A stretch of DNA of 64,000 nt from Limibacillus halophilus (GCF_014191775.1 NZ_JACHXA010000003.1:248001-312000); one strand, 5' to 3'. Shown: positions 1 through 64,000, counted from the stretch's first letter. Notes: generated from the sequence alone by a model not told the origin. A program made the numbers and translations.

Positions 1-132
1 TAACTGCGGGGCGATGATCGCATTCACAGACCTGAAAAGGTAGGACAGGAAGTACCCGCCTGAGAAAGGCAGGAATACGGTCAAGACGGCTTTGGTCAAC
101 GGCGCAGGCGCCGCCTCTTCGGAATTGGACAT
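1..132 (-). CDS. MFS transporter, N-terminal fragment (cut by window edge)
   Basis: Only the first 44 residues are inside the window, starting at the ATG whose first base is 132. After a short acidic, cytoplasmic-looking N-terminus comes a hydrophobic segment with the pattern GYFLSYLFRSVNAIIAP, which is characteristic of the first transmembrane helix and loop of major facilitator superfamily permeases. The start lies 12 bases after the stop of the polyamine-type ATPase gene, so it is probably the last gene of that operon. The substrate cannot be told from this fragment. Confidence 0.75.
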   Translation of the reverse strand, partial: MSNSEEAAPAPLTKAVLTVFLPFSGGYFLSYLFRSVNAIIAPQL

Positions 133-144
133 GAGTGTATTGGC

Positions 145-1242
145 CTAATCGTTCAGCAGGAGCGTATCGCGTGGCGCCCAGCTACACCAGACCTGCTCGC
201 CAACCCTGAAATGCGGCTCGGTCGACCGCGCTTCGTTTTGCACATTCACCATGATCCGCCGGTTCTCATCGTCTTCGACGAAAACCGCCGAGGCTTCGCC
301 GTAGTAAGCGATTTCACGGATTTTGCCTTGCATCTTGATTCGCTCGCCTTCCGGCGCATCACGGGTCAAACGTATCTTTTCCGGCCTGACGGCAATCCAG
401 GCCTGTCCTTCCACAGAAGCAGCGGAGTCGGCTGGAACGGTAATGCGGCCAAGGCCACCAACGTCAAGCTCCAACCCGCCGGTGGTCGCGCCAACGGAAG
501 CGCCTTCGAAAAGATTGGTCTTACCGATAAAGTCTGCAACGAAGCGACAGTTGGGAAACTCATAGAGCTCGGCGGGCGCTGCAAGCTGCCGTACGACCCC
601 GTCCTTCATCACGGCGATGCGGTTAGCCATCGATAGGGCTTCGCTCTGATCGTGCGTCACGATCACAAAGGTAATACCCACGGTTTCCTGCAGCCGAACC
701 AGTTCCAACTGCATGGCTTCGCGAAGTTTCGCATCCAGCGCGGACAAAGGCTCATCAAGCAAAAGCACCCGCGGGCGCTTGACCAAGGCGCGGGCCAGCG
801 CGACACGTTGGCGCTGACCACCCGAGAGTTGATCGGGCATCCGTGTTCCATAACCGCCAAGCTTGACCAGTTCTAAAGCTTCCTCCACCCGCTCCTTGTA
901 TTCGGATGCCGGAACGCCGGTTACTTTCAGACCATAGGCGACGTTGTCGGCCACGCTCATATGCGGAAACACGGCATAGGACTGAAATACCATGTTCACC
1001 GGACGGCGGTTGGGTGGTACGGCGGATATATCCGCGTCATCAATCTTGATCACTCCGCTGGTCGGAACTTCAAACCCTGCCAGCATCCGCAGCAACGTCG
1101 TCTTTCCGCAGCCCGATGGACCCAAAAGCGCAAAGAAATCGCCTTCGTAGATGTCCAAGGAAATTTCATCGACCGCACGCACGGCGCCGAACCGTTTACT
1201 AACCTTCTCGATCGAAATGATTGGCTTTCTATCGTTCATCAT
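145..1242 (-). CDS. potA: Spermidine/putrescine-type ABC transporter ATP-binding protein
   Basis: This 365-residue protein is the ATPase that drives polyamine-type uptake at the inner face of the membrane. Walker A is at residues 41-49 (GPSGCGKTT), the ABC signature LSGGQ at 139-143 and Walker B ending in LLDE at about 161-164. The C-terminal third (about 240-365) is a TOBE-type regulatory domain, as in PotA and PotG. It follows the two permease genes on the same strand with a 27-base gap. Two ATGs in a row (1242, 1239) are possible starts. Family membership is clear; spermidine, putrescine or a related amine cannot be separated by sequence reading. Confidence 0.93.
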   Translation of the reverse strand: MMNDRKPIISIEKVSKRFGAVRAVDEISLDIYEGDFFALLGPSGCGKTTLLRMLAGFEVPTSGVIKIDDADISAVPPNRRPVNMVFQSYAVFPHMSVADNVAYGLKVTGVPASEYKERVEEALELVKLGGYGTRMPDQLSGGQRQRVALARALVKRPRVLLLDEPLSALDAKLREAMQLELVRLQETVGITFVIVTHDQSEALSMANRIAVMKDGVVRQLAAPAELYEFPNCRFVADFIGKTNLFEGASVGATTGGLELDVGGLGRITVPADSAASVEGQAWIAVRPEKIRLTRDAPEGERIKMQGKIREIAYYGEASAVFVEDDENRRIMVNVQNEARSTEPHFRVGEQVWCSWAPRDTLLLND

Positions 1243-1269
1243 GAATCCAGCCTGTTGCGCCCAAGCGCG

Positions 1270-2112
1270 TTAACCCGCACCGACATCACCCTTGAAGCGC
1301 GATTGGATGCGCATGGCGATCGCGGTGACCAAAACCGTAATGACGATCAACACCGTCGAAGCCGCATTGACCTCCGGTGTGACCGAGAAGCGAACCATAG
1401 AGTAGACCTTCACCGGGAAGGTGACTGTATCGGGTCCCGAGGTAAAAAACGTAATGACGAAATCGTCGAGGGATAACGTGAACGCCATCAAGGCCCCGGC
1501 AATGAGGCCCGGCTTCATGAACGGCACGATGACATCACGCATAGCCTGCCATTCGCTGGCTCCCAGGTCCTTGGCCGATTCTTCCAGTTCCCGATTGAAG
1601 TTGGACAGCCGGGCCCGGACGATCATGGCGACGAAGGGGAAAGAGAACGCGACGTGGGCGATGATAATGGGCGACAAGGTCATGGGCCAGCCCCATGCCG
1701 TCGGCCATCCGACCCACCCGAAGAAGGCCATCATCGAAACGCCCATGCAAATCTCAGGAATCACGATGGGCAAGGCCATCGCTCCTTCATATCCAGCTTT
1801 CAATGGAAAACGGAACCGCCAGAGCAAAACGGCGACCATGGCGCCGAGTATGGTCGCCAGGATGGTGTTGATCAGCGCAATCGTCAAAGAGTTGCCGAAC
1901 GCGATCATCAGGCTCTCGTTCTCCAAGGCCTTCTCGTAATACTTCATGGTGAAGCCGCGCCAAACGATGTTGCGCTTGCTGTCGTTGAAGCTAAAGGCGA
2001 TCAGCGTCGCGATTGGGGCGTAGAGAAAAACCAGAACGGCTAGAACTGAAAGGCGCAGCCATAAGCGGCGCGTGTAGTCCAAAGGTCCGATGGGGCGTCT
2101 GTTGAACATCAA
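1270..2112 (-). CDS. potC: Polyamine-type ABC transporter permease (PotC/PotI-like)
   Basis: This is a 280-residue inner-membrane permease with about six hydrophobic segments. The binding-protein-dependent transport EAA loop is visible near residues 182-202 (ESAKDLGASEWQAMRDV), which docks on the ATPase. Its length and the N-terminal segment followed by a long periplasmic stretch fit the second permease of potABCD/potFGHI systems. Its start overlaps the stop of the upstream permease gene by 4 bases, which implies translational coupling and a heterodimeric channel with that protein. Confidence 0.92.
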   Translation of the reverse strand: MMFNRRPIGPLDYTRRLWLRLSVLAVLVFLYAPIATLIAFSFNDSKRNIVWRGFTMKYYEKALENESLMIAFGNSLTIALINTILATILGAMVAVLLWRFRFPLKAGYEGAMALPIVIPEICMGVSMMAFFGWVGWPTAWGWPMTLSPIIIAHVAFSFPFVAMIVRARLSNFNRELEESAKDLGASEWQAMRDVIVPFMKPGLIAGALMAFTLSLDDFVITFFTSGPDTVTFPVKVYSMVRFSVTPEVNAASTVLIVITVLVTAIAMRIQSRFKGDVGAG

Positions 2113-3029
2113 GCCGCCTCCATCGCAGAGCTGTTCTTGGCCAGCACCGCCCGCAGCGCCAGCGCGCCGAAGGTCATGTACATCAAAATAAAGGAAAGCG
2201 CCGATCCAAAAGGCCAGTCGTTGGCGCTTTTGAATTGCCGCTCGATCACGTTGGCGATCAACTGGCTATCGGGACCACCCAACAGGTCCGGCTGCAAGAA
2301 AGCGCCCAATGCCGGAATGAAGGTGATGATGATGCCGGAGATGATCCCCGCCTTGCTCAGGGGAATAATGACCGAGAAAAAGGTGCGCCACTGCCCGGCG
2401 CCAAGATCGAGGCTCGCCTCAATGTAGGATTTGTCCATGCGTTCCAGCGCCGCGTAAAGCGGTAGAATCATGAAAGGCAGGAAAACATAGGTCATGCCAA
2501 AGAGGACCGCTTGGTTGTTGTAGAGCAACTCCAACGGTTCGAACCTTTGGCCCAGCAATTGATACTCCCCCAGTCCCACAAACATCAGGAAGCCGTTGGC
2601 CTTCTCCCATAGCCATTCCAGGGAAAAGTTGACGTACCCCCGCGTCCGCAACACGGCGATCAAAGCGTAGGTACGGATCAACAGATTGGTCCAGAAGGGC
2701 AGGATAATGAGCAACAGCAACAAGCCCTTCCAGCGTTGCGGCGCAAAGGAGATGGCGAAAGCAACGGGAAATCCGATAGCAAAGCAGAGTAGCGTCGTGG
2801 CTCCCGCCATCCAGAAGGATTTCAGCAGAATTTCAAGGTAGAGCCACCCCAGCGCGCGGGAATAGTTGTCCAGGGTCCAATTAAGATCGAGATCGTTGAT
2901 CCCCACCTTCGTCGAGACGCTCATTATCCACATAAGCGTCAGCGGAACGAGAAAGAACACCACCAGCCAAAAGGTGGGGGGCAGGCCGATGATCCAGAAG
3001 ACCAGTGGATGACGCCGCCAGCTTTCCAT
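2109..3029 (-). CDS. potB: Polyamine-type ABC transporter permease (PotB/PotH-like)
   Basis: This 306-residue permease is the partner of the PotC-like protein. It has an N-terminal transmembrane helix (about 10-32), a large periplasmic region and a block of five further helices, with the EAA motif IEASLDLGAGQWRTFF in the C-terminal half. It is separated from the upstream binding-protein gene by 125 bases that contain an inverted repeat, and it overlaps the next permease gene by 4 bases. The four-subunit set is complete, so a functional importer is expected. Confidence 0.92.
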   Translation of the reverse strand: MESWRRHPLVFWIIGLPPTFWLVVFFLVPLTLMWIMSVSTKVGINDLDLNWTLDNYSRALGWLYLEILLKSFWMAGATTLLCFAIGFPVAFAISFAPQRWKGLLLLLIILPFWTNLLIRTYALIAVLRTRGYVNFSLEWLWEKANGFLMFVGLGEYQLLGQRFEPLELLYNNQAVLFGMTYVFLPFMILPLYAALERMDKSYIEASLDLGAGQWRTFFSVIIPLSKAGIISGIIITFIPALGAFLQPDLLGGPDSQLIANVIERQFKSANDWPFGSALSFILMYMTFGALALRAVLAKNSSAMEAA

Positions 3030-3107
3030 ATGTGGTTCTACTTTCTATCCGATGCCTTTGTTTGACCCCTCGTGGAACAGTCGGCGACCGGTGGTTCCAG
3101 GAGAGGC

Positions 3108-3133
3108 CGGGAACACGCTCACGCGCGCTCCCG
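3108..3133. promoter_or_regulatory. Inverted repeat between binding-protein and permease genes
   Basis: CGGGA at 3108-3112 pairs with TCCCG at 3129-3133, and further short complementary stretches (GGTTCC/GGAACC) flank it. The element lies in the only long gap of the operon. Known binding-protein operons often carry a hairpin here that stabilises the upstream mRNA or lowers downstream expression, so the binding protein is made in excess. There is no T-run, so it is not a full terminator. The role is inferred from position only. Confidence 0.3.
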
Positions 3134-3154
3134 ACCCATTTCGTGGAACCTGGT

Positions 3155-4231
3155 TCAGGCCGCGCTGATGCGCGTCCAAGCCTCGTCGATGATACGCTTG
3201 CGGTCCTCGCCCAGATAGATGGCCGATTCGCATTTCGCGAGCGTCTCGTCACTTGGGAAGATCGCTGGATTTTCGGTGTACTCCGGTCCCATCAAAGCCT
3301 TTGCAGCTTTGTTGGGCGTCGCATAGTAGATGTAATCCGCGATTGCCGCACCCGCTTCCGCATCGAGCAGGAAGTTGATCAGTTTATGGGCATTCTCTGG
3401 GTGCGGGGCGCCCACCGGAATGGCAAGGGTGTCCTGCCACAGCAACGAGCCTTCCTTCGGCACGACGTAGGAGAGATCGTCGTCTTCCTCCATTACCTGC
3501 AACAGATCGCCATTCCACTCGACCGCAATATCGACCTCGCCGGAAAGCAACAGGTCTTGCCCGTTATCTTCGGCGATCACTTTGACCCGCGGCTTCTGCT
3601 TGATCATCAAAGCCTCGGCCTCTTTCAATTCCTTCTCACTGGTCGAGTTGAAGGAATAGCCCAGATACTTCAGTGCCATGCCGGTCATCGAACCAGGCTC
3701 GGACAGCCATGCAATGGTTCCTGCGTACTTGTCACTGTCAAAAATGTACTGCCAACTGTCGGGGACGCCATCCACGCGGGACTTGCGATAGCCGATACCC
3801 ATCGTACCCCACATGTAGGGCATGGAGTATTTGCGGCCCGGATCAAAGTCAGAATCCTGGAAGGCCGGGTCCAAGTTGGCGAAGTTCGGAATCAAGGAAT
3901 GATCCAGCGGCTGGATCATCTCGGCCAGGATCATGCGTTCGGTAAAGTCGTTCGTTGGAACGATCAGGTCATAACCCGGATTGCCACCCTTGAGCTTTGC
4001 AAAAAGCTCGTCATTGTCAGCGAAAAGGTCATAGTTAACCTCGATTCCAGTAGCATCCTGGAAATCCGAAATTGTGGTCTCTCCGATGTAGGTGTCCCAG
4101 TTGTAGAAATTGACCTTTGCCTCTTCAGCGCTCCAGCCTTTCTTCGGAAGGAACGACAGACCGGCGGCCACAGCACCCGTTCCGGCCAGGAAGGAACGGC
4201 GCGACCAGGGGCGTTTGCTGAAATTTTTCAT
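3155..4231 (-). CDS. potD: Polyamine-type periplasmic substrate-binding protein
   Basis: This 358-residue protein captures the polyamine in the periplasm and delivers it to the permeases. The N-terminus carries a twin-arginine signal (SRRSFLAG at about 10-17 followed by a hydrophobic stretch), unusual for PotD/PotF of enterics but common in alphaproteobacteria. The mature part begins with VNFYNWDTYIGE, the characteristic first strand of the family, and contains the conserved GYDLIVPTNDF segment. It is the first gene of the operon. PotD versus PotF type is not decided. Confidence 0.92.
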   Translation of the reverse strand: MKNFSKRPWSRRSFLAGTGAVAAGLSFLPKKGWSAEEAKVNFYNWDTYIGETTISDFQDATGIEVNYDLFADNDELFAKLKGGNPGYDLIVPTNDFTERMILAEMIQPLDHSLIPNFANLDPAFQDSDFDPGRKYSMPYMWGTMGIGYRKSRVDGVPDSWQYIFDSDKYAGTIAWLSEPGSMTGMALKYLGYSFNSTSEKELKEAEALMIKQKPRVKVIAEDNGQDLLLSGEVDIAVEWNGDLLQVMEEDDDLSYVVPKEGSLLWQDTLAIPVGAPHPENAHKLINFLLDAEAGAAIADYIYYATPNKAAKALMGPEYTENPAIFPSDETLAKCESAIYLGEDRKRIIDEAWTRISAA

Positions 4232-4334
4232 TGTTCACTGTTTCCCTGTCTAGGTTTGAAAGTGCAGCTTTTCTTGCGAGCCGCAAAGCGCGGCTTTATC
4301 TATTCAGATCATCTTGCCGAGGGCATTCTTGCTG

Positions 4335-4724
4335 TCAATCATCTGTTTTCTTTTTCGCCGCTTCGGCTTGGCTCTCAACATAGGTCAGCAGATCGGTTAG
4401 ATCGTCCAGATCAAAATCGAACGGTGTGACATGGGACGGTGAAAGGCTCGTCGATTCCAGGCCGGGCATACGGACAAAAACAGGATGCGGACGACGAGCG
4501 AAAAAGGTTTCGAAGCGGTCGCGCCAGTCAGGTAGCTTGACGAGGCGTGGAAAAGACGGTGTCGAGCCTAGCCCGCCGTATTTGTTGAAGTCTCCGATGA
4601 CATGACAGCGGGCGCAATGCTGCTCGGCAAGCGCACGTCCACGCGCGCCGTCGCCACTATAGGCCACTGCCTCGTTCTGTAGCGCAGCCAAGCACACTAT
4701 TACGAGAAAAAGCGGTCGCATCAC
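4335..4724 (-). CDS. Small monohaem c-type cytochrome
   Basis: This 129-residue protein starts with a signal peptide (about 1-21, ending near AVA) and has one haem-binding motif CARCH at residues 37-41, so it should be a periplasmic electron carrier. A methionine in VRMPGLES is a possible sixth ligand. It lies 40 bases downstream of mobA and reads in the same direction as fdhD-mobA, which suggests a link to a periplasmic or membrane molybdoenzyme such as formate dehydrogenase. That link is inferred from position alone. Confidence 0.75.
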   Translation of the reverse strand: MMRPLFLVIVCLAALQNEAVAYSGDGARGRALAEQHCARCHVIGDFNKYGGLGSTPSFPRLVKLPDWRDRFETFFARRPHPVFVRMPGLESTSLSPSHVTPFDFDLDDLTDLLTYVESQAEAAKKKTDD

Positions 4725-4764
4725 TCAGACAGCCTAACGCCACCGCACCGCCGGCGACAAGGTT

Positions 4765-5412
4765 TCAGAGGAATCGTTCAGCCTCGGCTAAGTCTTCGGG
4801 CCGGTTGGTATTGAAAAAGGGGTCAAGCTTGCCGGCCGGTGTCGCTTGGGCCTCGAAGGTTACGCGCGCCAATCGGTACCGCGACGTCCAGATATCGACC
4901 TTACGCAGTTCTTCTTCCTGCATGGCGCGCCGCAAATCGTCGCGCAGGCGCAAGGGCCAGAGCGCTACGACCGGGTGATCCCGGCCATCACTGACGGCGC
5001 AGGCCATTTCGGCGCCCTCTTCACGCAGGCCCTCCATTAAACGCGCCGCCAAGTCCTGGGGCAAAAAGGGCGCATCACAGGGAACACTCAGCAGCCACTC
5101 ACAGTCCGGCGCAGCTCGGGCCGCCCACTCCATGCCGGTCAAAACGCCGGCAAGCGGTCCAGCGAAACCCTCCACAACATCGGCCACCACCGGCAAACCG
5201 TAATTCTGGAACCGGTCCGCTTCACCGTTGGCATTCAAAACCAGACGATCAACCTGTGGCCCAACCCGCTCGATGATATGGCTCAGGATTGTTTTTTTCC
5301 CCAACAACCGCAGACATTTGTCGCCGCCGCCCATGCGCCGCGACAGGCCCCCTGCCATAAGAACACCGCAAACGCCCGTTGACTCACCGCTTCCTGGCGA
5401 GATTTCAGTCAT
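4765..5412 (-). CDS. mobA: Molybdenum cofactor guanylyltransferase
   Basis: MobA attaches GMP from GTP to molybdopterin to give the guanine dinucleotide form of the cofactor. The nucleotide-binding signature LMAGGLSRRMGGGDK is at about residues 18-32, and the later CDAPF segment is the metal-binding region. I place the start at the ATG at 5412, which overlaps the fdhD stop by 8 bases and gives 215 residues, the usual length. A longer reading from 5535 would run 131 bases into fdhD and add a non-conserved tail. Coupled translation with fdhD fits a shared role in formate dehydrogenase maturation. Confidence 0.92.
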   Translation of the reverse strand: MTEISPGSGESTGVCGVLMAGGLSRRMGGGDKCLRLLGKKTILSHIIERVGPQVDRLVLNANGEADRFQNYGLPVVADVVEGFAGPLAGVLTGMEWAARAAPDCEWLLSVPCDAPFLPQDLAARLMEGLREEGAEMACAVSDGRDHPVVALWPLRLRDDLRRAMQEEELRKVDIWTSRYRLARVTFEAQATPAGKLDPFFNTNRPEDLAEAERFL

Positions 5413-6379
5413 TATCGGCCTCACGGCTGCCTTTCCTCGCGTGGCGCGGGTCTTCCTCGCCATCCTGCTTGGGGTCGTCGTCAAAGATGATCCGCTCTTG
5501 CCCTGCCAGAGCGACGAAGCGCTTACCTTTTGCACGACCGATCAATGTCAGGCCTGCCTGGCGGGCTAGATCGACTCCCCAGGCCGTAAAGCCGGAGCGC
5601 GAAACCAGGATTGGAATACCCATCTGGACCGTCTTTATGACCATCTCCGACGTCAGGCGGCCGGTCGTGTAGAAAATCTTATCGTCGGGAGACAATCCCT
5701 CCATGAACATATAGCCCGCTATCTTGTCCACTGCGTTATGTCTGCCGACATCCTCCATGTAGACCAGCGGCCGTTCCTCCTCGCAGAGCACGCAACCATG
5801 GATCGCGCCCGCTTCGAGATAGAGGCTCGGCGCACCATTGATCTTGCGCGATAGCGCCGCGAGCCACGAGGTCCGCAAACGCGCGTCTTTTGCCAACCGC
5901 ACGTCTTCAAACTTTTCCATGAGATCGCCGAAAACCGTCCCTTGCGCACAGCCGGAGGTGCGCACCTTTTTCTGCAGCTTCTCCTCGTAATCGGTTTCCC
6001 GCTCGGTGCGGACGACGACAACCTCCAGATCTTCGTCATGATCGATCTCGGTAATCCGGTCGTCCGCGCGCAGCATGTTCTGGTTCAGCAAATATCCGAC
6101 GGCAAGATAATCGACGTGATCGCCGATCGTCATCATGGTGACGATCTCCTGGCGGTTCAGATAAAGCGTCAAGGGCCGTTCCATAACCACCCGTGTCTCA
6201 ATCGCTTGGCCATCTTGGTCCAAGCCCCTGACGGATTCCGTCAGGCGCGGATCGTCGGGGTTCGGCCGCACCAGAAATTCCCCCAACTCGGCCGCACTGG
6301 TGGCCTTCGCCTGACCGCGCCGCAGGCTGCGGACTCCTTTTTCAAGCGGGGTTTCACCTGATGTATGCTGGCGCGTCAT
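5405..6379 (-). CDS. fdhD: Formate dehydrogenase accessory sulfurtransferase FdhD
   Basis: FdhD carries sulfur from the cysteine desulfurase to the molybdenum cofactor of formate dehydrogenase. The 324-residue protein has the family signature MEDVGRHNAVDKIAG and the later TGRLTSEMV segment. The mobile-loop motif that is CGxCG in the E. coli protein reads SGCAQG here (Cys144), so only one of the paired cysteines is present. The C-terminal 25 residues are very charged and probably disordered. A good ribosome binding site (AGGAGG) precedes the ATG at 6379. No formate dehydrogenase gene is in the window. Confidence 0.93.
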   Translation of the reverse strand: MTRQHTSGETPLEKGVRSLRRGQAKATSAAELGEFLVRPNPDDPRLTESVRGLDQDGQAIETRVVMERPLTLYLNRQEIVTMMTIGDHVDYLAVGYLLNQNMLRADDRITEIDHDEDLEVVVVRTERETDYEEKLQKKVRTSGCAQGTVFGDLMEKFEDVRLAKDARLRTSWLAALSRKINGAPSLYLEAGAIHGCVLCEEERPLVYMEDVGRHNAVDKIAGYMFMEGLSPDDKIFYTTGRLTSEMVIKTVQMGIPILVSRSGFTAWGVDLARQAGLTLIGRAKGKRFVALAGQERIIFDDDPKQDGEEDPRHARKGSREADND

Positions 6380-6399
6380 TGTGCCGGCGCCTCCTGGTT

Positions 6400-6494
6400 A
6401 CCTGATCATGGGCGGATTCGCTGGCCTGAATATGAGCGTCCCGGCGACGCCCTGCAAGTCACTGCGGCATCAGGGACTGGTCCAGGCCTGCGTC
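6400..6494 (+). ncRNA. Degenerate cobalamin-riboswitch-like leader of cbtBA
   Basis: Directly upstream of the cobalt transporter genes lies a leader whose order of short motifs resembles the B12 riboswitch: a GAAT/GTCCCG block near 6428-6443, GTCACTG at about 6458-6464 and CCAGG-CCTGC near 6482-6491. GACGC at about 6446 can pair with GCGTC ending at 6494. It is followed at once by a terminator-like hairpin. CbtAB genes are commonly B12-regulated. The match is partial and needs a covariance-model search, so this is tentative. Confidence 0.3.
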
Positions 6495-6524
6495 AAAAGA
6501 AACGCTCGCGCGTCGTTTTTCTTT
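6495..6524 (+). terminator. Terminator-like hairpin in the cbtB leader (possible attenuator)
   Basis: AAAAGAAACG at 6495-6504 can pair, with one mismatch and one wobble, with CGTTTTTCTTT at 6514-6524 around a nine-base loop, giving a stem that runs directly into a T-rich tract. It sits 50 bases before the cbtB start, so if it works as a terminator it must be conditional. This is the geometry expected of a riboswitch expression platform. Confidence 0.4.
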
Positions 6525-6573
6525 GTGGCAGCCTGACATTCAACTAGGCGAAAATTGCAAGAGCACGTCCACC

Positions 6574-6765
6574 ATGAAGAGCGCGACCGCTGTCCAACGT
6601 CAATCCGCCGCGCGAGCCCCCCTTGCTGCCAAAAGGATCGCCGGCGCTTCGCTGGCGTTGATCCTGGGCCTCGGTCTCCTGACAGTCGGCGGCTTTGCTT
6701 CCGGCGACTTGCTGCATGACGCTGCGCATGACGGGCGTCACAGTTTCGCGTTCCCCTGCCACTGA
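6574..6765 (+). CDS. cbtB: Cobalt transporter subunit CbtB
   Basis: This 63-residue protein has one transmembrane helix (about 22-43) and a C-terminal tail HDAAHDGRHSFAFPCH, the histidine/cysteine metal-binding tail that defines CbtB. CbtB is the small partner of CbtA in a cobalt uptake system that supplies cobalamin synthesis. The start is the ATG at 6574. The stop is followed 8 bases later by the cbtA start, so the two genes form a unit. Confidence 0.9.
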   Translation: MKSATAVQRQSAARAPLAAKRIAGASLALILGLGLLTVGGFASGDLLHDAAHDGRHSFAFPCH

Positions 6766-6773
6766 CGTCTGAC

Positions 6774-7460
6774 GTGGACTCACTGAAGCTGCTTCGTCCG
6801 ATACTGTTGACCGCGCTTCCTGCGGGTCTGCTGGCCAGCATTCTTGCCGCGCTGTTCCAGAATGCCTTCGTGGAGCCGCTCATTCTCCAGGCGGAGGCCT
6901 TCGAGGTTGCAAACCTCCAGAATCCTAACCCTACTGTCGATTTGGCGCGACTGGCGCTTACCTTCCTGACCACCCTGATCGTCGCTTGCGCCTATGGGCT
7001 GCTTTTGACCGCCGCGCTTATGTTTGCCGGCGAAAGAGGCGTGCTCCAAGGCCGGCCGATGGCGAGTGGATTGCTATGGGGCGGCGCAGGGTTCTTTGTC
7101 TTCCATCTTGCGCCCGCAATCGGCTTGCCGCCTGAGTTGCCCGGCATGCCTGCCGCCGACCTCGTCGACCGTCAGGTCTGGTGGCTCGGGACCGTCGTTT
7201 GCAGCGCCGCGGCTCTGTGGCTCTTGTTCTTGACGCACCGCCCTGTCCTGGCACCCGTCGCCGCCATTCTTCTCGTGCTACCGCACGTGTTGGGTGCGCC
7301 GCACCCCAACAATCTTGAAACGGCGGTTCCAGCCGGGTTGGCAGCTGCTTTCACGGCACGTGCTATCGCGGCTTCCCTGCTGCTATGGTTGCCGCTTGGC
7401 GCGGCGGTGCTGTGGCTAGCTAAACGTAATGCGTTGCTCGCGACGACGGATGCCGGTTAG
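6774..7460 (+). CDS. cbtA: Cobalt transporter subunit CbtA
   Basis: CbtA is the membrane component of the CbtAB cobalt importer. The 228-residue protein begins at a GTG and shows about five or six hydrophobic segments, with the family-typical N-terminus in which a helix (LPAGLLASILAALFQ) is followed by PLILQAE. The middle contains GLLWGGAGFFVFHLAPAIGLP, typical of CbtA, and the proline-rich ELPGMP loop. Its position directly after cbtB confirms the call. Confidence 0.9.
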   Translation: MDSLKLLRPILLTALPAGLLASILAALFQNAFVEPLILQAEAFEVANLQNPNPTVDLARLALTFLTTLIVACAYGLLLTAALMFAGERGVLQGRPMASGLLWGGAGFFVFHLAPAIGLPPELPGMPAADLVDRQVWWLGTVVCSAAALWLLFLTHRPVLAPVAAILLVLPHVLGAPHPNNLETAVPAGLAAAFTARAIAASLLLWLPLGAAVLWLAKRNALLATTDAG

Positions 7461-7648
7461 CTATGACAAGCGTCTTGGCACGGTGATTCGGACCGATTGC
7501 GGCGTCACAGAAAATCACAAGGTCTTAACCCGCAGCAAAATTGGGGTCGTATCGAACACATACGGCTGGTTATGATGCTCGCAATTGGTATGACCAAATA
7601 ACGCTGGAACACAATCCGGCGGGCAGGGAACGAAAGGCCTTAGAGTTC

Positions 7649-9691
7649 ATGGAAATAGACGGCAAGCAACTGCTGATCTGCAATTGCGAGGGCACGATGC
7701 CTTTGGATGGGCGCAAGCTTGGCAAGGCTTGCAAAGCCGTCGGCATTGCAGGCGACGTTGAAATAAACAGCCAGCTTTGCCGCGCCCAAGTGGCCAATTT
7801 CGAGACGGCATTGGGCAAGGGAAAGCCTGTCATGGTGGCCTGCACGCAGGAGGCGCCGCTGTTCAACGAAATCGCGAGTGAACGCGCGTTCGAGGGTGAA
7901 ATCAGTTACTTCAATATACGCGAGCTGGCCGGTTGGTCCGCTCAGGCAGAGCGGGCTGCACCCAAGATCGCGGCACTGGCGGCGGCGGCGGCGGTAGACC
8001 CCAAGCCGACCCCCGGCGTCGCTTTCGCGTCGGAAGGCATCTGTCTCGTTTATGGCCATGACGAGAGGGCGCTGGAAGCGGCGGACAAGCTGGCCTCCAG
8101 GCTGGACGTCACTGTGTTGTTAACCGGCGATGTAGAAGTCATTCCGCCGCGTACAATGCACTTCCCCATCTTCCGCGGACGCATCACCCAAGCGCGCGGG
8201 CACCTGGGTAAGTTTTCCATTAACTTGGACGGTTACGCCGCGGCCGATCCCTCCAGCCGCATGCAGTTACAGTACGGGCCGCCCAAATCGAACGTCTTTA
8301 CGGAATGCGATTTGATCCTGGATTTGACCGGTGGCACACCGCTCTTTACCGGGCATGAGCGCCGGGACGGCTATCACAGGCCGGACCCCGACAACCCCAG
8401 CGCGGTCCTTGAGGCCATTCTGGAACTCTCAGAATCTGTCGGTGAGTTCGAGAAGCCACGCTACGTGCGCTACGACGCAGGAATCTGCGCCCATGGGCGC
8501 AGCCGCAAGACCGGCTGCACCCGCTGCCTGGATGTTTGCCCTGCCGGTGCGATCAAGTCGCTGGGCGACATCGTCGAGATCGATGGCCATGTTTGCGCCG
8601 GTTGCGGCATGTGCGCGTCGGTCTGTCCCACCGGCGCCGCGACCTACCAGCTTCCGGCGGGCGATAGTCTCTTCATGCGCCTACGCGCCTTGCTGACCGC
8701 GTACGATAAAGCCGAGGGACGAGACGCCGTGCTGCTGCTGCACGATGAGCGGTATGGCGGCGAACTGCTGTCGCTCATGAGCCGCGCCGGCCCCGGCCTA
8801 CCCGCCAATGTTCTGCCATTGGCGATAAACGAGATTACCCAGGTCGGAATTGATTTCCTGACCAGTGCGCTGGCCTTCGGCGCTGAGCAGATCGCGATCC
8901 TGGTCGGCCCGGAAAAGTCAGGCGAGCTGGAGGGACTGGCGAGCCAGATCGGCTTGGTGGAAACCGTCATGGAAGGTCTTGGCTATGGCGCCGGACGTGT
9001 GACCCTGCTGGACCAGGTCGATCCCGATGCGGTCGCGGAAGCACTCAACGACCTACCTCGCATGAAGAAGGCCCCGGCGGGGTCCTTCTTGCCGATCGGC
9101 GGCAAGAGAAGCCGTACGGGCCTCGCCCTGGCACACCTCCATGCGAAGGCCCCCGCACCTGTCGATATCCTGCCGCTACCCAAAGGCGCCCCCTTCGGCA
9201 CCGTGCAGGTCGACACGAGCGGATGTACGCTCTGCCTTGCCTGCGTCGGCGCCTGTCCGACCGGTGCGCTCTCAGACGATCCGGACCGTCCATTGTTGGC
9301 CTTCAACGAAGAAGCCTGTGTGCAGTGCGGCCTATGTAAGAACACCTGTCCAGAGCAGGTTATCGCCCTGGAGCCCAGGTTCAACTTCACGACCGAGGCA
9401 AAAAACACCCGCGTTTTGAACGAAGCCGAACCCTTCCATTGCCTGCGCTGCGGCAAGCCGTTTGGTGTCGCACAGTCCGTCGAGCGGATTGCCGACCAAC
9501 TCGCAGACAAACATCCCATGTTCATGGGCGGTCCGGCGGTCGAACGGATCATGATGTGCGAGGACTGTCGGGTCGTGGTACAATTCGATGCGGCGCAACC
9601 ACTCGCCAGCGGTGTCAGACCGCGCATACGGACCACTGACGAGGACCTGCGCAACCGCGCTCTTGGCATTGCGGACGAAGAGGATACCTGA
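7649..9691 (+). CDS. Large ferredoxin-type protein with four [4Fe-4S] motifs
   Basis: I place the start at the ATG at 7649 (680 residues); an in-frame TTG at 7541 would add a non-conserved tail. The N-terminal 270 residues carry isolated cysteines (CNCEG, SQLCRA, VACTQE) reminiscent of heterodisulfide-reductase-like folds. Four ferredoxin motifs follow: one with an eight-residue insertion (about 280-301), CAGCGMCASVCP (about 316), CTLCLACVGACP (about 527) and CVQCGLCKNTCP (about 557). Two further CxxC pairs are at about 597 and 637. Similar proteins occur beside formate dehydrogenase genes in proteobacteria; here fdhD and mobA are 1.2 kb away. It should pass electrons in the cytoplasm; partners are unknown. 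Confidence 0.85.
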   Translation: MEIDGKQLLICNCEGTMPLDGRKLGKACKAVGIAGDVEINSQLCRAQVANFETALGKGKPVMVACTQEAPLFNEIASERAFEGEISYFNIRELAGWSAQAERAAPKIAALAAAAAVDPKPTPGVAFASEGICLVYGHDERALEAADKLASRLDVTVLLTGDVEVIPPRTMHFPIFRGRITQARGHLGKFSINLDGYAAADPSSRMQLQYGPPKSNVFTECDLILDLTGGTPLFTGHERRDGYHRPDPDNPSAVLEAILELSESVGEFEKPRYVRYDAGICAHGRSRKTGCTRCLDVCPAGAIKSLGDIVEIDGHVCAGCGMCASVCPTGAATYQLPAGDSLFMRLRALLTAYDKAEGRDAVLLLHDERYGGELLSLMSRAGPGLPANVLPLAINEITQVGIDFLTSALAFGAEQIAILVGPEKSGELEGLASQIGLVETVMEGLGYGAGRVTLLDQVDPDAVAEALNDLPRMKKAPAGSFLPIGGKRSRTGLALAHLHAKAPAPVDILPLPKGAPFGTVQVDTSGCTLCLACVGACPTGALSDDPDRPLLAFNEEACVQCGLCKNTCPEQVIALEPRFNFTTEAKNTRVLNEAEPFHCLRCGKPFGVAQSVERIADQLADKHPMFMGGPAVERIMMCEDCRVVVQFDAAQPLASGVRPRIRTTDEDLRNRALGIADEEDT

Positions 9692-10584
9692 TGCCGGATT
9701 CGACGATCGCCGAGCCTCTCGACAGGCGCTTGCACGCGTTCCGGCCGGATTTGGCCGATGCACGTCTGGAGGGCAAGGTCGCGGCTCCGAAGTTCGTGAC
9801 CGGAAAACCTGCCCAGCTCGACGCACCGCAAGCCGCGGTCCGCAAAGCGGCCAACGGCGATTCCGAACAGGAAGCCGAACTGCTTTACGGCGATCGCGTT
9901 TTGGTCTTCGAGGAAAAAGCTGGATGGGCTTGGATTCAAGGGCAGCGCGACGGCTATGTGGGTTACGTTGAAAGCAAGCTGTTGAGCGATCGGCTTTGGG
10001 ATCCCACTCATCGGGTCGCAGCGCTTCGCACCCCCCTGTTTGCCGGCCCTGGCCTCAAGACGGCCATTCGCGCCCATCTACACATGGAATCCGCGGTCTG
10101 CGTGGAAGAACAGCAAGGCAATTACGGGCAAACACGCGATGGCTGGGTCTATGCACCGCATCTGACCGCCTTCGACCAGACCGAACCGGACTATGTGGCC
10201 ACGGCGCTCAAGTTTTTAGGAGCCCCCTATGTGTGGGGCGGACGTTCGAGCCTTGGTCTGGATTGCTCCGGACTTGTCCAGATTGCATTGCAGCGCGCCG
10301 GGCTCCCCTGCCCGCGCGATAGCGATATGCAAGCCAAAAGCGATCTGCTGGGTGAACAACTTGTCGTTACGTCGGCACCTGAGCGCGGCGACTTGATCTA
10401 CTGGAAAGGCCATGTCGCGATTGCCCTGAATGCAACAGAGGTCGTAAACGCAACGGCTTCGGGCATGGCGGTGATCGTGGAGCCGTTGGCGGCTATCAAC
10501 GCGCGGGCTGTGGCAGAAAGTGGTCAGGGTGTCATTGCGATCCGGCGACCGGCGGTCTCGGCAAGGTTGTCGCGCGCTAGTTAG
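9691..10584 (+). CDS. SH3-domain NlpC/P60 cysteine peptidase
   Basis: This 297-residue protein should cleave peptidoglycan peptides, probably gamma-D-glutamyl-diamino acid bonds. An SH3-like region (about 60-150) precedes the NlpC/P60 domain. The catalytic cysteine is at about 192 in LDCSGLVQIALQ and the histidine at about 241 in KGHVAIAL. There is no clear signal peptide, so like YkfC-type enzymes it may act on imported muropeptides in the cytoplasm. Its ATG overlaps the stop of the ferredoxin gene (ATGA), an unexpected coupling of two unrelated functions. Confidence 0.9.
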   Translation: MPDSTIAEPLDRRLHAFRPDLADARLEGKVAAPKFVTGKPAQLDAPQAAVRKAANGDSEQEAELLYGDRVLVFEEKAGWAWIQGQRDGYVGYVESKLLSDRLWDPTHRVAALRTPLFAGPGLKTAIRAHLHMESAVCVEEQQGNYGQTRDGWVYAPHLTAFDQTEPDYVATALKFLGAPYVWGGRSSLGLDCSGLVQIALQRAGLPCPRDSDMQAKSDLLGEQLVVTSAPERGDLIYWKGHVAIALNATEVVNATASGMAVIVEPLAAINARAVAESGQGVIAIRRPAVSARLSRAS

Positions 10585-10888
10585 TAAGAGGCGGCGGGCC
10601 ATTGCCACCGCCGACTTGCGCCTGACACAGAGCTTCGGCCCGTTGTTTGAAAGTGGCCGCCTGGGTTTCGGTAACGACGCCTTCTTCCACCATCTTGTCT
10701 ATATCGCTGGCGCGCGCCGCCAGACAAATGGCGACAGGATCGTCTGCTGCGCGATGAACCTCATCCGGCGGAAACAGGTCTTCCCAATGAATGACCGCGA
10801 GGCTGGCCAAGGCCCCGGCAAGAACGGCCAACGCCATAAGACGCCCTCCCATCCCGTCCAGAAAGCTGTTTGGCCGATGCGTATCCAT
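10577..10888 (-). CDS. Small membrane-anchored protein of unknown function
   Basis: A 103-residue reading frame converges with, and overlaps by 8 bases, the NlpC/P60 gene. Residues 14-32 form a hydrophobic helix, probably a signal anchor, followed by a short periplasmic domain with two cysteines (AICLAA and EALCQA) that could form a disulfide. The C-terminus is glycine/proline-rich. I do not recognise the family. Coding character is supported by the clean helix plus soluble-domain layout and by the lack of a competing frame. Confidence 0.6.
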   Translation of the reverse strand: MDTHRPNSFLDGMGGRLMALAVLAGALASLAVIHWEDLFPPDEVHRAADDPVAICLAARASDIDKMVEEGVVTETQAATFKQRAEALCQAQVGGGNGPPPLTN

Positions 10889-11073
10889 GATGCTACGTTA
10901 GGTTAGATTTTTTCCGCCGCCAAGTACGGTAAGACCGCAAGAACTTTGGGGATGAACCCGGGCTTGCCAAGAGGTAAGGTGAGCACCAGATGCCATTATC
11001 ATGCCGTGACGGATTGGCTTTGCTTCGCGAGCCCCCGGGCGGTTTGATGTAAGACTGGATGGGAGTTGCACGT

Positions 11074-12075
11074 ATGACCGAGATGATCGATCCCTTCGGG
11101 AGGAATGTAAGTTACCTCCGGGTTTCGGTTACGGATCGCTGCGATTTCCGTTGCGTCTACTGCATGTCCGAAGACATGACTTTCCTGCCCAAGAAGGAAA
11201 TCCTCAGCCTGGAGGAGCTTGACCGTTTGTGCAGCGCCTTTGTTGAAATGGGCGTCAAGAAGCTGCGCATGACGGGTGGCGAGCCCTTGGTTCGCAGGAA
11301 CATCATGTGGCTGTTTCAACGGTTGGGCCGCCATTTGGAAAGCGGCGCGTTGGAAGAGTTGACCCTCACCACGAACGGTAGTCAGCTCTCCCGTTTTGCC
11401 GAGGAACTGCATGCCTGCGGCGTACGACGCATCAACGTGTCGCTGGACACCTTGAACCCGGATAAATTCAAGGCAATCACCCGTTGGGGCAAGTACGACA
11501 AGGTGATGGAAGGACTTCAAGCGGCCAAGAACGCGGGCCTCCAGGTCAAGATCAATGCCGTGGCACTCAAGGGCGTCAATGACGACGAACTCGACCATAT
11601 GGTGGACTGGTGCGGTGGCGAAGGATTCGATCTGACTTTTATCGAAGTCATGCCCATGGGAGATATCGGCGGCGAGACGCGCCTTGATCAGTATCTACCC
11701 CTTTCCATGGTCCGTGCGCGTTTGCAGGAGAAGTGGACGTTAGACGAGATCGACTACAAGACCGGCGGACCGGCGCGCTATGTAAAGGTGCGCGAAACGG
11801 GCGGGCGCATCGGTTTCATCACACCCATGACTCATAATTTCTGTGAAAGCTGTAACCGGGTTCGCTTGACCTGCACCGGTACGCTTTACATGTGCCTGGG
11901 CCAGGAAGATGCCGCCGATCTGCGCGCACCGCTGCGCGAAAGCGATGACGACGGCCCATTGCATGCGGCGATCGCCGAAGCGATTTCCCGCAAACCGAAG
12001 GGACATGACTTCATCATAGATCGTCGCCACAAAGGTCCCGCCGTCTCTCGACACATGAGTGTGACCGGAGGTTAA
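11074..12075 (+). CDS. moaA: GTP 3',8-cyclase, molybdopterin synthesis
   Basis: MoaA is a radical SAM enzyme that converts GTP to the cyclic intermediate of molybdopterin synthesis with MoaC. The SAM cluster motif CDFRCVYC is at about residues 23-30, the second cluster cysteines lie in [12 protein letters not shown] and CLG near 257-275, and the essential C-terminal double glycine is intact. I prefer the ATG at 11074 because GGGAG at 11061-11065 is well placed for it; an ATG at 11059 would add five residues. The enzyme serves the same cofactor pathway as mobA upstream. Confidence 0.95.
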
Positions 12076-12111
12076 GAAACCTCGGCAATGCACTAAAATA
12101 CAATAAGAAAC

Positions 12112-12624
12112 TTAATTTGCCGCTCGTACGGCGGATGGGTTGAACTCGACCTTATAGGCGAAGTCACGGCCGTCGCTCGCGACGATCGAGGTGAAGCCCA
12201 TCATGTAGGCAAGGTCGAAGAAGGTGAAATCCTCCTGGATCGCCTGTTCATTCTGAAAAATCGGCAAGAGACGGGATTGCGAAGTCAATTGAGCGAAATA
12301 GGCGCGGGTACGAAAGATCGTATCGAGCAGTCCGTCATGCAAAGCCACGATAATCAAGTGATTGTCCAAGCGACCTTTGGTGAAGACGGCGACCTGTGCC
12401 GGATAGGGTGACTCCTGCTGTTGGGCGGAAACACCCGTCACGAAGGCTAGGCGAAGTTTGCGTGAAGCTTCGTTTAGGCGCTGCGCACGAGGCGGATAGA
12501 CTTCGGACACGGAAGGTTCGGGATAGTAGTAACCAACATAGCGATCCTGGGCCAAAGCGAATCCCGGGATCAGCCATAACGATATCGCCAAGACCAGATA
12601 GGACCGAATGGTAACGGCACTCAT
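12112..12624 (-). CDS. Secreted protein of unknown function
   Basis: About 170 residues with a clear Sec signal peptide (hydrophobic core about 8-22, cleavage near FALAQ). The mature part begins with a Tyr-rich stretch (RYVGYYYPEPS) and has no cysteines or recognised motif. ATGs at 12648, 12636 and 12624 are all possible starts; the last gives the most compact signal peptide. It is the third gene after the GNAT-C39 and ATP-grasp genes, 48 bases downstream, and probably belongs to that operon as a periplasmic partner or substrate. I do not recognise the family. Confidence 0.7.
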   Translation of the reverse strand: MSAVTIRSYLVLAISLWLIPGFALAQDRYVGYYYPEPSVSEVYPPRAQRLNEASRKLRLAFVTGVSAQQQESPYPAQVAVFTKGRLDNHLIIVALHDGLLDTIFRTRAYFAQLTSQSRLLPIFQNEQAIQEDFTFFDLAYMMGFTSIVASDGRDFAYKVEFNPSAVRAAN

Positions 12625-12672
12625 CACCTGCCTCATCGCTCCCCCCATTATCCAGTGCTCCCATCCTGGTTT

Positions 12673-14133
12673 TCAGCGCGCCTCGACCCGGCGCAAAAAC
12701 TCCCCCAGGACACGCTGATATAGTTGATCCTTGAGTATGGCGTCCTCGACACCTTTGTCGAGGTTAGGGTTGTCATTGATCTCTATGACATGCACGCCGG
12801 TGCCCGTCTGCTTGATATCCACCCCATAAAGACCGTCACCGATGAGATTGGCGGCCTTGACCCCCAGCTCCACGACTTCGCGCGGCGCGTCCTCGACGGC
12901 CATGGTCTTGAACCCCCCTTCTTCGACACGCCCGTCCTTGTAATGATGGACGATCTGCCAGTGTTTGCGGGTCATGAAGTACTGCGAAACAAACAGCGGT
13001 TGCTTGCCCAGCACGCCGACCCGCCAGTCGTATTTCGTGTACATGAACTCCTGGGCAAGAATAACGGCGGAACGCTGGAAAAGCTTGCGCGAGACTTCGG
13101 TCAACTGCGCGCGATCCTCGGCTTTGAACACCCCTCGCGAAAAAGAGCCGTCGGGTATCTTCAAGACGACTGGATAACCGATCTCTTCCTCGACCCGCAA
13201 AAGCTGCGGACGATCCACGATGATCGTACGCGGCGCTGACAGTTTATTGCTCTGAAGCAACTCGGCAAGATAGACCTTGTTCGTACAGCGCAACATGGAT
13301 TGCGGATCATCGATCACCGGCATGCCTTCGTGGCGGGCTTTCTTCGCAAAGCGGTAAGTGTGATTGTCGATGCTGGTGGTCTCACGAATGAAGAGAGCAT
13401 CGTACTCCGCCAGGCGCAGATAATCCTTGCGCTGGATCAGGTCCACCGCAAAGCCGATGGAAGGGCCGATCGTTTGGAACCGCTTCAGGGTCGCCGCCGA
13501 AGAGGGTGGCAAGGCCTCATTGGGATTCTGCAGGATCGCCAGGCTATAGCGCGGTTGCTGCCGCGCCTTTGGCCGTCGCCACTCAGCCTTGGTATAGCCT
13601 TCAAGCGCCGCGAGAAAGAAATCGAACTCCTCGGGACTAAGCTTGGCCGGTGAAAGAGCCTCCAGGCTATCGACGCGCCAGCGCTCCTCCTTGGCGATGG
13701 TGACGCGCACCAACGGGCAACGGAAGCGGTCGAAAAGCTCATGTGCGAGGGTTTTGAAGCGAGAATCCTGGACCTGCCCGAAACAAATGACCAGAGAGAA
13801 TCCGGTCTTGGGTGGCTGCGCCAACTTTTCCAGCGTCGTGCGCAGGATCACATTCACTTCCGGCAGTTCAACGCTGTAGAGCATCTTCCGGGTGAGGTCG
13901 ATGATAGTACCGACGCTGGGCACGACCTTCTGGCCCCGCGCTTCGGCCAGCAACGATACATAGTACCCCAAGTCCATATAACCCAAGTCACTTGATAAGT
14001 TCACAACGCGCATCTGCCGCCCGTTGTAAAGGCCTGGTTGGGTTACGTATTCACGCATCGTGACCGCTTGCCCAGCCCCTGCGGCCCAGTCCTTGTCCTC
14101 ATTCCTTTCAACCACGATCAAATGGTTCGGCAT
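12673..14133 (-). CDS. RimK-like ATP-grasp ligase with extra N-terminal domain
   Basis: The C-terminal half (about 250-485) is a RimK-type ATP-grasp fold that joins a carboxylate to an amine using ATP. Visible elements are YPVVLKIPDGSFSRGVF (ATP-binding lysine region), the GVLGKQPLFVSQY strand and the metal-binding EINDNPNLDKG near the end. The N-terminal 200 residues are an additional domain seen in long RimK relatives (RLAN type). The substrate is not known for this subgroup; peptide or amino acid amidation is expected. The start follows the stop of the GNAT-C39 gene by 2 bases, so the two are tightly coupled. Confidence 0.85.
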   Translation of the reverse strand: MPNHLIVVERNEDKDWAAGAGQAVTMREYVTQPGLYNGRQMRVVNLSSDLGYMDLGYYVSLLAEARGQKVVPSVGTIIDLTRKMLYSVELPEVNVILRTTLEKLAQPPKTGFSLVICFGQVQDSRFKTLAHELFDRFRCPLVRVTIAKEERWRVDSLEALSPAKLSPEEFDFFLAALEGYTKAEWRRPKARQQPRYSLAILQNPNEALPPSSAATLKRFQTIGPSIGFAVDLIQRKDYLRLAEYDALFIRETTSIDNHTYRFAKKARHEGMPVIDDPQSMLRCTNKVYLAELLQSNKLSAPRTIIVDRPQLLRVEEEIGYPVVLKIPDGSFSRGVFKAEDRAQLTEVSRKLFQRSAVILAQEFMYTKYDWRVGVLGKQPLFVSQYFMTRKHWQIVHHYKDGRVEEGGFKTMAVEDAPREVVELGVKAANLIGDGLYGVDIKQTGTGVHVIEINDNPNLDKGVEDAILKDQLYQRVLGEFLRRVEAR

Positions 14134-14135
14134 GG

Positions 14136-15323
14136 CTAACCTGCGCCTCTAGATGTTGTGTCTGGCGTCGACAACACGATGGCGGCGCTGAGCCTATTCT
14201 GGCCGTAGCGAGCCATGCGTTCGAGCTCCTCGCCGCGCACAGCAATGTTAATGGAATCCAAGGGTGTCTTTCCCTCGTCGCGATCGACAAAGGGGTCGTG
14301 TAGATAAAACAAACGATCATCGCAGCCCGTTACCACCACCCAATGCGGCATCTTCTCGCCCCACATTCGATAACTGCTGACGAGAACCACGGGTAGGGCG
14401 CCACTGTTCAGGAAGCGCCTCAGGTCCTTTGCCGTCAGCCGACGCCGATGCGTTGCGATCTTCGCCGCCTTGGCTTGGTTTCTGAAATCCTCCTGAACCA
14501 ACTTCATGGCCTGCCGCTTTTTCATACTGCGGACCGATTGCAGGAAAAGGGACCCGGGATCGGTTACGAATATTTCTGGTTTCAATCCGCGCCGCTGCGC
14601 TGCCAAGGCAAGACCATAGGGACCACATCCTCCGTGTCCGGAAGTCATGAAGATCAAAGTGGCTTCTCGCCAGAGCCGCAGTTCTTCGGTCGTGCTTGGT
14701 TCATAGTCGGGCAAAAATGCCGATAAGGCCATCAACAGACAGGCTGGCCCACAAGTGAATTCCTGCGTCTGCTCGTAGAAGGGAACATGCGGCATGTCCG
14801 GCATGGGGCCACCGACCAACCGCTTTTCCATTCGCAGCGCATCAACGTCGTCTTCGTAATAGGCGTTCCAAATACCGATGTCGCGATAACCGGCGCGGTG
14901 ATAAAGCGCGATTGCTGCGGCATTGTCGCGTCGCACCTCTAATCGGACATAAGCGCAACCCTCGTCACGCGCGGCCTCCTCCACCTCCAACAACAAGCGC
15001 GCGCCGAGATTGGCGCCGCGCTGATTGGGGAGAACCGCCAGGGAATAAAGCCGGGACAACGACGAAGTTCCGTGCAGCAGGACCAACGCATATCCCTGCA
15101 ACTGTCCATCCGGCGACTCGGCTACGCGGAACAAGGCATGCCCCTTGCGCAGCAGATGATGGAAGCTCCGCCGCGATAGCTTGTCGGCACTAAAGCAAGC
15201 GTCTTCCAACGCGACGAGTTGCGCCAGATCTTCTGCCTTCGCCGGCCTGATAATTATGCCGCCGGTCGAATCCGAATCAGCGGCCGGTGCTGTCTTTTCT
15301 TTGCTGGTTGTACGGCTTCGCAT
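14136..15323 (-). CDS. GNAT acetyltransferase fused to C39-like peptidase
   Basis: The ATG at 15323 is chosen because AGGA sits seven bases upstream; a GTG at 15356 is an alternative. Residues about 25-180 form a RimI-like GNAT domain with the acetyl-CoA loop QRGANLGARLLLE and the later NAAAIALYHRAGY. Residues about 190-390 form a papain-like C39 domain with the catalytic stretch QTQEFTCGPACLLMA and a later HWVVVTGCDD histidine and HDPF. Such peptidases usually cut peptides after a double glycine, but here there is no exporter. Together with the next gene it suggests peptide cleavage, ligation and acetylation in one pathway. Confidence 0.85.
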   Translation of the reverse strand: MRSRTTSKEKTAPAADSDSTGGIIIRPAKAEDLAQLVALEDACFSADKLSRRSFHHLLRKGHALFRVAESPDGQLQGYALVLLHGTSSLSRLYSLAVLPNQRGANLGARLLLEVEEAARDEGCAYVRLEVRRDNAAAIALYHRAGYRDIGIWNAYYEDDVDALRMEKRLVGGPMPDMPHVPFYEQTQEFTCGPACLLMALSAFLPDYEPSTTEELRLWREATLIFMTSGHGGCGPYGLALAAQRRGLKPEIFVTDPGSLFLQSVRSMKKRQAMKLVQEDFRNQAKAAKIATHRRRLTAKDLRRFLNSGALPVVLVSSYRMWGEKMPHWVVVTGCDDRLFYLHDPFVDRDEGKTPLDSINIAVRGEELERMARYGQNRLSAAIVLSTPDTTSRGAG

Positions 15324-15499
15324 TCTCGGTTCCTGAACCAACGTAACTGAGCGCACTTTGCGCAGCAGATGACGATTCCGTCTTCACGCTTACTATGCAT
15401 GACAGCCACGACGAATGCACGCGGCTGGCTTGCCGCGGTCGCTTGGTTATACTCTTTGCCAGACAGCCGCCGACGGGGGGCAGTAAGGGAGGGTTTCTT

Positions 15500-16258
15500 T
15501 TGAAGATTGCAATCGTTTCGGCTGACTCCGGGGAAGCAAAGACAGCCGAAAAGCGTTTGAAGCAGCGCTACGGCTGCGCGGCGCCCCAGGATGCTTCTGT
15601 GATCGTTGCTCTGGGAGGCGACGGGTTCATGCTGGAAACCGCCCACGCCCACCTCGGCAGCGGCAAGGCCATCTACGGTATGAATCGTGGCACCGTCGGC
15701 TTCCTTATGAATGCCTACGATGAAGATAACCTCGAAGAGCGCCTGAGCGCTGCCGAACAGGTAAAACTCAATCCTTTGCGAATGTTGTCCCGCACAGTCG
15801 ATGGACAGGAGCAGAATGCCCTGGCGATCAACGAGGTTTCGCTCCTGCGACAAAGCAGACAGGCCGCAAAAATACGTATTTCCGTCGACGGAGTGCTGCG
15901 CCTGGATGAATTGATATGCGACGGCATACTGCTATCTACGCCCGCCGGGAGCACCGCCTACAACCTCTCCGCCCATGGGCCAATCATTCCCATTGGAACC
16001 CCCTTGCTTGCGATGACGCCGATCAGCGCCTTTAGACCGCGCCGGTGGCGCGGCGCATTGCTCCCGCACCGCGCCCGGGTGCGGTTCGATGTTCTTGATG
16101 CCCAGAAGCGTCCTGTATCGGCAACGGCGGACTATACCGAGGTCCGCGATGTTGCCTCGGTCGAAGTATACGAAGACCGCGACGTCTCCGTGCCGCTGCT
16201 CTTCGACTCCGAGCACAACCTCGAAGAGCGCATTCTGCGGGAACAGTTTCTGCCCTAG
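15500..16258 (+). CDS. nadK: NAD kinase
   Basis: This enzyme phosphorylates NAD to NADP. The 252-residue protein has the catalytic [11 protein letters not shown] motif, [10 protein letters not shown] and the nucleotide-binding [18 protein letters not shown] block. I place the start at the TTG at 15500, seven bases after a strong GGGAGGG ribosome binding site; an upstream in-frame reading from 15395 would add 35 unrelated residues. It is transcribed divergently from the GNAT-C39 operon. Confidence 0.94.
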
Positions 16259-16371
16259 CGCGTTGGTGCCCTGAGAATCCTTATCGCCCGTCTGTTTTGT
16301 GAATTGACCTTGAGCGCAAAGCCGCGCAAGCATTTCCCGTATAAGGTAGTTCGATCATCGGGGAGGATAAG

Positions 16372-17229
16372 ATGGTTGAAAGAGCGGCCGCAGCCATCGA
16401 CTTAGAGCGCTTTCCGATTCATGAAAGTCAATCTCAATCCTATCTGGCCCTCCTCGCCGAGGTACGCCAGCAACTTAAAGAAACCGGTTGTGCCCGGCTT
16501 AAGTCCTTCGTGAACTCGGCTGCAGCGCGCGCGTTGCAGGATGAAGTCAGCGGCGTCGCAGGACAGGCCTATCGTTCTTACAACAAGGTCAATCCCTACT
16601 TCACTGCCGATGACCCCACATTGCCGGCGAGCCACCCCCGCCGCCACTTCGAACGCAGGTCTAACGCCTTCATTCCGGCGGATTCCTTTGGCGCTAACAG
16701 CCTTCTCCGTGCCATTTACGAATGGCAGCCGTTTACGGACTTTATCCGATTGGCGCTGGGTGAGAGCGAGGATAGCTTCTTTCAGTATGACGACCCGCTG
16801 GCGGACGTAATCGTAAATGCCGTGGACCCCGGAGACGGTTTCCCTTGGCATTTCGATACAAACACCTACACGGTCACACTCGGCATTCAGCCCGGCGAAG
16901 GCGGCGGCACCTTCCAATACCATCCCAAGCTGCGCAGCAAGTCAGGTGAAAACTATGATCGCGTAGCCGCCGTGCTGGGTGGCGATCTGTCGGGTGTCCG
17001 CTCCCTCACCCTTGGCCCCGGTGATTTGCAGATATTCCTCGGTCGCTACTCCCTGCACCGGGTGACCGCGGTGACCGGTACAACCTCCCGCTATGTTGGA
17101 ATTTTCTCTTATGCCAACGAACCGCAGATGTGCGGGCGCGTGGAACGGACCCGCCAGCTCTACGGACGGGTCCTGGATATTCACCTGCAACGGGAAGCGC
17201 TCCTGCGGGGCGATACCCTGCACGACTAA
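16372..17229 (+). CDS. Fe(II)/2-oxoglutarate oxygenase, HalD/BesD-like
   Basis: The 285-residue protein has a complete iron-binding facial triad: His160 and Asp162 in FPWHFDT, and His229 in RYSLHRVTAV, with Arg240 placed to bind 2-oxoglutarate. The fold and motif spacing resemble the HalD/BesD group that acts on free amino acids. Halogenating members replace the Asp with Gly; here Asp is present, so hydroxylation is expected. The amino-acid-like theme is echoed by the M20 deacetylase 1.5 kb downstream. The true substrate is unknown. AGGA at 16363-16366 precedes the ATG. Confidence 0.75.
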   Translation: MVERAAAAIDLERFPIHESQSQSYLALLAEVRQQLKETGCARLKSFVNSAAARALQDEVSGVAGQAYRSYNKVNPYFTADDPTLPASHPRRHFERRSNAFIPADSFGANSLLRAIYEWQPFTDFIRLALGESEDSFFQYDDPLADVIVNAVDPGDGFPWHFDTNTYTVTLGIQPGEGGGTFQYHPKLRSKSGENYDRVAAVLGGDLSGVRSLTLGPGDLQIFLGRYSLHRVTAVTGTTSRYVGIFSYANEPQMCGRVERTRQLYGRVLDIHLQREALLRGDTLHD

Positions 17230-17262
17230 AAAAGGCGCCCGGCCCTTGTTGGACCGGGCGCC
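17228..17262 (-). terminator. Intrinsic terminator of the DUF1127 gene
   Basis: GGCGCCCGG at 17234-17242 and CCGGGCGCC at 17254-17262 form a perfect nine-base-pair stem. Six A residues at 17228-17233 become the U-tract for transcription on the minus strand, so this terminates the DUF1127 transcript. The hairpin also lies right after the oxygenase stop and may slow plus-strand polymerase. Confidence 0.8.
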
Positions 17263-17324
17263 GCCAAAACGCTACCGGGGTCGTAGCGCTTGCTTAAGCC
17301 CGACTGGAACAACAGCAGGGAAGG

Positions 17325-17579
17325 TCAGTTCTTCCAGAAAGGCTTAGAAAGTTCGCGCTCGATGTCAGCGGCGCTGATTCCCATGTCCTTCATCATGCGC
17401 TCGTCGAGTTGTGCGAGGTTGTGGCGCTCCTGCGCACGGTACTGCCACAGCAGGAGTTTGTCCCAGGTCGCCGTGAGAAGGGATGCGATGCGCTTGCCGG
17501 CGCTCTCACGCCCGACAGAGGTCAGGCGTTCGACATCACTGCAAGTCATGCAAACCGCTCTTTGATCCATGCTCGTCAT
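17325..17579 (-). CDS. DUF1127 (YjiS-like) small protein
   Basis: 84 residues; the C-terminal 45 carry the DUF1127 pattern with WQYRAQERHNLAQLDERMMKDMGIS and a terminal hydrophobic-basic end. Members are small basic proteins, several of which bind RNA and affect phosphate, carbon or stress responses in alphaproteobacteria. The N-terminal 30 residues are poorly conserved; a later start is possible. It has its own terminator and a divergently placed LysR gene. Confidence 0.85.
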   Translation of the reverse strand: MTSMDQRAVCMTCSDVERLTSVGRESAGKRIASLLTATWDKLLLWQYRAQERHNLAQLDERMMKDMGISAADIERELSKPFWKN

Positions 17580-17630
17580 CTTTTCTCTCCTATTCGGCTT
17601 GCCTCAACGTCACCAAGAGATCGATTGAAG

Positions 17631-17675
17631 CGGATACCAATGGGATAGCCTTCTATCCCTGTTATCATCTATCCG
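17631..17675. promoter_or_regulatory. Nested GGATA/TATCC inverted repeats, candidate operator
   Basis: A perfect inverted repeat GGGATAG-CCTT-CTATCCC occupies 17642-17659. An outer pair, CGGATA at 17631-17636 and TATCCG at 17670-17675, encloses it. The four GGATA half-sites lie between the divergent DUF1127 and LysR genes, about 80-125 bases before the LysR start, where LysR-type regulators normally bind. The link to this particular regulator is inferred. Confidence 0.5.
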
Positions 17676-17756
17676 AATATTGCTTCTGGTAGCCTTTGTT
17701 CACAAACGATGTTATTTCATCCTCCGGATTAGTTTTTCTCATGTTGCGAGTTGGCT

Positions 17757-18698
17757 ATGGCCCGTCGACTTCCGCCGCTTAATGCCCTTCGCGCCTTTGA
17801 GGCAGCAGCCCGCCATCTGTCTTTCACCAAGGCCGCGTCCGAGTTGAACGTCACGCAAGCCGCGGTCAGCCATCAGGTGAAGGCATTGGAGGAGCGCCTC
17901 GGCATTCAATTATTCGTAAGAATGAACCGGCAGCTTTTGTTGACGGAGGCAGGACAAGCTTATTTGCCCGCGATCCGCGATGCCTTCGATTTGATTGCTA
18001 CGGCATCGGAACGATTGGTGTCGCGAGGCGATTCCGGCCCCCTGAAGGTGACCTCTCTGAACTCCTTCGCAGCCAAATGGCTGCTGCCGCGTCTACCGGA
18101 ATTCCGGAAACAGCATCCTGACATCGACGTTCTCGTCCATGCCTCTGACACCGTTATGGACTATGTGCGTGAGGGCTTTCATTGCGGACTGCGATATGGA
18201 CTGGGTCGTTATCCGGGAATGACCGTGGATTTTTTGATGGCGGACCGGTGTTTTCCGTTTTGTAGCCCACGGTTAATGGATGGTCCTAATCCTCTAACTA
18301 AACTTGAGAATCTGCGCTACCATACCTTATTGAGCGACGATGCCTCGCGGGTACCGGGCATCCCTGATTGGAACGAGTGGTTGTCCGCCGCGGGTGTGGA
18401 GGGCGTCGATCCCAGCCACGGGTTGACCTACAACGATTCAGCGATGCTCGTGCAGGCCGCCGTCGAGGGCCAGGGCGTCGCGATGGGGCGGTTATCGCTG
18501 GCCGAAGGCGATCTGGCGGCCGGACGGTTGATCAAACCTTTCGACCTGGAACTGCGTTCACAGTATTCCTACTACCTAACGATACCGCCAGGCGCCCTGG
18601 ACCGGCCAAAGGTGCGCGCCTTTCGCGAATGGGTTATCGAGGAGGCCCGAAAGAGCCCCCTCGGTGCAGAGGCTCAGCCGCGATCGACAAGCGCCTAG
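17757..18698 (+). CDS. LysR-family transcriptional regulator, GcvA-like
   Basis: A 313-residue regulator. The N-terminal winged helix-turn-helix (about 5-64) starts with LPPLNALRAFEAAARHLSFTKAA, which is typical of the GcvA/AmpR-like branch. The remaining two-subdomain periplasmic-binding fold binds an unknown effector. The start is the ATG at 17757; a TTG six bases earlier is also in frame. It is 42 bases upstream of the deacetylase gene, on the same strand, and divergent from DUF1127. Confidence 0.9.
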   Translation: MARRLPPLNALRAFEAAARHLSFTKAASELNVTQAAVSHQVKALEERLGIQLFVRMNRQLLLTEAGQAYLPAIRDAFDLIATASERLVSRGDSGPLKVTSLNSFAAKWLLPRLPEFRKQHPDIDVLVHASDTVMDYVREGFHCGLRYGLGRYPGMTVDFLMADRCFPFCSPRLMDGPNPLTKLENLRYHTLLSDDASRVPGIPDWNEWLSAAGVEGVDPSHGLTYNDSAMLVQAAVEGQGVAMGRLSLAEGDLAAGRLIKPFDLELRSQYSYYLTIPPGALDRPKVRAFREWVIEEARKSPLGAEAQPRSTSA

Positions 18699-18740
18699 AT
18701 CGCTATCGCTCAAACAAGAAAAAAGCAAACGAGGACCTCC

Positions 18741-19919
18741 GTGACCAACGATCAACCAAGCAGTATCAAGCCTGCCGTCCGCGAGATGATCGAACGGCTG
18801 ATTGCTTTCGATACGACAAGTCGCAACTCCAACCTGGAGCTTATTCATTTCGTCCGTGATTACCTGCATACACTGGGCGTGGAATGCGAGATTGTTCACG
18901 ATTCGGAGGGTAACAAGGCCAACCTTTACGCGACCATTGGTCCCCGCGACCGCGGGGGCGTCGCCCTATCGGGACACACGGACGTGGTGCCGATAGACGG
19001 CCAAGTCTGGAGCGTCGACCCCTGGCGTGTCAGCGAAACCGACGGCAAGCTCTTTGGTCGCGGCACCAGCGACATGAAGAGTTTCATCGCCGTGGCCCTG
19101 GCCATGGTTCCCCGCTTCCTGGAGAAGCCGCTCACCATGCCGCTTCACCTCTGCCTTTCCTACGACGAGGAGGTTGGTTGCCTGGGTGTGCGCGGCTTGT
19201 TGGAGTTCCTGGAAACCCAGCCGATCAAACCGCGCCTGGCAATTATCGGCGAGCCAACCTCCATGCAGGTCGTCACCGCCCATAAAGGCAAGCTCTCCAT
19301 GGCCTGCCATGTCCATGGAAGCGAGGCTCACTCCTCTTTGGCGCCTTTGGCGGTCAATGCAGTGCAGGAAGCAGCCAAGGTGGTGATGAAGCTGAGTGAG
19401 ATGGCCGAACGCAAGGCCAATGAAGGGCCGTTCGATACGGCCTACGACATTCCCCATACCACGGTCCATACCGGCGTGATCAGCGGCGGCACCGCACTCA
19501 ACATCGTTCCCAAGGACTGCCGTTTCGAGTTCGAGTTCCGCAGCTTGCCGCAGGAGGACACTCAAGCCTTGCTGCGCGAGGTAAAAGGATATGCCCACAA
19601 CGAACTGGAACCTGCCATGCAGGCCCGCGTCTCGGGCACCGGTATCCAGTTTGAGGAGCTCTCCTCCTTTCCCGGTCTGGACACACCGCCAAACGCCGAG
19701 GTCGTCGAACTGGCCAAGGCACTGACCGGAGCCAACAGTACGACCAAGGTCGCTTTCGGCACCGAGGCGGGTCTATTCGATCAGATCGGCATATCAGCCG
19801 TCGTTTGTGGCCCCGGCTCCATCGAGCAGGCACATAAGCCCGACGAGTTCATCAGCCTGGAACAGGTTGCCGCTTGCCAGCGCTTCATGGAGCGCTTGCT
19901 GGAAAGGCTGCAGGCTTGA
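18741..19919 (+). CDS. argE: M20 deacetylase, acetylornithine deacetylase type
   Basis: The 392-residue zinc hydrolase removes acetyl groups from N-acetyl amino acids such as acetylornithine. It starts at a GTG ten bases after GAGGA. Metal-site motifs are SGHTDVVP (about 74-81), GRGTSDMKSF (about 109-118) and YDEEVGCLG (about 140-148). The C-terminal HKPDEF histidine is present. Acetylornithine specificity is the closest family call, but other N-acyl amino acids are possible. Its last codons overlap the HAD gene start (TTGA). Confidence 0.85.
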   Translation: MTNDQPSSIKPAVREMIERLIAFDTTSRNSNLELIHFVRDYLHTLGVECEIVHDSEGNKANLYATIGPRDRGGVALSGHTDVVPIDGQVWSVDPWRVSETDGKLFGRGTSDMKSFIAVALAMVPRFLEKPLTMPLHLCLSYDEEVGCLGVRGLLEFLETQPIKPRLAIIGEPTSMQVVTAHKGKLSMACHVHGSEAHSSLAPLAVNAVQEAAKVVMKLSEMAERKANEGPFDTAYDIPHTTVHTGVISGGTALNIVPKDCRFEFEFRSLPQEDTQALLREVKGYAHNELEPAMQARVSGTGIQFEELSSFPGLDTPPNAEVVELAKALTGANSTTKVAFGTEAGLFDQIGISAVVCGPGSIEQAHKPDEFISLEQVAACQRFMERLLERLQA

Positions 19920-20581
19920 CTGGCGCGCCATTCTTGCCGACGGCACAAAAAATCAACGCCGTCGTTTTCGATCTTGGCAACGTGCTCATCCCCTGGGATC
20001 CGAGCCGGCTTTACCGGAAGATTTTTCCCAGCCCGGAAAAAGTCGACTGGTTCCTGCGGGAAGTCTGCAACGATGCCTGGAACTTGGAGATCGACCGGGG
20101 ATGGCCCTTTAGCGAGGCCATCGCCGAGGCGATTTCCCGGCACCCGGATGAGCGCGAAGCCATCATCGCCTGGCAAAGCCGCTGGGCAGAGATGCTGGGT
20201 GAAGCAGACCCCGATGCGGTCAACCTGCTTCGGGACCTAAAACTGGCAGGCATGCCGCTCTATGTGCTTAGCAACTGGTCGGCGGAGACTTTTCCACTGG
20301 CCGAGGCGCTATACCCTTTCCTCGCCTGGTTCGACGGTTTGGTGATTTCAGGCCGCGAGAATGTCGTCAAGCCGGAGCCGGAAATCTACCGGCGTCTTAT
20401 ACAGCGCTGTGCCTGCCCCGCGTCGGAAATCCTGTTCATTGATGACCGTGAGCGAAACGTCGCCGCGGCACGGGATTTGGGTATCACCGCCTTGCTCTAT
20501 CTTGGGCCGGACCGCTTGCGGAATGACTTGCTTGGGCTTGGTCTGCCCGTTGGCCCACATCAAGCGAAGGAGCGCCTGTGA
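19916..20581 (+). CDS. HAD-superfamily hydrolase
   Basis: About 221 residues from a TTG start that overlaps the deacetylase stop by 4 bases. HAD motif I is VVFDLGNVLIPWDP near residues 16-29 with the nucleophilic aspartate, motif II is YVLSNWS, and the C-terminal acidic motif is FIDDRERNV. The helical cap between motifs I and II resembles the small-phosphatase or epoxide-hydrolase N-terminal group. A sugar or nucleotide phosphate is the likely substrate. An in-frame reading from 19874 would intrude into the deacetylase. Confidence 0.88.
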   Translation: MTGAPFLPTAQKINAVVFDLGNVLIPWDPSRLYRKIFPSPEKVDWFLREVCNDAWNLEIDRGWPFSEAIAEAISRHPDEREAIIAWQSRWAEMLGEADPDAVNLLRDLKLAGMPLYVLSNWSAETFPLAEALYPFLAWFDGLVISGRENVVKPEPEIYRRLIQRCACPASEILFIDDRERNVAAARDLGITALLYLGPDRLRNDLLGLGLPVGPHQAKERL

Positions 20582-21663
20582 GCGACCCGGCCATCCAGAA
20601 AAAGCCAACCCTCAAACGCGTGATCATCGCTTTGGTGTTGGGTACCGGCGGCGGGTGGGCGGCGCAGATGTTGCACTTGCCGCTGGCCTGGATGATCGGG
20701 GCTATGCTGACCGTCACCGTGGCCGCCACTGCCGGGCTTCCAGTCGCCATCCATCCGCTGTTGCGCCAGATCATGGTAGCGGTACTGGGTGTCTTGCTGG
20801 GGTCGTCCTTTTCCCCGGAACTGCTCGACCACTTGGCCGACTGGAGTATGACGCTCACCGCCCTGGCCGCTTATTGTGCGATTGGTGGCGGCTTGAGCTA
20901 TCTCTATTTCCGCTTCGTCGCCAAGTACGACCCGGTGACCGCCTATTTCGCCGGTATGCCCGGCGGCTTGACCGAGATGATCCTGGTCGGTAGTTCGCTG
21001 GGTGGCGACGCGCGGCAAATATCCCTGACGCACGCTTCGCGCATTCTGATCGTTATCATGACCCTGCCCTTTGCCTTCCAAATTCTGGAGGGTTACGAGC
21101 CTGCCGCCAGACCGCCGCCAGGACCGCCGCTGCTTGAATTGCTCGGCAGCGACGTCGCCATTTTGGTTGCCTGCGGCATTGTTGGCTTCCTGTGCGCCAG
21201 GGCGCTCCGTATTCCGGCCGCCGGGTTGGTTGGCCCCATGGCGCTTTCGGCAATCGCCCACTTGAGCGGTTGGACAGCAGCAAAGCCGCCCTTTGAACTG
21301 ATTGCCGCCGCGCAGGTGGTCGTCGGCAGCGCCATCGGTGCACGCTTTGCCGGCGTCAGCCTAGCGCTGATACGACGCGCGCTCTTCTACTCGCTAGGCG
21401 GCACGGCGATCTTGGTTGCGGTCACACTGGTCTTCGCCTTCACGCTGACGCTTGTCACCGGCATCCGCCCGGACGCGCTCGTCCTGGCCTTCTCCCCCGG
21501 TGGCCTGGCCGAAATGAGCCTCATCGCCCTGGCGCTGTCTATGGATGCAGCCTTCGTCGCAACGCACCACATCATCCGCATTTTCTTGATCGTGGTGATG
21601 GCGCCCATGGCCTTCAGGCTGCTCAACCCCAACCTTAAGGTGACCGAAAAGAGCGGCCTCTAG
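20578..21663 (+). CDS. AbrB-family integral membrane protein (duplicated repeat)
   Basis: A 361-residue protein with about ten membrane helices in two similar halves. Each half carries the family signature in which a glycine-rich helix is followed by PLAWMIGAM (first half, about residues 36-44) or GLVGPMALSA (second half), then FAGMPGGLTEM and FSPGGLAEMS. It belongs to the AbrB duplication family (COG3180), often mislabelled as ammonia monooxygenase or transcription regulator. Transport function is suspected but not proven. GTG start overlaps the HAD stop (GTGA); the gene meets the SDR gene tail to tail with a 4-base overlap. Confidence 0.88.
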   Translation: MSDPAIQKKPTLKRVIIALVLGTGGGWAAQMLHLPLAWMIGAMLTVTVAATAGLPVAIHPLLRQIMVAVLGVLLGSSFSPELLDHLADWSMTLTALAAYCAIGGGLSYLYFRFVAKYDPVTAYFAGMPGGLTEMILVGSSLGGDARQISLTHASRILIVIMTLPFAFQILEGYEPAARPPPGPPLLELLGSDVAILVACGIVGFLCARALRIPAAGLVGPMALSAIAHLSGWTAAKPPFELIAAAQVVVGSAIGARFAGVSLALIRRALFYSLGGTAILVAVTLVFAFTLTLVTGIRPDALVLAFSPGGLAEMSLIALALSMDAAFVATHHIIRIFLIVVMAPMAFRLLNPNLKVTEKSGL

Positions 21664-22460
21664 CTGAACTTGGCCGATAAGCCGCCATCGACGATCAATT
21701 CCGTCCCCGTGATGTATTTCGCATCATCGGAAGCCAGGAACAGCGCCGCGTTAGCTACGTCCCAGGCGTCGCCCATGTGGCCCATTGGGCACTGCGCGTC
21801 GCGCGCTTCTATCATCTTATCGACGCTGCCTTCGCCATAGTGGCCCTTTAGCGGCTCGACAATCATCGGCGTATTCATCAAGCCCGGCAGGATGGCGTTC
21901 GCGCGGATGCCCTTGGGGGCATACTGCAGGGCGATGCCCCGGGTAAAGGGAATGATGGCTCCCTTGCTGGTGTAATAGGTGATGTAGGGTACGCCGGTGT
22001 AGCGGATTCCGGCCACCGAAGAGATGTTGACGATCGCCCCCTTGCCCTGTGCTTCCATGATCGGCAGCACGTGCTTGCACGTCAGGAAGAAGGATTTGAG
22101 GTTGATATCCATCACCCGGTCCCAATCTTCGACGGGCAATTCAACCGGCCCACGCGTGTCCAGGATACCAACGTTGTTGTGCAGCACATCGACGCGGCCG
22201 TAGACCTCCTTGGCGCGCTTCACAAGCGCTTCGACCTGATCGGGCTTGGAGACATCGGCGGCATGGGCCGTCGCCTCTCCACCCTCGCCGCGAATGATCT
22301 CGACGGTTTCCTCCGCCGCCTCGGCCCGCAGGTCGACGCAGAAGACCTTGCCGCCCTCGCGGGCATAGAGCGCGGCGGCGGCCTTGCCGTTGCCCCAGCC
22401 CGGTCCGCTGGACCCCGCCCCGATCACCAGACAGACCCTGTCCCGCATCCTCTCGCCCAT
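21660..22460 (-). CDS. Short-chain dehydrogenase/reductase
   Basis: About 266 residues from the ATG at 22460, which is preceded by GGGAGGA; the open frame extends to 22535 without support. The NAD(P)-binding glycine motif GAGSSGPGWGNGKA carries an insertion compared with the usual TGxxxGIG. The NNVG, S-Y-K catalytic set (SSVAGI, YITYYTSKGA) and the C-terminal GTELIVDGG are present. Substrate unknown. Confidence 0.9.
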   Translation of the reverse strand: MGERMRDRVCLVIGAGSSGPGWGNGKAAAALYAREGGKVFCVDLRAEAAEETVEIIRGEGGEATAHAADVSKPDQVEALVKRAKEVYGRVDVLHNNVGILDTRGPVELPVEDWDRVMDINLKSFFLTCKHVLPIMEAQGKGAIVNISSVAGIRYTGVPYITYYTSKGAIIPFTRGIALQYAPKGIRANAILPGLMNTPMIVEPLKGHYGEGSVDKMIEARDAQCPMGHMGDAWDVANAALFLASDDAKYITGTELIVDGGLSAKFS

Positions 22461-22551
22461 GCCAGAATTCCTCCCTGTTTGTACGGTTGAATGACGCTGA
22501 CCCAAGTCTAACCCGGAGCCATCGGCCAAGCCCATAGGCTAAGACGGCACA

Positions 22552-22583
22552 GGGGCGACAGGGGGGCGACATGGGGGCGACAT
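22552..22583. repeat. Short tandem GGGGCGACA repeat
   Basis: Three near-identical units of GGGGCGACA with one to three extra bases lie in the 200-base gap between the SDR gene and tRNA-Leu. They show no coding or stem structure and are probably simple replication slippage. Confidence 0.5.
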
Positions 22584-22667
22584 GCGTTCTATGACCGGGA
22601 AGCGCACCTCAGGGCTTGCAGGAATCGCAATGAACAACGAAAGTACGGCCCGCGGCGGTAATAGCAC

Positions 22668-22754
22668 GGCCCCTTGGCGGAACCGGTAGACGCAGCAGAC
22701 TTAAAATCTGCGACCCGTAAGGGTGTGGGAGTTCGAGTCTCCCAGGGGCCACCA
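22668..22754 (+). tRNA. tRNA-Leu, anticodon UAA
   Basis: An 87-base type II tRNA. The acceptor stem GGCCCCT (22668-22674) pairs with AGGGGCC (22744-22750), and CCA is encoded at 22752-22754. The anticodon stem GCAGA/TCTGC encloses the loop CTTAAAA with TAA at 22702-22704. The long variable arm and GTTCGAGTC T-arm are present. It reads leucine UUA and UUG codons, rare in this GC-rich genome. I see no att-site duplication around it. Confidence 0.97.
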
Positions 22755-22887
22755 CGCACCCTTTCAAGCTCCGCCCAACAGCCCGCAAACTCCCGGATTC
22801 TGGAATCTTCTTGGCGTAAAACCGCCGTTCAGCCATGATGTGTAAAATTTAACGATAAAAACCGTAGGACAATCGGGAGTTGTTCGC

Positions 22888-23268
22888 ATGCTCAAGCGCG
22901 TGACCTTTGAGCCCGGCGCGGTACTTTGCAGGGAAGGTGAGCCAGCCGATGTCGCCTATTTTCTGGAGCGCGGAGAGGTCGACCTGACCGCGTTTGGCGA
23001 CACGCATAAGATCTTCTCGGGTGATGTCTGCGGCGAAGCGGCGTTGCTCGGCTCCTCCTATCACGCCACCGCCGTTGCGGTGTCCGAGGTGGAAGCCCTG
23101 AGCGCCAGTCGCGAGGACCTGTTGCAGATTATCTATACCGACCCGCAGAAGGCCGAGCTTTTCTTCGACTGCGTGATCCGCAAGGTGGCGGCGCTTTACC
23201 GTACCCTGGACCGTTTGAAGAACGAACAGACCCAGCCCGCTGCACAAGAGGATCGCCTCGTCGGCTAG
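22888..23268 (+). CDS. Stand-alone cyclic-nucleotide-binding domain protein
   Basis: 126 residues that consist almost only of a Crp-type beta-barrel (about 10-105): FEPGAVLCREGEPADVAYFL at the start and the phosphate-binding-cassette region SGDVCGEAALLG. No helix-turn-helix follows. The conserved arginine of the cAMP pocket is not evident, so ligand binding is uncertain. The C-terminal helix may mediate dimerisation. No neighbour on the same strand suggests its target. Confidence 0.82.
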   Translation: MLKRVTFEPGAVLCREGEPADVAYFLERGEVDLTAFGDTHKIFSGDVCGEAALLGSSYHATAVAVSEVEALSASREDLLQIIYTDPQKAELFFDCVIRKVAALYRTLDRLKNEQTQPAAQEDRLVG

Positions 23269-23392
23269 CGGCGCCAACCGGACTTGCAAAAGGGAAAGTA
23301 TCTGACCGAAACTGCGATCGAGCGTTTCGGGTCGGCTGAGGCCGTCCTTCCCAGTTTCAATCTCCTAGCGCGACAGGGATGGCCGTCCGGCA

Positions 23393-24610
23393 ATGGCTGC
23401 AGGCGATAAGACACTTCCCCGTATCACGAACCGCCAGGCCCGGCGTTTGCTGCTGGCCGCCCAGGGACTGATGGAACACCCTGGCCGAAAACTCGACCAA
23501 CCCGGACTGCTGGCTTTGATCAAGCAGATCGGCTTCGTCCAGGTCGATTCCATCAACACGGTCGAACGGGCACATCACCAAATTCTCTTTGCCCGCAATC
23601 AAACCTATCGCCAGAAGCAATTGACCCGCCTGCTGGAACGCGACCGGGCCCTGTTCGAGAACTGGACCCACGACGCTTCCATTATCCCCAGCGCGTTTTA
23701 TCCCTTCTGGCAACGTCGCTTCGAGCGCGAGAGCGAGGCTCTGGCCGCACGCTGGCGCAAGTGGCGGCGCGAGGGTTTCGAGTATTACCTGGAACACGTC
23801 TTGCAACGGGTCACCGATGAGGGTCCGTTGATGGCCCGCGATTTCGGCGAGGAAGGCAACAAACCAAAGGGCGGATGGTGGGACTGGCATCCGGAGAAAA
23901 CCGCCCTGGAGTACCTCTGGCGCACGGGACAACTGGCGGTGGCGCGGCGCGAGGGTTTTCAGAAGGTCTACGACCTACCGGAGCGCGTCGTCCCGCCCGA
24001 GCACCTCCAACCCCCGCCCGATCCGGCGGCTTTTACCGACTGGAAATGCCGCAGCGCCCTGCAACGCCTGCACTTTGGCACTTCCGGCGAGATCGCCGCC
24101 TTCTGGGGGGCCCTCGCGGCCGACGAGGCGGCGCGCTGGTGCAAGAAAGCTCTGGCCAAAGGTGAGTTGGTGCAAGTTGAGGTCGAAGGAACGGACGGAG
24201 GAAAACCCAGGGTCTGCCTGGCCTTCCCGGATCTGTTGGACAGCCTGGACGGTTTGGCGGATCCGCCGGCACGCCTCCGGGTGCTCAGCCCCTTCGATCC
24301 GCTGATCCGTGACCGTCAGCGCCTGGAGCGAGTCTTCGGCTTCACCTACCGGATCGAGGTATTCGTGCCGGCGGCAAAACGGCAATACGGCTACTACGTT
24401 TTCCCCTTGCTGGAAGGCGAACGGATGGTTGGGCGCATCGACATGAAGCATGATCGGGCGACCGGCACCCTGGGTGTAAAGGCCGTCTGGTGGGAAGCCG
24501 GGATCAAGCCAAGCAAGGGCCGTGTTGGAGCGCTTGAAGCGGAACTGGAGCGCCAGCGCCGTTTCACCAAGGCCGAGCGGGTGAATTTTGACGATGGCTG
24601 GCAGCGCTGA
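23393..24610 (+). CDS. ycaQ: YcaQ-like DNA glycosylase (winged-helix DUF1006)
   Basis: A 405-residue protein of the HTH_42 family, which unhooks interstrand DNA crosslinks. Conserved features are the IGFVQVDSINTVERAHH block (about 44-60, containing the QxD motif described as catalytic in YcaQ), NWTHDASIIP, GGWWDWHPEKTALEYLW and the C-terminal LSPFDPLIRDR and GRIDMKHDR. Length matches the family. It is monocistronic and ends 10 bases before a copper-responsive promoter. Confidence 0.88.
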   Translation: MAAGDKTLPRITNRQARRLLLAAQGLMEHPGRKLDQPGLLALIKQIGFVQVDSINTVERAHHQILFARNQTYRQKQLTRLLERDRALFENWTHDASIIPSAFYPFWQRRFERESEALAARWRKWRREGFEYYLEHVLQRVTDEGPLMARDFGEEGNKPKGGWWDWHPEKTALEYLWRTGQLAVARREGFQKVYDLPERVVPPEHLQPPPDPAAFTDWKCRSALQRLHFGTSGEIAAFWGALAADEAARWCKKALAKGELVQVEVEGTDGGKPRVCLAFPDLLDSLDGLADPPARLRVLSPFDPLIRDRQRLERVFGFTYRIEVFVPAAKRQYGYYVFPLLEGERMVGRIDMKHDRATGTLGVKAVWWEAGIKPSKGRVGALEAELERQRRFTKAERVNFDDGWQR

Positions 24611-24620
24611 AATTGAGTCC

Positions 24621-24651
24621 TTGACCTTCCACCTACTGGAACCCTTATCTA
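24621..24651 (+). promoter_or_regulatory. CueR-type (MerR-family) copper promoter
   Basis: A -35 box TTGACC (24621-24626) and a -10 box TATCTA (24646-24651) are separated by 19 bases, the overlong spacer typical of MerR-family promoters. Inside it ACCTTCCA and TGGAA form the CueR-like dyad. The promoter points at the copper genes. No cueR gene is in the window, so the regulator would be encoded elsewhere. Confidence 0.75.
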
Positions 24652-24658
24652 GATGGTT

Positions 24659-25048
24659 ATGAAACGGTTCGTCAGTCTCTTCACAGCTTTTCTGATCGTT
24701 GCACCCCTGCTGGTGCAAACGGCGGGAACTGGTTTGCTCAACCTGAGCCCGACGGCATCGGGCAAGGGACTGGCGGTCACAGCAACGATGGACCACACCG
24801 CGCATTTGGCAGCCGCAGAGCCCACGACCACGGAAACGACCAGCCCAAGCGAGGGACAGCCACAGCGCCATCATCCGTCTCACGGTGGGCTCTGCGCTCT
24901 GTTTTGTGCAAATCCGATGGCGCAGTCCTTGCCTGAATTAAGCGTCGCGGCATTATTTGCAACCCTGCAGAAATGGCGGACTCCGCCACTGTTGTCCCCG
25001 TGGCGCGGCTTCGCCGAGATTTCACCACCACCTCCCCGACGGGCTTAG
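24659..25048 (+). CDS. Small secreted Cys/His protein at head of copper genes (CopL/DUF2946-like)
   Basis: About 129 residues. A signal peptide (hydrophobic core about 6-24) is followed by a His/Met/Thr-rich linker with MDHTAH and by HHPSHGGLCALFCAN, a likely copper-binding site. The C-terminus is proline-rich (SPPPPRRA), a habit of DUF2946 and CopL-like proteins that precede copAB. The start at 24659 is chosen because the promoter -10 ends at 24651, which would make the mRNA leaderless; the ATG at 24653 lies upstream of the expected transcription start. Confidence 0.7.
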   Translation: MKRFVSLFTAFLIVAPLLVQTAGTGLLNLSPTASGKGLAVTATMDHTAHLAAAEPTTTETTSPSEGQPQRHHPSHGGLCALFCANPMAQSLPELSVAALFATLQKWRTPPLLSPWRGFAEISPPPPRRA

Positions 25049-25153
25049 GCCGACAAAAAGTCGGTCTTAATGACAAGGCATTTGCCGCGTACTCTCGGAA
25101 GTTCTTGAGAATTCTCGGCGCGTTCTTAGCCCAATCAGTTCGGGAACAAGACC

Positions 25154-27241
25154 ATGACAAACAAACTCAACCTACGACCGGCGAGGGCTTTAGCCCTGGC
25201 GCTTGGTCTGACGGCATTGCTGAACGACGCTACCGCGGCCAATGCCGCGCCCTACGAGTTGACGATTGACCCCGTAACGGTAACCAGCGGAGGCGAGTCA
25301 CGTGCGGCCATTGGCTACAACGGCCAAATTCCAGGACCAACGCTTTACCTGAAGGAAGGTGACGAAGCCGTAATCGCCGTTACCAACAACCTCGATGAAA
25401 GCTCATCCGTCCACTGGCATGGCATCATCTTACCGTCCGATCAGGACGGCGTTCCAGGGATCAGCTTCCCGGGAATCGCGCCGGGTGAGACCTTCACTTA
25501 TCGCTTCCCGGTAAAACAGAGCGGCACCTACTGGTTTCATAGCCATTCGGGGCTTCAAGAGCAGGAGGGAGCCTACGGTTCAATCGTCATCGAACCGAAG
25601 ACTCCAGACCCCTTCCATTACGATCGGGACTATGTGGTCGTCCTTTCCGATCGTCATCCGGACAAGGCGACAACAATTCTCTCAAACTTGAAGAAGTCGG
25701 CCGATTACTACAACCGTCAGCAAAGAACCCTTCTGGACTTCTTGAAGGACAGCAGAGAGAAAGGCACCGCAGCCACGCTTGCGGATCGGCTTGCCTGGGG
25801 TGAGATGCGGATGACACCCACCGACATTGCCGACGTCCAGGGGTACGATCTCCTAATCAATGGCCAGACAGCGGAGCAGAACTGGACGGCTGATTTCAAC
25901 CCCGGGGAGCGTCTTCGTCTACGCCTCATCAATGCTTCGGCTATGACTTACTTCGATGTGCGTATACCCGGCCTCCAGATGACTGTCGTCCAGGCGGATG
26001 GCAACAATGTGGAGCCGGTAACGGTGGATGAACTCCGTATCGCAGTCGCTGAAACCTACGATGTGTTGGTCGAACCGAAAGAGGAAACAGCCTACAGCCT
26101 TCTTGCCGAATCCATGTCACGCAGCGGCATGACACGCGCGACACTCGCAGCCGGTGGTAGCAGCAGCAGCACTGTTCCGGAAGGTCGCGAACCGCCGCTC
26201 CTAACCATGGCGGACATGGGCATGAGTATAGACCACGGCGGCATGATGCAGCATGGGACGGCGCCCAAGAGTGACGACGGCGCCATGAAAATGGACCACG
26301 GCGGCATGATGCAGCATGGGATGGCGCCCAATAGCGACGACGGCGCCATGAAAATGAACCACGGCAGCATGATGCAGCATGGGATGGCGCCCAAAAGCGA
26401 CGGCGGCGCCATGAAAATGGACCACGGCGGCATGATGCAGCATGGGATGGCACCCAAAAGCGACGACGGCGCCATGAAAATGGACCACGGCGGCATGATG
26501 CAGCATGGGACGGCGCCCAAGAGTAACGGCGGCACCTTGAAAATGGATCACGGCAGCATGATGCAGCATGGGATGGCGCCCAAAAGCGACGACGGCGCCA
26601 TGAAAATGGATCACGGCGGCATGATGCAGCATGGGATGGCGCCCAAGAGTGACGGCAGCACCATGAAAATGGATCACGGCGGCATGATGAAGCATGGAGC
26701 GTTGCCGGAAGCCTCCGTCTCTGCTGAGGTCGATCCGTTCTATGCGCCCGGCAGTGGCCTGGTACCGACAACGTTTGTCGAAGGCGGAAGGTTCCTGTCC
26801 TATGCGGATTTAAAGGCTGTGACGCCGCTCTATGAAAAACGCGAGCCTGTCAGGGAGATCGAAATTAGATTGACCGGCAACATGGAGCGCTACTTCTGGT
26901 CCATGAACGGCGTCAAGTACTCCGACGCGGACCCCATCAGACTGCAGTACGGCGAGCGGGTCAGGTTCAAGTTCGTAAACGAAACGATGATGACGCATCC
27001 AATGCATCTGCACGGCATGTGGATGATACTTGATAGTGGTAAAGGCGCCCAGAACCCGGCAAAGCATACGATCAGCATTGCGCCGGGCACCACGGTCTAT
27101 GCAGAGACCGAGGTAGACGCCCCCGGACAATGGGCGTTTCACTGCCACCTGCTCTACCACATGGCCACCGGCATGTTTAACAAGGTCATCGTCGAAGGCG
27201 GGCCGCAAGCAGCGCTGCCTGGCGGGGAGGTAAAAGGATGA
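25154..27241 (+). CDS. copA: Multicopper oxidase, copper resistance protein A
   Basis: The 695-residue periplasmic enzyme oxidises Cu(I) and sequesters copper. A Sec-type signal peptide (about 1-31) replaces the Tat signal usual in CopA. Copper-centre motifs are HWHGI (about 92) and HSHSG in the N-terminal cupredoxin domain, and HPMHLHG, HCHLLYHMATGMF at the C-terminus. Residues about 359-516 are a Met/His tandem-repeat insert. The gene is coupled to copB by an ATGA overlap and driven by the CueR-type promoter through the copL-like gene. Confidence 0.94.
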   Translation: MTNKLNLRPARALALALGLTALLNDATAANAAPYELTIDPVTVTSGGESRAAIGYNGQIPGPTLYLKEGDEAVIAVTNNLDESSSVHWHGIILPSDQDGVPGISFPGIAPGETFTYRFPVKQSGTYWFHSHSGLQEQEGAYGSIVIEPKTPDPFHYDRDYVVVLSDRHPDKATTILSNLKKSADYYNRQQRTLLDFLKDSREKGTAATLADRLAWGEMRMTPTDIADVQGYDLLINGQTAEQNWTADFNPGERLRLRLINASAMTYFDVRIPGLQMTVVQADGNNVEPVTVDELRIAVAETYDVLVEPKEETAYSLLAESMSRSGMTRATLAAGGSSSSTVPEGREPPLLTMADMGMSIDHGGMMQHGTAPKSDDGAMKMDHGGMMQHGMAPNSDDGAMKMNHGSMMQHGMAPKSDGGAMKMDHGGMMQHGMAPKSDDGAMKMDHGGMMQHGTAPKSNGGTLKMDHGSMMQHGMAPKSDDGAMKMDHGGMMQHGMAPKSDGSTMKMDHGGMMKHGALPEASVSAEVDPFYAPGSGLVPTTFVEGGRFLSYADLKAVTPLYEKREPVREIEIRLTGNMERYFWSMNGVKYSDADPIRLQYGERVRFKFVNETMMTHPMHLHGMWMILDSGKGAQNPAKHTISIAPGTTVYAETEVDAPGQWAFHCHLLYHMATGMFNKVIVEGGPQAALPGGEVKG
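26228..26701 (+). repeat. Eight 63-bp tandem repeats encoding Met/His units in copA
   Basis: Seven full 63-base units and a final 33-base partial unit are in frame. Each full unit encodes 21 residues of the form MDHGGMMQHG followed by a short linker APKSDDGAMK. The units differ at only a few positions, indicating recent expansion. Each supplies three or four methionines and two histidines as soft copper ligands. Confidence 0.97.
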
Positions 27242-27963
27242 CCCGCTTCATGAACCAACTAAGGATACTGGCAATCACAGCCTTTATCCTGGGCATCCCA
27301 TCGATCGTTTGGGCCGCAGAAATGGATGCGGGAATTTTCACAGCCATCGATATCGAAGTCCTTGAGTATCGGGTTCAAGAGGGCAAGGACCTAGCCGTCT
27401 GGGAGGGAGAGTTCCGTGCAGGCGACGACGACAACAAGGCCGTCCTACGCAGCGAAGGCGAGTACATCGTTAATGGTGACCACGTTGACTCCGCGGAATT
27501 TCAACTGCTCTACCGTCGCCTCATCAGTGATTTTTACGATCTGCAAGCCGGTGCTCGTTTCGACTTGGAACCGAACCCGACCCGAGCCTACGCGGTGCTT
27601 GGGATTACCGGTTTGGCGCCGCAATGGATAGAACTGGAGGCAAACCTGTTCCTCAATGATAAAGGGGATTTGTCAGCCCGCGTCGAAGCCGACACCGACT
27701 TCCTGTTGACCCAGAGGTTGATCCTGCAACCCAAGGCCGAGATCAATTTTGCCTTTTCCGACGACGAGCCTACCGGGACCGGGACCGGCTTCACGACTCT
27801 GGAAACCGGTCTTCGACTGCGTTACGAGGTTTCCCGGGAGGTGGCGCCCTACATCGGCGTAAACTGGGAACGCAAGTTCGGAAATACCGAAGATTTAGCC
27901 CGGGAAGACGGCGAAGAGTACGACTCCTTTGCCATCGTCGCCGGCGTCAAACTGCTGTTCTGA
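27238..27963 (+). CDS. copB: Copper resistance protein B, outer-membrane barrel
   Basis: A 241-residue protein with a signal peptide (about 1-28) followed by alternating amphipathic beta strands that end in an aromatic residue (AIVAGVKLLF), typical of an outer membrane barrel. The segments SEFQLLYRRLIS-like, DLQAGARFDLEPNPTRAYAVLGITGLAP and YIGVNWERKFGNT match CopB (PF05275). The Met-rich N-terminal region of the Pseudomonas protein is absent; that role may have shifted to the CopA repeats. Confidence 0.92.
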   Translation: MTRFMNQLRILAITAFILGIPSIVWAAEMDAGIFTAIDIEVLEYRVQEGKDLAVWEGEFRAGDDDNKAVLRSEGEYIVNGDHVDSAEFQLLYRRLISDFYDLQAGARFDLEPNPTRAYAVLGITGLAPQWIELEANLFLNDKGDLSARVEADTDFLLTQRLILQPKAEINFAFSDDEPTGTGTGFTTLETGLRLRYEVSREVAPYIGVNWERKFGNTEDLAREDGEEYDSFAIVAGVKLLF

Positions 27964-27973
27964 GAAACCACGA

Positions 27974-27998
27974 CCGGGGCGGCTTAGCGCCGCCCCGG
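27974..27998. terminator. GC-rich hairpin between converging copB and metalloprotease genes
   Basis: CCGGGGCGGC (27974-27983) and GCCGCCCCGG (27989-27998) form a perfect ten-base-pair stem with a five-base loop. There is no T-run on either side, so it may act with Rho or as a 3'-end stabiliser for both converging transcripts. Confidence 0.5.
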
Positions 27999-28017
27999 AA
28001 ACGCTCATCGGGCTCTT

Positions 28018-28689
28018 TCACCATTTCGCGCAACGGCGCTGAACTTCGCGGTACTCGCGGGGTAAGTCGACCTTCTGCTGGGTCGTCGTCATGGATTCTT
28101 CCAAGCGCTTGAAAATCGGCATGACCAGGGCGCGCAGCTGGTTGAGGCTGTCCGCCTTGGCCGCATCGGCGTCTTTGGCATATCTAGGTTCGGTGGGGCG
28201 CGGCAGGTTCAGGGAACTAAGCGACTTGTGGAAACGATCCCTGTATTGGCGAATGTGCGTTTGGGCCACCTGCACGTGTTTTGCCTCGTGCTGCAGGATG
28301 GCCCGGTAGTTGCAACTTCTTTCAGAGTACTCCTTGGCCACATAGATGACGGGGGTCTCGTAGGCAACCGTCAGTACAACCCGGTTCAGCCAAAAACAAA
28401 TGCCCTCCCCTTGCGGGTAGTACTTGATCTGCTGTTCCAGCGTCAGCGTGACACCGTGCTGGTGCAGTCCCTGAATAGAACCGGAGAGATCGCCCGATAT
28501 AATGCCCAGGGCCGCACGGTCCTTGGAGTGATCGATCCTGGCTTTGGGAATTTCGGATTCGACCCTGATATCATATTGCTCACCCGGTATCGCTTTACAA
28601 GATGCCGCCTGCGCAGCGTCGGCGCTGAACAGCGCGGACACGCCCGCTGCGGCCACCAGGGTCAGCGACTTGATATATACGTTCCTCAT
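28018..28689 (-). CDS. Secreted HExxH protein, putative metalloprotease
   Basis: From the ATG at 28689 the protein has 223 residues, with a signal peptide ending near AAQA at about residue 28. The zinc-type motif HEAKH lies in RAILQHEAKHVQVAQ near 128-140, in a context similar to DUF922-type proteases. Cysteines at the N-terminus of the mature part, in the middle and at the C-terminus may form disulfides. An upstream in-frame extension to 28953 overlaps the PKHD gene and is not used. The substrate is unknown. Confidence 0.7.
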   Translation of the reverse strand: MRNVYIKSLTLVAAAGVSALFSADAAQAASCKAIPGEQYDIRVESEIPKARIDHSKDRAALGIISGDLSGSIQGLHQHGVTLTLEQQIKYYPQGEGICFWLNRVVLTVAYETPVIYVAKEYSERSCNYRAILQHEAKHVQVAQTHIRQYRDRFHKSLSSLNLPRPTEPRYAKDADAAKADSLNQLRALVMPIFKRLEESMTTTQQKVDLPREYREVQRRCAKW

Positions 28690-28762
28690 GTCCTGAATTG
28701 TGGCACTGGGGCTCTTCTGCTGCACCCGCAAAGTCTCCGACGGGTCGCAAAAGGCCACAGCT

Positions 28763-29443
28763 TCAGATCTCCGCCCATTGGCGGACCAAGTTGCCGTAGA
28801 CCTTCTCCAATCGAATCGCCTCCGGGTGCTCCTTTCCCTGCGGCGTGCTACGAATGAAGAAACTGATGGCCAGACCGATATCAAGGAGAGCCTGACGCTG
28901 TTCCGGCGACCGAACCAGTGACTGCAACCAAAGGATCGCGACCCGCCGCTCACCCCGTTGCACGGGATTGACCCTGTGCAGCACCGTCGTCGGATATAGC
29001 ACGATGGATCCCTTGGGAAGCTTCACGGTTTCCGGTCGAATATCGGTATTGAGCACCAGTTCGCCGCCGTCATAATCAGTCGGATCATTGAGGAAGATCG
29101 TTGCTGAAAGGTCCGCACGGAACCTCTCTGGCCCGCTCATCAGCGTGTTGTCACTGTGATCGTGGTAGAAGGCCCCCTCGCCATAAAGCGAAAACAAGAT
29201 GTTGCCTATGAACTTGGGTTGAGTGATCAACCTGATATCGTTGTTGCGCTCCAGGGCTGCCCGTACGATTTCGTCGAGGCCCTTGCGTTCCGGACTGGAA
29301 ACAGTCACTTCACGGTTGTTTTTTCGTTGGATGTTTGCCTTGCCAGCCGTCCTACCTCCGTCGGAGAGTGGCGCCTTCTCGATCCGGCGATTGATATCCG
29401 CCACTTCCTCGGCTGTAAGGATGTTGGGCAGGGTAAAGATCAT
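28763..29443 (-). CDS. piuC: PKHD-type Fe(II)/2-oxoglutarate hydroxylase
   Basis: 226 residues from the ATG at 29443, which has GGAAGGAAG upstream. The metal triad appears as HSD in YHDHSDNTLM (about 93-102) and the later His in LHRVNPV, with RRVAILW supplying the 2-oxoglutarate arginine. It matches PiuC/YbiX proteins, found near iron-uptake genes and of unknown substrate. It follows purB by 32 bases without an iron-transport neighbour. Confidence 0.9.
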   Translation of the reverse strand: MIFTLPNILTAEEVADINRRIEKAPLSDGGRTAGKANIQRKNNREVTVSSPERKGLDEIVRAALERNNDIRLITQPKFIGNILFSLYGEGAFYHDHSDNTLMSGPERFRADLSATIFLNDPTDYDGGELVLNTDIRPETVKLPKGSIVLYPTTVLHRVNPVQRGERRVAILWLQSLVRSPEQRQALLDIGLAISFFIRSTPQGKEHPEAIRLEKVYGNLVRQWAEI

Positions 29444-29475
29444 CAGGACTTCCTTCCATTGTCGCCTCCATGTGG

Positions 29476-30771
29476 TCACACACCAAAAATTCGCTGGAAA
29501 ATCACGTCCACATTCTTGGTGTGATACCCCATGTCGAAACAGGTCTCCAAGTCAGCTTCAGCGATATGCGCGATCACTTCCGCGTCAGTCTTCAGCTCTT
29601 CCAAGAAGTCCTTACCCTCGGTCCAGACTTTCATCGCATTGCGTTGGACGGCGCTGTAGGCCGCCTCTCGGCTCATTCCGGCTTGCGTCAGGCCTAATAG
29701 AACGCGCTGCGAATGGACTAAACCGCCCAGCATATCCAAGTTGCGCTTCATGTTGTCAGGATAGACAAGCAGCTTCTCAACGACGCCAGCCAAGCGGTTC
29801 AAAGCAAAATCCAGCGTGACCGTCGCATCAGGTCCGAACATGCGCTCAACCGACGAATGGGAAATATCGCGCTCGTGCCACAAGGTCACGTTCTCCAGCG
29901 CCGGAACCACGGCGGCTCGTACCACGCGGGCAAGACCCGTCAGGTTCTCCGTCAGGACCGGATTGCGCTTGTGGGGCATCGCCGAGGAGCCTTTCTGACC
30001 AGGCGAAAAATATTCCTCGGCCTCGTAGACTTCACTGCGCTGCAAGTGTCTGATTTCGGTCGCGAGATTCTCAAGGGAAGCGGCTACGACCCCCAAGGTC
30101 GCGAAAAAGTAGGCATGGCGGTCCCGTGGGATGACCTGCGTCGAGTGCGGTTCGATGGTCAACCCCATTTTCTCGGCAACATGCTGTTCGACCGAAGGGT
30201 CAATGTTGGCGAAGGTTCCAACCGCACCCGAAATCGCACAAGTGGCGATCTCATCACGGGCTCGGGCAAGGCGTTCGCGGTTACGGGCAAAGGCTGCATA
30301 ATGCCCGGCAAGCTTCAAACCGAACGTCGTGGGCTCGGCGTGGATACCGTGTGAACGCCCCAGACAGATCGTATCCTTGAATTCGAAGGCCCGCGTCTTC
30401 AAGGCTGCCAGGACCCGATCCAGGTCGGCCAGCAACAGGTCCGCCGCCTGTTTCAACTGAACGGCAAGACAGGTATCCAACACATCCGATGACGTCATGC
30501 CCTGATGCACAAAGCGGGCCTCGGGTCCCACGTGCTCGGCTAGGTTGGTGAGAAAGGCGATGACATCGTGTTTTGTCTCGCGCTCGATCTCGTCAATTCG
30601 CTCTATATCCCAAGCACCCCGCTCCCAAACCGCCTTTGCCGCCGCTTCGGGAATGACGCCCAACTTGGCCTGCGCATCGCAAGCATGGGCCTCGATTTCA
30701 AACCAAATGCGGAATTTGTTTTCCGGCTCCCAGATGCGTGTCATCTCGGGTCGGGAATAACGGGGGATCAT
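29476..30771 (-). CDS. purB: Adenylosuccinate lyase
   Basis: PurB splits fumarate from SAICAR and from adenylosuccinate in purine synthesis. From the ATG at 30771 (MIPRYSRPEM) it has 431 residues, as usual. The superfamily signature SSAMPHKRNP is at about 261-270, and TSSDVLDTCLAVQL with the catalytic histidine region GRSHGIHAEP is present. The frame extends upstream to 30915 without conservation. Confidence 0.95.
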   Translation of the reverse strand: MIPRYSRPEMTRIWEPENKFRIWFEIEAHACDAQAKLGVIPEAAAKAVWERGAWDIERIDEIERETKHDVIAFLTNLAEHVGPEARFVHQGMTSSDVLDTCLAVQLKQAADLLLADLDRVLAALKTRAFEFKDTICLGRSHGIHAEPTTFGLKLAGHYAAFARNRERLARARDEIATCAISGAVGTFANIDPSVEQHVAEKMGLTIEPHSTQVIPRDRHAYFFATLGVVAASLENLATEIRHLQRSEVYEAEEYFSPGQKGSSAMPHKRNPVLTENLTGLARVVRAAVVPALENVTLWHERDISHSSVERMFGPDATVTLDFALNRLAGVVEKLLVYPDNMKRNLDMLGGLVHSQRVLLGLTQAGMSREAAYSAVQRNAMKVWTEGKDFLEELKTDAEVIAHIAEADLETCFDMGYHTKNVDVIFQRIFGV

Positions 30772-30918
30772 GGGCGTCTCACTCCGGAAGCAGGGTTGGC
30801 GGGAATCACTGTGCCAAGAACAGTGCCGCCTAAAAAGCAAGGCAAGGCCCCCATGTGTCAAGCCCCGATCCGTGGCTGCGCGGCGCGACTTTGACCGCGC
30901 GCATAAACTTCGCACCAG

Positions 30919-31614
30919 TCAGAACAGGCCCAGGCTTTTGAGGCTGGTGTGGCCGCCCTTACCGATAATGAGGTGGTCGTGCACTTCGATCCCTAGCTTT
31001 CCCGCAGCCTCAACGATCTCACGGGTGATCGCGATATCCTGTTTGGAGGGGGTCGGGTCGCCGGAAGGGTGGTTATGAATCAAAATGATCGAGGATGCTC
31101 CCAGGTCAAGCGCCCGCTTGATGACTTCGCGAGGATAAACAGGCGTATGATCGACGGTGCCGCGCTGCTGCTCTTCGTCGCTGATCAGACGGTTCTTGCG
31201 GTCCAGGAACAGCAGGTGAAAGCGTTCAACCTTCTCCTCGGCCAACATGATGCGCGCGTAGTTCAGCACCTTGTTCCAGGACGACAGCACCGGGCGCTCG
31301 CGAATCTCCTCCCGCGCCAGACGCAAGGCTGCTTCCTGTACGATCTTGAGGGCAACCACCGATGCCTCGCCGAGACCGGGAAGGCGCGCCAAGTCCTCGG
31401 CCGGTGCCGACAGCAGCGCCGACAGCGAGCCGAAGCGGCGCAGCAGGTCCTTGGCCAACGGCTTGACGTCACCGCGCGGCCGTGCGCCGAACAGCAACAA
31501 TTCAATGACTTCATAGTCCGACAGCGCGCTGCCGCCACGTAGCAAAAAGCGCTCCCGCAGTCGCTGGCGATGTCCGAAATAGTGAGGCGGCTCTCTTAGT
31601 TCTTTTTCTGCCAC
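30919..31614 (-). CDS. radC: RadC-family JAB/MPN protein
   Basis: 231 residues starting at a GTG. The N-terminal half has a helix-hairpin-helix (LARLPGLGEASVVALK) and the C-terminal half the JAMM zinc motif with HNHPSGDPTPSKQD. RadC was named for DNA repair but its true activity is unclear. It is the last gene of sfsA-map-radC, an order widely kept in alphaproteobacteria. Confidence 0.94.
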   Translation of the reverse strand: MAEKELREPPHYFGHRQRLRERFLLRGGSALSDYEVIELLLFGARPRGDVKPLAKDLLRRFGSLSALLSAPAEDLARLPGLGEASVVALKIVQEAALRLAREEIRERPVLSSWNKVLNYARIMLAEEKVERFHLLFLDRKNRLISDEEQQRGTVDHTPVYPREVIKRALDLGASSIILIHNHPSGDPTPSKQDIAITREIVEAAGKLGIEVHDHLIIGKGGHTSLKSLGLF

Positions 31615-31646
31615 CGCCGCAGACCCCCCTGGTGCAAAAGCTCCCC

Positions 31647-32471
31647 CTATCCGTATGGCGGCTTATGCCACCCTTTCGGCGAAAGCGTGAAAATCTCGAA
31701 TCCGTCCGCCGTTACGCCGATGGAATGTTCAAATTGAGCGGACAGCTTGCGGTCGCGCGTCACCGCCGTCCAGCCGTCATCCAGCACTTTTACGTCATAG
31801 CGTCCGGCGTTGATCATCGGCTCGATGGTGAAAAACATGCCTTCGGTCAAAGACATCCCCTGGCCTCGGCGTCCGTAGTGAAGAACCGAGGGCGCAGTGT
31901 GAAACACTCTTCCCAGGCCATGGCCGCAGAAATCGCGCACGACCGAGAAGCGGTTTGCCTCGGCATAGCTTTGAATCGCATGGCCAATGTCGCCGAGAGT
32001 TGCCCCCGGTCGCACAACTTCTATGCCTTTCATCATGCAGTCGTAGGTGACATCGATCAGCTTGCGGGCTTTGACGCTGGGTTTGCCAACAAAGAACATG
32101 CGGCTGGTATCGCCGTACCAGCCGTCCAGGATCACGGTGACGTCGATGTTGAGGACATCGCCGTCCAGCAGCACTTTCCGGTCGCTAGGGATACCGTGGC
32201 AAACGACATGATTGACCGAGGTGCAGATCGATTTGGGAAACCCCTTGTAGTTTAGGGGGGCGGGGACGGCGTTATGCGCAACGATAAAATCATGGCACAG
32301 CCGATCCAGATCTTCGGTCGTCACACCGGGACCAACATGCGGTGTAATAAAATCCAGCGTTTCCGCCGCCAAAAGGCCCGCCGCCCGCATGCCCGCATAC
32401 CCAGCCTCGCCGTAGAGGGACACCCGCCCCTCCGGCGTGGTTAATTCCTTGATCATCGCGCTTTCGTTCAT
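31647..32471 (-). CDS. map: Methionine aminopeptidase, type I
   Basis: It removes the initiator methionine from new proteins. About 274 residues from the ATG at 32471. Metal-binding residues are visible in VNHVVCHGIP, DGDVLNIDVTVILDGWYGDTSRMF, the histidine in FCGHGLGRVFH, and the glutamates in FTIEPMIN and the C-terminal QFEHSIGVT. Position between sfsA and radC is conserved. Confidence 0.95.
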   Translation of the reverse strand: MNESAMIKELTTPEGRVSLYGEAGYAGMRAAGLLAAETLDFITPHVGPGVTTEDLDRLCHDFIVAHNAVPAPLNYKGFPKSICTSVNHVVCHGIPSDRKVLLDGDVLNIDVTVILDGWYGDTSRMFFVGKPSVKARKLIDVTYDCMMKGIEVVRPGATLGDIGHAIQSYAEANRFSVVRDFCGHGLGRVFHTAPSVLHYGRRGQGMSLTEGMFFTIEPMINAGRYDVKVLDDGWTAVTRDRKLSAQFEHSIGVTADGFEIFTLSPKGWHKPPYG

Positions 32472-32548
32472 CCGCAAGCCGTTCCGTTCCTTGAAATCCT
32501 AAAACCCACCTAGCCGGCCCGCGTTCAACAAGGACGCGGATGCGCTTC

Positions 32549-33250
32549 TTAGATATGTACCCGCAAGCCGTGATCCAGGACGATTTTTTCCTGATCCAGT
32601 TTACAGCAATAGGCGAAGGCTTCCACACCGCTCCGTCGGGCCATCCGAAAAGCCTCCGCATAGGCTGGATCTATGTCCTCTGCCAGTCCCACAAGACTGC
32701 AATCGCTTCGCTGTACCAAAAACAACATCACCGCGCGATACCCGTTCTGCGCCATTGACGCCAAAGCCTCTAAATGCTTGCGTCCGCGCACCGTCACGGC
32801 ATCGGGAAACTCCGCTCGTTCCTTGGCGCGACACAGTGTGACGGATTTGACCTCCAAATAGCAGTCGGCAAAGCCTTCCCCCTGCAGAAGAAAGTCAATG
32901 CGGCTATTGTCGGCATAACGCACCTCAGCCTGATGCGACCGGTAGCCCTTTAGTTCCGTAATCGCACCTTGGACAAGCGCTTCTCCGACGATTCGGTTGG
33001 CGTGGCCAGTGTTGATTCCTACCAAACCGCTGGGCAACTCTGTCATCTCCCAACTCAGGGGAAGTTTGCGTTTTGGGTTGCTTGACCGTGAAAGCCAGAC
33101 CCGCGCGCCCGGGTCGGCCAACCCGGTCATTGCGCCGGGATTTGCGCAGTGCACGGTCGTTTCGCTACCATCGGGCAAAATAACATCTGCGAGAAATCGC
33201 TTGTAGCGCTTTACCAGGGTAGCGGGTATCAGGGGCTGCGACAGGTTCAT
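32549..33250 (-). CDS. sfsA: SfsA family DNA-binding/nuclease-like protein
   Basis: 233 residues from the ATG at 33250. It has the SfsA layout: an N-terminal OB-like part with KRYKRFLADVILPDG and HCANPGAMTGL, and a C-terminal restriction-endonuclease-like core with SRIDFLLQGEG and CYLEVKSVTL. SfsA was described as a sugar fermentation stimulator, but a nuclease function is suggested by the fold. It heads the sfsA-map-radC group. Confidence 0.94.
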   Translation of the reverse strand: MNLSQPLIPATLVKRYKRFLADVILPDGSETTVHCANPGAMTGLADPGARVWLSRSSNPKRKLPLSWEMTELPSGLVGINTGHANRIVGEALVQGAITELKGYRSHQAEVRYADNSRIDFLLQGEGFADCYLEVKSVTLCRAKERAEFPDAVTVRGRKHLEALASMAQNGYRAVMLFLVQRSDCSLVGLAEDIDPAYAEAFRMARRSGVEAFAYCCKLDQEKIVLDHGLRVHI

Positions 33251-33391
33251 GACGCGGGCAGCTTGCGCGAACGAGGTTGCCTTCCGCAAGAACCTTCGGT
33301 TTCACGCGCTCTTGTTTCGCTGCGGTCTTGAAAGATTCGTTAAAGAGGAACAGGTTAGTCTAATAAGCTTATTGGTTGTCTGGAGCGTTAT

Positions 33392-33811
33392 ATGCAGTCG
33401 GTTTCAACGTCTATTTGTTTCAGCGTCATGGCCTTGCTGCTGCTGGCTGCCTGCGCGGACAGCCCCCGCCAGGAAGAAGCGACTCCGGCCGGGACCACCG
33501 CGCCCGACACCACCGAAAGCACTGACACGACCAAGAACGCCGCCACCGGGTCTGAACCCTTGGTCATTACTCCCGAGCCTCAGGACGCAAAGCGTCAGCA
33601 GGCTATTGAGTCCTGCTACCTCTACGCCGACGCGCAGGTACGCTCGTCCCAACGGATCGATCAGGATATCAATCAGCGCAACAGCACCATGGGTTTTGGC
33701 GGCGGCTATCAGTCCTTCAAAGATCAAGTCGACCCATACGCCTACAAGCAACAGCGCCAGTCTCTGTTCCAAAGCTGCATGAATTCTCAAGGCTACGGCA
33801 AGTCCGAGTAG
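33392..33811 (+). CDS. Small lipoprotein of unknown function
   Basis: 139 residues with a lipoprotein signal peptide; the lipobox is LLAAC with the acylated Cys at residue 21. A Thr/Ser/Pro-rich linker (about 25-60) leads to a small domain with two cysteines (IESCYLYADAQV and LFQSCMNSQGY) and a polar C-terminus. The CMxxxGY ending recurs in many small lipoproteins of proteobacteria. Function is unknown. Confidence 0.8.
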   Translation: MQSVSTSICFSVMALLLLAACADSPRQEEATPAGTTAPDTTESTDTTKNAATGSEPLVITPEPQDAKRQQAIESCYLYADAQVRSSQRIDQDINQRNSTMGFGGGYQSFKDQVDPYAYKQQRQSLFQSCMNSQGYGKSE

Positions 33812-33855
33812 TCTGAACGAGTATGGGTTCGCTCATCCGGGATTGGTAAAACAAC

Positions 33856-34611
33856 ATGACGAGAGACGAGGACGTAAAGGCCGCGTTGCTGATCATCGGC
33901 AATGAAATCCTGTCGGGGCGGACCAAGGATGCCAACCTCTCTTACATCGGCGAGCGCTTGAACACGCTGGGTATTCGTTTGGCCGAAGTCCGTGTTGTGG
34001 CGGACGACGAGGTGGATATTGTCGAGGCATTGAATGCGCTGCGCGCGCGGTACAGCTATGTCTTTACGACCGGCGGTATCGGGCCGACGCATGACGACAT
34101 AACGGCCGGATGCATCGCAAAGGCCTTTGGATTGCCGCTGATCGAGAACCCGCAGGCCCGCGCGCTTTTAGAAGCACACTACGAACCGGGGCAGCTCAAT
34201 GCCGCGCGCCTGCGTATGGCGCGAACCCCGGAAGGGGCGGAACTCATAGAGAACCCCGTCAGCACCGCGCCGGGCTTCAGAGTTGAAAACGTTTATGTGA
34301 TGGCCGGCGTTCCCCGCATCATGCAAGCCATGTTCGAGAGCGTCGCACCCACACTGGTAGGCGGCAAACCATTGCTGTCTCGCACCGTCGTCTGCGACCT
34401 CCCCGAAGGTCGCGTCGCCGAGGGGCTCGCAAGAATCCAAAGCCATTTCCCGGAAGTGCAGATTGGCAGCTATCCGTCATTCCGTGCGGGCAACTATGGC
34501 ACCAATTTGGTCTTGCGGGACACCGACGACGAGCGGCTCTCCGCCGCCGCAGCCGAGGTTTTCAAACTCGTCGCCGACCTCGGTGGCAATCCAATGAACG
34601 ATCCGCACTGA
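33856..34611 (+). CDS. CinA-type molybdopterin-binding domain protein
   Basis: 251 residues formed by the MoaB/Mog-like domain of CinA: IIGNEILSGRTKDAN at the start, and TTGGIGPTHDDITAGCIAKAFG. The C-terminal nicotinamide-nucleotide amidase domain of full CinA is absent, as in many alphaproteobacteria. Related proteins hydrolyse nucleotides such as ADP-ribose. The gene ends before a strong bidirectional terminator. Confidence 0.9.
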   Translation: MTRDEDVKAALLIIGNEILSGRTKDANLSYIGERLNTLGIRLAEVRVVADDEVDIVEALNALRARYSYVFTTGGIGPTHDDITAGCIAKAFGLPLIENPQARALLEAHYEPGQLNAARLRMARTPEGAELIENPVSTAPGFRVENVYVMAGVPRIMQAMFESVAPTLVGGKPLLSRTVVCDLPEGRVAEGLARIQSHFPEVQIGSYPSFRAGNYGTNLVLRDTDDERLSAAAAEVFKLVADLGGNPMNDPH

Positions 34612-34642
34612 CGAAGTCGCTGGATTTGTTGATTCAGAAAAG

Positions 34643-34678
34643 AAAAGCGCCGCCTGAAGGACGACAGACGGCGCTTTT
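34643..34678. terminator. Bidirectional intrinsic terminator
   Basis: AAAAGCGCCG (34643-34652) pairs perfectly with CGGCGCTTTT (34669-34678), with a T-run to 34680 on plus and the A-run giving a U-tract on minus. It ends the CinA-type gene on plus and the DUF1476 gene on minus. Confidence 0.9.
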
Positions 34679-34707
34679 TTCTAATGGTGCTGACGGTTGT
34701 TTCGACT

Positions 34708-35028
34708 CTATTCGGTCATGACCTGCTGTTTGGCGACACCCAGTATCTCTTCCAGCTTCACCCGCAGGCGATGCTCAGACATTTCGATACCTTTGGCAGC
34801 GAAATCGCCCATTACCTTGCGGACCAGATCCGCATCGCCCGGCTCTTCCATGTCCGAGGCCACAACCTCACGCGCATAGGCGTTTGCCTCATCGCCGGTC
34901 AGACCAAGCAGTTCCGCCGCCCAAAGGCCAAGCAACTTGTTGCGGCGCATCTCAACCTTGAACTGTAGTTCCTGATCGTGCTTGTACTTGTCTTCGAAAA
35001 CCTTCTCGCGTTGATCAAAGGTGGTCAT
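34708..35028 (-). CDS. ATPase inhibitor subunit zeta (DUF1476)
   Basis: 106 residues from the ATG at 35028, beginning MTTFDQREKVFEDKYKHD, the family hallmark. The protein is almost all helical. In Paracoccus the zeta subunit blocks ATP hydrolysis by F1-ATPase through its N-terminus. The family is restricted to alphaproteobacteria and is a good taxonomic marker here. Confidence 0.92.
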   Translation of the reverse strand: MTTFDQREKVFEDKYKHDQELQFKVEMRRNKLLGLWAAELLGLTGDEANAYAREVVASDMEEPGDADLVRKVMGDFAAKGIEMSEHRLRVKLEEILGVAKQQVMTE

Positions 35029-35157
35029 GGCGTCATGCACTCCGAATTGGGTTTATGGCTTTGGATGTAGCTTATAGCGCCTTCGGTGCCCATTTGTGAA
35101 CCTTGGCTTGCAGGGTCTTAAGCGAATAATGTCGTTGACGAGGGCGAAAGGGCCTTT

Positions 35158-35913
35158 ATGTGTACGCTCGTAATTCTAAGACGACCGGGGACCGATTGGC
35201 CCCTGATGCTGGCAGCCAACCGGGACGAAATGGTCGACCGACCCTGGCAGGCGCCGGGCCCTCACTGGTCCGACCGCAAGGACGTGATCGCGGGCCGGGA
35301 CGCACTATCCGGCGGTAGTTGGCTTGGTATCAATCGTGACGGCGTGGTCGCGGCTGTGTTGAACCGCTATGGCACGCTTGGCCCCGCACCGGGCAAGCGC
35401 TCACGCGGTGAACTGGTGCTGGAGGCTCTTGACCACGCCGATGCGGCAACGGCCGCCGCGGCGCTCAGCGAACTCAATCCCGATGCCTACCGGGGTTTCA
35501 ACCTGGTTATCGCAGACACGCGCCATGCCTTCTGGTTGACCCTGCGGCCGGAAGAATCGGCGATCGAATGCCAGCCCCTGCCGACCGGCCTATCGATGTT
35601 GACATCGCGGGAGCTGAACGACCCCGACAGCCCGCGCATCCAACTCTATAAGCCGCAATTTGAAGTCGCACCGGCTCCTGATCCCGACACCGGCGATTGG
35701 CGCGCGTGGGAGACGTTGCTGGCCTCGCGCAGCTATGGCGAGGCGGCCGGCCCGGGGGGCGCCATGTGCGTGGAGATGGAAGGCGGCTTCGCCACGGTAT
35801 CTTCTTCCCTTATCGCCTTAACTGAAAACCCCTCGAAAGACCCCCAATGGCGCTTTTGTCCAGGCCGTCCGGACCGGGAGGCTTTCGAGCCGTTGCCGCT
35901 GTTCGAGCGATAG
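35158..35913 (+). CDS. NRDE/TANGO2-family protein
   Basis: 251 residues starting MCTLVIL with the NRDE motif in LMLAANRDEM (about 17-26). Cys2 may become an N-terminal nucleophile after methionine removal, as in Ntn hydrolases. Other conserved parts are GGSWLGINRDGVVAAVLNRY and RGFNLVIAD. Haem trafficking has been proposed for TANGO2 relatives; the bacterial role is not settled. Confidence 0.9.
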   Translation: MCTLVILRRPGTDWPLMLAANRDEMVDRPWQAPGPHWSDRKDVIAGRDALSGGSWLGINRDGVVAAVLNRYGTLGPAPGKRSRGELVLEALDHADAATAAAALSELNPDAYRGFNLVIADTRHAFWLTLRPEESAIECQPLPTGLSMLTSRELNDPDSPRIQLYKPQFEVAPAPDPDTGDWRAWETLLASRSYGEAAGPGGAMCVEMEGGFATVSSSLIALTENPSKDPQWRFCPGRPDREAFEPLPLFER

Positions 35914-36016
35914 GCGTCAGCCCCGTAAGAACGCGCGTTGTGCGGGGCCACGCGGGTTGCTATACCTCAGCATTGATCTGGCTGGATGAAGCCGACCGAG
36001 CCTAAGCGAGGGAAGG

Positions 36017-36787
36017 ATGGAATCGATGCGACGCAGACGCCTTTACGAAGGTAAGGCCAAGATTCTTTATGAAGGCCCCGAGCCCGGCACCATCGTTCAG
36101 TATTTCAAGGATGACGCCACAGCCTTCAATGCCCAGAAGAAGGGCACGATCACCGGCAAGGGCGTGCTCAACAACCGCATCTCCGAGTATCTGATGACGC
36201 GCCTGGCAGAGATCGGTGTGCCGACGCACTTCATCCGCCGTTTGAATATGCGCGAACAATTGGTTCGCGAGGTCGAGATCGTGCCACTGGAGATCATCGT
36301 CCGCAATCTCGCCGCAGGGTCTTTCGCGCAGCGTTTCAAGGTCGAGGAAGGCACGGCCCTGCCCCGCCCGATCATCGAATACTGCTACAAGAACGACGAG
36401 TTGGGCGACCCATTGGTGGCAGAAGAACATATCGCCGCCTTCGGTTGGGCGACCGCCCAGGATCTGGATGACATCATCCAACTGACAATGCGGATCAACG
36501 ACTTCCTATCCGGCCTTTTCATCGGCATCGGCCTCAAGCTTGTGGATTTCAAGATCGAGTTCGGCAGACTTTGGGATAATGACGAGATGCGTATCGTCCT
36601 AGCTGACGAAATCAGCCCCGATTCCTGCCGTTTGTGGGACCTCAAGACCAATGAGAAAATGGATAAGGATCGCTTCCGACGAGACCTGGGCGGCGTAGAG
36701 GAGGCTTACCAGGAAGTCGCCCGCCGTCTGGGCGTCCTACCTGAAGCGGGCCCCTCCGACGCGCCGGCGCCGCAGACCATTCAGTAA
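36017..36787 (+). CDS. purC: SAICAR synthase
   Basis: PurC joins aspartate to CAIR in purine synthesis. 256 residues with the start motif [30 protein letters not shown] and [21 protein letters not shown]. An additional ATG nine bases later is possible; GAGGGAAGG fits 36017 better. It is alone on the plus strand, apart from purSQL at 39.5-43.2 kb. Confidence 0.95.
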
Positions 36788-36848
36788 TCCAATCGACGGG
36801 ATTGAGGTTTACTGCCGTAAAAAAGCCCTTCCGACCACCTCGGCGGGT

Positions 36849-36877
36849 TTGACTTTGTCGCAGAATTCCTTTATTTC
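36849..36877 (+). promoter_or_regulatory. Likely sigma-70 promoter of rpsD
   Basis: TTGACT (36849-36854) and TATTTC (36872-36877) are 17 bases apart in the 217-base gap before rpsD. Transcription would begin near 36884, leaving a leader of about 120 bases that could hold autoregulatory S4-binding structure; no clear pseudoknot was recognised by eye. Confidence 0.5.
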
Positions 36878-37004
36878 CGCGCCTTCACTCCCGGGAATGT
36901 GGGACAGCCTCATGAAGCTGCACCCCGCTCAAGGTCCGAAGGAAACGACGAACCGAGAGACTACCGGGACAACAACGCTCTGATTTAACAGGAGGATTGC
37001 AGGC

Positions 37005-37616
37005 ATGGGTAAGCGCCTAGCATCAAAGTACAAGATCGACCGACGCCTTGGCGTCAACCTCTGGGGTCGCCCCAAGAGCCCCTTCAACAAGCGCGAATAC
37101 CGTCCCGGTGAGCACGGCCAGCGCCGCCGCAAGCCGACCGACTACGGCACGCAGCTGATGGCCAAGCAGAAGCTCAAGGGCTACTACGGCAACATCGGTG
37201 AGAAACAGTTCCGCCGGTACTTCGACGAGGCATCGCGCCGCAAGGGCAATACCGCCGAGAACCTGATCGAGCTTTTGGAGCGCCGTCTCGACGCGGTCGT
37301 CTACCGCGCCAAGTTCGTGCCGACCGTGTTCGCCGCTCGTCAGTTCGTCAACCATGGACACGTCCTGGTGAACGGCAAGCGCGTCAACATCTCTTCCTAC
37401 ATGGTAAAGGACGAGGACATCATCGAAGTGCGCCAGAAGAGCCGCCAGATGATTATGGTCCTGGAAGCGTCCGGTTCGCCCGAACGCGAAGTTCCCGACT
37501 ACATCGAGGTCGACCACAACCAGATGAAGGCACGCTTTATCCGCGGTCCGCAGTTGGCCGACGTGCCCTACCCGGTTCACATGGAACCGAACCTCGTCAT
37601 CGAGTATTACAGCTAA
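37005..37616 (+). CDS. rpsD: 30S ribosomal protein S4
   Basis: 203 residues. S4 starts assembly of the 30S body. The S4 RNA-binding domain ([37 protein letters not shown]) is at about 93-130, and the start [14 protein letters not shown] is typical. AGGAGG lies 9 bases before the ATG. It is monocistronic, with its own promoter and terminator, as usual in alphaproteobacteria. Confidence 0.97.
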
Positions 37617-37640
37617 CAATCTTTCCGATTTTGGCTTTCG

Positions 37641-37670
37641 AAAAGCCGGTCCTACGGGGCCGGCTTTTTT
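37641..37670 (+). terminator. Intrinsic terminator of rpsD
   Basis: AAAAGCCGG (37641-37649) pairs with CCGGCTTTT (37660-37668) and is followed by T residues to 37670. It lies 25 bases after the rpsD stop. Confidence 0.92.
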
Positions 37671-37721
37671 CGTTCTCGATTCTTTTCTCTTGCTATCTTA
37701 GCGCGATATATTATCCTCAAC

Positions 37722-37870
37722 CACGTCCTATGATGGCTTCCCTATAGGAACGATCTTTCCCTGGGAAGGCTGATTGGAAAGCACCGATGGGGGTGACTGC
37801 GTTTCACCATCTGCCCCCACAGTGATCCCATCGGCATCACTTAACCGGCTCATTCGTGAGCCGGTTTTCT
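37722..37870 (+). ncRNA. Candidate structured small RNA
   Basis: Between two terminators lies about 150 bases with no reading frame but strong structure. A possible promoter (TTGCTA near 37692, TATCCT near 37714) precedes it. CCGATGGG at about 37784 pairs with CCCATCGG near 37826, and TGACTG/CAGTGA extend this stem inward; CTTCCC/GGGAAG forms a second hairpin near 37738-37779. It ends in a textbook UUCG-loop terminator. Size and arrangement would fit a 6S-like or other regulatory RNA, but I do not recognise a known family. Confidence 0.45.
37843..37870 (+). terminator. Intrinsic terminator with UUCG loop
   Basis: AACCGGCTCA (37843-37852) and TGAGCCGGTT (37857-37866) form a perfect ten-base-pair stem with the stable TTCG tetraloop, followed by TTCTTTC. 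No coding gene lies between the rpsD terminator and this one, so it implies a non-coding transcript. Confidence 0.85.
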
Positions 37871-37949
37871 TTCTTCTCAAGCTGGCATGAACTAACGGGA
37901 AATTTTTAGGCGAAAGGTTTCTCTACAATAAAATCAAAAGGAGTCTGAT

Positions 37950-38402
37950 ATGGAAATGATTGGCAGCATTTTATCAGTTCTTTCTCCATTTTTAGTCGCA
38001 GTAATTGCTTTCTTAGGCTGGCTTCTTAGAAATACTATTGAGCAAAAAAGGGAATTAGAAAGAAAACTATCAGATAAAAAATATCAAACTTATGAAAAAC
38101 TGCTTGGATCATTGCTATCTATCACACATAAATTTGGCAAATCTCAAGATAAAAAAATAATAGAAGCCGTAAAATTTATGTATGAGTCTCAAAAAGAAAT
38201 ACTAATTCTTGCTCCGGATAGTGTATATTTGGCACTATTAGATTTTATTAGATATGATAAGAAAGAGAATGATAATGAAAACAAACAGCTAGAAAACCTT
38301 AGCAAGTTAATTATAGAAATAAGAAAAGATATGCTTTATTCGAAAACTCAGCTAAATAGCAGTAGCATATTAAGAATGTTGGTTACTGATTCAGAGCACT
38401 AA
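37950..38402 (+). CDS. AT-rich orphan membrane-anchored protein
   Basis: A 150-residue frame preceded by AAAAGGAG six bases before the ATG and a TACAAT -10-like box at 37924-37929. Codons are strongly A/T-ending, quite unlike all neighbours, which points to recent acquisition. A transmembrane helix (about 9-28, N-terminus outside or signal-anchor) is followed by a charged coiled-coil stretch (QKRELERKLSDKKYQTYEKL) and a helical cytoplasmic domain. I do not recognise the family. It converges with, and overlaps by 4 bases, the VOC gene. Confidence 0.75.
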   Translation: MEMIGSILSVLSPFLVAVIAFLGWLLRNTIEQKRELERKLSDKKYQTYEKLLGSLLSITHKFGKSQDKKIIEAVKFMYESQKEILILAPDSVYLALLDFIRYDKKENDNENKQLENLSKLIIEIRKDMLYSKTQLNSSSILRMLVTDSEH

Positions 38403-38785
38403 ATATTAAAATTACTTTGTGTTTCCTGAAAGGTCACCTCGACCTTGTTGCCGTCGGGATCACGCAGGAAAAGCTGAGTCCAGCCGAACCCCGGTATTAT
38501 GTTCGCGTTGTAGTTGATCTCGGCCTTCTCAAGCGCCTCGCGAAAGGCCGGCAAATCTTCCGCCATAAAGGCAAAGTGCTCGATTCGCGGCGTCGGCGCA
38601 TCCGGCGTATCTGAGACCTCAACGAGGTGCACCACCGGCCGGTCGCCGAGATAGAACCAAGCGCCGCCGAAAGTGAAATCCGGACGTGGTCCCTCCCGCA
38701 AACCCAATACCTCACCATAGAAGCGCCGCAACTCGTCCAGTCTGCCGGTGCGCAGATTCACATGGTCAAGATATTTGAGGGTCAT
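38399..38785 (-). CDS. VOC-family (glyoxalase-like) protein
   Basis: 128 residues with two beta-alpha-beta-beta-beta repeats: LKYLDHVNLRTGRLDELRRFYGEVLGLREG at the start, HLVEV and RIEHFAFMAEDL in the middle and LFLRDPDGNKVEVTF at the end. Metal ligands of the VOC fold are H9-, H and E-type positions in these segments. Dioxygenase or resistance-type function cannot be chosen. Its tail overlaps the AT-rich gene. Confidence 0.88.
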   Translation of the reverse strand: MTLKYLDHVNLRTGRLDELRRFYGEVLGLREGPRPDFTFGGAWFYLGDRPVVHLVEVSDTPDAPTPRIEHFAFMAEDLPAFREALEKAEINYNANIIPGFGWTQLFLRDPDGNKVEVTFQETQSNFNI

Positions 38786-38808
38786 GCTCGAACGCCTCCG
38801 GTTATAGA

Positions 38809-38841
38809 AAGGCCGGCAAACCCGTAAAGGTCACCGGCCTT
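38809..38841 (-). terminator. Intrinsic terminator after grxD
   Basis: AAGGCCGG (38809-38816) and CCGGCCTT (38834-38841) form an eight-base-pair stem; on the minus strand it is followed by TTTC. It lies 26 bases after the grxD stop and ends the pur-bolA-grxD transcripts. Confidence 0.6.
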
Positions 38842-38866
38842 CTCAAAACAAAGAGCGAGAATTCGA

Positions 38867-39205
38867 TCAGGCCGCGTTTTGCGTATCGATGCCTTTATCC
38901 TGCAGGAACTGCTGCAGTTCGCCGGACTGGAACATCTCGCGGACGATATCACAGCCACCGACGAATTCGCCCTTCACATAGAGCTGCGGCACGGTCGGCC
39001 AACTTGAAAAATCCTTGATGCCCTGGCGCAAACCGGGATCTTCCAACACGTTGATGCCCTTGAAGCGGACACCAAGATGGCTCAACACCTGAACCACGGC
39101 GGCGGAAAAGCCGCACTGTGGAAAAACGGGCGTACCCTTCATGAACAACACAACGTCGTTCTCTTTGATGTCTTGTTGAATTCTCTCGGCTACCGGCGTG
39201 TTCAT
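38867..39205 (-). CDS. grxD: Monothiol glutaredoxin, Grx4 type
   Basis: 112 residues with the monothiol active site CGFS in FPQCGFSAAVVQVL (about 29-42), KGTPVFP before it, and the glutathione-binding SSWPTVPQLYVKGEFVGGCDI. Grx4-type proteins carry [2Fe-2S] clusters together with BolA partners; the bolA gene is 36 bases upstream on the same strand. Confidence 0.95.
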   Translation of the reverse strand: MNTPVAERIQQDIKENDVVLFMKGTPVFPQCGFSAAVVQVLSHLGVRFKGINVLEDPGLRQGIKDFSSWPTVPQLYVKGEFVGGCDIVREMFQSGELQQFLQDKGIDTQNAA

Positions 39206-39241
39206 CGGTCGCTCACTCCTTTTATTTTCGTCTGGTGCCGC

Positions 39242-39478
39242 TCAAGCCTCGGGTGTCGAGGTCTGCAGCGCCAGCGCATGCAATTCATTGCCCATGCGTC
39301 CCTGCAGGGCCTGATAGATCATCTGATGTTGCTGGACGCGTGTCTTGCCTCTGAACGCCTCCGACACGACGTAGGCCGCATAGTGATCGCCGTCGCCGCG
39401 CAGATCTTCGATCGTCACGGTTGCGTCCGGCAAGGCATCCTTGATCAGCTTTTTGATCTCTCCAGCGTCCATCGCCAT
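39242..39478 (-). CDS. bolA: BolA-family protein
   Basis: 78 residues from the ATG at 39478, preceded by AAGGGAAG; the frame is open to 39556 without support. It has the class II KH-like BolA fold: IKKLIKDALPDATVTIEDLRGDGDHYAAYVVSEAFRG and HQMIYQAL. The histidine in GDGDHY is the likely cluster ligand with Grx4. It sits between purL and grxD. Confidence 0.93.
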   Translation of the reverse strand: MAMDAGEIKKLIKDALPDATVTIEDLRGDGDHYAAYVVSEAFRGKTRVQQHQMIYQALQGRMGNELHALALQTSTPEA

Positions 39479-39522
39479 GAAGTCGCTTCCCTTTTCCGTT
39501 CTCGGTTGTCCCTGGTTCGGGT

Positions 39523-41739
39523 CTAAAGGCCCGCGGCCATATAGCCAGGGAACCAATCTTCGTGAGCGCGCCTCAGTTCCGCAAGCGATATGGTGAAGCT
39601 GTCGCCTGCTTTCAACGTATCGCCGCCACTACGGCCAACGAGAGTCGCCGAAACGCCCGCCTCGCGCGCCGCAGTCAAAACGTCATCGGCATCACGGGTC
39701 GCCACAAGATAGCGTCCCTGGTCCTCGCCGAACAGCCATGCCGCCAGCGATGCGCTGTTTGTCGCAGACAAGTCAAGCTCTGCGCCGGTGTTACCGGCTA
39801 GCGCCATCTCCGCCAATGCGATCAGGAACCCGCCATCCGAAAGGTCATGACAGGCCGCCAACCTGCCCGAGCCGACGAGAGACAGAACCAACTCGCCGGT
39901 CCTGCGCTCCAATGCCAGATCGACCGGCGGCGGCGCGCCGGCGGCGCGGCCATGCAGTTCGCGCTGATAAAGCGACTGGCCAAGCTCACCGCGTGTCTCG
40001 CCCAAGAGCACCAGCGCCAAACCCGGTTCAGACAAGGCGATGCCGCAGGTCCGTTCGATATCATCGACGAGACCGACCATGCCGATGACCGGCGTCGGCA
40101 GAATAGCCTGGCCATTGGTTTCGTTGTAGAGCGAGACATTGCCGGACACGATCGGCGTATCCAGCGCACGGCAAGCCGCGCCCATGCCCTGAACGCAACC
40201 GACAAGCTGACCCATGATCCTTGGTCGCTGGGGATTGCCGAAGTTGAGATTATTGGTCGCCGCCAAGGGGCGCGCGCCCGTCGCCACCAGATTGCGGTAG
40301 GCCTCGGCCACGGCCTGCGCACCGCCGGTTTCCGGATGCGCCTTGCAATAGCGTGGCGTGCAGTCGGTGGTGATCGCGAGCGCACGGTTGCTGTTGTGAA
40401 TGCGCACCAATGCCGCATCGCCGCCGGGCCGTCCATGCCCCAGCGTATCGCCCATGACCATGTGGTCATACTGCTCCCACACCCAGCGGCGCGACGCCAG
40501 ATCCGGGCTTCCCAGCAACTGCTTGAGCGCCTGACCGTAATCGGCCGGTTCCGGCAAGGAGTTTGCTGCGACCTTTGGCGGCAGCGGCGTTGCCTCATGC
40601 GGACGATCGTACTCCGGACTGGCTTCCGCCAGAGGGTCGATCGGCAGATCGCCGACGACCTTGCCTCCGAACGTCAGAACCATGCGGCCCGTATCGGTCA
40701 AGCGACCGATGACGGCGAAATCCAGGTCCCACTTCTCGAAGATCGCCTGTGCCTCAGCTTCGCGGCCGGGCTTTAGGACCATCAACATGCGTTCTTGGCT
40801 CTCAGACAGCATCATCTCATAGGGAATCATGCCCTCTTCCCGGCAGGGAACCTTATCCAGGTCCAACTCCACGCCCGTGCCGCCTTTCGAGGCCATCTCG
40901 AAAGACGAGGACGTCAGGCCCGCCGCCCCCATATCCTGAATGGCGACGATCATGTCGGTGGCCATCAACTCCAGGCAGGCCTCGATCAACAACTTCTCGG
41001 TGAAGGGGTCGCCGACTTGAACCGTCGGCCGCTTCTCGTCGGAATCCTCGTCGAACTCGGCAGAGGCCATCGTCGCGCCGTGAATACCGTCGCGCCCGGT
41101 CTTGGAGCCGACATAGACGACCGGATTTCCGATACCCGTCGCCTTGGAATAGAAGATACGGTCGGCGGGTGCGATACCGACGGTCATGGCGTTGACCAGG
41201 ATGTTGCCGTTGTAAGCAGGGTCGAAATTGACCTCCCCGCCCACGGTCGGCACGCCGACGCAGTTGCCGTATCCGCCGATGCCCGCGACGACGCCTGCCA
41301 CCAGGTGCCGGGTCTTGGGGTGATCGGGCTCTCCAAACCGCAAAGCGTTCAAGTTTGCAACCGGACGCGCACCCATGGTGAAAACATCGCGCAGGATGCC
41401 ACCGACGCCGGTCGCGGCACCTTGATAGGGTTCGATGAAGCTTGGGTGGTTGTGGCTCTCGATCTTGAAGACCACGGCCAAGCCTTCGCCGATATCCACG
41501 ACGCCTGCGTTCTCACCGGGGCCCTGAATCACTTGTGGGCCGTCGACCGGCAGGGTTTTCAGCCATTTCTTGGAGGATTTGTAGGAGCAGTGCTCGGACC
41601 ACATGACCGAGAAGATACCCAACTCCAACAGATTGGGTTCGCGACCCATGATCTGCAGGACGCGATCATACTCTTCCGGCGACAGACCATGCTCGGCAAC
41701 GATCTCCGGGGTCATGGCGGGTTCGTTCGGCAAGCTCAT
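39523..41739 (-). CDS. purL: FGAM synthase subunit PurL (small type)
   Basis: The synthetase subunit turns FGAR to FGAM using ammonia from PurQ. 738 residues, the short form that needs PurS and PurQ. ATP-site features are [23 protein letters not shown] (about 90-112), SLGARPV-like [12 protein letters not shown], and the second-half [13 protein letters not shown] and NLNFGNP. Its ATG overlaps the purQ stop by 4 bases. Confidence 0.96.
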
Positions 41740-42428
41740 GAAAGCGCCTCCACAAGGCCATCGAAAAGGGGGCGCCCGTCGATGCCGCCCAACAGCGGAT
41801 CGGCCAGACGCTCGGGGTGCGGCATCAGGCCCAGCACCGTCTTGGTTTCGTTGTAGACACCGGCGATATCTTCCAGAGACCCGTTCGGGTTGGCATCAGC
41901 CGCCGCGCCACCGTCCGGCGCGCAATAGGAGAACGCGATTTGGTCACGCTCGCGCATCGCAGCGAGCGTTTCGGCCTCCACGAAGTAGTTGCCGTCATGG
42001 TGCGCCACCGGCACGCGGATCACCTGTCCGGCTTCATACTTGTTGGTGAAAACCGTTTGGCTGGTTTCGACCTTGAGATGAACATCCCGGCAGACAAAGT
42101 TGAGCGAAGCGTTGCGCATCAGTGCGCCCGGCAGCAGCCCGCTTTCGCAGAGCACCTGAAAGCCGTTGCAGATGCCCATGGTCGGAACGCCGGCCTTGGC
42201 GCGCCTGACCACTTCCTTCATGACCGGCGAACGCGCCGCCATGGCGCCGCAACGCAAGTAGTCTCCAAAGGAAAAGCCGCCGGGCAGAACCATCAGATCC
42301 ACCTCGTCGAAATCGGCGTCTTTATGCCAGACCATGAGCGGTTCGCGCCCCATGGACTGTCTGAGCGCAACCTGAACATCCCGGTCGCAATTCGAACCCG
42401 GGAAGACAATGACGGCGGCCTTCATCAC
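41736..42428 (-). CDS. purQ: FGAM synthase glutaminase subunit PurQ
   Basis: PurQ releases ammonia from glutamine for PurL. 230 residues, class I amidotransferase; the catalytic Cys is in [10 protein letters not shown] (about 87-96), and the His-Glu pair is in LMPHPERL near the C-terminus. [15 protein letters not shown] is the oxyanion region. Stop of the DUF1089 gene and start of purQ overlap by 4 bases. Confidence 0.96.
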
Positions 42429-42982
42429 GGAAATACCCTCCGAAAGGTCTCTGGATAGTCTCGTACCAGCCCATCGTCATCGACGGGCAACTCGGCCTTG
42501 AAATCGCGAAACAGGCCCTCGTAGAGATAGCGGCCCTCGCCCAATCGGCGATAGCGCTGCTCGGCAACGCGTGGCTCTAGCGAGGGTAAGGGCAGATAAA
42601 CCACCCGAATGTCTATAGGGCTGTCGCCCACAAAGGGCAGACGGCGAATTGGCAGCGTGTTGGTGAAGGGGGTCACCTGAATGTCAATCTCGTAACAGCC
42701 CTGGAACTGCGGCGCGGCTTTACCGTTCATTGTCCAATTGCCTGCGCCGTCGGCCTCCAACAACAATCTCGCCCCACCTTCAACCGCAATCTCGGCGCGA
42801 CGCAGGCACCAAGCGGCATCCACCTGGATCGAATAGCCAATCCGCAGCGCCTCACCATCGAGCACACGCACTATCGCGCCATTGGCTTCGGACTCCACCT
42901 CCGACTGGCGCAGCCGAAGGTGCTCGAAGCCAGGGTCCGACAGTGGGACCCAGCAGACCTCGCTGGTCCGCAGGCTCATCAT
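42425..42982 (-). CDS. Putative glycolipid-binding (DUF1089) protein inside pur operon
   Basis: 185 residues from the ATG at 42982, overlapping the purS stop (ATGATGA). The PF06475 pattern is clear: W near the start, [44 protein letters not shown] and a C-terminal [16 protein letters not shown]. The family is named for glycolipid binding from structural resemblance, but its function is not proven. It is coupled to genes on both sides, so it is made together with PurS and PurQ. Confidence 0.85.
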
Positions 42983-43221
42983 CCCTCCAGTTCGATGCGG
43001 TAATTCTCGATCACCGTGTTGGCGAGCAGCTTCTCGCACATGTCCCGAACACTGGCCTCGGCCTTGCCCGGATCGCTTTCCTCCAGATTCAACTCAATGA
43101 GCTTGCCTTGACGCACCTCATCGACGCCGGAGAAACCGAGACTGCCCAGGGCGTGTTGAATTGCCTTGCCCTGTGGGTCGAGAACACCGGACTTCAGGGT
43201 CACGAATACTTTGACTTTCAT
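42979..43221 (-). CDS. purS: FGAM synthase subunit PurS
   Basis: 80 residues from the ATG at 43221 (MKVKVFVTLKSGVLDPQGKAI), the normal PurS size. PurS bridges PurL and PurQ in the complex. The VRQGKLIELNLE strand and the C-terminal TVIENYRIE are typical. It leads the purS-DUF1089-purQ-purL series. Confidence 0.95.
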   Translation of the reverse strand: MKVKVFVTLKSGVLDPQGKAIQHALGSLGFSGVDEVRQGKLIELNLEESDPGKAEASVRDMCEKLLANTVIENYRIELEG

Positions 43222-43314
43222 GGGGGTGGCCACCTGCAAAACATCATAGGGGTTGGCTTGGCGCGGAACTTACCCTCGCACCCCGAGTCTGGCAAGGGCC
43301 GAAGCGCGCTTGTC

Positions 43315-44103
43315 TCAGCCCTTTTTCATACCTTTTCGCCGCTGCCGCGCCTCGATCAGGGCCGAAACGATCCCATGCAGCGTCCGCACATCCTGTTGGG
43401 TCGGCTCCAGGCGATTCACGAGTGAGCGCAGGTTACGCAGCATGGCTTGGCGCTTATGCTCCGGCCAGAAGAAATTGACCGTGTCCAGCTCGTCGACAAG
43501 ACGCTCGAAAAAAGCATCTATCTCACCGTGGTCGGCAGGTGGCGTGTGGCCTACCTCGCGCCTGTCCTCCGGCGTATCGTCGCCGGACTGGTACCACTCG
43601 TAGCCAATCACCAGCACTGCCTGAGCCAGGTTCAGGGAACTGAAGGAAGGATTGAGCGGCACCTCGATTACCGTGTCGGCCAGCGCTACTTCATCGCTTT
43701 CCAGACCCGTGCGCTCCGGCCCGAAGACAAGGGCCGTTTTCATGCCGTCAGCAATCTGCTGGCGGAGCTGCCTTACCGCGGCCTTGGGTGTCATGATCTG
43801 CTTGATCATCTCGCGCTGGCGGGCCGTGGTCACATAGACCTTGTGGCAATCCTCAAGGGCCGCCGTCACACTGTTGTAAAGCTTGGCAGCCTGCAGGATT
43901 GGCAAGGCGCCGGAAGCTGGCGCCGCCGAAGCCTCGTTGGGCCATCCGTCGCGCGGCTCCACCAACCGCAATTCGCCCAGGCCGCAGTTCATCATGGCAC
44001 GGGCAACCATGCCGATGTTCTCGCCAAGCTGCGGGCGCACCAGCACGACAACCGGGTTGCGGTCCAAAACGACATCGGGGCGGGATCGGTCGGTACCGGC
44101 CAT
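43315..44103 (-). CDS. trmJ: tRNA 2'-O-methyltransferase, TrmJ type
   Basis: 262 residues with the SPOUT knot. Motif 1 is VLVRPQLGENIGMVARAMMNCGL (about 19-41), motif 2 VFGPERTGL and motif 3 LNLAQAVLVIGYEW. TrmJ methylates position 32 of tRNAs. The C-terminal helical tail (FFERLVDELDTVNFFWPEHK) matches the longer TrmJ forms. It is 14 bases downstream of cimA. Confidence 0.93.
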   Translation of the reverse strand: MAGTDRSRPDVVLDRNPVVVLVRPQLGENIGMVARAMMNCGLGELRLVEPRDGWPNEASAAPASGALPILQAAKLYNSVTAALEDCHKVYVTTARQREMIKQIMTPKAAVRQLRQQIADGMKTALVFGPERTGLESDEVALADTVIEVPLNPSFSSLNLAQAVLVIGYEWYQSGDDTPEDRREVGHTPPADHGEIDAFFERLVDELDTVNFFWPEHKRQAMLRNLRSLVNRLEPTQQDVRTLHGIVSALIEARQRRKGMKKG

Positions 44104-44117
44104 CGTCCTATCGCGCC

Positions 44118-45764
44118 CTAATTGCGCGCCGCGGCCGACTTGGGCCCCAAAGGCTCGACACCGGCCTTGAACAATCGCCAGCTATAGCTGTCCTCCAGCG
44201 CCGTAAAGGAGGCCTCGACAATGTTGGGAGATACGCCCAGGGTCGTCCAGCGCTGACCATCCGGCGCAGCGCTCTCGATCATGACGCGAGTCACCGCCCG
44301 AGTTCCTTCCTGAGGTGTCAGAATACGCACCTTGTAGTCGGACAACGCCATGCCTTCGAGCACCGGGTAGGCCCAGACCAGCGCCTTGCGGAGGGCCACA
44401 TCGAGAGCATTGACCGGGCCGTTGCCGCTGGCCACCTCGTGGCGCAACTGGCCGCCGACCTCGACGGTCACGGTCGCCTCGCTTTCGGTAATCAGATCAC
44501 CGCGCGCATTCCAACGGCGATCATCCATGAGGCGAAACCGCTCCATGCGAAAATAATCCGGCACCTCGCCCAGACGGCGACGGGCGAGAAGTTCGAAAGA
44601 CGCTTCCGCACCGTCGAATGAGTAGCCCTGGCTTTCCAGGTCCTTCACCTCTTCCAGCAAGCGATTGACGCGCTTGTCTCCGGCTTCCAACTCCAGGCCG
44701 ATCTCGCGGAAACGCGCCAGAAAATTGGAGCGCCCGGCCTGATCGGAGACCACGATGTGCCGCTGATTGCCGACGATCTCCGGGTCGATGTGCTCGTAGG
44801 TGCGCGGATCCTTCTCCACCGCGGAAACATGCAGGCCGCCCTTGTGGGCGAAAGCCGAATCCCCGACATAGGGCTGATGGCGGTTCGGTGCACGGTTCAG
44901 ACGATCATCGAGCAATCGCGATACGTGTGTCAGATGGCCCAACTGCGTGTTGCTAACGCCGATGTTGAAATCGCTTTTCAAGGCCAAGGAGGCGATGAGC
45001 GAGATGGTATTGGCGTTGCCGCAGCGCTCACCCAGTCCGTTGAGCGTTCCTTGCACTTGTCGCGCGCCCGCCCAAAGGGCGGCCAGGGAATTCGCCACGG
45101 CGTTTTCGGTGTCGTTGTGGCAGTGGATGCCCAAACGCGCACCCGGCACCTGCTTGGCAACCTCGGCGACAATCTCCGACACCTCGTGGGGCAAGGTGCC
45201 GCCATTGGTGTCGCAAAGCACGATCCAGCGCGCGCCCCCGGCATCAGCAGCCTTCACGCAAGCCAGGGCGTATTCCGGATTGGCCTTGAAGCCGTCGAAG
45301 AAATGCTCCGCATCAAACATCGCCTCAGACTTGCGACTCTTCGCGAAGGCGATGGAGTCCTCGATCATCTTCAGATTTTCTTGCCGGTCGATCTCCAGCG
45401 CCACATCAACGTGGAAATCCCAGGCCTTACCCACCATGCAAAGCGCATCGGCCTTCGAATTGACGAGCGCAGCCAAACCCGGGTCATTCTCCGCGCTCCG
45501 GCCCGGACGGCGTGTCATACCGAAGGCGACGAGTTTTGCATTCTTGAAGCTTGGCGGTTCCGCAAAAAAGCGATCATCCGTCGGGTTCGCACCGGGCCAA
45601 CCACCCTCGACATAATCGACGCCCAGGTCATCGAGCGCGCGCGCAATGGCGATTTTGTCGGCAACACCGAAATCGACCCCTTGCGTCTGCGCGCCGTCGC
45701 GTAGCGTTGTATCAAAGATATGAACGCGCCTCTCGTCGTTCCTACCGTCGTCATTCCCGGCCAT
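44118..45764 (-). CDS. cimA: Citramalate synthase
   Basis: CimA condenses pyruvate and acetyl-CoA for isoleucine synthesis. 548 residues; the TIM-barrel begins with FDTTLRDGAQTQGVDF, has GIHCHNDTENAVANS (metal-binding His-x-His) and GLGERCGNAN, and the C-terminal regulatory domain (about 400-540) has the LeuA-allosteric-like GVSPNIVEASFTALEDSY. It differs from isopropylmalate synthase in the YVEGGWPGANPTD segment, typical of the CimA branch. Confidence 0.92.
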   Translation of the reverse strand: MAGNDDGRNDERRVHIFDTTLRDGAQTQGVDFGVADKIAIARALDDLGVDYVEGGWPGANPTDDRFFAEPPSFKNAKLVAFGMTRRPGRSAENDPGLAALVNSKADALCMVGKAWDFHVDVALEIDRQENLKMIEDSIAFAKSRKSEAMFDAEHFFDGFKANPEYALACVKAADAGGARWIVLCDTNGGTLPHEVSEIVAEVAKQVPGARLGIHCHNDTENAVANSLAALWAGARQVQGTLNGLGERCGNANTISLIASLALKSDFNIGVSNTQLGHLTHVSRLLDDRLNRAPNRHQPYVGDSAFAHKGGLHVSAVEKDPRTYEHIDPEIVGNQRHIVVSDQAGRSNFLARFREIGLELEAGDKRVNRLLEEVKDLESQGYSFDGAEASFELLARRRLGEVPDYFRMERFRLMDDRRWNARGDLITESEATVTVEVGGQLRHEVASGNGPVNALDVALRKALVWAYPVLEGMALSDYKVRILTPQEGTRAVTRVMIESAAPDGQRWTTLGVSPNIVEASFTALEDSYSWRLFKAGVEPLGPKSAAARN

Positions 45765-45900
45765 CGTCTGTCTCTCTATCCCGCCTATGTGGCTCCCTTG
45801 ATCGCAAGGGCGCTCTCCCCCGTGCCTCTTTAGAGCGCAGAGCCGGGGGCAAGGTCAATGGCCCAGCGCCATATCGGCGAGACGGCAATGGTTCCGGTAA

Positions 45901-47421
45901 TCATTCGGTCCTCGGCCAACGCGCATCGCCTTCTACGTCGTCTAGGTCGCGATGGTTCCGCATATAGCGCTCACTCGCATCGACGAGCGGCTGGAAATCC
46001 CAAGGCAGGCGCTCGCCTTGGGAAAGCGCCTGATAGACCAGACGACGGCGGCGCTGGCTGTCCAGAACCTGATCGCGCAAGCCTTCCGCATCCCAACGGG
46101 TCGCCGCCTCTTCTCGAAAAGCAGCGAGCGTTGCGGCCGCGTTCGGGTCTTCCGCCAGGTTGTTGAGTTCATGAGGATCAGCTTCCAGATCGAAAAGCTG
46201 ATCGGGGTCCGGCGCCGTGGCAATGTACTTGAAACGCCCCCTGCGAATCATGAAGAGCGGCGCAATCGCCCCCTCCCCGCAATACTCGCCCAGGACTTCG
46301 TCGTGGCCGCCGGAGCCCGATAGATGTCCCTGTAGGCTGCGCCCGTCGATCTCGGTGGCGTAGTCCGGCGCCTTACCGTCGCCCGCCAGTTCCGCCAGTG
46401 TCGGCAACAGATCGACCAAAGAAACGGAGGAGGACACCTGCCCCGGCCGGATGCCGGGCCCGGCGATCATCAAGGGGATTCGCGATGAAGGCTCGAACCA
46501 GCTCATCTTGTACCAAAGGCCGCGCTCTCCAAGCATGTCGCCGTGATCCCCTGAAAAGACGATATAGGTATCGCGGGCCACACCGATCTGGTCGAGTACC
46601 GACAGCAAGCGGCCAATCTTGTCGTCCAGGTAGGAAATCGCACCATAGTAAGCGCGTCGCGCGGCGCGCACTTTGTCCTCGGGGATGTCCAACCCCTCCA
46701 GCGCATAAACATGGCGCAAGCGCTTGGAGTGCGGATCGAGGTCCTTCGGATCGATTTTAACCTGCGGCATATCGATTTCATCGTCGCTGTAACGCCGCCA
46801 GTAGTCCCAACCGATAGCATAGGGATCGTGCGGGTGGGTGAAAGACACCGTCAAGGCAAAGGGCCGCTCATCGTTTCCGCGCACCCAATCATAAAGCCAG
46901 CGCTCGGCGTTGAATCCCACCTCGTCATCGAAGTCCAACTGGTTGCTCCGCACGCAGGGTCCGGCATTCAGGACAGAGGCCATGTTATGGTACCAGCTTG
47001 GCCGGGTTTCGAAATTTTCCCAGTCGCAGAACCAACCATAATCCGCCGGATAGATATCGGTGGTCAGGCGCTCCTCGAAGCCATGCAACTGATCAGGTCC
47101 GCAAAAATGCATCTTCCCCGAAAGGGCGGTGCGATACCCGGCATGTCGCAGATAATGCGCGAACGTCGGACGATCTGCGGCGAGATCACAGGCATTGTCG
47201 AAGGCGCCAATAGCCTTGGGCAAACGTCCGGTCATCATCGAAAAGCGCGACGGTGCGCACAGTGGCGCATTGCAATAGGCGCTATCGAAAAGGACCGAAC
47301 GCTCTGCAAGCGCATCCAGATGCGGTGAGCGCACAACCTTGCCTCCATAACTCGGCAAGACCCCAGGCGTCATCTGATCGACCATGATGAAAAGAATGTT
47401 GGCTGCCTTGCCACTCGGCAT
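45901..47421 (-). CDS. betC: Choline sulfatase
   Basis: BetC frees choline from choline-O-sulfate, feeding betaine synthesis. 506 residues from the ATG at 47421. The formylglycine site is the Cys of APLCAPSRFSMMTG (about 55-68). The family-specific segments GPDQLHGFEERLTTDIYPADYGW, SFTHPHDPY, SGDHGDMLGERGLW and the C-terminal YPWD-like PWDFQPLVDASERYMRNH agree with BetC rather than aryl sulfatases. betA, betB and betI are not adjacent. Confidence 0.93.
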   Translation of the reverse strand: MPSGKAANILFIMVDQMTPGVLPSYGGKVVRSPHLDALAERSVLFDSAYCNAPLCAPSRFSMMTGRLPKAIGAFDNACDLAADRPTFAHYLRHAGYRTALSGKMHFCGPDQLHGFEERLTTDIYPADYGWFCDWENFETRPSWYHNMASVLNAGPCVRSNQLDFDDEVGFNAERWLYDWVRGNDERPFALTVSFTHPHDPYAIGWDYWRRYSDDEIDMPQVKIDPKDLDPHSKRLRHVYALEGLDIPEDKVRAARRAYYGAISYLDDKIGRLLSVLDQIGVARDTYIVFSGDHGDMLGERGLWYKMSWFEPSSRIPLMIAGPGIRPGQVSSSVSLVDLLPTLAELAGDGKAPDYATEIDGRSLQGHLSGSGGHDEVLGEYCGEGAIAPLFMIRRGRFKYIATAPDPDQLFDLEADPHELNNLAEDPNAAATLAAFREEAATRWDAEGLRDQVLDSQRRRRLVYQALSQGERLPWDFQPLVDASERYMRNHRDLDDVEGDARWPRTE

Positions 47422-47435
47422 CGCTGCGTCCTCCA

Positions 47436-47486
47436 GGTTCGTAAGAACCGGCAAAAGGGTGCTTGTGGAACGAATTACCCTTTTTT
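47436..47486. promoter_or_regulatory. Inverted repeats in the betC/GNAT divergent region
   Basis: GGTTC-GTAA-GAACC (47436-47449) is a perfect five-base dyad 15 bases before betC. Next to it AAAAGGGT (47453-47460) and ACCCTTTT (47477-47484) form an eight-base-pair hairpin followed by TT. Either could be an operator; the second also resembles a terminator reading plus. No regulator gene is adjacent. Confidence 0.35.
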
Positions 47487-47550
47487 CATTCTGCCACAGG
47501 CTATAATCGCGACTCGAACAAAAGCGACCAGCAACCGCGAAAAGAAACCA

Positions 47551-48069
47551 ATGGAACTACTAACTAAAAGACTTCGCTTGAGGGGCCCGAGGGACAGCGA
47601 TCTGAAACCGCTGCTACACGCCATGAACGATTGGCGCGTCATTCAATGGTTCGACAGTCTGCCCTACCCGCATCACGAAGCGGACGGCGAAGTCTGGTTG
47701 CGCGCCGTCATCGACAACCTGAACGGACCGGAACCTGGCATGTTCCTGGTTGCCGATATCAACAGCGATGACCTGATCGGCGCAGCAACCCTGGAGCGCA
47801 AAGAAGGCAGCACGCGCTTTTATCTTGGATACTGGATCGCGCCGCGTTACTGGGGCCAGGGTTACGCCAGCGAAGCCTGCCGCCCCCTGACCGAGTACGC
47901 TCACGATCATCTGAAGCTGAATGAACTCTTCGCCGCGGTAGCGCCGCACAACGCCGCCTCGAAACGGGTTCTCAGCAAGCTCCTGTTCGAAGAGTTTTCG
48001 AGCGAGGAACGCGAGGGCACGCGCGCCGGTCACCACCGCATGTTGCTTTACCGTCGCAAACTGGAATGA
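47551..48069 (+). CDS. GNAT acetyltransferase, RimJ-like
   Basis: 172 residues of the RimJ/RimL branch: LLTKRLRLRGPRDSDLKPLL at the start, LGYWIAPRYWGQGYASEACRPL (the acetyl-CoA loop, about 90-111) and AAVAPHNAASKRVLSKL. It should acetylate an amino group of a protein or small amine. Divergent from betC with a 129-base intergenic region. Confidence 0.9.
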   Translation: MELLTKRLRLRGPRDSDLKPLLHAMNDWRVIQWFDSLPYPHHEADGEVWLRAVIDNLNGPEPGMFLVADINSDDLIGAATLERKEGSTRFYLGYWIAPRYWGQGYASEACRPLTEYAHDHLKLNELFAAVAPHNAASKRVLSKLLFEEFSSEEREGTRAGHHRMLLYRRKLE

Positions 48070-48089
48070 TCGCTACCAGAAAGAGGAAG

Positions 48090-49472
48090 TCAGGCCCGCC
48101 GCCAGGTGGTGCCCTGCGGTCCGTCCTCAAGCAGAATGCCCCGCGCCGTCAGTTTATCCCTGATGCGATCCGCCGCCGCGAAGTCCCGCGCCTTTCTGGC
48201 CGCTAGACGCTCGGCAATCAAGGCATCGATTTCAGCGGCCTCATCATCGCCTACATCGCCCTTGAACCAAGCAACAGGGTCACACTCAAGCAGGCCCATC
48301 AACCGAGCACTCGCGAGGAACTTATCCCGGGCGGGTAAGGAATCTCTTTCCCAACCACTACTTGCAGGCTGAACTTCACTGTAAAGCTCATGAAGCGAGC
48401 TAATTGCCTTTGGGGTATTGAGATCATCACAAAGGGCAGAAATGGTTACCGCGCTTGGTTCATTTGATTCAATAGAATGTTTATTTAACTTCATGATTTG
48501 CATATAAAATTTATCAAGCTGCGCTTTGCATTCTTCCAGCTTCTCGCGCGTGATGTCGAGCGGTTGGCGGTAGTGACCGGACAGCAGCGCAAGACGGATC
48601 ACCTCGCCATGCCAGCCTTCGTCCAGCAAGGCGCGCGCAGTGAAGAAATTGCCCAGTGACTTCGACATCTTCTCGCCGTTAACGACGACGTAGCCGTTGT
48701 GCATCCAAATATTGGCGAAAGGTGCATGGTTGGCGCAGGTCGATTGCGCGATCTCGTTCTCGTGGTGCGGAAAGATCAAGTCCGCGCCGCCGCCGTGGAT
48801 ATCGAAGGTCACCCCCAGGTGTTCCTTGGCCATGGCGGAGCACTCGATATGCCAGCCCGGCCGCCCCTTGCCCCAGGGGCTGTCCCAGCCGGGTTGATCG
48901 TCCGTCGAGGGTTTCCAGAGAATGAAGTCGGCAGGGTCGCGCTTATAGGGCGCCACCTCGACCCGGGCGCCCGCGATCATTTCGTCGCGGTCCCGGCGCG
49001 ATAGCTGCCCGTAGTTGGCGTCAGACCGGACCGCAAAGAGCACGTGTCCCTCGGCTGCATAGGCATGGCCCTCGGCGATAAGGGTCTCAATCATGGCGAC
49101 CATCTGTGGAATGTGCGCCGTGCAGCGCGGTTCAACCGTGGGCGGCAACGCCCCGAGCGCTGCCATGTCGGTCTGATAGGCCAGGGTGGTGCGTTTGGTT
49201 ATGCTCTCGATCGGCTCGCCCGTTTCCTGGGAAGCCTTGATGATCTTGTCGTCCACGTCGGTGATATTGCGCGCGTAAGTGACGTGCTCGGCCCCATAGA
49301 CCTGGCGGAGCAGCCGAAACAGCACGTCAAAAACCACTGCCGGGCGCGCGTTGCCAATATGCGCGGTGTCATAGACCGTCGGCCCGCAGACGTACATCCG
49401 CACGTTCTTGGGATCGATCGGCACGAGCTCCTCCTCGCGCCGCTGCAAGGTGTTGTAAAGCCGGATGGTCAC
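48090..49472 (-). CDS. cysS: Cysteinyl-tRNA synthetase
   Basis: 460 residues from a GTG whose GTGA overlaps the gltX stop. The zinc and HIGH region is [23 protein letters not shown] (about 28-50), the KMSKS motif is KMSKSLGNF (about 269-277), and HHENEIAQS is present. The C-terminal helical anticodon domain is normal. A locally more AT-rich patch lies at about 48400-48500 inside the gene. Confidence 0.96.
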
Positions 49473-50791
49473 GCCTTCTCCCCTCTCAACCGCCGTGCCG
49501 CCTTGTCATGCCCGATCAGAGGTAGCAAGGACTTCAGTTCGGGTCCATGCTCACGCCCCGTCAGCGCCAGCCTGAGCGGCAAGAACAGGCCCTTTCCTTT
49601 CCGTCCTGTCGCGGCCTTGACGGCAGCCGTCCAGTGCCCCCAGGTTTCCGCATTCCAAGGTTCGGGCGGCAAGCGCTCGGCGGCATCGGCCAGGAAGCCT
49701 TCGTCATCGCCTAGGACCGGCTCCACCTGACCGTGGCAAATAGCCAGCCAATCCTCGGCATCGGCCAGTTTGGTGAGGTTGGGACGGATCGCCAGCCAGT
49801 CTGCCTCGGTCAGGCCGGAAAGACGCCCCGCGACATCGGCAAAGGGCATGACGTGCAATAGGCGGGCGTTCAAATGCTCCAACTCCGCCGGATCGAATTT
49901 GGGCGCTGCGCGTCCAAAACGCGTGAGGTCGAAACCGGCGGCCAAGGCCTCCAGGGTAGCGGTCGGCTCTGCTGCATCGGGCGTGCCCAAAGCCGCCAGA
50001 TAGCAGTTGATGGTCATGGCCTCCAGCCCAGCTGCCTTCAAGGATTCCAAGCTGAGGCTGCCTAGGCGTTTGGAGAGACCCCTGCCCTCGGCATCGGTTA
50101 GCAAAGAGAGGTGCGCGAAAGTAGGAACAGCCGCACCCAAGGCTTGGAACAGCTGAATTTGAACTGCAGTATTGGCGACATGATCCTCGCCGCGCAGCAC
50201 GTGGGTCACATGCAGTTCGGCGTCATCCACAACCGAGGAAAGAGTGTAGAGCGGCCGCCCGTCCTCGCGGATCAAAACCGGGTCCGACAGGTTGTGGCCT
50301 TCGAAATGTTGGGGGCCACGCACCAGGTCGTTCCACTCGATCGAATCGGGTGCCAGCTTGAAGCGCCAGTGCGGACGCCGACCCTCTGCCTCCAGCGCCG
50401 CGCGCGCAGCGTCATCGAGCTTCAAGGCGGCACGATCATAGAGCGGTGGTCTGCCCGCAGCGAGCTGCGCCTTGCGCTTGAGCGACAATTCCTCCGCAGT
50501 CTCGTAACAGGGATAGAGACGGCCCGCTGCCTTGAGCGCTTCTACCGCCGCATCATAGCGGTCCATGCGGTCGGATTGGCGCGCAAAGGCGTCCCATTCC
50601 AAACCAAGCCATGTCAGGTCCCGCTCGATGGCTTGGGCAAACCGTTCCTCGGAACGCTCCGTATCGGTATCATCGAGACGAAGCAGGAACTGCCCTCCCG
50701 CCGCCTTCGCCAGCAACCAGTTCAGGAGGGCGATACGCGCATTTCCGACATGCAAAAGCCCTGTCGGGCTTGGGGCGAAACGAACTTTCAC
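49469..50791 (-). CDS. gltX: Glutamyl-tRNA synthetase
   Basis: 440 residues from a GTG. The start [24 protein letters not shown] holds the HIGH variant HVGN, and KMSKS is replaced by GLSKRLGS (about 243-250). [12 protein letters not shown] is class-Ib typical. These variants and the length fit the second, shorter GluRS paralogue common in alphaproteobacteria, which may charge tRNA-Gln or tRNA-Glu. Coupled to cysS. Confidence 0.93.
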
Positions 50792-50829
50792 GAGATTCTC
50801 TGCTCCCCTCGGGCCTGTTCGTGCAGACT

Positions 50830-52521
50830 CTAGTATGGCCCTTTATAGGCATTGGTGATGGGATACCGACGATCGCGACCGAATGACTTCGGCGTGATCT
50901 TTACCCCTGGTGGCGCCTGACGGCGCTTGTATTCAGCGTTTTCTAACATGCGCCAGACCCGGTTGACGACCGCCCGGTCGTGCCCCTTGGCCACCAGATC
51001 GCCGACACCTGCCTCGCTCTCGATCAATCCCGCCAGGATGGCATCGAGTTCGTCGTAGCTTGGCAGGGTATCCTGATCGGTCTGATTGGGCTTCAATTCG
51101 GCAGTCGGAGGCTTGGTGATGATACGATCAGGGATCACCTGGCCTTCCGGCCCCAATGCGCCGGGCGGGCGATGATCGTTGCGCCAGCGCGCCAACCTGA
51201 AAACCTGAGTCTTGTAAACGTCCTTTAGAACGTTGTAGCCGCCGCACATATCGCCGTAGAGCGTTGCATAGCCCACCGACATCTCGGACTTGTTGCCGGT
51301 CGACAATACCATGTGCCCCAGTTTGTTCGACAGGGCCATCAGGGTCAGGCCGCGTGATCGCGCTTGGATGTTCTCCTCGGTCGTATCGGCCTGTCGCTCG
51401 GCGAACAGGGGCGCCAGCATTTCGCCGAATGCCGTCATCGCCGGTTCGATGGAAATCTCATCCAGCCGAACACCCAGACGCTTTGAACAGTCCGCAGCAT
51501 CCTCCAGGCTTTCCCGGCTTGTATAGGGTGAGGGCATCATCACGCAATGCACTCGCTCCGCGCCCAATGCATCGACCGCGACCGCGGCCGAAAGCGCGGA
51601 ATCAATGCCACCGGACATGCCAATGAGCACGCCCGGGAAGCCGTTCTTGGTGACATAGTCGCGCAAGCCCAAGGTCAAGGCGCGGTAAACCGCGTCATCA
51701 CCCTCGGGACCGGGTTCGCAGTGCCCTTGGGTGCAGTGCCAGCGCTCCTCCTCGTCCCGTTCCCAGGTCGTAAAGGCCAGATGTTCTTCGAAAGAAGGAA
51801 GTTGCGCGACTAAGCCGCAATCAGGATTGAGGGCAAAGGAGCCGCCGTCGAAAACCAACTCATCCTGGCCTCCGACCATGTTTACGTATAAGGCGGCAAG
51901 ACCGCTCTCGGTCACCCGTTGGACACCGAGATTTAACCTTACATCCGTCTTGCTGGTCTCGTAAGGGCTGGCATTGATCGACACCAGCAACTCCGCACCG
52001 GACTCCTCCAGACATTCGGAAACCTCGGCGGTCCAGAAGTCCTCGCAAACCATCAAGCCCAGGCGCAAGCCGCGAAAGCTGACAGGGCCCGGCAGCGGTC
52101 CAGGGGTAAAGACCCGCGCGTCGTCGAAAACGCCGTAGTTCGGCAGGTCATATTTATACCGCACGGCCTTTATCTCACCGCTGTCGAGCAGCAAGGCGGC
52201 GTTAAATATTTTGCCGCGCAGGGGCGCTTTATTCTGGCCCCAGTCGTCCATCCAGGGAGCGCCGACGATGAGGCCCGGTCCGCCATCGCCTGTCGCCAGC
52301 GCCAAGCGGCGAACCGCTTGCTTGACGGCCGCCATGAACTGCGCCTTCAACACCAGGTCTTCAGGCGGGTAACCCGTCACTGATAGTTCGGGCGTTACCA
52401 GCAGATGAGCGCCTTTGACCGTTGCCTGCATGCGGTGGTCGAGAATCTTGGCGACGTTGCCTTCCAGGTCCCCGACATGCGCATTCAGTTGGGCCAGCGC
52501 GATGATGAAATGGTCTGTCAT
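50830..52521 (-). CDS. nadE: Glutamine-dependent NAD+ synthetase
   Basis: 563 residues with an N-terminal nitrilase-type glutaminase ([16 protein letters not shown] near 43-58 and the catalytic Cys in [11 protein letters not shown]) and a C-terminal synthetase with the P-loop [20 protein letters not shown] (about 307-326). The [18 protein letters not shown] motif is conserved. It makes NAD from nicotinate adenine dinucleotide. Nicotinate phosphoribosyltransferase of the same pathway is 2.5 kb upstream. Confidence 0.96.
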
Positions 52522-52526
52522 GCCCC

Positions 52527-53354
52527 CTAATTACGCGCTGTCTTTGTCTGCGGCAAGCCGCCATGACGCGCCGCGAACTGTCCGGGGGACTCTCCCATGG
52601 CTTCGCCAAACATCGCAATGAAGGCGGAGGGGCTTTCATAGCCTACGGCAAAGGCCACCGAGGTCACCGCCTCACCCTCGCTCAGCAGGGTTATCGCGGT
52701 CTGCAGCCTAAGCTGGCGCCGCCACTCTCCGAAGCTCTGACCGGTTTCACTTTTAAAGAGCCGCTCGAGCGTCCGTTGGCTGGCTCCGGTCATCCTCACC
52801 CAGTCAGCCAGCCCCCTGCGATCTCCCGGATCGTCGAGCAAGCCGTCCACGATGGGCTTCAAACGAGGTTCGCCCGGCAGGGAAAGATGCAGGTCAACCG
52901 TCGGCGCCAACCGGAGTTCATTGAGCAGGACAACCGCAAGGCTCGACTGACCGGAACCGGAGTCATAGTTCTGCTCGCGTTCCAGAAAGGCCAGAATCAA
53001 TTCGCGCAGCAATCCAGAAACCGCCAGCACGCAGCACTCGTCTTGCAAGCCCGGTGAGCCGCGCTCCACATGCAAGGATCGAAAGGCCAAGCCGGGCGAA
53101 TGGGTAACGCGGTGCGTAGTGCCGGAAGGCAGCCACACAGCCCGCTGCGGCGGCGCCAACCAAAGACCGCGTTTGGTTTCCACCTGAAGAACGCCCCGGG
53201 CCGCATAGAGTAGTTGCCCGAAGCGATGCTCATGCCAATCAACAATCTCCGGACGATCGTAATCGATCCGCATACCGATCACCGGGCGCTCCAAAGTAGG
53301 CGCCGGGAGGGATTCGCTGGCTGGCCGCGTGATAGAAGCCGCTTGACGTTTCAT
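52527..53354 (-). CDS. AraC-family transcriptional regulator
   Basis: 275 residues. An N-terminal cupin-type effector domain (WHEHRFGQLLYAARGVLQVET and RAVWLPSGTTHRV) and a C-terminal double helix-turn-helix (about 170-265, with GASQRTLERLFKSETGQSF and SVAFAVGYESPSAFIAMF). This form is typical of regulators next to MFS efflux genes, here divergent with an 88-base gap. The effector is unknown. Confidence 0.92.
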   Translation of the reverse strand: MKRQAASITRPASESLPAPTLERPVIGMRIDYDRPEIVDWHEHRFGQLLYAARGVLQVETKRGLWLAPPQRAVWLPSGTTHRVTHSPGLAFRSLHVERGSPGLQDECCVLAVSGLLRELILAFLEREQNYDSGSGQSSLAVVLLNELRLAPTVDLHLSLPGEPRLKPIVDGLLDDPGDRRGLADWVRMTGASQRTLERLFKSETGQSFGEWRRQLRLQTAITLLSEGEAVTSVAFAVGYESPSAFIAMFGEAMGESPGQFAARHGGLPQTKTARN

Positions 53355-53365
53355 CGATATAGATT

Positions 53366-53386
53366 GACCGAATGCCGATAGACCGA
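53366..53386. promoter_or_regulatory. Direct GACCGA repeats in AraC/MFS intergenic region
   Basis: GACCGA occurs at 53366-53371 and again at 53381-53386, 15 bases apart and both in the same orientation, each near an ATAGA. AraC proteins often bind such direct repeats. The motif is short and the assignment is weak. Confidence 0.25.
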
Positions 53387-53442
53387 CAAGTCCTGACTGA
53401 GTAGATTGCCTTCAAACCTGAACCTGGAAAGCTGAACTCGCC

Positions 53443-54669
53443 ATGCTCGACCGCCTCGCCGGTATCGTTCGCACCTTTCGATCGCAGGGACTTCGTTCCC
53501 CGGAATCGCTGCTGTTGCTTATGGGCGCCGCCGTCCCCCTTTCCTTCGCCGTATGGCAAGCGTTGTTGAACAACTTCGCAATCGAGAAAGCGGCCTTTAC
53601 CGGTGCCGAGATCGGCATCTTGCAGAGCCTTCGGGAGGTCCCCGGCTTTCTCGCTTTCACGGCGGTGTTTGTGCTTTTGCTATTGCGCGAGCAGCCCTTT
53701 GCGTTGCTATCCATCGCCCTGCTCGGCATCGGCACGGCGGCGACCGGGTTCTTTCCGACGGTAATCGGGCTCTACCTGACCACGATCGTCATGTCGGTCG
53801 GGTATCACTACAACGAAACCATCCAGCAAAGTTTGGCATTGCAATGGGTCGGCAAGGAACGCGCACCGCTCGTGTTGGGCCGTGTGATCGCGGCCGCGAG
53901 CTTCACCTCGCTGATCGCTTACGGTTTGATGTGGGCAGCCTTCGACTTTTTCGACGCCAATTATACCGCCGTCTACCTGATTGGCGGCGGCGGCTCCGTC
54001 GCCATTGCCGTCTTTGCCTGGTTCTTCTATCCGCAGTTCCCGGCCAAGGTGGAGCAGCACAAAAAGCTGATCTTCCGGCAGCGCTACTGGCTCTATTACG
54101 GCCTCACCTTCCTTTCGGGTGCCCGGCGGCAGATTTTCATCGTCTTCGCGGGCTTCATGATGGTCGAGAAGTTCGGCTATTCAGTGGCCAATATCACCCT
54201 GTTATTCCTCATCAACTACGCTGCCAACATTTGGCTGGCACCCGCCATTGGGCGGCTGATCCAGCGCTGGGGCGAGCGTAAGGCCCTGACCTTGGAATAC
54301 ATCGGTCTAATTGTGGTCTTCACCTCTTACGCTTTCGTCACTGACCCGACGATCGCTGCTGGGCTCTATGTGATAGACCATCTGTTCTTCGCTATGGCGA
54401 TCGCAATCAAGACCTATTTCCAGAAGATTGCCGATCCGCGCGATATCGCTCCCACTGCGGCGGTTTCCTTCACCATCAACCATATCGCAGCGGTCGTTCT
54501 ACCCGTGTTGTTGGGATACGTCTGGCTCGTCAGCCCCAGCGCGGTTTTCCTGGTGGGTACCGGTTTCGCCGTCGGTTCCCTGCTCCTCACTCAACTGATT
54601 CCTATGGACCCGCAGGCCGGCCAGGAAACCGTCCTGACACGCCGGGGCGGCGTACAACCGGCTGAGTAG
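53443..54669 (+). CDS. MFS transporter
   Basis: 408 residues with about twelve hydrophobic helices, start ATG at 53443. The N-half has EIGILQSLREVPGFLAF and the cytoplasmic loop WVGKERAPLVLGRVIAA; the central loop (about 200-215) is KVEQHKKLIFRQRYW. Divergent to the AraC regulator, which probably controls it. Drug or metabolite export is likely; the substrate is unknown. Confidence 0.88.
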   Translation: MLDRLAGIVRTFRSQGLRSPESLLLLMGAAVPLSFAVWQALLNNFAIEKAAFTGAEIGILQSLREVPGFLAFTAVFVLLLLREQPFALLSIALLGIGTAATGFFPTVIGLYLTTIVMSVGYHYNETIQQSLALQWVGKERAPLVLGRVIAAASFTSLIAYGLMWAAFDFFDANYTAVYLIGGGGSVAIAVFAWFFYPQFPAKVEQHKKLIFRQRYWLYYGLTFLSGARRQIFIVFAGFMMVEKFGYSVANITLLFLINYAANIWLAPAIGRLIQRWGERKALTLEYIGLIVVFTSYAFVTDPTIAAGLYVIDHLFFAMAIAIKTYFQKIADPRDIAPTAAVSFTINHIAAVVLPVLLGYVWLVSPSAVFLVGTGFAVGSLLLTQLIPMDPQAGQETVLTRRGGVQPAE

Positions 54670-55013
54670 CAAACGCCGTCCAGACCCTCAAGGATCGATC
54701 ATGTTTCTGTTGAGGCGTGTTTGGACGAAGGACCATTCGTCGATGCCGGGAGTGATGGCCGGGTGGTCAAGCAGTTTGAGGGCGACTAGGGCCTTGTCCA
54801 GCGCAACCTGATGGGCCTGCCAGGCCTGAGGATCGTCCGCCAGCGGCCCGCTCCCCCACTCCGACGACATTGCCCTGGCTGTCCCTCAAGCGGGTGCGGA
54901 AGGGCGGCATCGGCTGGTTCGACGGCGCAGCATTCGGCGGAATCGCTTGCGCTACCGGTGGAGACGCGAAGGTGCGCCAATCCGAGTGCAGACCCCAAAG
55001 GACGGCTGTATCG
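54670..55013. other. 344 bases without a convincing gene, possible decayed minus-strand gene
   Basis: On the minus strand a frame from the ATG at 54910 (MPPFRTRLRDSQGNVVG) and, after a one-base shift, a frame ending at 54688 (ADDPQAWQAHQVALDKALVA) could be one short gene of about 75 codons with a frameshift. Neither half matches a family I know. No terminator or tRNA is visible. Confidence 0.3.
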
Positions 55014-56177
55014 CTACTTACGGAATAGGAACTCGCGGCCCAGTTTCACGCGAGGTTCGCCATCGTATTCGATGATATCAGCGGTGGCGTAGGTCTCTGA
55101 CCAGCGGTCGGGCAGGTAAGACCCGGTCCCTACCACATCCAGGGGAACCCCGGCTTCGGCCATGACCTTGCACTTGGCGGGACTAAAGCCCGAGGAGGCG
55201 ACAATCTTGACCGCCGGGAACCCCGCTTCATCAAGCGCCTCACGTAGCCGCCATACGGCGGCGGCGGAAACACCCGCTCCCACCAAGTATCGCAGTTCTT
55301 CTTCATTTCGGTAGCCGCGTATTGCCGTCGGACAATTACGCTCCAGCACCGCATAGGACCCAGCAGGATCCAGCCCTTCCATGAAACGGCTGCCTGGCAC
55401 GTCCAGCCGCACCGACAGAGTGCCCGCGGCGGCACGCTCCGGAAAGCGCTTGCAGACCACAAGGCTGTCCGTGATTTCCTGGCCGAAATAATCGACCAAG
55501 ACCGTCATGGGTTCATCCGGATAGGTCTCGTCATACATCTCGGCGGCCCGCAAAGTCGACCCGGCATAGCCGATCAAGCCGTGGGGCATCGTTCCTTTGC
55601 CGTTGCTCTGGCCAAAGAAGTGCGCGGTTGCATCGGTCGCGTTTGCACTAAATCCGATGGCGCCGACCTTGCGGCGGGCGCGTGCGGACCCCACCGAGGC
55701 AGCGTAAGCCATCAACTCAGCCATCTCCGTGCCCGCGCAGTGCCGGGCGTCCATGGCCAGGAAGGTGACCTTCGGCAAGTCGGCGCACATGGTGTAGGCG
55801 TTGTAGGCGGCAACACAAGCCGGCCCCAGCTTCATCAACAAGAGGGTTTCCAGATCCGACAGCTTCGACAAGGGTCCTGTGATGTAGAGCAGCGGCTCAC
55901 CGGCACCGACCCATTTACCCTCCTCGTAGCGCAGGTCGATCTCAACAGAGAACCCGCGCGCCGCAGCGATGCTGTTTAACCAATCAATCGCTATACGCGG
56001 CGCCGAGACAACCGGCCGCCGCATGAAGAGGGCATAGGTCGCCGTTACGTCGCCGAATTTTTCGACGATCTTGCGGGTTCGTCGGAAATACTGATCCGTC
56101 CAATCGCCAACCTCTGCATCCCCCGGCCAAGACTGTCCGAGCGTGCTACCAACCTTACCGCTGCCATCTGCGGGCAT
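55014..56177 (-). CDS. pncB: Nicotinate phosphoribosyltransferase
   Basis: 387 residues. It joins nicotinate and PRPP to give nicotinate mononucleotide for NAD salvage. Conserved parts are TDQYFRRTRKIVEKFGDVTATYALFMR, the AMDARHCAGTEMAELMAYAASVGSARA loop, STLRAAEMYDETYPDEPMTVLVDYFG and IVASSGFSPAKC with the VGTGSYLPD phosphate loop. It is 40 bases downstream of the DAHP synthase gene, on the same strand. Confidence 0.9.
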   Translation of the reverse strand: MPADGSGKVGSTLGQSWPGDAEVGDWTDQYFRRTRKIVEKFGDVTATYALFMRRPVVSAPRIAIDWLNSIAAARGFSVEIDLRYEEGKWVGAGEPLLYITGPLSKLSDLETLLLMKLGPACVAAYNAYTMCADLPKVTFLAMDARHCAGTEMAELMAYAASVGSARARRKVGAIGFSANATDATAHFFGQSNGKGTMPHGLIGYAGSTLRAAEMYDETYPDEPMTVLVDYFGQEITDSLVVCKRFPERAAAGTLSVRLDVPGSRFMEGLDPAGSYAVLERNCPTAIRGYRNEEELRYLVGAGVSAAAVWRLREALDEAGFPAVKIVASSGFSPAKCKVMAEAGVPLDVVGTGSYLPDRWSETYATADIIEYDGEPRVKLGREFLFRK

Positions 56178-56216
56178 AGCGTCGTCTCCCTATCGGGCGG
56201 AGAGGAAATCCAGAAC

Positions 56217-57608
56217 TTACTGAGCGGCGGCGAAACGATCTGTACCTTCGGCCATCGCGTTGCGCTCTTCCTTCAGCTGTTCGGCAATCAGGAACGCCAG
56301 TTCAAGTGCCTGGCTGGCGTTGAGGCGCGGGTCGCAGTAGGTGTGATACCTTGCACTAAGGCCGTCCTCGCTGATCGCTTGCGCGCCACCCAGGCATTCG
56401 GTGACATCCTGCCCAGTCATCTCGAAATGGACACCACCTGCGTAGGTACCCTCAGCCTTATGCACTGCAAAGAAGCCGCGTACCTCACTCAAAATTCGAT
56501 CGAAAGGCCGGGTCTTGAAACCGGTTGAGGACTTGATGGTATTGCCATGCATCGGATCGCAGGACCAGACCACCTGGAAGCCCTCGCGTTTGACGGCGCG
56601 CACCAGCGCAGGAAGCTTTTCCTCGACTTGCTCATGGCCCATGCGAGCGATTAGCGTCAGTCGCCCGGCATCGTTCTTGGGATTCAAAACCTCGATCAAG
56701 CGCAAGAGATCATCGGAATCCATGCTGGGTCCGCATTTCAAGCCCAACGGGTTCTCGACACCACGCAGGAACTCCACATGCGCCTCATCCGCCTTGCGGG
56801 TTCTGTCGCCGATCCACAGGAAATGCGCAGAACAGTCGTAAGACCGGCCGGTCAGGCTGTCGACGCGGGTCAAGGCTTGCTCATAGGGCAGCAACAGCGC
56901 TTCGTGGCTCGTGAAGAAATCAGTCTCGCGAAGCTGCGTGGCCGTTTCCGGTGTCAGCCCACATGCCGCCATGAAGGCCATTGTCTCGTCAATTCGCTGC
57001 GCAAGCGCCTCATAGCGCTCGCCTTGCGGACTGCCCGACACGAACTCCAGGTTCCAACCATGCACCTTGTGCAAATCGGCAAAGCCGCCTTGCGCGAACG
57101 CCCGTAAAAGGTTCAAGGTCGCCGCAGCCTGGTTGTAGGCCTGGATCATGCGCTGCGGATCGGGGATCCGGGATTCCGGGGTAAAGGCAATATCGTTGAT
57201 GATGTCACCACGATAGCTCGGCAACTCAACGCCATCGATTACCTCGGTGTCAGCAGAGCGTGGCTTGGCGAACTGCCCAGCCATGCGGCCCACCTTGACG
57301 ACGGGACAGGCAGCGCCAAAGGTCAAGACGACCGCCATCTGCAGCAGAACCCGAAAGGTATCGCGAATGTTGTTGGCGCGAAAATCGGCGAAGGCCTCCG
57401 CGCAGTCACCACCCTGGAGCAGAAAAGCGTCGCCCTGGGCCACTTTGGCGAGCTGGGCGCGCAGCAGACGCGCCTCGCCAGCGAATACCAACGGCGGATA
57501 GCTCGCTAATTTCGCTTCAACATCGGCGAGCGCCGCGGCGTCAGGATAGGTCGGAACCTGACGAATTGGCTTATCCCGCCAGGACTGCGGACTCCATGTC
57601 GCTACCAT
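56217..57608 (-). CDS. aroG: Class II DAHP synthase
   Basis: 463 residues from the ATG at 57608 ([19 protein letters not shown]). It makes DAHP, the first step of the shikimate pathway. Class II (plant/Mycobacterium type) signature parts are [59 protein letters not shown], the metal Cys-His set and [18 protein letters not shown]. Class II enzymes have other feedback control from AroFGH. Symbol follows function only. Confidence 0.94.
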
Positions 57609-57808
57609 CGAACGTCTTTCACCTTTCTCGGTTTGCACCCCGAAACGGGTGCCAGAGCCGCTGTTTTACCGCCGCAAGCCCTGCTAATCCAATAAAAAGC
57701 TCAATAAATGCCAAGTTCCCTTGACCAGCGGGTGCCCAAGGGTTCTATCCTTGTTGCCAAGCCGTAACTGGCAATTGAGAATTTTGGCGTGAGAATCAAG
57801 CAAAAGCG

Positions 57809-58684
57809 ATGTTCGGGAAGAGACGGTTTTTAATTAACGCACAAGGGAAAAGCTGTTTGCTTTTCCAGGATCGACGCGGAAAGGTCGTCGAGAGCCTGCC
57901 GTCTGCCAAAAAGCCCCCGGCCGACCAACCCATGATCGAAACGGCAATTCATGAAGAAGGCTGGGTCGCAGTAGAGGTCGATGGCGACAGCGGGGAAACC
58001 GAAATCAGCCTCGACGTCTCGAAAATCGCCCCCAATGCGCTTATCGGCGCAGGCAATATGTTGATCTCCCAGCCGACGGGCCCGGTGCGCTTGCGCTGTT
58101 TCGGCGCCGATTGGACCGAGACGGTCTTCAAAGCTGGGTCGGAAGCTGCAGCAGGTCTTTTACAAGCCGTTTCCGCCGGCATGGATGACGTCGGTCGTCA
58201 GCGGTTCACAACCAACCATGTCGATTTCTCCTCGCTCAAGGAGGATCAGAAAGACGCCTGCGAGAGTCTGTTCAAGCTTTTCGAGTTCTGGCGCGACCGG
58301 GCGTTTGCTTTCGACACCTCCGTGCTGGATTTCCTCCGTGCCCAAGGTCTTTTCGAGCGCTCCACTTTGGTGGAGCCCGATAGCGGAACATTGGGCGGTG
58401 TGTTTCTCTTCACCGGCCCTGGCTTCAAGCTCTACGGCAGCGATTGGCCACAGCACAGCATGGGGCTGCCGGTGACAGAGCAACCGGACCCGGTCTATGG
58501 CCGTTGGGTCGGCCAGACCTATGAGCGCCTGTTCCGCAGCAATGCCCCGGAAATGGTGCAGGTGGATGCAACCATCATGTCCTATCCCCTGCATGCTCCC
58601 CGGCGGTCATACATCTGTGCCAGGCTACCCTGGACCGCCGGAGAGCAACGACTCATTCTATCAGCCTCGGTTCTGCTTAACTGA
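57809..58684 (+). CDS. Unrecognised cytoplasmic protein
   Basis: 291 residues, no signal peptide or membrane helix. The N-terminus MFGKRRFLINAQGKSCLLFQDRRGKVV looks like a small beta domain; the C-terminal part (about 200-290) with GLPVTEQPDPVYGRWVGQTYERLFRS could be a PAS-like fold. I cannot assign a family. A possible promoter (TTGACC at 57721, 17 bases, TCTATC at 57744) precedes it. It converges with the next gene, overlapping by 8 bases. Confidence 0.65.
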   Translation: MFGKRRFLINAQGKSCLLFQDRRGKVVESLPSAKKPPADQPMIETAIHEEGWVAVEVDGDSGETEISLDVSKIAPNALIGAGNMLISQPTGPVRLRCFGADWTETVFKAGSEAAAGLLQAVSAGMDDVGRQRFTTNHVDFSSLKEDQKDACESLFKLFEFWRDRAFAFDTSVLDFLRAQGLFERSTLVEPDSGTLGGVFLFTGPGFKLYGSDWPQHSMGLPVTEQPDPVYGRWVGQTYERLFRSNAPEMVQVDATIMSYPLHAPRRSYICARLPWTAGEQRLILSASVLLN

Positions 58685-59411
58685 GAACCTCAAGGCTCTT
58701 TGCCATATCCCTTTCGAGTTCCTGGCGCGGTTTAGACAAAAGATAGAGTTGCACATCACCAAAGAAACAATTCCGCCAGTCGATGATCGGCTCAACCCGG
58801 CTGTACCCGTAGTTGGCAACAACGCCCTTTTCAACGAGCGCCGGCACCGCTAGTGCGCAGGTTATGTCAGTATCCCAGAAATGGAATCCGAAGGTACGGG
58901 ACAACAGCGGCACAAGCTTGGCCAAGCCGGTTCCTCTGACCTGCGGATGGAACCAAGCATTGCCGCTGTAGCAAACCAAACCGCTCACCCGTTCCGCGGA
59001 AGGCGCGGTGCAGGTAATCATCTCCTCCGGGAAAGCTGACGCCTGGGGGTCGGCATAAACAAAACGAAGACTTTCGGCTTCGATCTTAAAATTGGTGTCC
59101 TGCCAGTCATAAAGTTTGGCACATTGAGCACCCACAAATGTTCCTTCACGATCCCTCAGGCAAAGCCAAAATGCCCGGTCGGGGCCAACGTCACTGACAC
59201 GGGGGTCGAACATAGGGGTCAGCGGATACCAGCCCCGATCTTCGTGCTTCTGATTGTAATCCAGCAACGCAGCGAAGTCCGTTTCCAACGTCACGGAAAT
59301 ACCCAAGTTGGCAAGTTTCTTATGCAACGCCTCGATCAACGCCAAGGCATCAGGTTCCCGCGTTACGATAGGATCGAGACGGACATCATCGGATAAAAAT
59401 AGATCAGGCAT
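58677..59411 (-). CDS. Unrecognised protein, possible GNAT fold
   Basis: 244 residues without signal peptide. The segment YSGNAWFHPQVRGTGLAKLVPLL (about 148-170) resembles the acetyl-CoA-binding loop of GNAT enzymes (R-G-x-G-x-A), and FWLCLRDREGTFVGAQCAKL has the strand pair that precedes it. The first 70 residues and the cysteine-containing CAPSAERVSGLVC stretch are not typical. Family and function remain open. Confidence 0.65.
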   Translation of the reverse strand: MPDLFLSDDVRLDPIVTREPDALALIEALHKKLANLGISVTLETDFAALLDYNQKHEDRGWYPLTPMFDPRVSDVGPDRAFWLCLRDREGTFVGAQCAKLYDWQDTNFKIEAESLRFVYADPQASAFPEEMITCTAPSAERVSGLVCYSGNAWFHPQVRGTGLAKLVPLLSRTFGFHFWDTDITCALAVPALVEKGVVANYGYSRVEPIIDWRNCFFGDVQLYLLSKPRQELERDMAKSLEVLS

Positions 59412-59507
59412 AGCATCCTCCTGGATAAGGTTATGGAGGATGCGATTTTAACGCTTTTACGTGCGTTGTCTTAGGTTAAGTTACAGCCTAAAGTTTTATC
59501 TATTTTC

Positions 59508-60872
59508 TCAATCCCGGCTGAACGGCTCTCGTAGCGTCACGAACTCCTCTGCCGCACTTGGGTGGATGCCAACGGTTTCATCAAAAACTTGTTTTGTAGC
59601 ACCCGCCTTAATGGCAATCGCGATTCCCTGAATGATCTCAGGCGCATCAACCCCCATCATATGCGCACCCACTACTCGCTGACTGGCTTGGTCGACGACC
59701 AGCTTCATCATGGTCTGCTCCTGTCGGCCGGAAAGCGTGTGCTTCATCGGGCGGAAGCGGGACTGATAGATATCCAGTTTACCAAACTTTTTACGCGCGT
59801 CGCTTTCACTCAACCCTACGGTGCCTATGGGTGGCTGACTGAAAACCGCCGACGGCACGTTCTCGTGCGACAGGCCACGCGGTTTGCCGCGATAGACCGT
59901 ATCGACGAAAGCCATTGCCTCACCAATCGCCACCGGCGTCAGGTTGATCCGATTGGTGACATCGCCCACGGCATAGATATTGGCCTGGCTGCTGCGAGAA
60001 AACTCGTCCACTTTGATGGCACCGCCTTCAGCTAGCGCGACACCGGCTTCTTCAAGTCCAATACCCATCGTGTTTGGGTGCCGACCAGTTGCATACATCA
60101 TCTGGTCGGCGGTGATCACGTCGCCATCGGTCAAATGGATGGACAGGCGGCCGTCATCGGCCCGCATCATGCTGGTCAGTTCGGTCTCTACCCTCAAATC
60201 AATACCTTTGACGACCAATTCCTCGCTCAGAGCATCGCGGAGACTTTCATCAAACCCGCGCAGAATCTTCTCGCCTCTGTAGACCAAGGTCACATCGCTG
60301 CCCAGACCGTTGAAAATTCCAGCAAACTCGACGGCGATGAAGCCGCCTCCGGCGATCACGATACGCTCGGGCAGCGCATCAAGGTGGAAAGCCTGATTGG
60401 AGGAGATAGCCATCTCCGTGCCCGGCTTGTTCGGAATAAAGGGATGGCCGCCGGTCGCAACCAAGATAGTTTCCGCCGTGAAGGATTTGCCTTCGACCGA
60501 TACCGTGTTCTTGTCCAACAAGACGGCGCGACCGTCATGCATCTCGACATCCGCACCCGTCAGGAGTTTGCGATAGACGCCTTCCAGGCGCGCGATCTCG
60601 CGATCTTTGTTCTCAATTAAGGTCTTCCAATCAAAGGTGGGTTCACCCGGCAGGCTCCAGCCATACCCGGCCCCATCCTCGAAATCTTCGGCAAAGTGGC
60701 TGGCATAGACGAGAAGCTTTTTCGGAACACAGCCGCGAATGACGCAGGTACCGCCGTAACGATACTCTTCGGCAATGGCGACCTTTGCGCCCGTTCCCGC
60801 AGCCATGCGGGCGGCGCGCACGCCGCCGGATCCGGCACCAATTACGAAAAGATCATAGTCAAATCGGCTCAT
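59508..60872 (-). CDS. gor: Glutathione-disulfide reductase
   Basis: 454 residues. It reduces oxidised glutathione with NADPH. FAD site GAGSGGVRAAR (about 12-22), redox disulfide in GGTCVIRGCVPKKLL (Cys43 and Cys48), NADPH site AGGGFIAVEFAGIF and the C-terminal interface HPSAAEEFVTL with the active-site histidine. The sequence is typical of GRs in alphaproteobacteria that also have grxD. Confidence 0.95.
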   Translation of the reverse strand: MSRFDYDLFVIGAGSGGVRAARMAAGTGAKVAIAEEYRYGGTCVIRGCVPKKLLVYASHFAEDFEDGAGYGWSLPGEPTFDWKTLIENKDREIARLEGVYRKLLTGADVEMHDGRAVLLDKNTVSVEGKSFTAETILVATGGHPFIPNKPGTEMAISSNQAFHLDALPERIVIAGGGFIAVEFAGIFNGLGSDVTLVYRGEKILRGFDESLRDALSEELVVKGIDLRVETELTSMMRADDGRLSIHLTDGDVITADQMMYATGRHPNTMGIGLEEAGVALAEGGAIKVDEFSRSSQANIYAVGDVTNRINLTPVAIGEAMAFVDTVYRGKPRGLSHENVPSAVFSQPPIGTVGLSESDARKKFGKLDIYQSRFRPMKHTLSGRQEQTMMKLVVDQASQRVVGAHMMGVDAPEIIQGIAIAIKAGATKQVFDETVGIHPSAAEEFVTLREPFSRD

Positions 60873-60924
60873 TCAACTTTTCCCATAGTCAGTGCTCCAC
60901 GATGGGAGCAAACAACAGATGCCC

Positions 60925-62373
60925 CTATGCGGTCAGCGATTCCTTCGGTAAGGAGGCCATGAAAGCACGCTGTGATCCGCGCCAGCGGTAGACCGCCCAA
61001 CCCAGCGCGACAATCGCTTGAACCGCAGCGCCTGCAAAGGCGGTCCAAGGCTCCAATGCGGTAGCTGGCGTGAAGGTCGAGGCCAGACGATGCAGCCCCA
61101 TGCCCTGCAGCACCAGCGGCACCAGCATGTAAAGGAGCCCCAACCAAAAGATTGTCATCAAGTCCGCACGTCCACGCAGCTTGCCAAAGGACATTCCCAG
61201 GATGATGCCGACATCACGGAGCAACAGCGCCAAGCTTGCCAGCACTAAGGCCTGGAGATGTTGATCCGCTCGGCGTCCGAAATAATCGATGAACTCACGG
61301 TCGATCCACTCGCCTTCGATACCAAGAAATGCTGCGGCGAGACCAAAAATCAAGGTCAAAGCCAATGCCGGAAACCAACGTGGGATCCGCTCCTGCAATC
61401 TGCTCTCGCGACCGCGAAGGGCATCCAGGAACCGTCCGATATCCTGGGGATCCTTGCGATCCGCAAACAGCGCCAGATAGGTGCCAATACCCAACACCGC
61501 GCCAAACAATGCTGCCTGAATACCAGGAGAGTCGGCGCAAGTGGCGCAAGCCGTCACCAGGAAACCATTCAGATAGGCAGCAAACAGCAGCAGAAACAAA
61601 GCCCAGCCCCAGGGGCGGGTTCGCAGCTGCAATTCCTCACGCATCAACCGCAGGCACGACGCCACTGCCGCGATCAAAAAGAAGAGCTTGCTGCCGATAA
61701 TGAAAGATCCCGCCGAAAAGCTAAGTCCATACCAATCAACAGCAGGATGCGCGCCGTAGATCGAGGCGACTGCGTCCTGCCCAAAGAAAAAGGTGCCGTC
61801 GGCACCCGCCAACAGCAGATACGCCAGCAAACCCGCGCCTTGGCAAAACCCGATGGCGAGTGTTTGCCGGTCATGGCGCTTGCGCAGAAGCACCAGGGCC
61901 GCCGCCAACGCCACGGCCTGAGCGAGCAAGGCATCAATGATAAAGGACAGTAACTCCAGACCCAGAGCGCCCGGCCCGTAACCCCACAGCGCGTGCCCTT
62001 CGACACCCTTCAGGCGTCCGATGACCAGAAATCCCAGAAAGACGATCGCCGCGAGCCACGTAAAGGCGGTCGCGCCGAGCATCTTCCCCCAAGTCATCTG
62101 CCATGCGCCCATGGAGGAGAGCCGCTGCCAATCCCATGTGGCGCCGCGCAACTCGCTGGCCAAACCCGATGCCGCGCGTCTGGTTCCCCACAGGATAGCG
62201 GTCAAAAAGAAGCCGATCTTGCCGGTCAGTGTATAACCCTCGGAGAGGTCGGTGATGCTACCGCCCGCTTCCAGGAGAGCCACAAGAAGGCCAGCCAGAA
62301 CCGCGAGGCCGATCAGGCGTGACGTACTGATCTCCAACCAAAGATTGCGGCGAAACTCGGGATTCAACATCAT
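60925..62373 (-). CDS. ABC-2 type exporter permease
   Basis: 482 residues with about twelve hydrophobic segments, more than the usual six, so it may be a fused or extended permease. No catalytic motif is seen. The ATG overlaps the stop of the ATPase gene by 4 bases, so the two form one transporter. Substrate unknown. Confidence 0.82.
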   Translation of the reverse strand: MMLNPEFRRNLWLEISTSRLIGLAVLAGLLVALLEAGGSITDLSEGYTLTGKIGFFLTAILWGTRRAASGLASELRGATWDWQRLSSMGAWQMTWGKMLGATAFTWLAAIVFLGFLVIGRLKGVEGHALWGYGPGALGLELLSFIIDALLAQAVALAAALVLLRKRHDRQTLAIGFCQGAGLLAYLLLAGADGTFFFGQDAVASIYGAHPAVDWYGLSFSAGSFIIGSKLFFLIAAVASCLRLMREELQLRTRPWGWALFLLLFAAYLNGFLVTACATCADSPGIQAALFGAVLGIGTYLALFADRKDPQDIGRFLDALRGRESRLQERIPRWFPALALTLIFGLAAAFLGIEGEWIDREFIDYFGRRADQHLQALVLASLALLLRDVGIILGMSFGKLRGRADLMTIFWLGLLYMLVPLVLQGMGLHRLASTFTPATALEPWTAFAGAAVQAIVALGWAVYRWRGSQRAFMASLPKESLTA

Positions 62374-63341
62374 GACCGCACCTCCTTGGATGACCCGCCG
62401 GCCCTTTCCCGAACAAGGCGCTCACGGTAGAGGCTTTGCAAGTCAGCCTCTCGAACCGCAAACTCGCTGACCTTGCAATCGGCGGCCAGGAGCCCGGCCA
62501 AAAGCGCGTGGCGAGCCTGCTGATCCGCCGGGATACGGACCAATGCCGAAAGCGTGTCGGCTCCACGAACAACCGCACCGGCCTGCTCGGCGAGGAGCCC
62601 CTGGAGGAGGTCGCCAAAATTTTCCTTCGGCTCGGACAGCGTAATCTGCAGCGCCACGGTCCCGGCAGCCTCGCCCTCGTCGTCCTCGACCCGCCTATGC
62701 TCGATCAAGCGGCCGTCGGATAGCAGCAGCATTTCGGTCGCATAGTCCGAAAGTTCGGCCAGAATGTGAGAGGAAACCAAAAAGGTCATGCCGTCATCGC
62801 GCAAACCGCGCAGCAACGTTGACAAGTCGTCGCGCGCTTCGGGGTCCAGGCCGGAGGCAGGCTCGTCGAGGATCACGAACCGGGGATCGTGCAGGATCGC
62901 CTGGGCAATGCCCAGGCGCTGGCGAAGTCCGCGTGATAGCGTACCGGCCGCCTGATCCAGCCGATCGGATAGGCCGACACGTTCGGCGGCTTTCAGGGTC
63001 GCCTTTTCGGCCTCAGCCATCGTCATGCCCTGGGATAGGCCCCGATAAAGCAAGCAGCGGCGCACCGTGAGTTGCTCATAAACCCCGAAAAAATCGGAAA
63101 GGTAACCGAGGAAGCGGTGACAGTGCCGGGGGTCTTCGCTCAAATCGACGCCTTCGATCACCACACGTCCGGCCGAGGGGCGTTCCAGTGCGGCAAGGCA
63201 GCGCATCAAGGTTGTTTTACCCGCGCCATTCGGACCGACGAGGGCCGTAATAGCGCCCGGCTCCAGTGTAAAGCTTACGCCGTGCAAAGCCCGATTGCCC
63301 GGGTAGTCGAAAACCAGTCCCTCCACGGTCAGCAAGGCCAT
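62370..63341 (-). CDS. ABC-2 type exporter ATP-binding protein
   Basis: 323 residues. Walker A GPNGAGKTTLMR (about 36-47), signature LSRGLRQRLGIAQAIL (about 138-153) and Walker B FVILDEPASGLD (about 160-171). The FFGVYEQLTVRRCL Q-loop region is typical of the CcmA/DrrA-like exporters. The C-terminal 90 residues form an additional domain. It follows the XRE regulator by 24 bases and may be under its control. Confidence 0.93.
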   Translation of the reverse strand: MALLTVEGLVFDYPGNRALHGVSFTLEPGAITALVGPNGAGKTTLMRCLAALERPSAGRVVIEGVDLSEDPRHCHRFLGYLSDFFGVYEQLTVRRCLLYRGLSQGMTMAEAEKATLKAAERVGLSDRLDQAAGTLSRGLRQRLGIAQAILHDPRFVILDEPASGLDPEARDDLSTLLRGLRDDGMTFLVSSHILAELSDYATEMLLLSDGRLIEHRRVEDDEGEAAGTVALQITLSEPKENFGDLLQGLLAEQAGAVVRGADTLSALVRIPADQQARHALLAGLLAADCKVSEFAVREADLQSLYRERLVRERAGGSSKEVRS

Positions 63342-63365
63342 ACCGGAACTCCCTACATCAACGCG

Positions 63366-63707
63366 TTAACCGACGCGCTGGGTTAACTGGTCCAGGGTCC
63401 GTTCCGCCTCGCTCAATTGCTGGCGCAAGGTCTCGACCATGCCACGAATCTCACGGCTTTCATTGGAACCGCTGTCGGACGGTGCGCCGTCGCTACCGCC
63501 ACTCAACAGCCAGTTCACACTGACATTCAGGATGCCCGCAAGCACCATGAGCTTGTTGGCGCGCACATCTCCCCTATCCGCTTCCCAAGCCCTAACCGTA
63601 TCGGGTTTGACGCCTAGCTTGCGTGCGAGCAACGTCACGGAAATCTCCATCCTTTCCCGCGATTGCTTGATTCGGCTGCCAAGCGTTTCGGCCGATTCCT
63701 TAGTCAT
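63366..63707 (-). CDS. XRE-family DNA-binding protein
   Basis: 113 residues. The helix-turn-helix (about 10-65) includes GSRIKQSRERMEISVTLLARKLGVKPDTVRAWEAD and a MVLAGILNVSVNWLL helix; the C-terminal (about 75-113) is a coiled coil with VETLRQQLSEAERTLDQL. Such cytoplasmic regulators often control adjacent exporters. Start is the ATG at 63707. Confidence 0.88.
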   Translation of the reverse strand: MTKESAETLGSRIKQSRERMEISVTLLARKLGVKPDTVRAWEADRGDVRANKLMVLAGILNVSVNWLLSGGSDGAPSDSGSNESREIRGMVETLRQQLSEAERTLDQLTQRVG

Positions 63708-63746
63708 ATCAACTCCTGTTCGTTTGATGATTTGTGGTTCCTCGCT

Positions 63747-63785
63747 AAAAAAACAATGACGGCGCAGATCACTACGCCGTCATTG
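63747..63785 (-). terminator. Intrinsic terminator of gabD
   Basis: CAATGACGGCG (63754-63764) and CGCCGTCATTG (63775-63785) form a perfect eleven-base-pair stem. Seven A residues at 63747-63753 are the U-tract on minus. It lies 27 bases after the gabD stop and isolates it from the XRE gene. Confidence 0.93.
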
Positions 63786-63812
63786 CGCAAACCGAACCGC
63801 AAAAGGAAGCGA

Positions 63813-64000
63813 TTACACGCCGCCCATGCAAAGGTACTTAATCTCCACGAAGTCATCGATGCCGTACTTCGAGCCTTCACGGCCCACGCCGGATTCCTTG
63901 ACCCCGCCAAACGGCGCTACTTCGGTTGAAATAATACCGGTATTGATACCGACAATGCCGTACTCAACGGCCTCGGCAACACGCCAGACGCGCCCGATAT
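63813..64000 (-). CDS. gabD: Succinate-semialdehyde dehydrogenase, C-terminal part (cut by window edge)
   Basis: The last 62 residues are seen. [21 protein letters not shown] followed by [20 protein letters not shown] is the canonical C-terminus of the NADP-dependent succinate-semialdehyde/glutarate-semialdehyde dehydrogenases. It oxidises the aldehyde from GABA or putrescine breakdown. The rest lies beyond 64000. Confidence 0.9.

Follow-up and report, generated by a model that had tools for sequence, protein, structure and literature searches.

A known, uncharacterised pair of acetyltransferase and RLAN-type ligase genes lies beside an unrelated exported-protein gene in Limibacillus halophilus

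In the 64-kb window, i.e. the whole stretch of Limibacillus halophilus DNA which was analysed, the minus strand carries the three open reading frames described in the original prediction. They encode a GNAT acetyltransferase fused to a C39-like peptidase, an RLAN-RimK-type ATP-grasp ligase and an exported protein (Table 1). ORF analysis, Pfam searches and alignments confirmed the genes together with the domains, catalytic motifs and signal-type leader that had been assigned to them. The genes of the GNAT-C39 protein and of the ligase are spaced by 2 bases, while the spacing between the ligase gene and the secreted gene amounts to 24 bases if the first ATG of the latter is used and to 48 bases, as predicted originally, if its third in-frame ATG is taken as start. 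Since each of the three products represents a conserved protein family and has dozens of homologues, the observation of three genes at this site is far beyond chance. Promoter and terminator scans of the locus gave no clear gain over shuffled sequences. A reading as a defence system was rejected, as the PADLOC families returned just a DrmC fragment of 15.6 bits (E = 0.003). Adjoining the NAD kinase gene, a match to PF23169 (“Halogenase D”) is present at 16372-17229 on the plus strand (44.1 bits compared to a cut-off of 26). On the other flank, a 103-residue ORF is located upstream of moaA (10577-10888, minus strand) whose position is retained in the relatives G240, G241, G276, G279 and G028.

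Table 1. Features of the L. halophilus locus, with positions counted from the first base of the window.
Feature	Position	Strand	Remarks
GNAT-C39 fusion gene	14136..15323	-	ATG start at 15323; ORF opens at GTG 15356
RimI/Ard1-like GNAT domain	14817..15254	-	residues 35-180 of the 406-aa ORF; Asn116 codon 15009-15011
C39-like papain-fold peptidase domain, DUF3335, PF11814	14172..14786	-	conserved C202/H338/D354/Q196
RLAN-RimK-type ATP-grasp ligase gene	12673..14133	-	
RLAN domain, PF14401	13609..14055	-	residues 27-175
RimK-like ATP-grasp domain, PF08443	12754..13281	-	residues 285-460; K325, D439, E451, N453 invariant
Exported protein, nameless alphaproteobacterial family	12112..12648	-	member of the moaA/NAD-kinase block, outside the ligase module
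moaA (radical SAM + Mob_synth_C)	11059..12075	+	convergent to the secreted gene; retained in relatives
NAD kinase	15395..16258	+	as a rule adjacent to and divergent from the secreted gene where the pair is absent

The ligase belongs to the RLAN-RimK family, with 146.3 bits for PF14401 (E = 7e-43; cut-off 25) and 38.8 bits for PF08443 (E = 9.4e-10; cut-off 21). Its four Mg/ATP residues (Table 1), which were aligned to the RimK and LysX structures, are invariant in all 25 aligned sequences. Both profile comparison and the predicted fold (pLDDT 86; Foldseek E of about 1e-16 to solved relatives) identify RimK, LysX and ArgX as the nearest solved structures. The RimK residues contacting the bound glutamate chain include R64, R189, N262, S7, R8 and S14 (PMC10092738). 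The first three of these align with Arg250, Arg371 and Asn453 of the ligase, all of which are invariant, and the remaining three belong to the N-terminal part of RimK, outside the region which can be aligned to the ligase. The scores against the families of the S6 glutamate ligase RimK itself stay below the respective cut-offs (88.1 versus 143.4 bits for TIGR00768 and 29.6 versus 331 bits for NF007764). The enzyme is predicted to work like RimK, though it is not classed as RimK. Which amino acid it would use cannot be read from the sequence.

The GNAT-C39 protein matches PF00583 (GNAT) with E = 2.3e-14 and PF11814 (DUF3335/C39-like) with E = 1.1e-83, and the combination of a GNAT domain with a PF11814 domain harbouring Cys, His and Asp makes it a member of the GNAT-DUF3335 fusion family. 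The four conserved peptidase residues listed in Table 1 are invariant in 18 of 18 aligned sequences. The nearest relatives of the GNAT domain are archaeal Ard1, RimI and related N-terminal acetyltransferases. A conspicuous deviation is found in its acetyl-CoA loop (Q/RxxGxG/A) which, in L. halophilus, reads RGANLG and thereby presents an asparagine (Asn116) at a position occupied by glycine in the other 17 sequences. This exchange, unique among the 18, may weaken the acetyltransferase of this particular locus. With the NAGGN synthetase family TIGR03103 the protein scores 28.9 bits, far below the cut-off of 569, and the 25 best-matching families for the ligase do not include TIGR03103. A passage of PMC10318531, citing Iyer et al. 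2009, already places fusions of DUF3335 to GNAT domains on record, so that the fusion as such is not new. The reported fusions share the domain architecture of the L. halophilus gene and differ little from it, the fused form adjoining RLAN ligases here. What is added by the present analysis is that the C39 domain is dispensable and that the GNAT is the constant partner. The literature covered by the search contained no paper testing the function of either RLAN or GNAT-C39 proteins.

The exported protein possesses a hydrophobic leader ending in ALA|QDR. It matches no Pfam and no NCBIfam family, and Pfam recognises none of its 27 homologues. A comparison by sequence with solved structures reveals no relative (best E = 0.23), and the plasmid collection contains no match. 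Its fold is predicted with confidence (pLDDT 86.8), yet Foldseek finds nothing that matches the model at E <= 0.001, and the Z scores from VIA-align do not exceed 5.0. Within the family the leader is variable and the start of the mature protein is conserved (usually DRHxGYYYP). As far as sampled, clear matches are restricted to Alphaproteobacteria; three weak partial hits outside this class (E of at least 1e-4) were treated as chance.

The original prediction had tentatively assigned this protein to the same system as the two enzymes, as a substrate or a periplasmic partner. The distribution of the genes contradicts this. Among 240 alphaproteobacterial genomes the secreted gene is present in 48, RLAN in 28 and both in ten, a weak association (Fisher p = 0.04, kinship ignored). 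RLAN is absent from 38 of the 48 genomes having the secreted gene, and the secreted gene from 18 of the 28 having RLAN. In most genomes the secreted gene is thus present without the pair, which is the outcome that the original prediction had named as refuting it. Apart from L. halophilus, eight of the nine genomes with both carry them on different contigs and one (G028) carries them 10 kb apart. In 26 of 29 loci of the class an NAD kinase gene lies divergently within 450 bases of the secreted gene, with moaA often convergent on its other side, whereas RLAN is found there in none of the 29. Conversely, the secreted gene does not occur within 8 kb of RLAN in any of 80 named RLAN loci, as far as the contigs reach. 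The L. halophilus gene and those of loci L005-L031 and L092-L104 represent an unnamed exported family whose genes are linked to NAD kinase and moaA through their location.

How the three genes may have come to be contiguous is suggested by the order to which L. halophilus belongs. Here, the secreted gene is situated beside NAD kinase in 10 of 14 loci, and nothing lies between the two genes in G241, G242, G243, G245, G248, G268, G275, G281, G282 and G285. In G028 they are likewise adjacent, with the GNAT-C39 and ligase pair residing at the distance mentioned above, while G275 and G281 harbour the pair at another site where the secreted gene is missing. Among the genomes read, only L. halophilus, G240, G276, G279 and G250 have the pair between the secreted gene and NAD kinase. 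The predicted conservation of the gene order across families is hence limited to these five genomes, which represent three family-level groups of a single order. The simplest reading of these arrangements is an arrival of the pair within an older block of moaA, secreted gene and NAD kinase. In the ligase tree, the copies from the five genomes with this linkage and that of G028 fall within a well-supported set of 13 which also includes seven copies from other sites, a grouping compatible with one origin at this site as well as with more than one. Since the three genes adjoin one another and point the same way in these five genomes, co-transcription of the secreted gene is possible there.

The link between acetyltransferase and ligase, in contrast, proved to be robust. 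A GNAT gene is present within 3 kb of RLAN in 72 of the 75 named loci whose sequence extends 1.2 kb or more upstream of RLAN, although it has to be considered that named loci are best matches to the query and that distant RLAN lineages are therefore under-sampled. Counted by hand-made genus-level labels, GNAT adjoins RLAN in 43 of 46. Among the 75 loci, an adjacent GNAT is lacking in L129, L165 and L182. The same pairing is seen in the loci from Alphaproteobacteria, and altogether the combination of an RLAN ligase with a RimI/Ard1-like GNAT occurs throughout Pseudomonadota and in a small number of further phyla. The two genes are divergent in 42 named loci, as in Pseudomonas, and co-directional in 30, as in Alphaproteobacteria. 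That adjacency is kept while orientation changes argues for a functional relationship rather than for frozen gene order or inherited synteny alone. It is very probable that the pair forms a unit of which the secreted gene is not a part. In the main, the L. halophilus locus is ordinary: a known, uncharacterised pair of GNAT-C39 protein and RLAN ligase beside an unrelated gene. RLAN neighbourhoods are reportedly discussed in the study of amidoligase neighbourhoods by Iyer et al. from 2009.

The C39-like peptidase is a less constant element. It is fused to the GNAT in 54 of the 75 named loci, and in 17 of the 28 RLAN-bearing genomes of the class such a fusion adjoins RLAN. One of the remaining genomes (G180) contains DUF3335 only elsewhere than at the RLAN locus, and ten are devoid of it genome-wide, all of these having GNAT alone beside RLAN. 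Five genomes contain DUF3335 outside the pair, for the most part in ORFs of its own with a length of about 220-250 residues. The co-occurrence of DUF3335 with RLAN is nevertheless pronounced (Fisher p = 1.4e-16, kinship ignored), in agreement with the originally proposed link between an acetyltransferase-peptidase and the ligase. On the ligase tree at least 11 changes between fused and unfused state are required, compared to 24 for shuffled labels. Since the GNAT frequently occurs without C39, the module does not depend on the peptidase, an optional addition to the C-terminus of the GNAT which modifies the pathway and does not define it. Of the trimming, ligating and acetylating set envisaged originally, the pairing of ligase and GNAT stands, and the peptidase as a necessary part does not.

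Among the neighbouring ORFs, clustering reveals a single additional gene recurring in distant genera. It encodes a DUF2817 (M14-like) protein, was found under five genus labels and mostly sits between GNAT-C39 and RLAN (L166:6713-7846, L183:6696-7838, L137:6735-7865, L184:6763-7833, L191:1635-2936 and L122:9492-10580). A role of DUF2817 as a class-wide partner was discarded: it is present in 62 of the 240 genomes of the class in general and located on another contig (C2) in L. halophilus, so that its occurrence beside the pair under five genus labels gives no more than a hint. At L190:1925-3514, in a gammaproteobacterial MAG, a GNAT-carbon-nitrogen hydrolase fusion is encoded directly downstream of the RLAN ligase gene, with a contig edge upstream.

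From the anatomy of the genes, their conservation and the integrity of their active sites we infer a reaction, a substrate and a product for a cytoplasmic module of two genes rather than a system of three. In the manner of RimK, the ligase would convert a C-terminal carboxylate, be it that of an amino acid, of a short peptide or of a protein tail, into an acyl phosphate and would add amino acids to it. The product would be acetylated at its free alpha-amine by the GNAT. In genomes that possess the C39 domain, this peptidase would hydrolyse the peptide or tag and thereby set its length or reverse the modification, as RimB counters RimK. RimK-like amino-acid ligation combined with RimI/Ard1-like N-acetyl capping and optional trimming by C39 is suggested by the relationships of ligase and GNAT and by the constancy of their genes; it is our best explanation and may well apply, although we put it forward tentatively. 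Ligation and acetylation taking place in the cytoplasm, as already supposed in the original prediction, make the most sense. As the product, a small soluble N-acetylated peptide appears favoured over a protein tag, since the near-constant partner is an acetyltransferase of the N-terminal type and no conserved exporter or precursor gene accompanies the pair. More speculatively, RLAN ligase and RimI/Ard1-like GNAT could represent a widespread, undescribed pathway to an N-acetylated peptide or an acetylated amino-acid tag, in which interchangeable optional peptidases, i.e. the C39 fusion or the M14-like DUF2817 protein, would set or reverse the product. The interest of the locus lies in whatever product this widespread pair makes. 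Replacing the misleading three-gene reading by a constant unit of GNAT and RLAN ligase with an optional peptidase narrows the search for it to compounds which would need both ligation and N-acetylation. As the pair is present in Pseudomonas and Azospirillum, this search can be carried out in tractable laboratory strains.

Two known systems may serve as models for the pair, not as its families; the L. halophilus proteins miss the curated cut-offs of both. The nearest functional model is NAGGN synthesis, in which an N-acetylated dipeptide is built jointly by a GNAT and an ATP-grasp ligase, the ATP-grasp being part of the GNAT protein. This pathway comprises the GNAT protein, an asparagine synthase and an aminopeptidase, and its product is an osmoprotectant (PMC8070244). 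It differs from the present pair in the fusion of GNAT and ligase, in the asparagine-synthase partner, which is absent here, and in the subfamily concerned. The second model is RimK/RimB, in which the peptidase RimB removes the polyglutamate written by RimK on ribosomal protein S6 (PMC11957791). With this system the pair shares a RimK-type ATP-grasp in which the Mg/ATP residues are identical, the three aligned glutamate-contact residues and, in many genomes, a peptidase partner. In contrast to RimK/RimB, the module described here features an RLAN N-terminal domain, a constant GNAT and a cysteine peptidase of the C39 type instead of a retropepsin; in the L. halophilus genome no retropepsin of the RimB type (PF05618) is found. 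With the rlo operon (RloA/B/C) the locus shares only the theme of an ATP-grasp ligase gene accompanied by a peptidase, while the transglutaminase-7TM protein and the secreted retropepsin of that operon have no counterpart here and the local secreted gene is unrelated (PMC12239564).

The precedent of RimK and RimB raises the question of whether the RLAN ligase writes a tail on the C-terminus of a protein which C39 erases, the GNAT modifying the same protein or its tail. Such reversible tagging would suit the RimK-type catalytic and glutamate-contact residues retained in the ligase as well as the recurrence of peptidases, be it C39 or DUF2817, near RLAN. The eraser, however, is dispensable, and the constant partner is an acetyltransferase of the N-terminal type for which a role at a C-terminus is not obvious. 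Tagging of this kind is considered less likely than the reading given above. Graspetide and other RiPP clusters contain C39 peptidases, ATP-grasp ligases and GNATs, which would be in line with a maturation pathway in which C39 removes the leader of a ribosomal precursor, the ATP-grasp enzyme introduces cross-links or an extension and the GNAT adds a cap. Yet, no precursor-like ORF recurs beside RLAN, which is weak evidence as ORFs of at least 90 residues were compared across the loci, and the intergenic space between GNAT-C39 and NAD kinase holds ordinary short ORFs alone, none of them a plausible precursor. The small precursor peptide gene anticipated in the original prediction did not emerge as a conserved neighbour, nor does any exporter recur beside RLAN, and we regard RiPP-like maturation as improbable. 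Least probable is a three-gene operon whose exported product serves the cytoplasmic enzymes as substrate or periplasmic partner: its tight co-directional spacing in L. halophilus and the four relatives sharing the arrangement stands against the independent distribution of the secreted gene, by which it is already refuted as a general system.

Regarding the exported family itself, a second, divergent paralogue (about 28-31% identity) is encoded in G285 and G248 (loci L105 and L106), at sites apart from NAD kinase and moaA.
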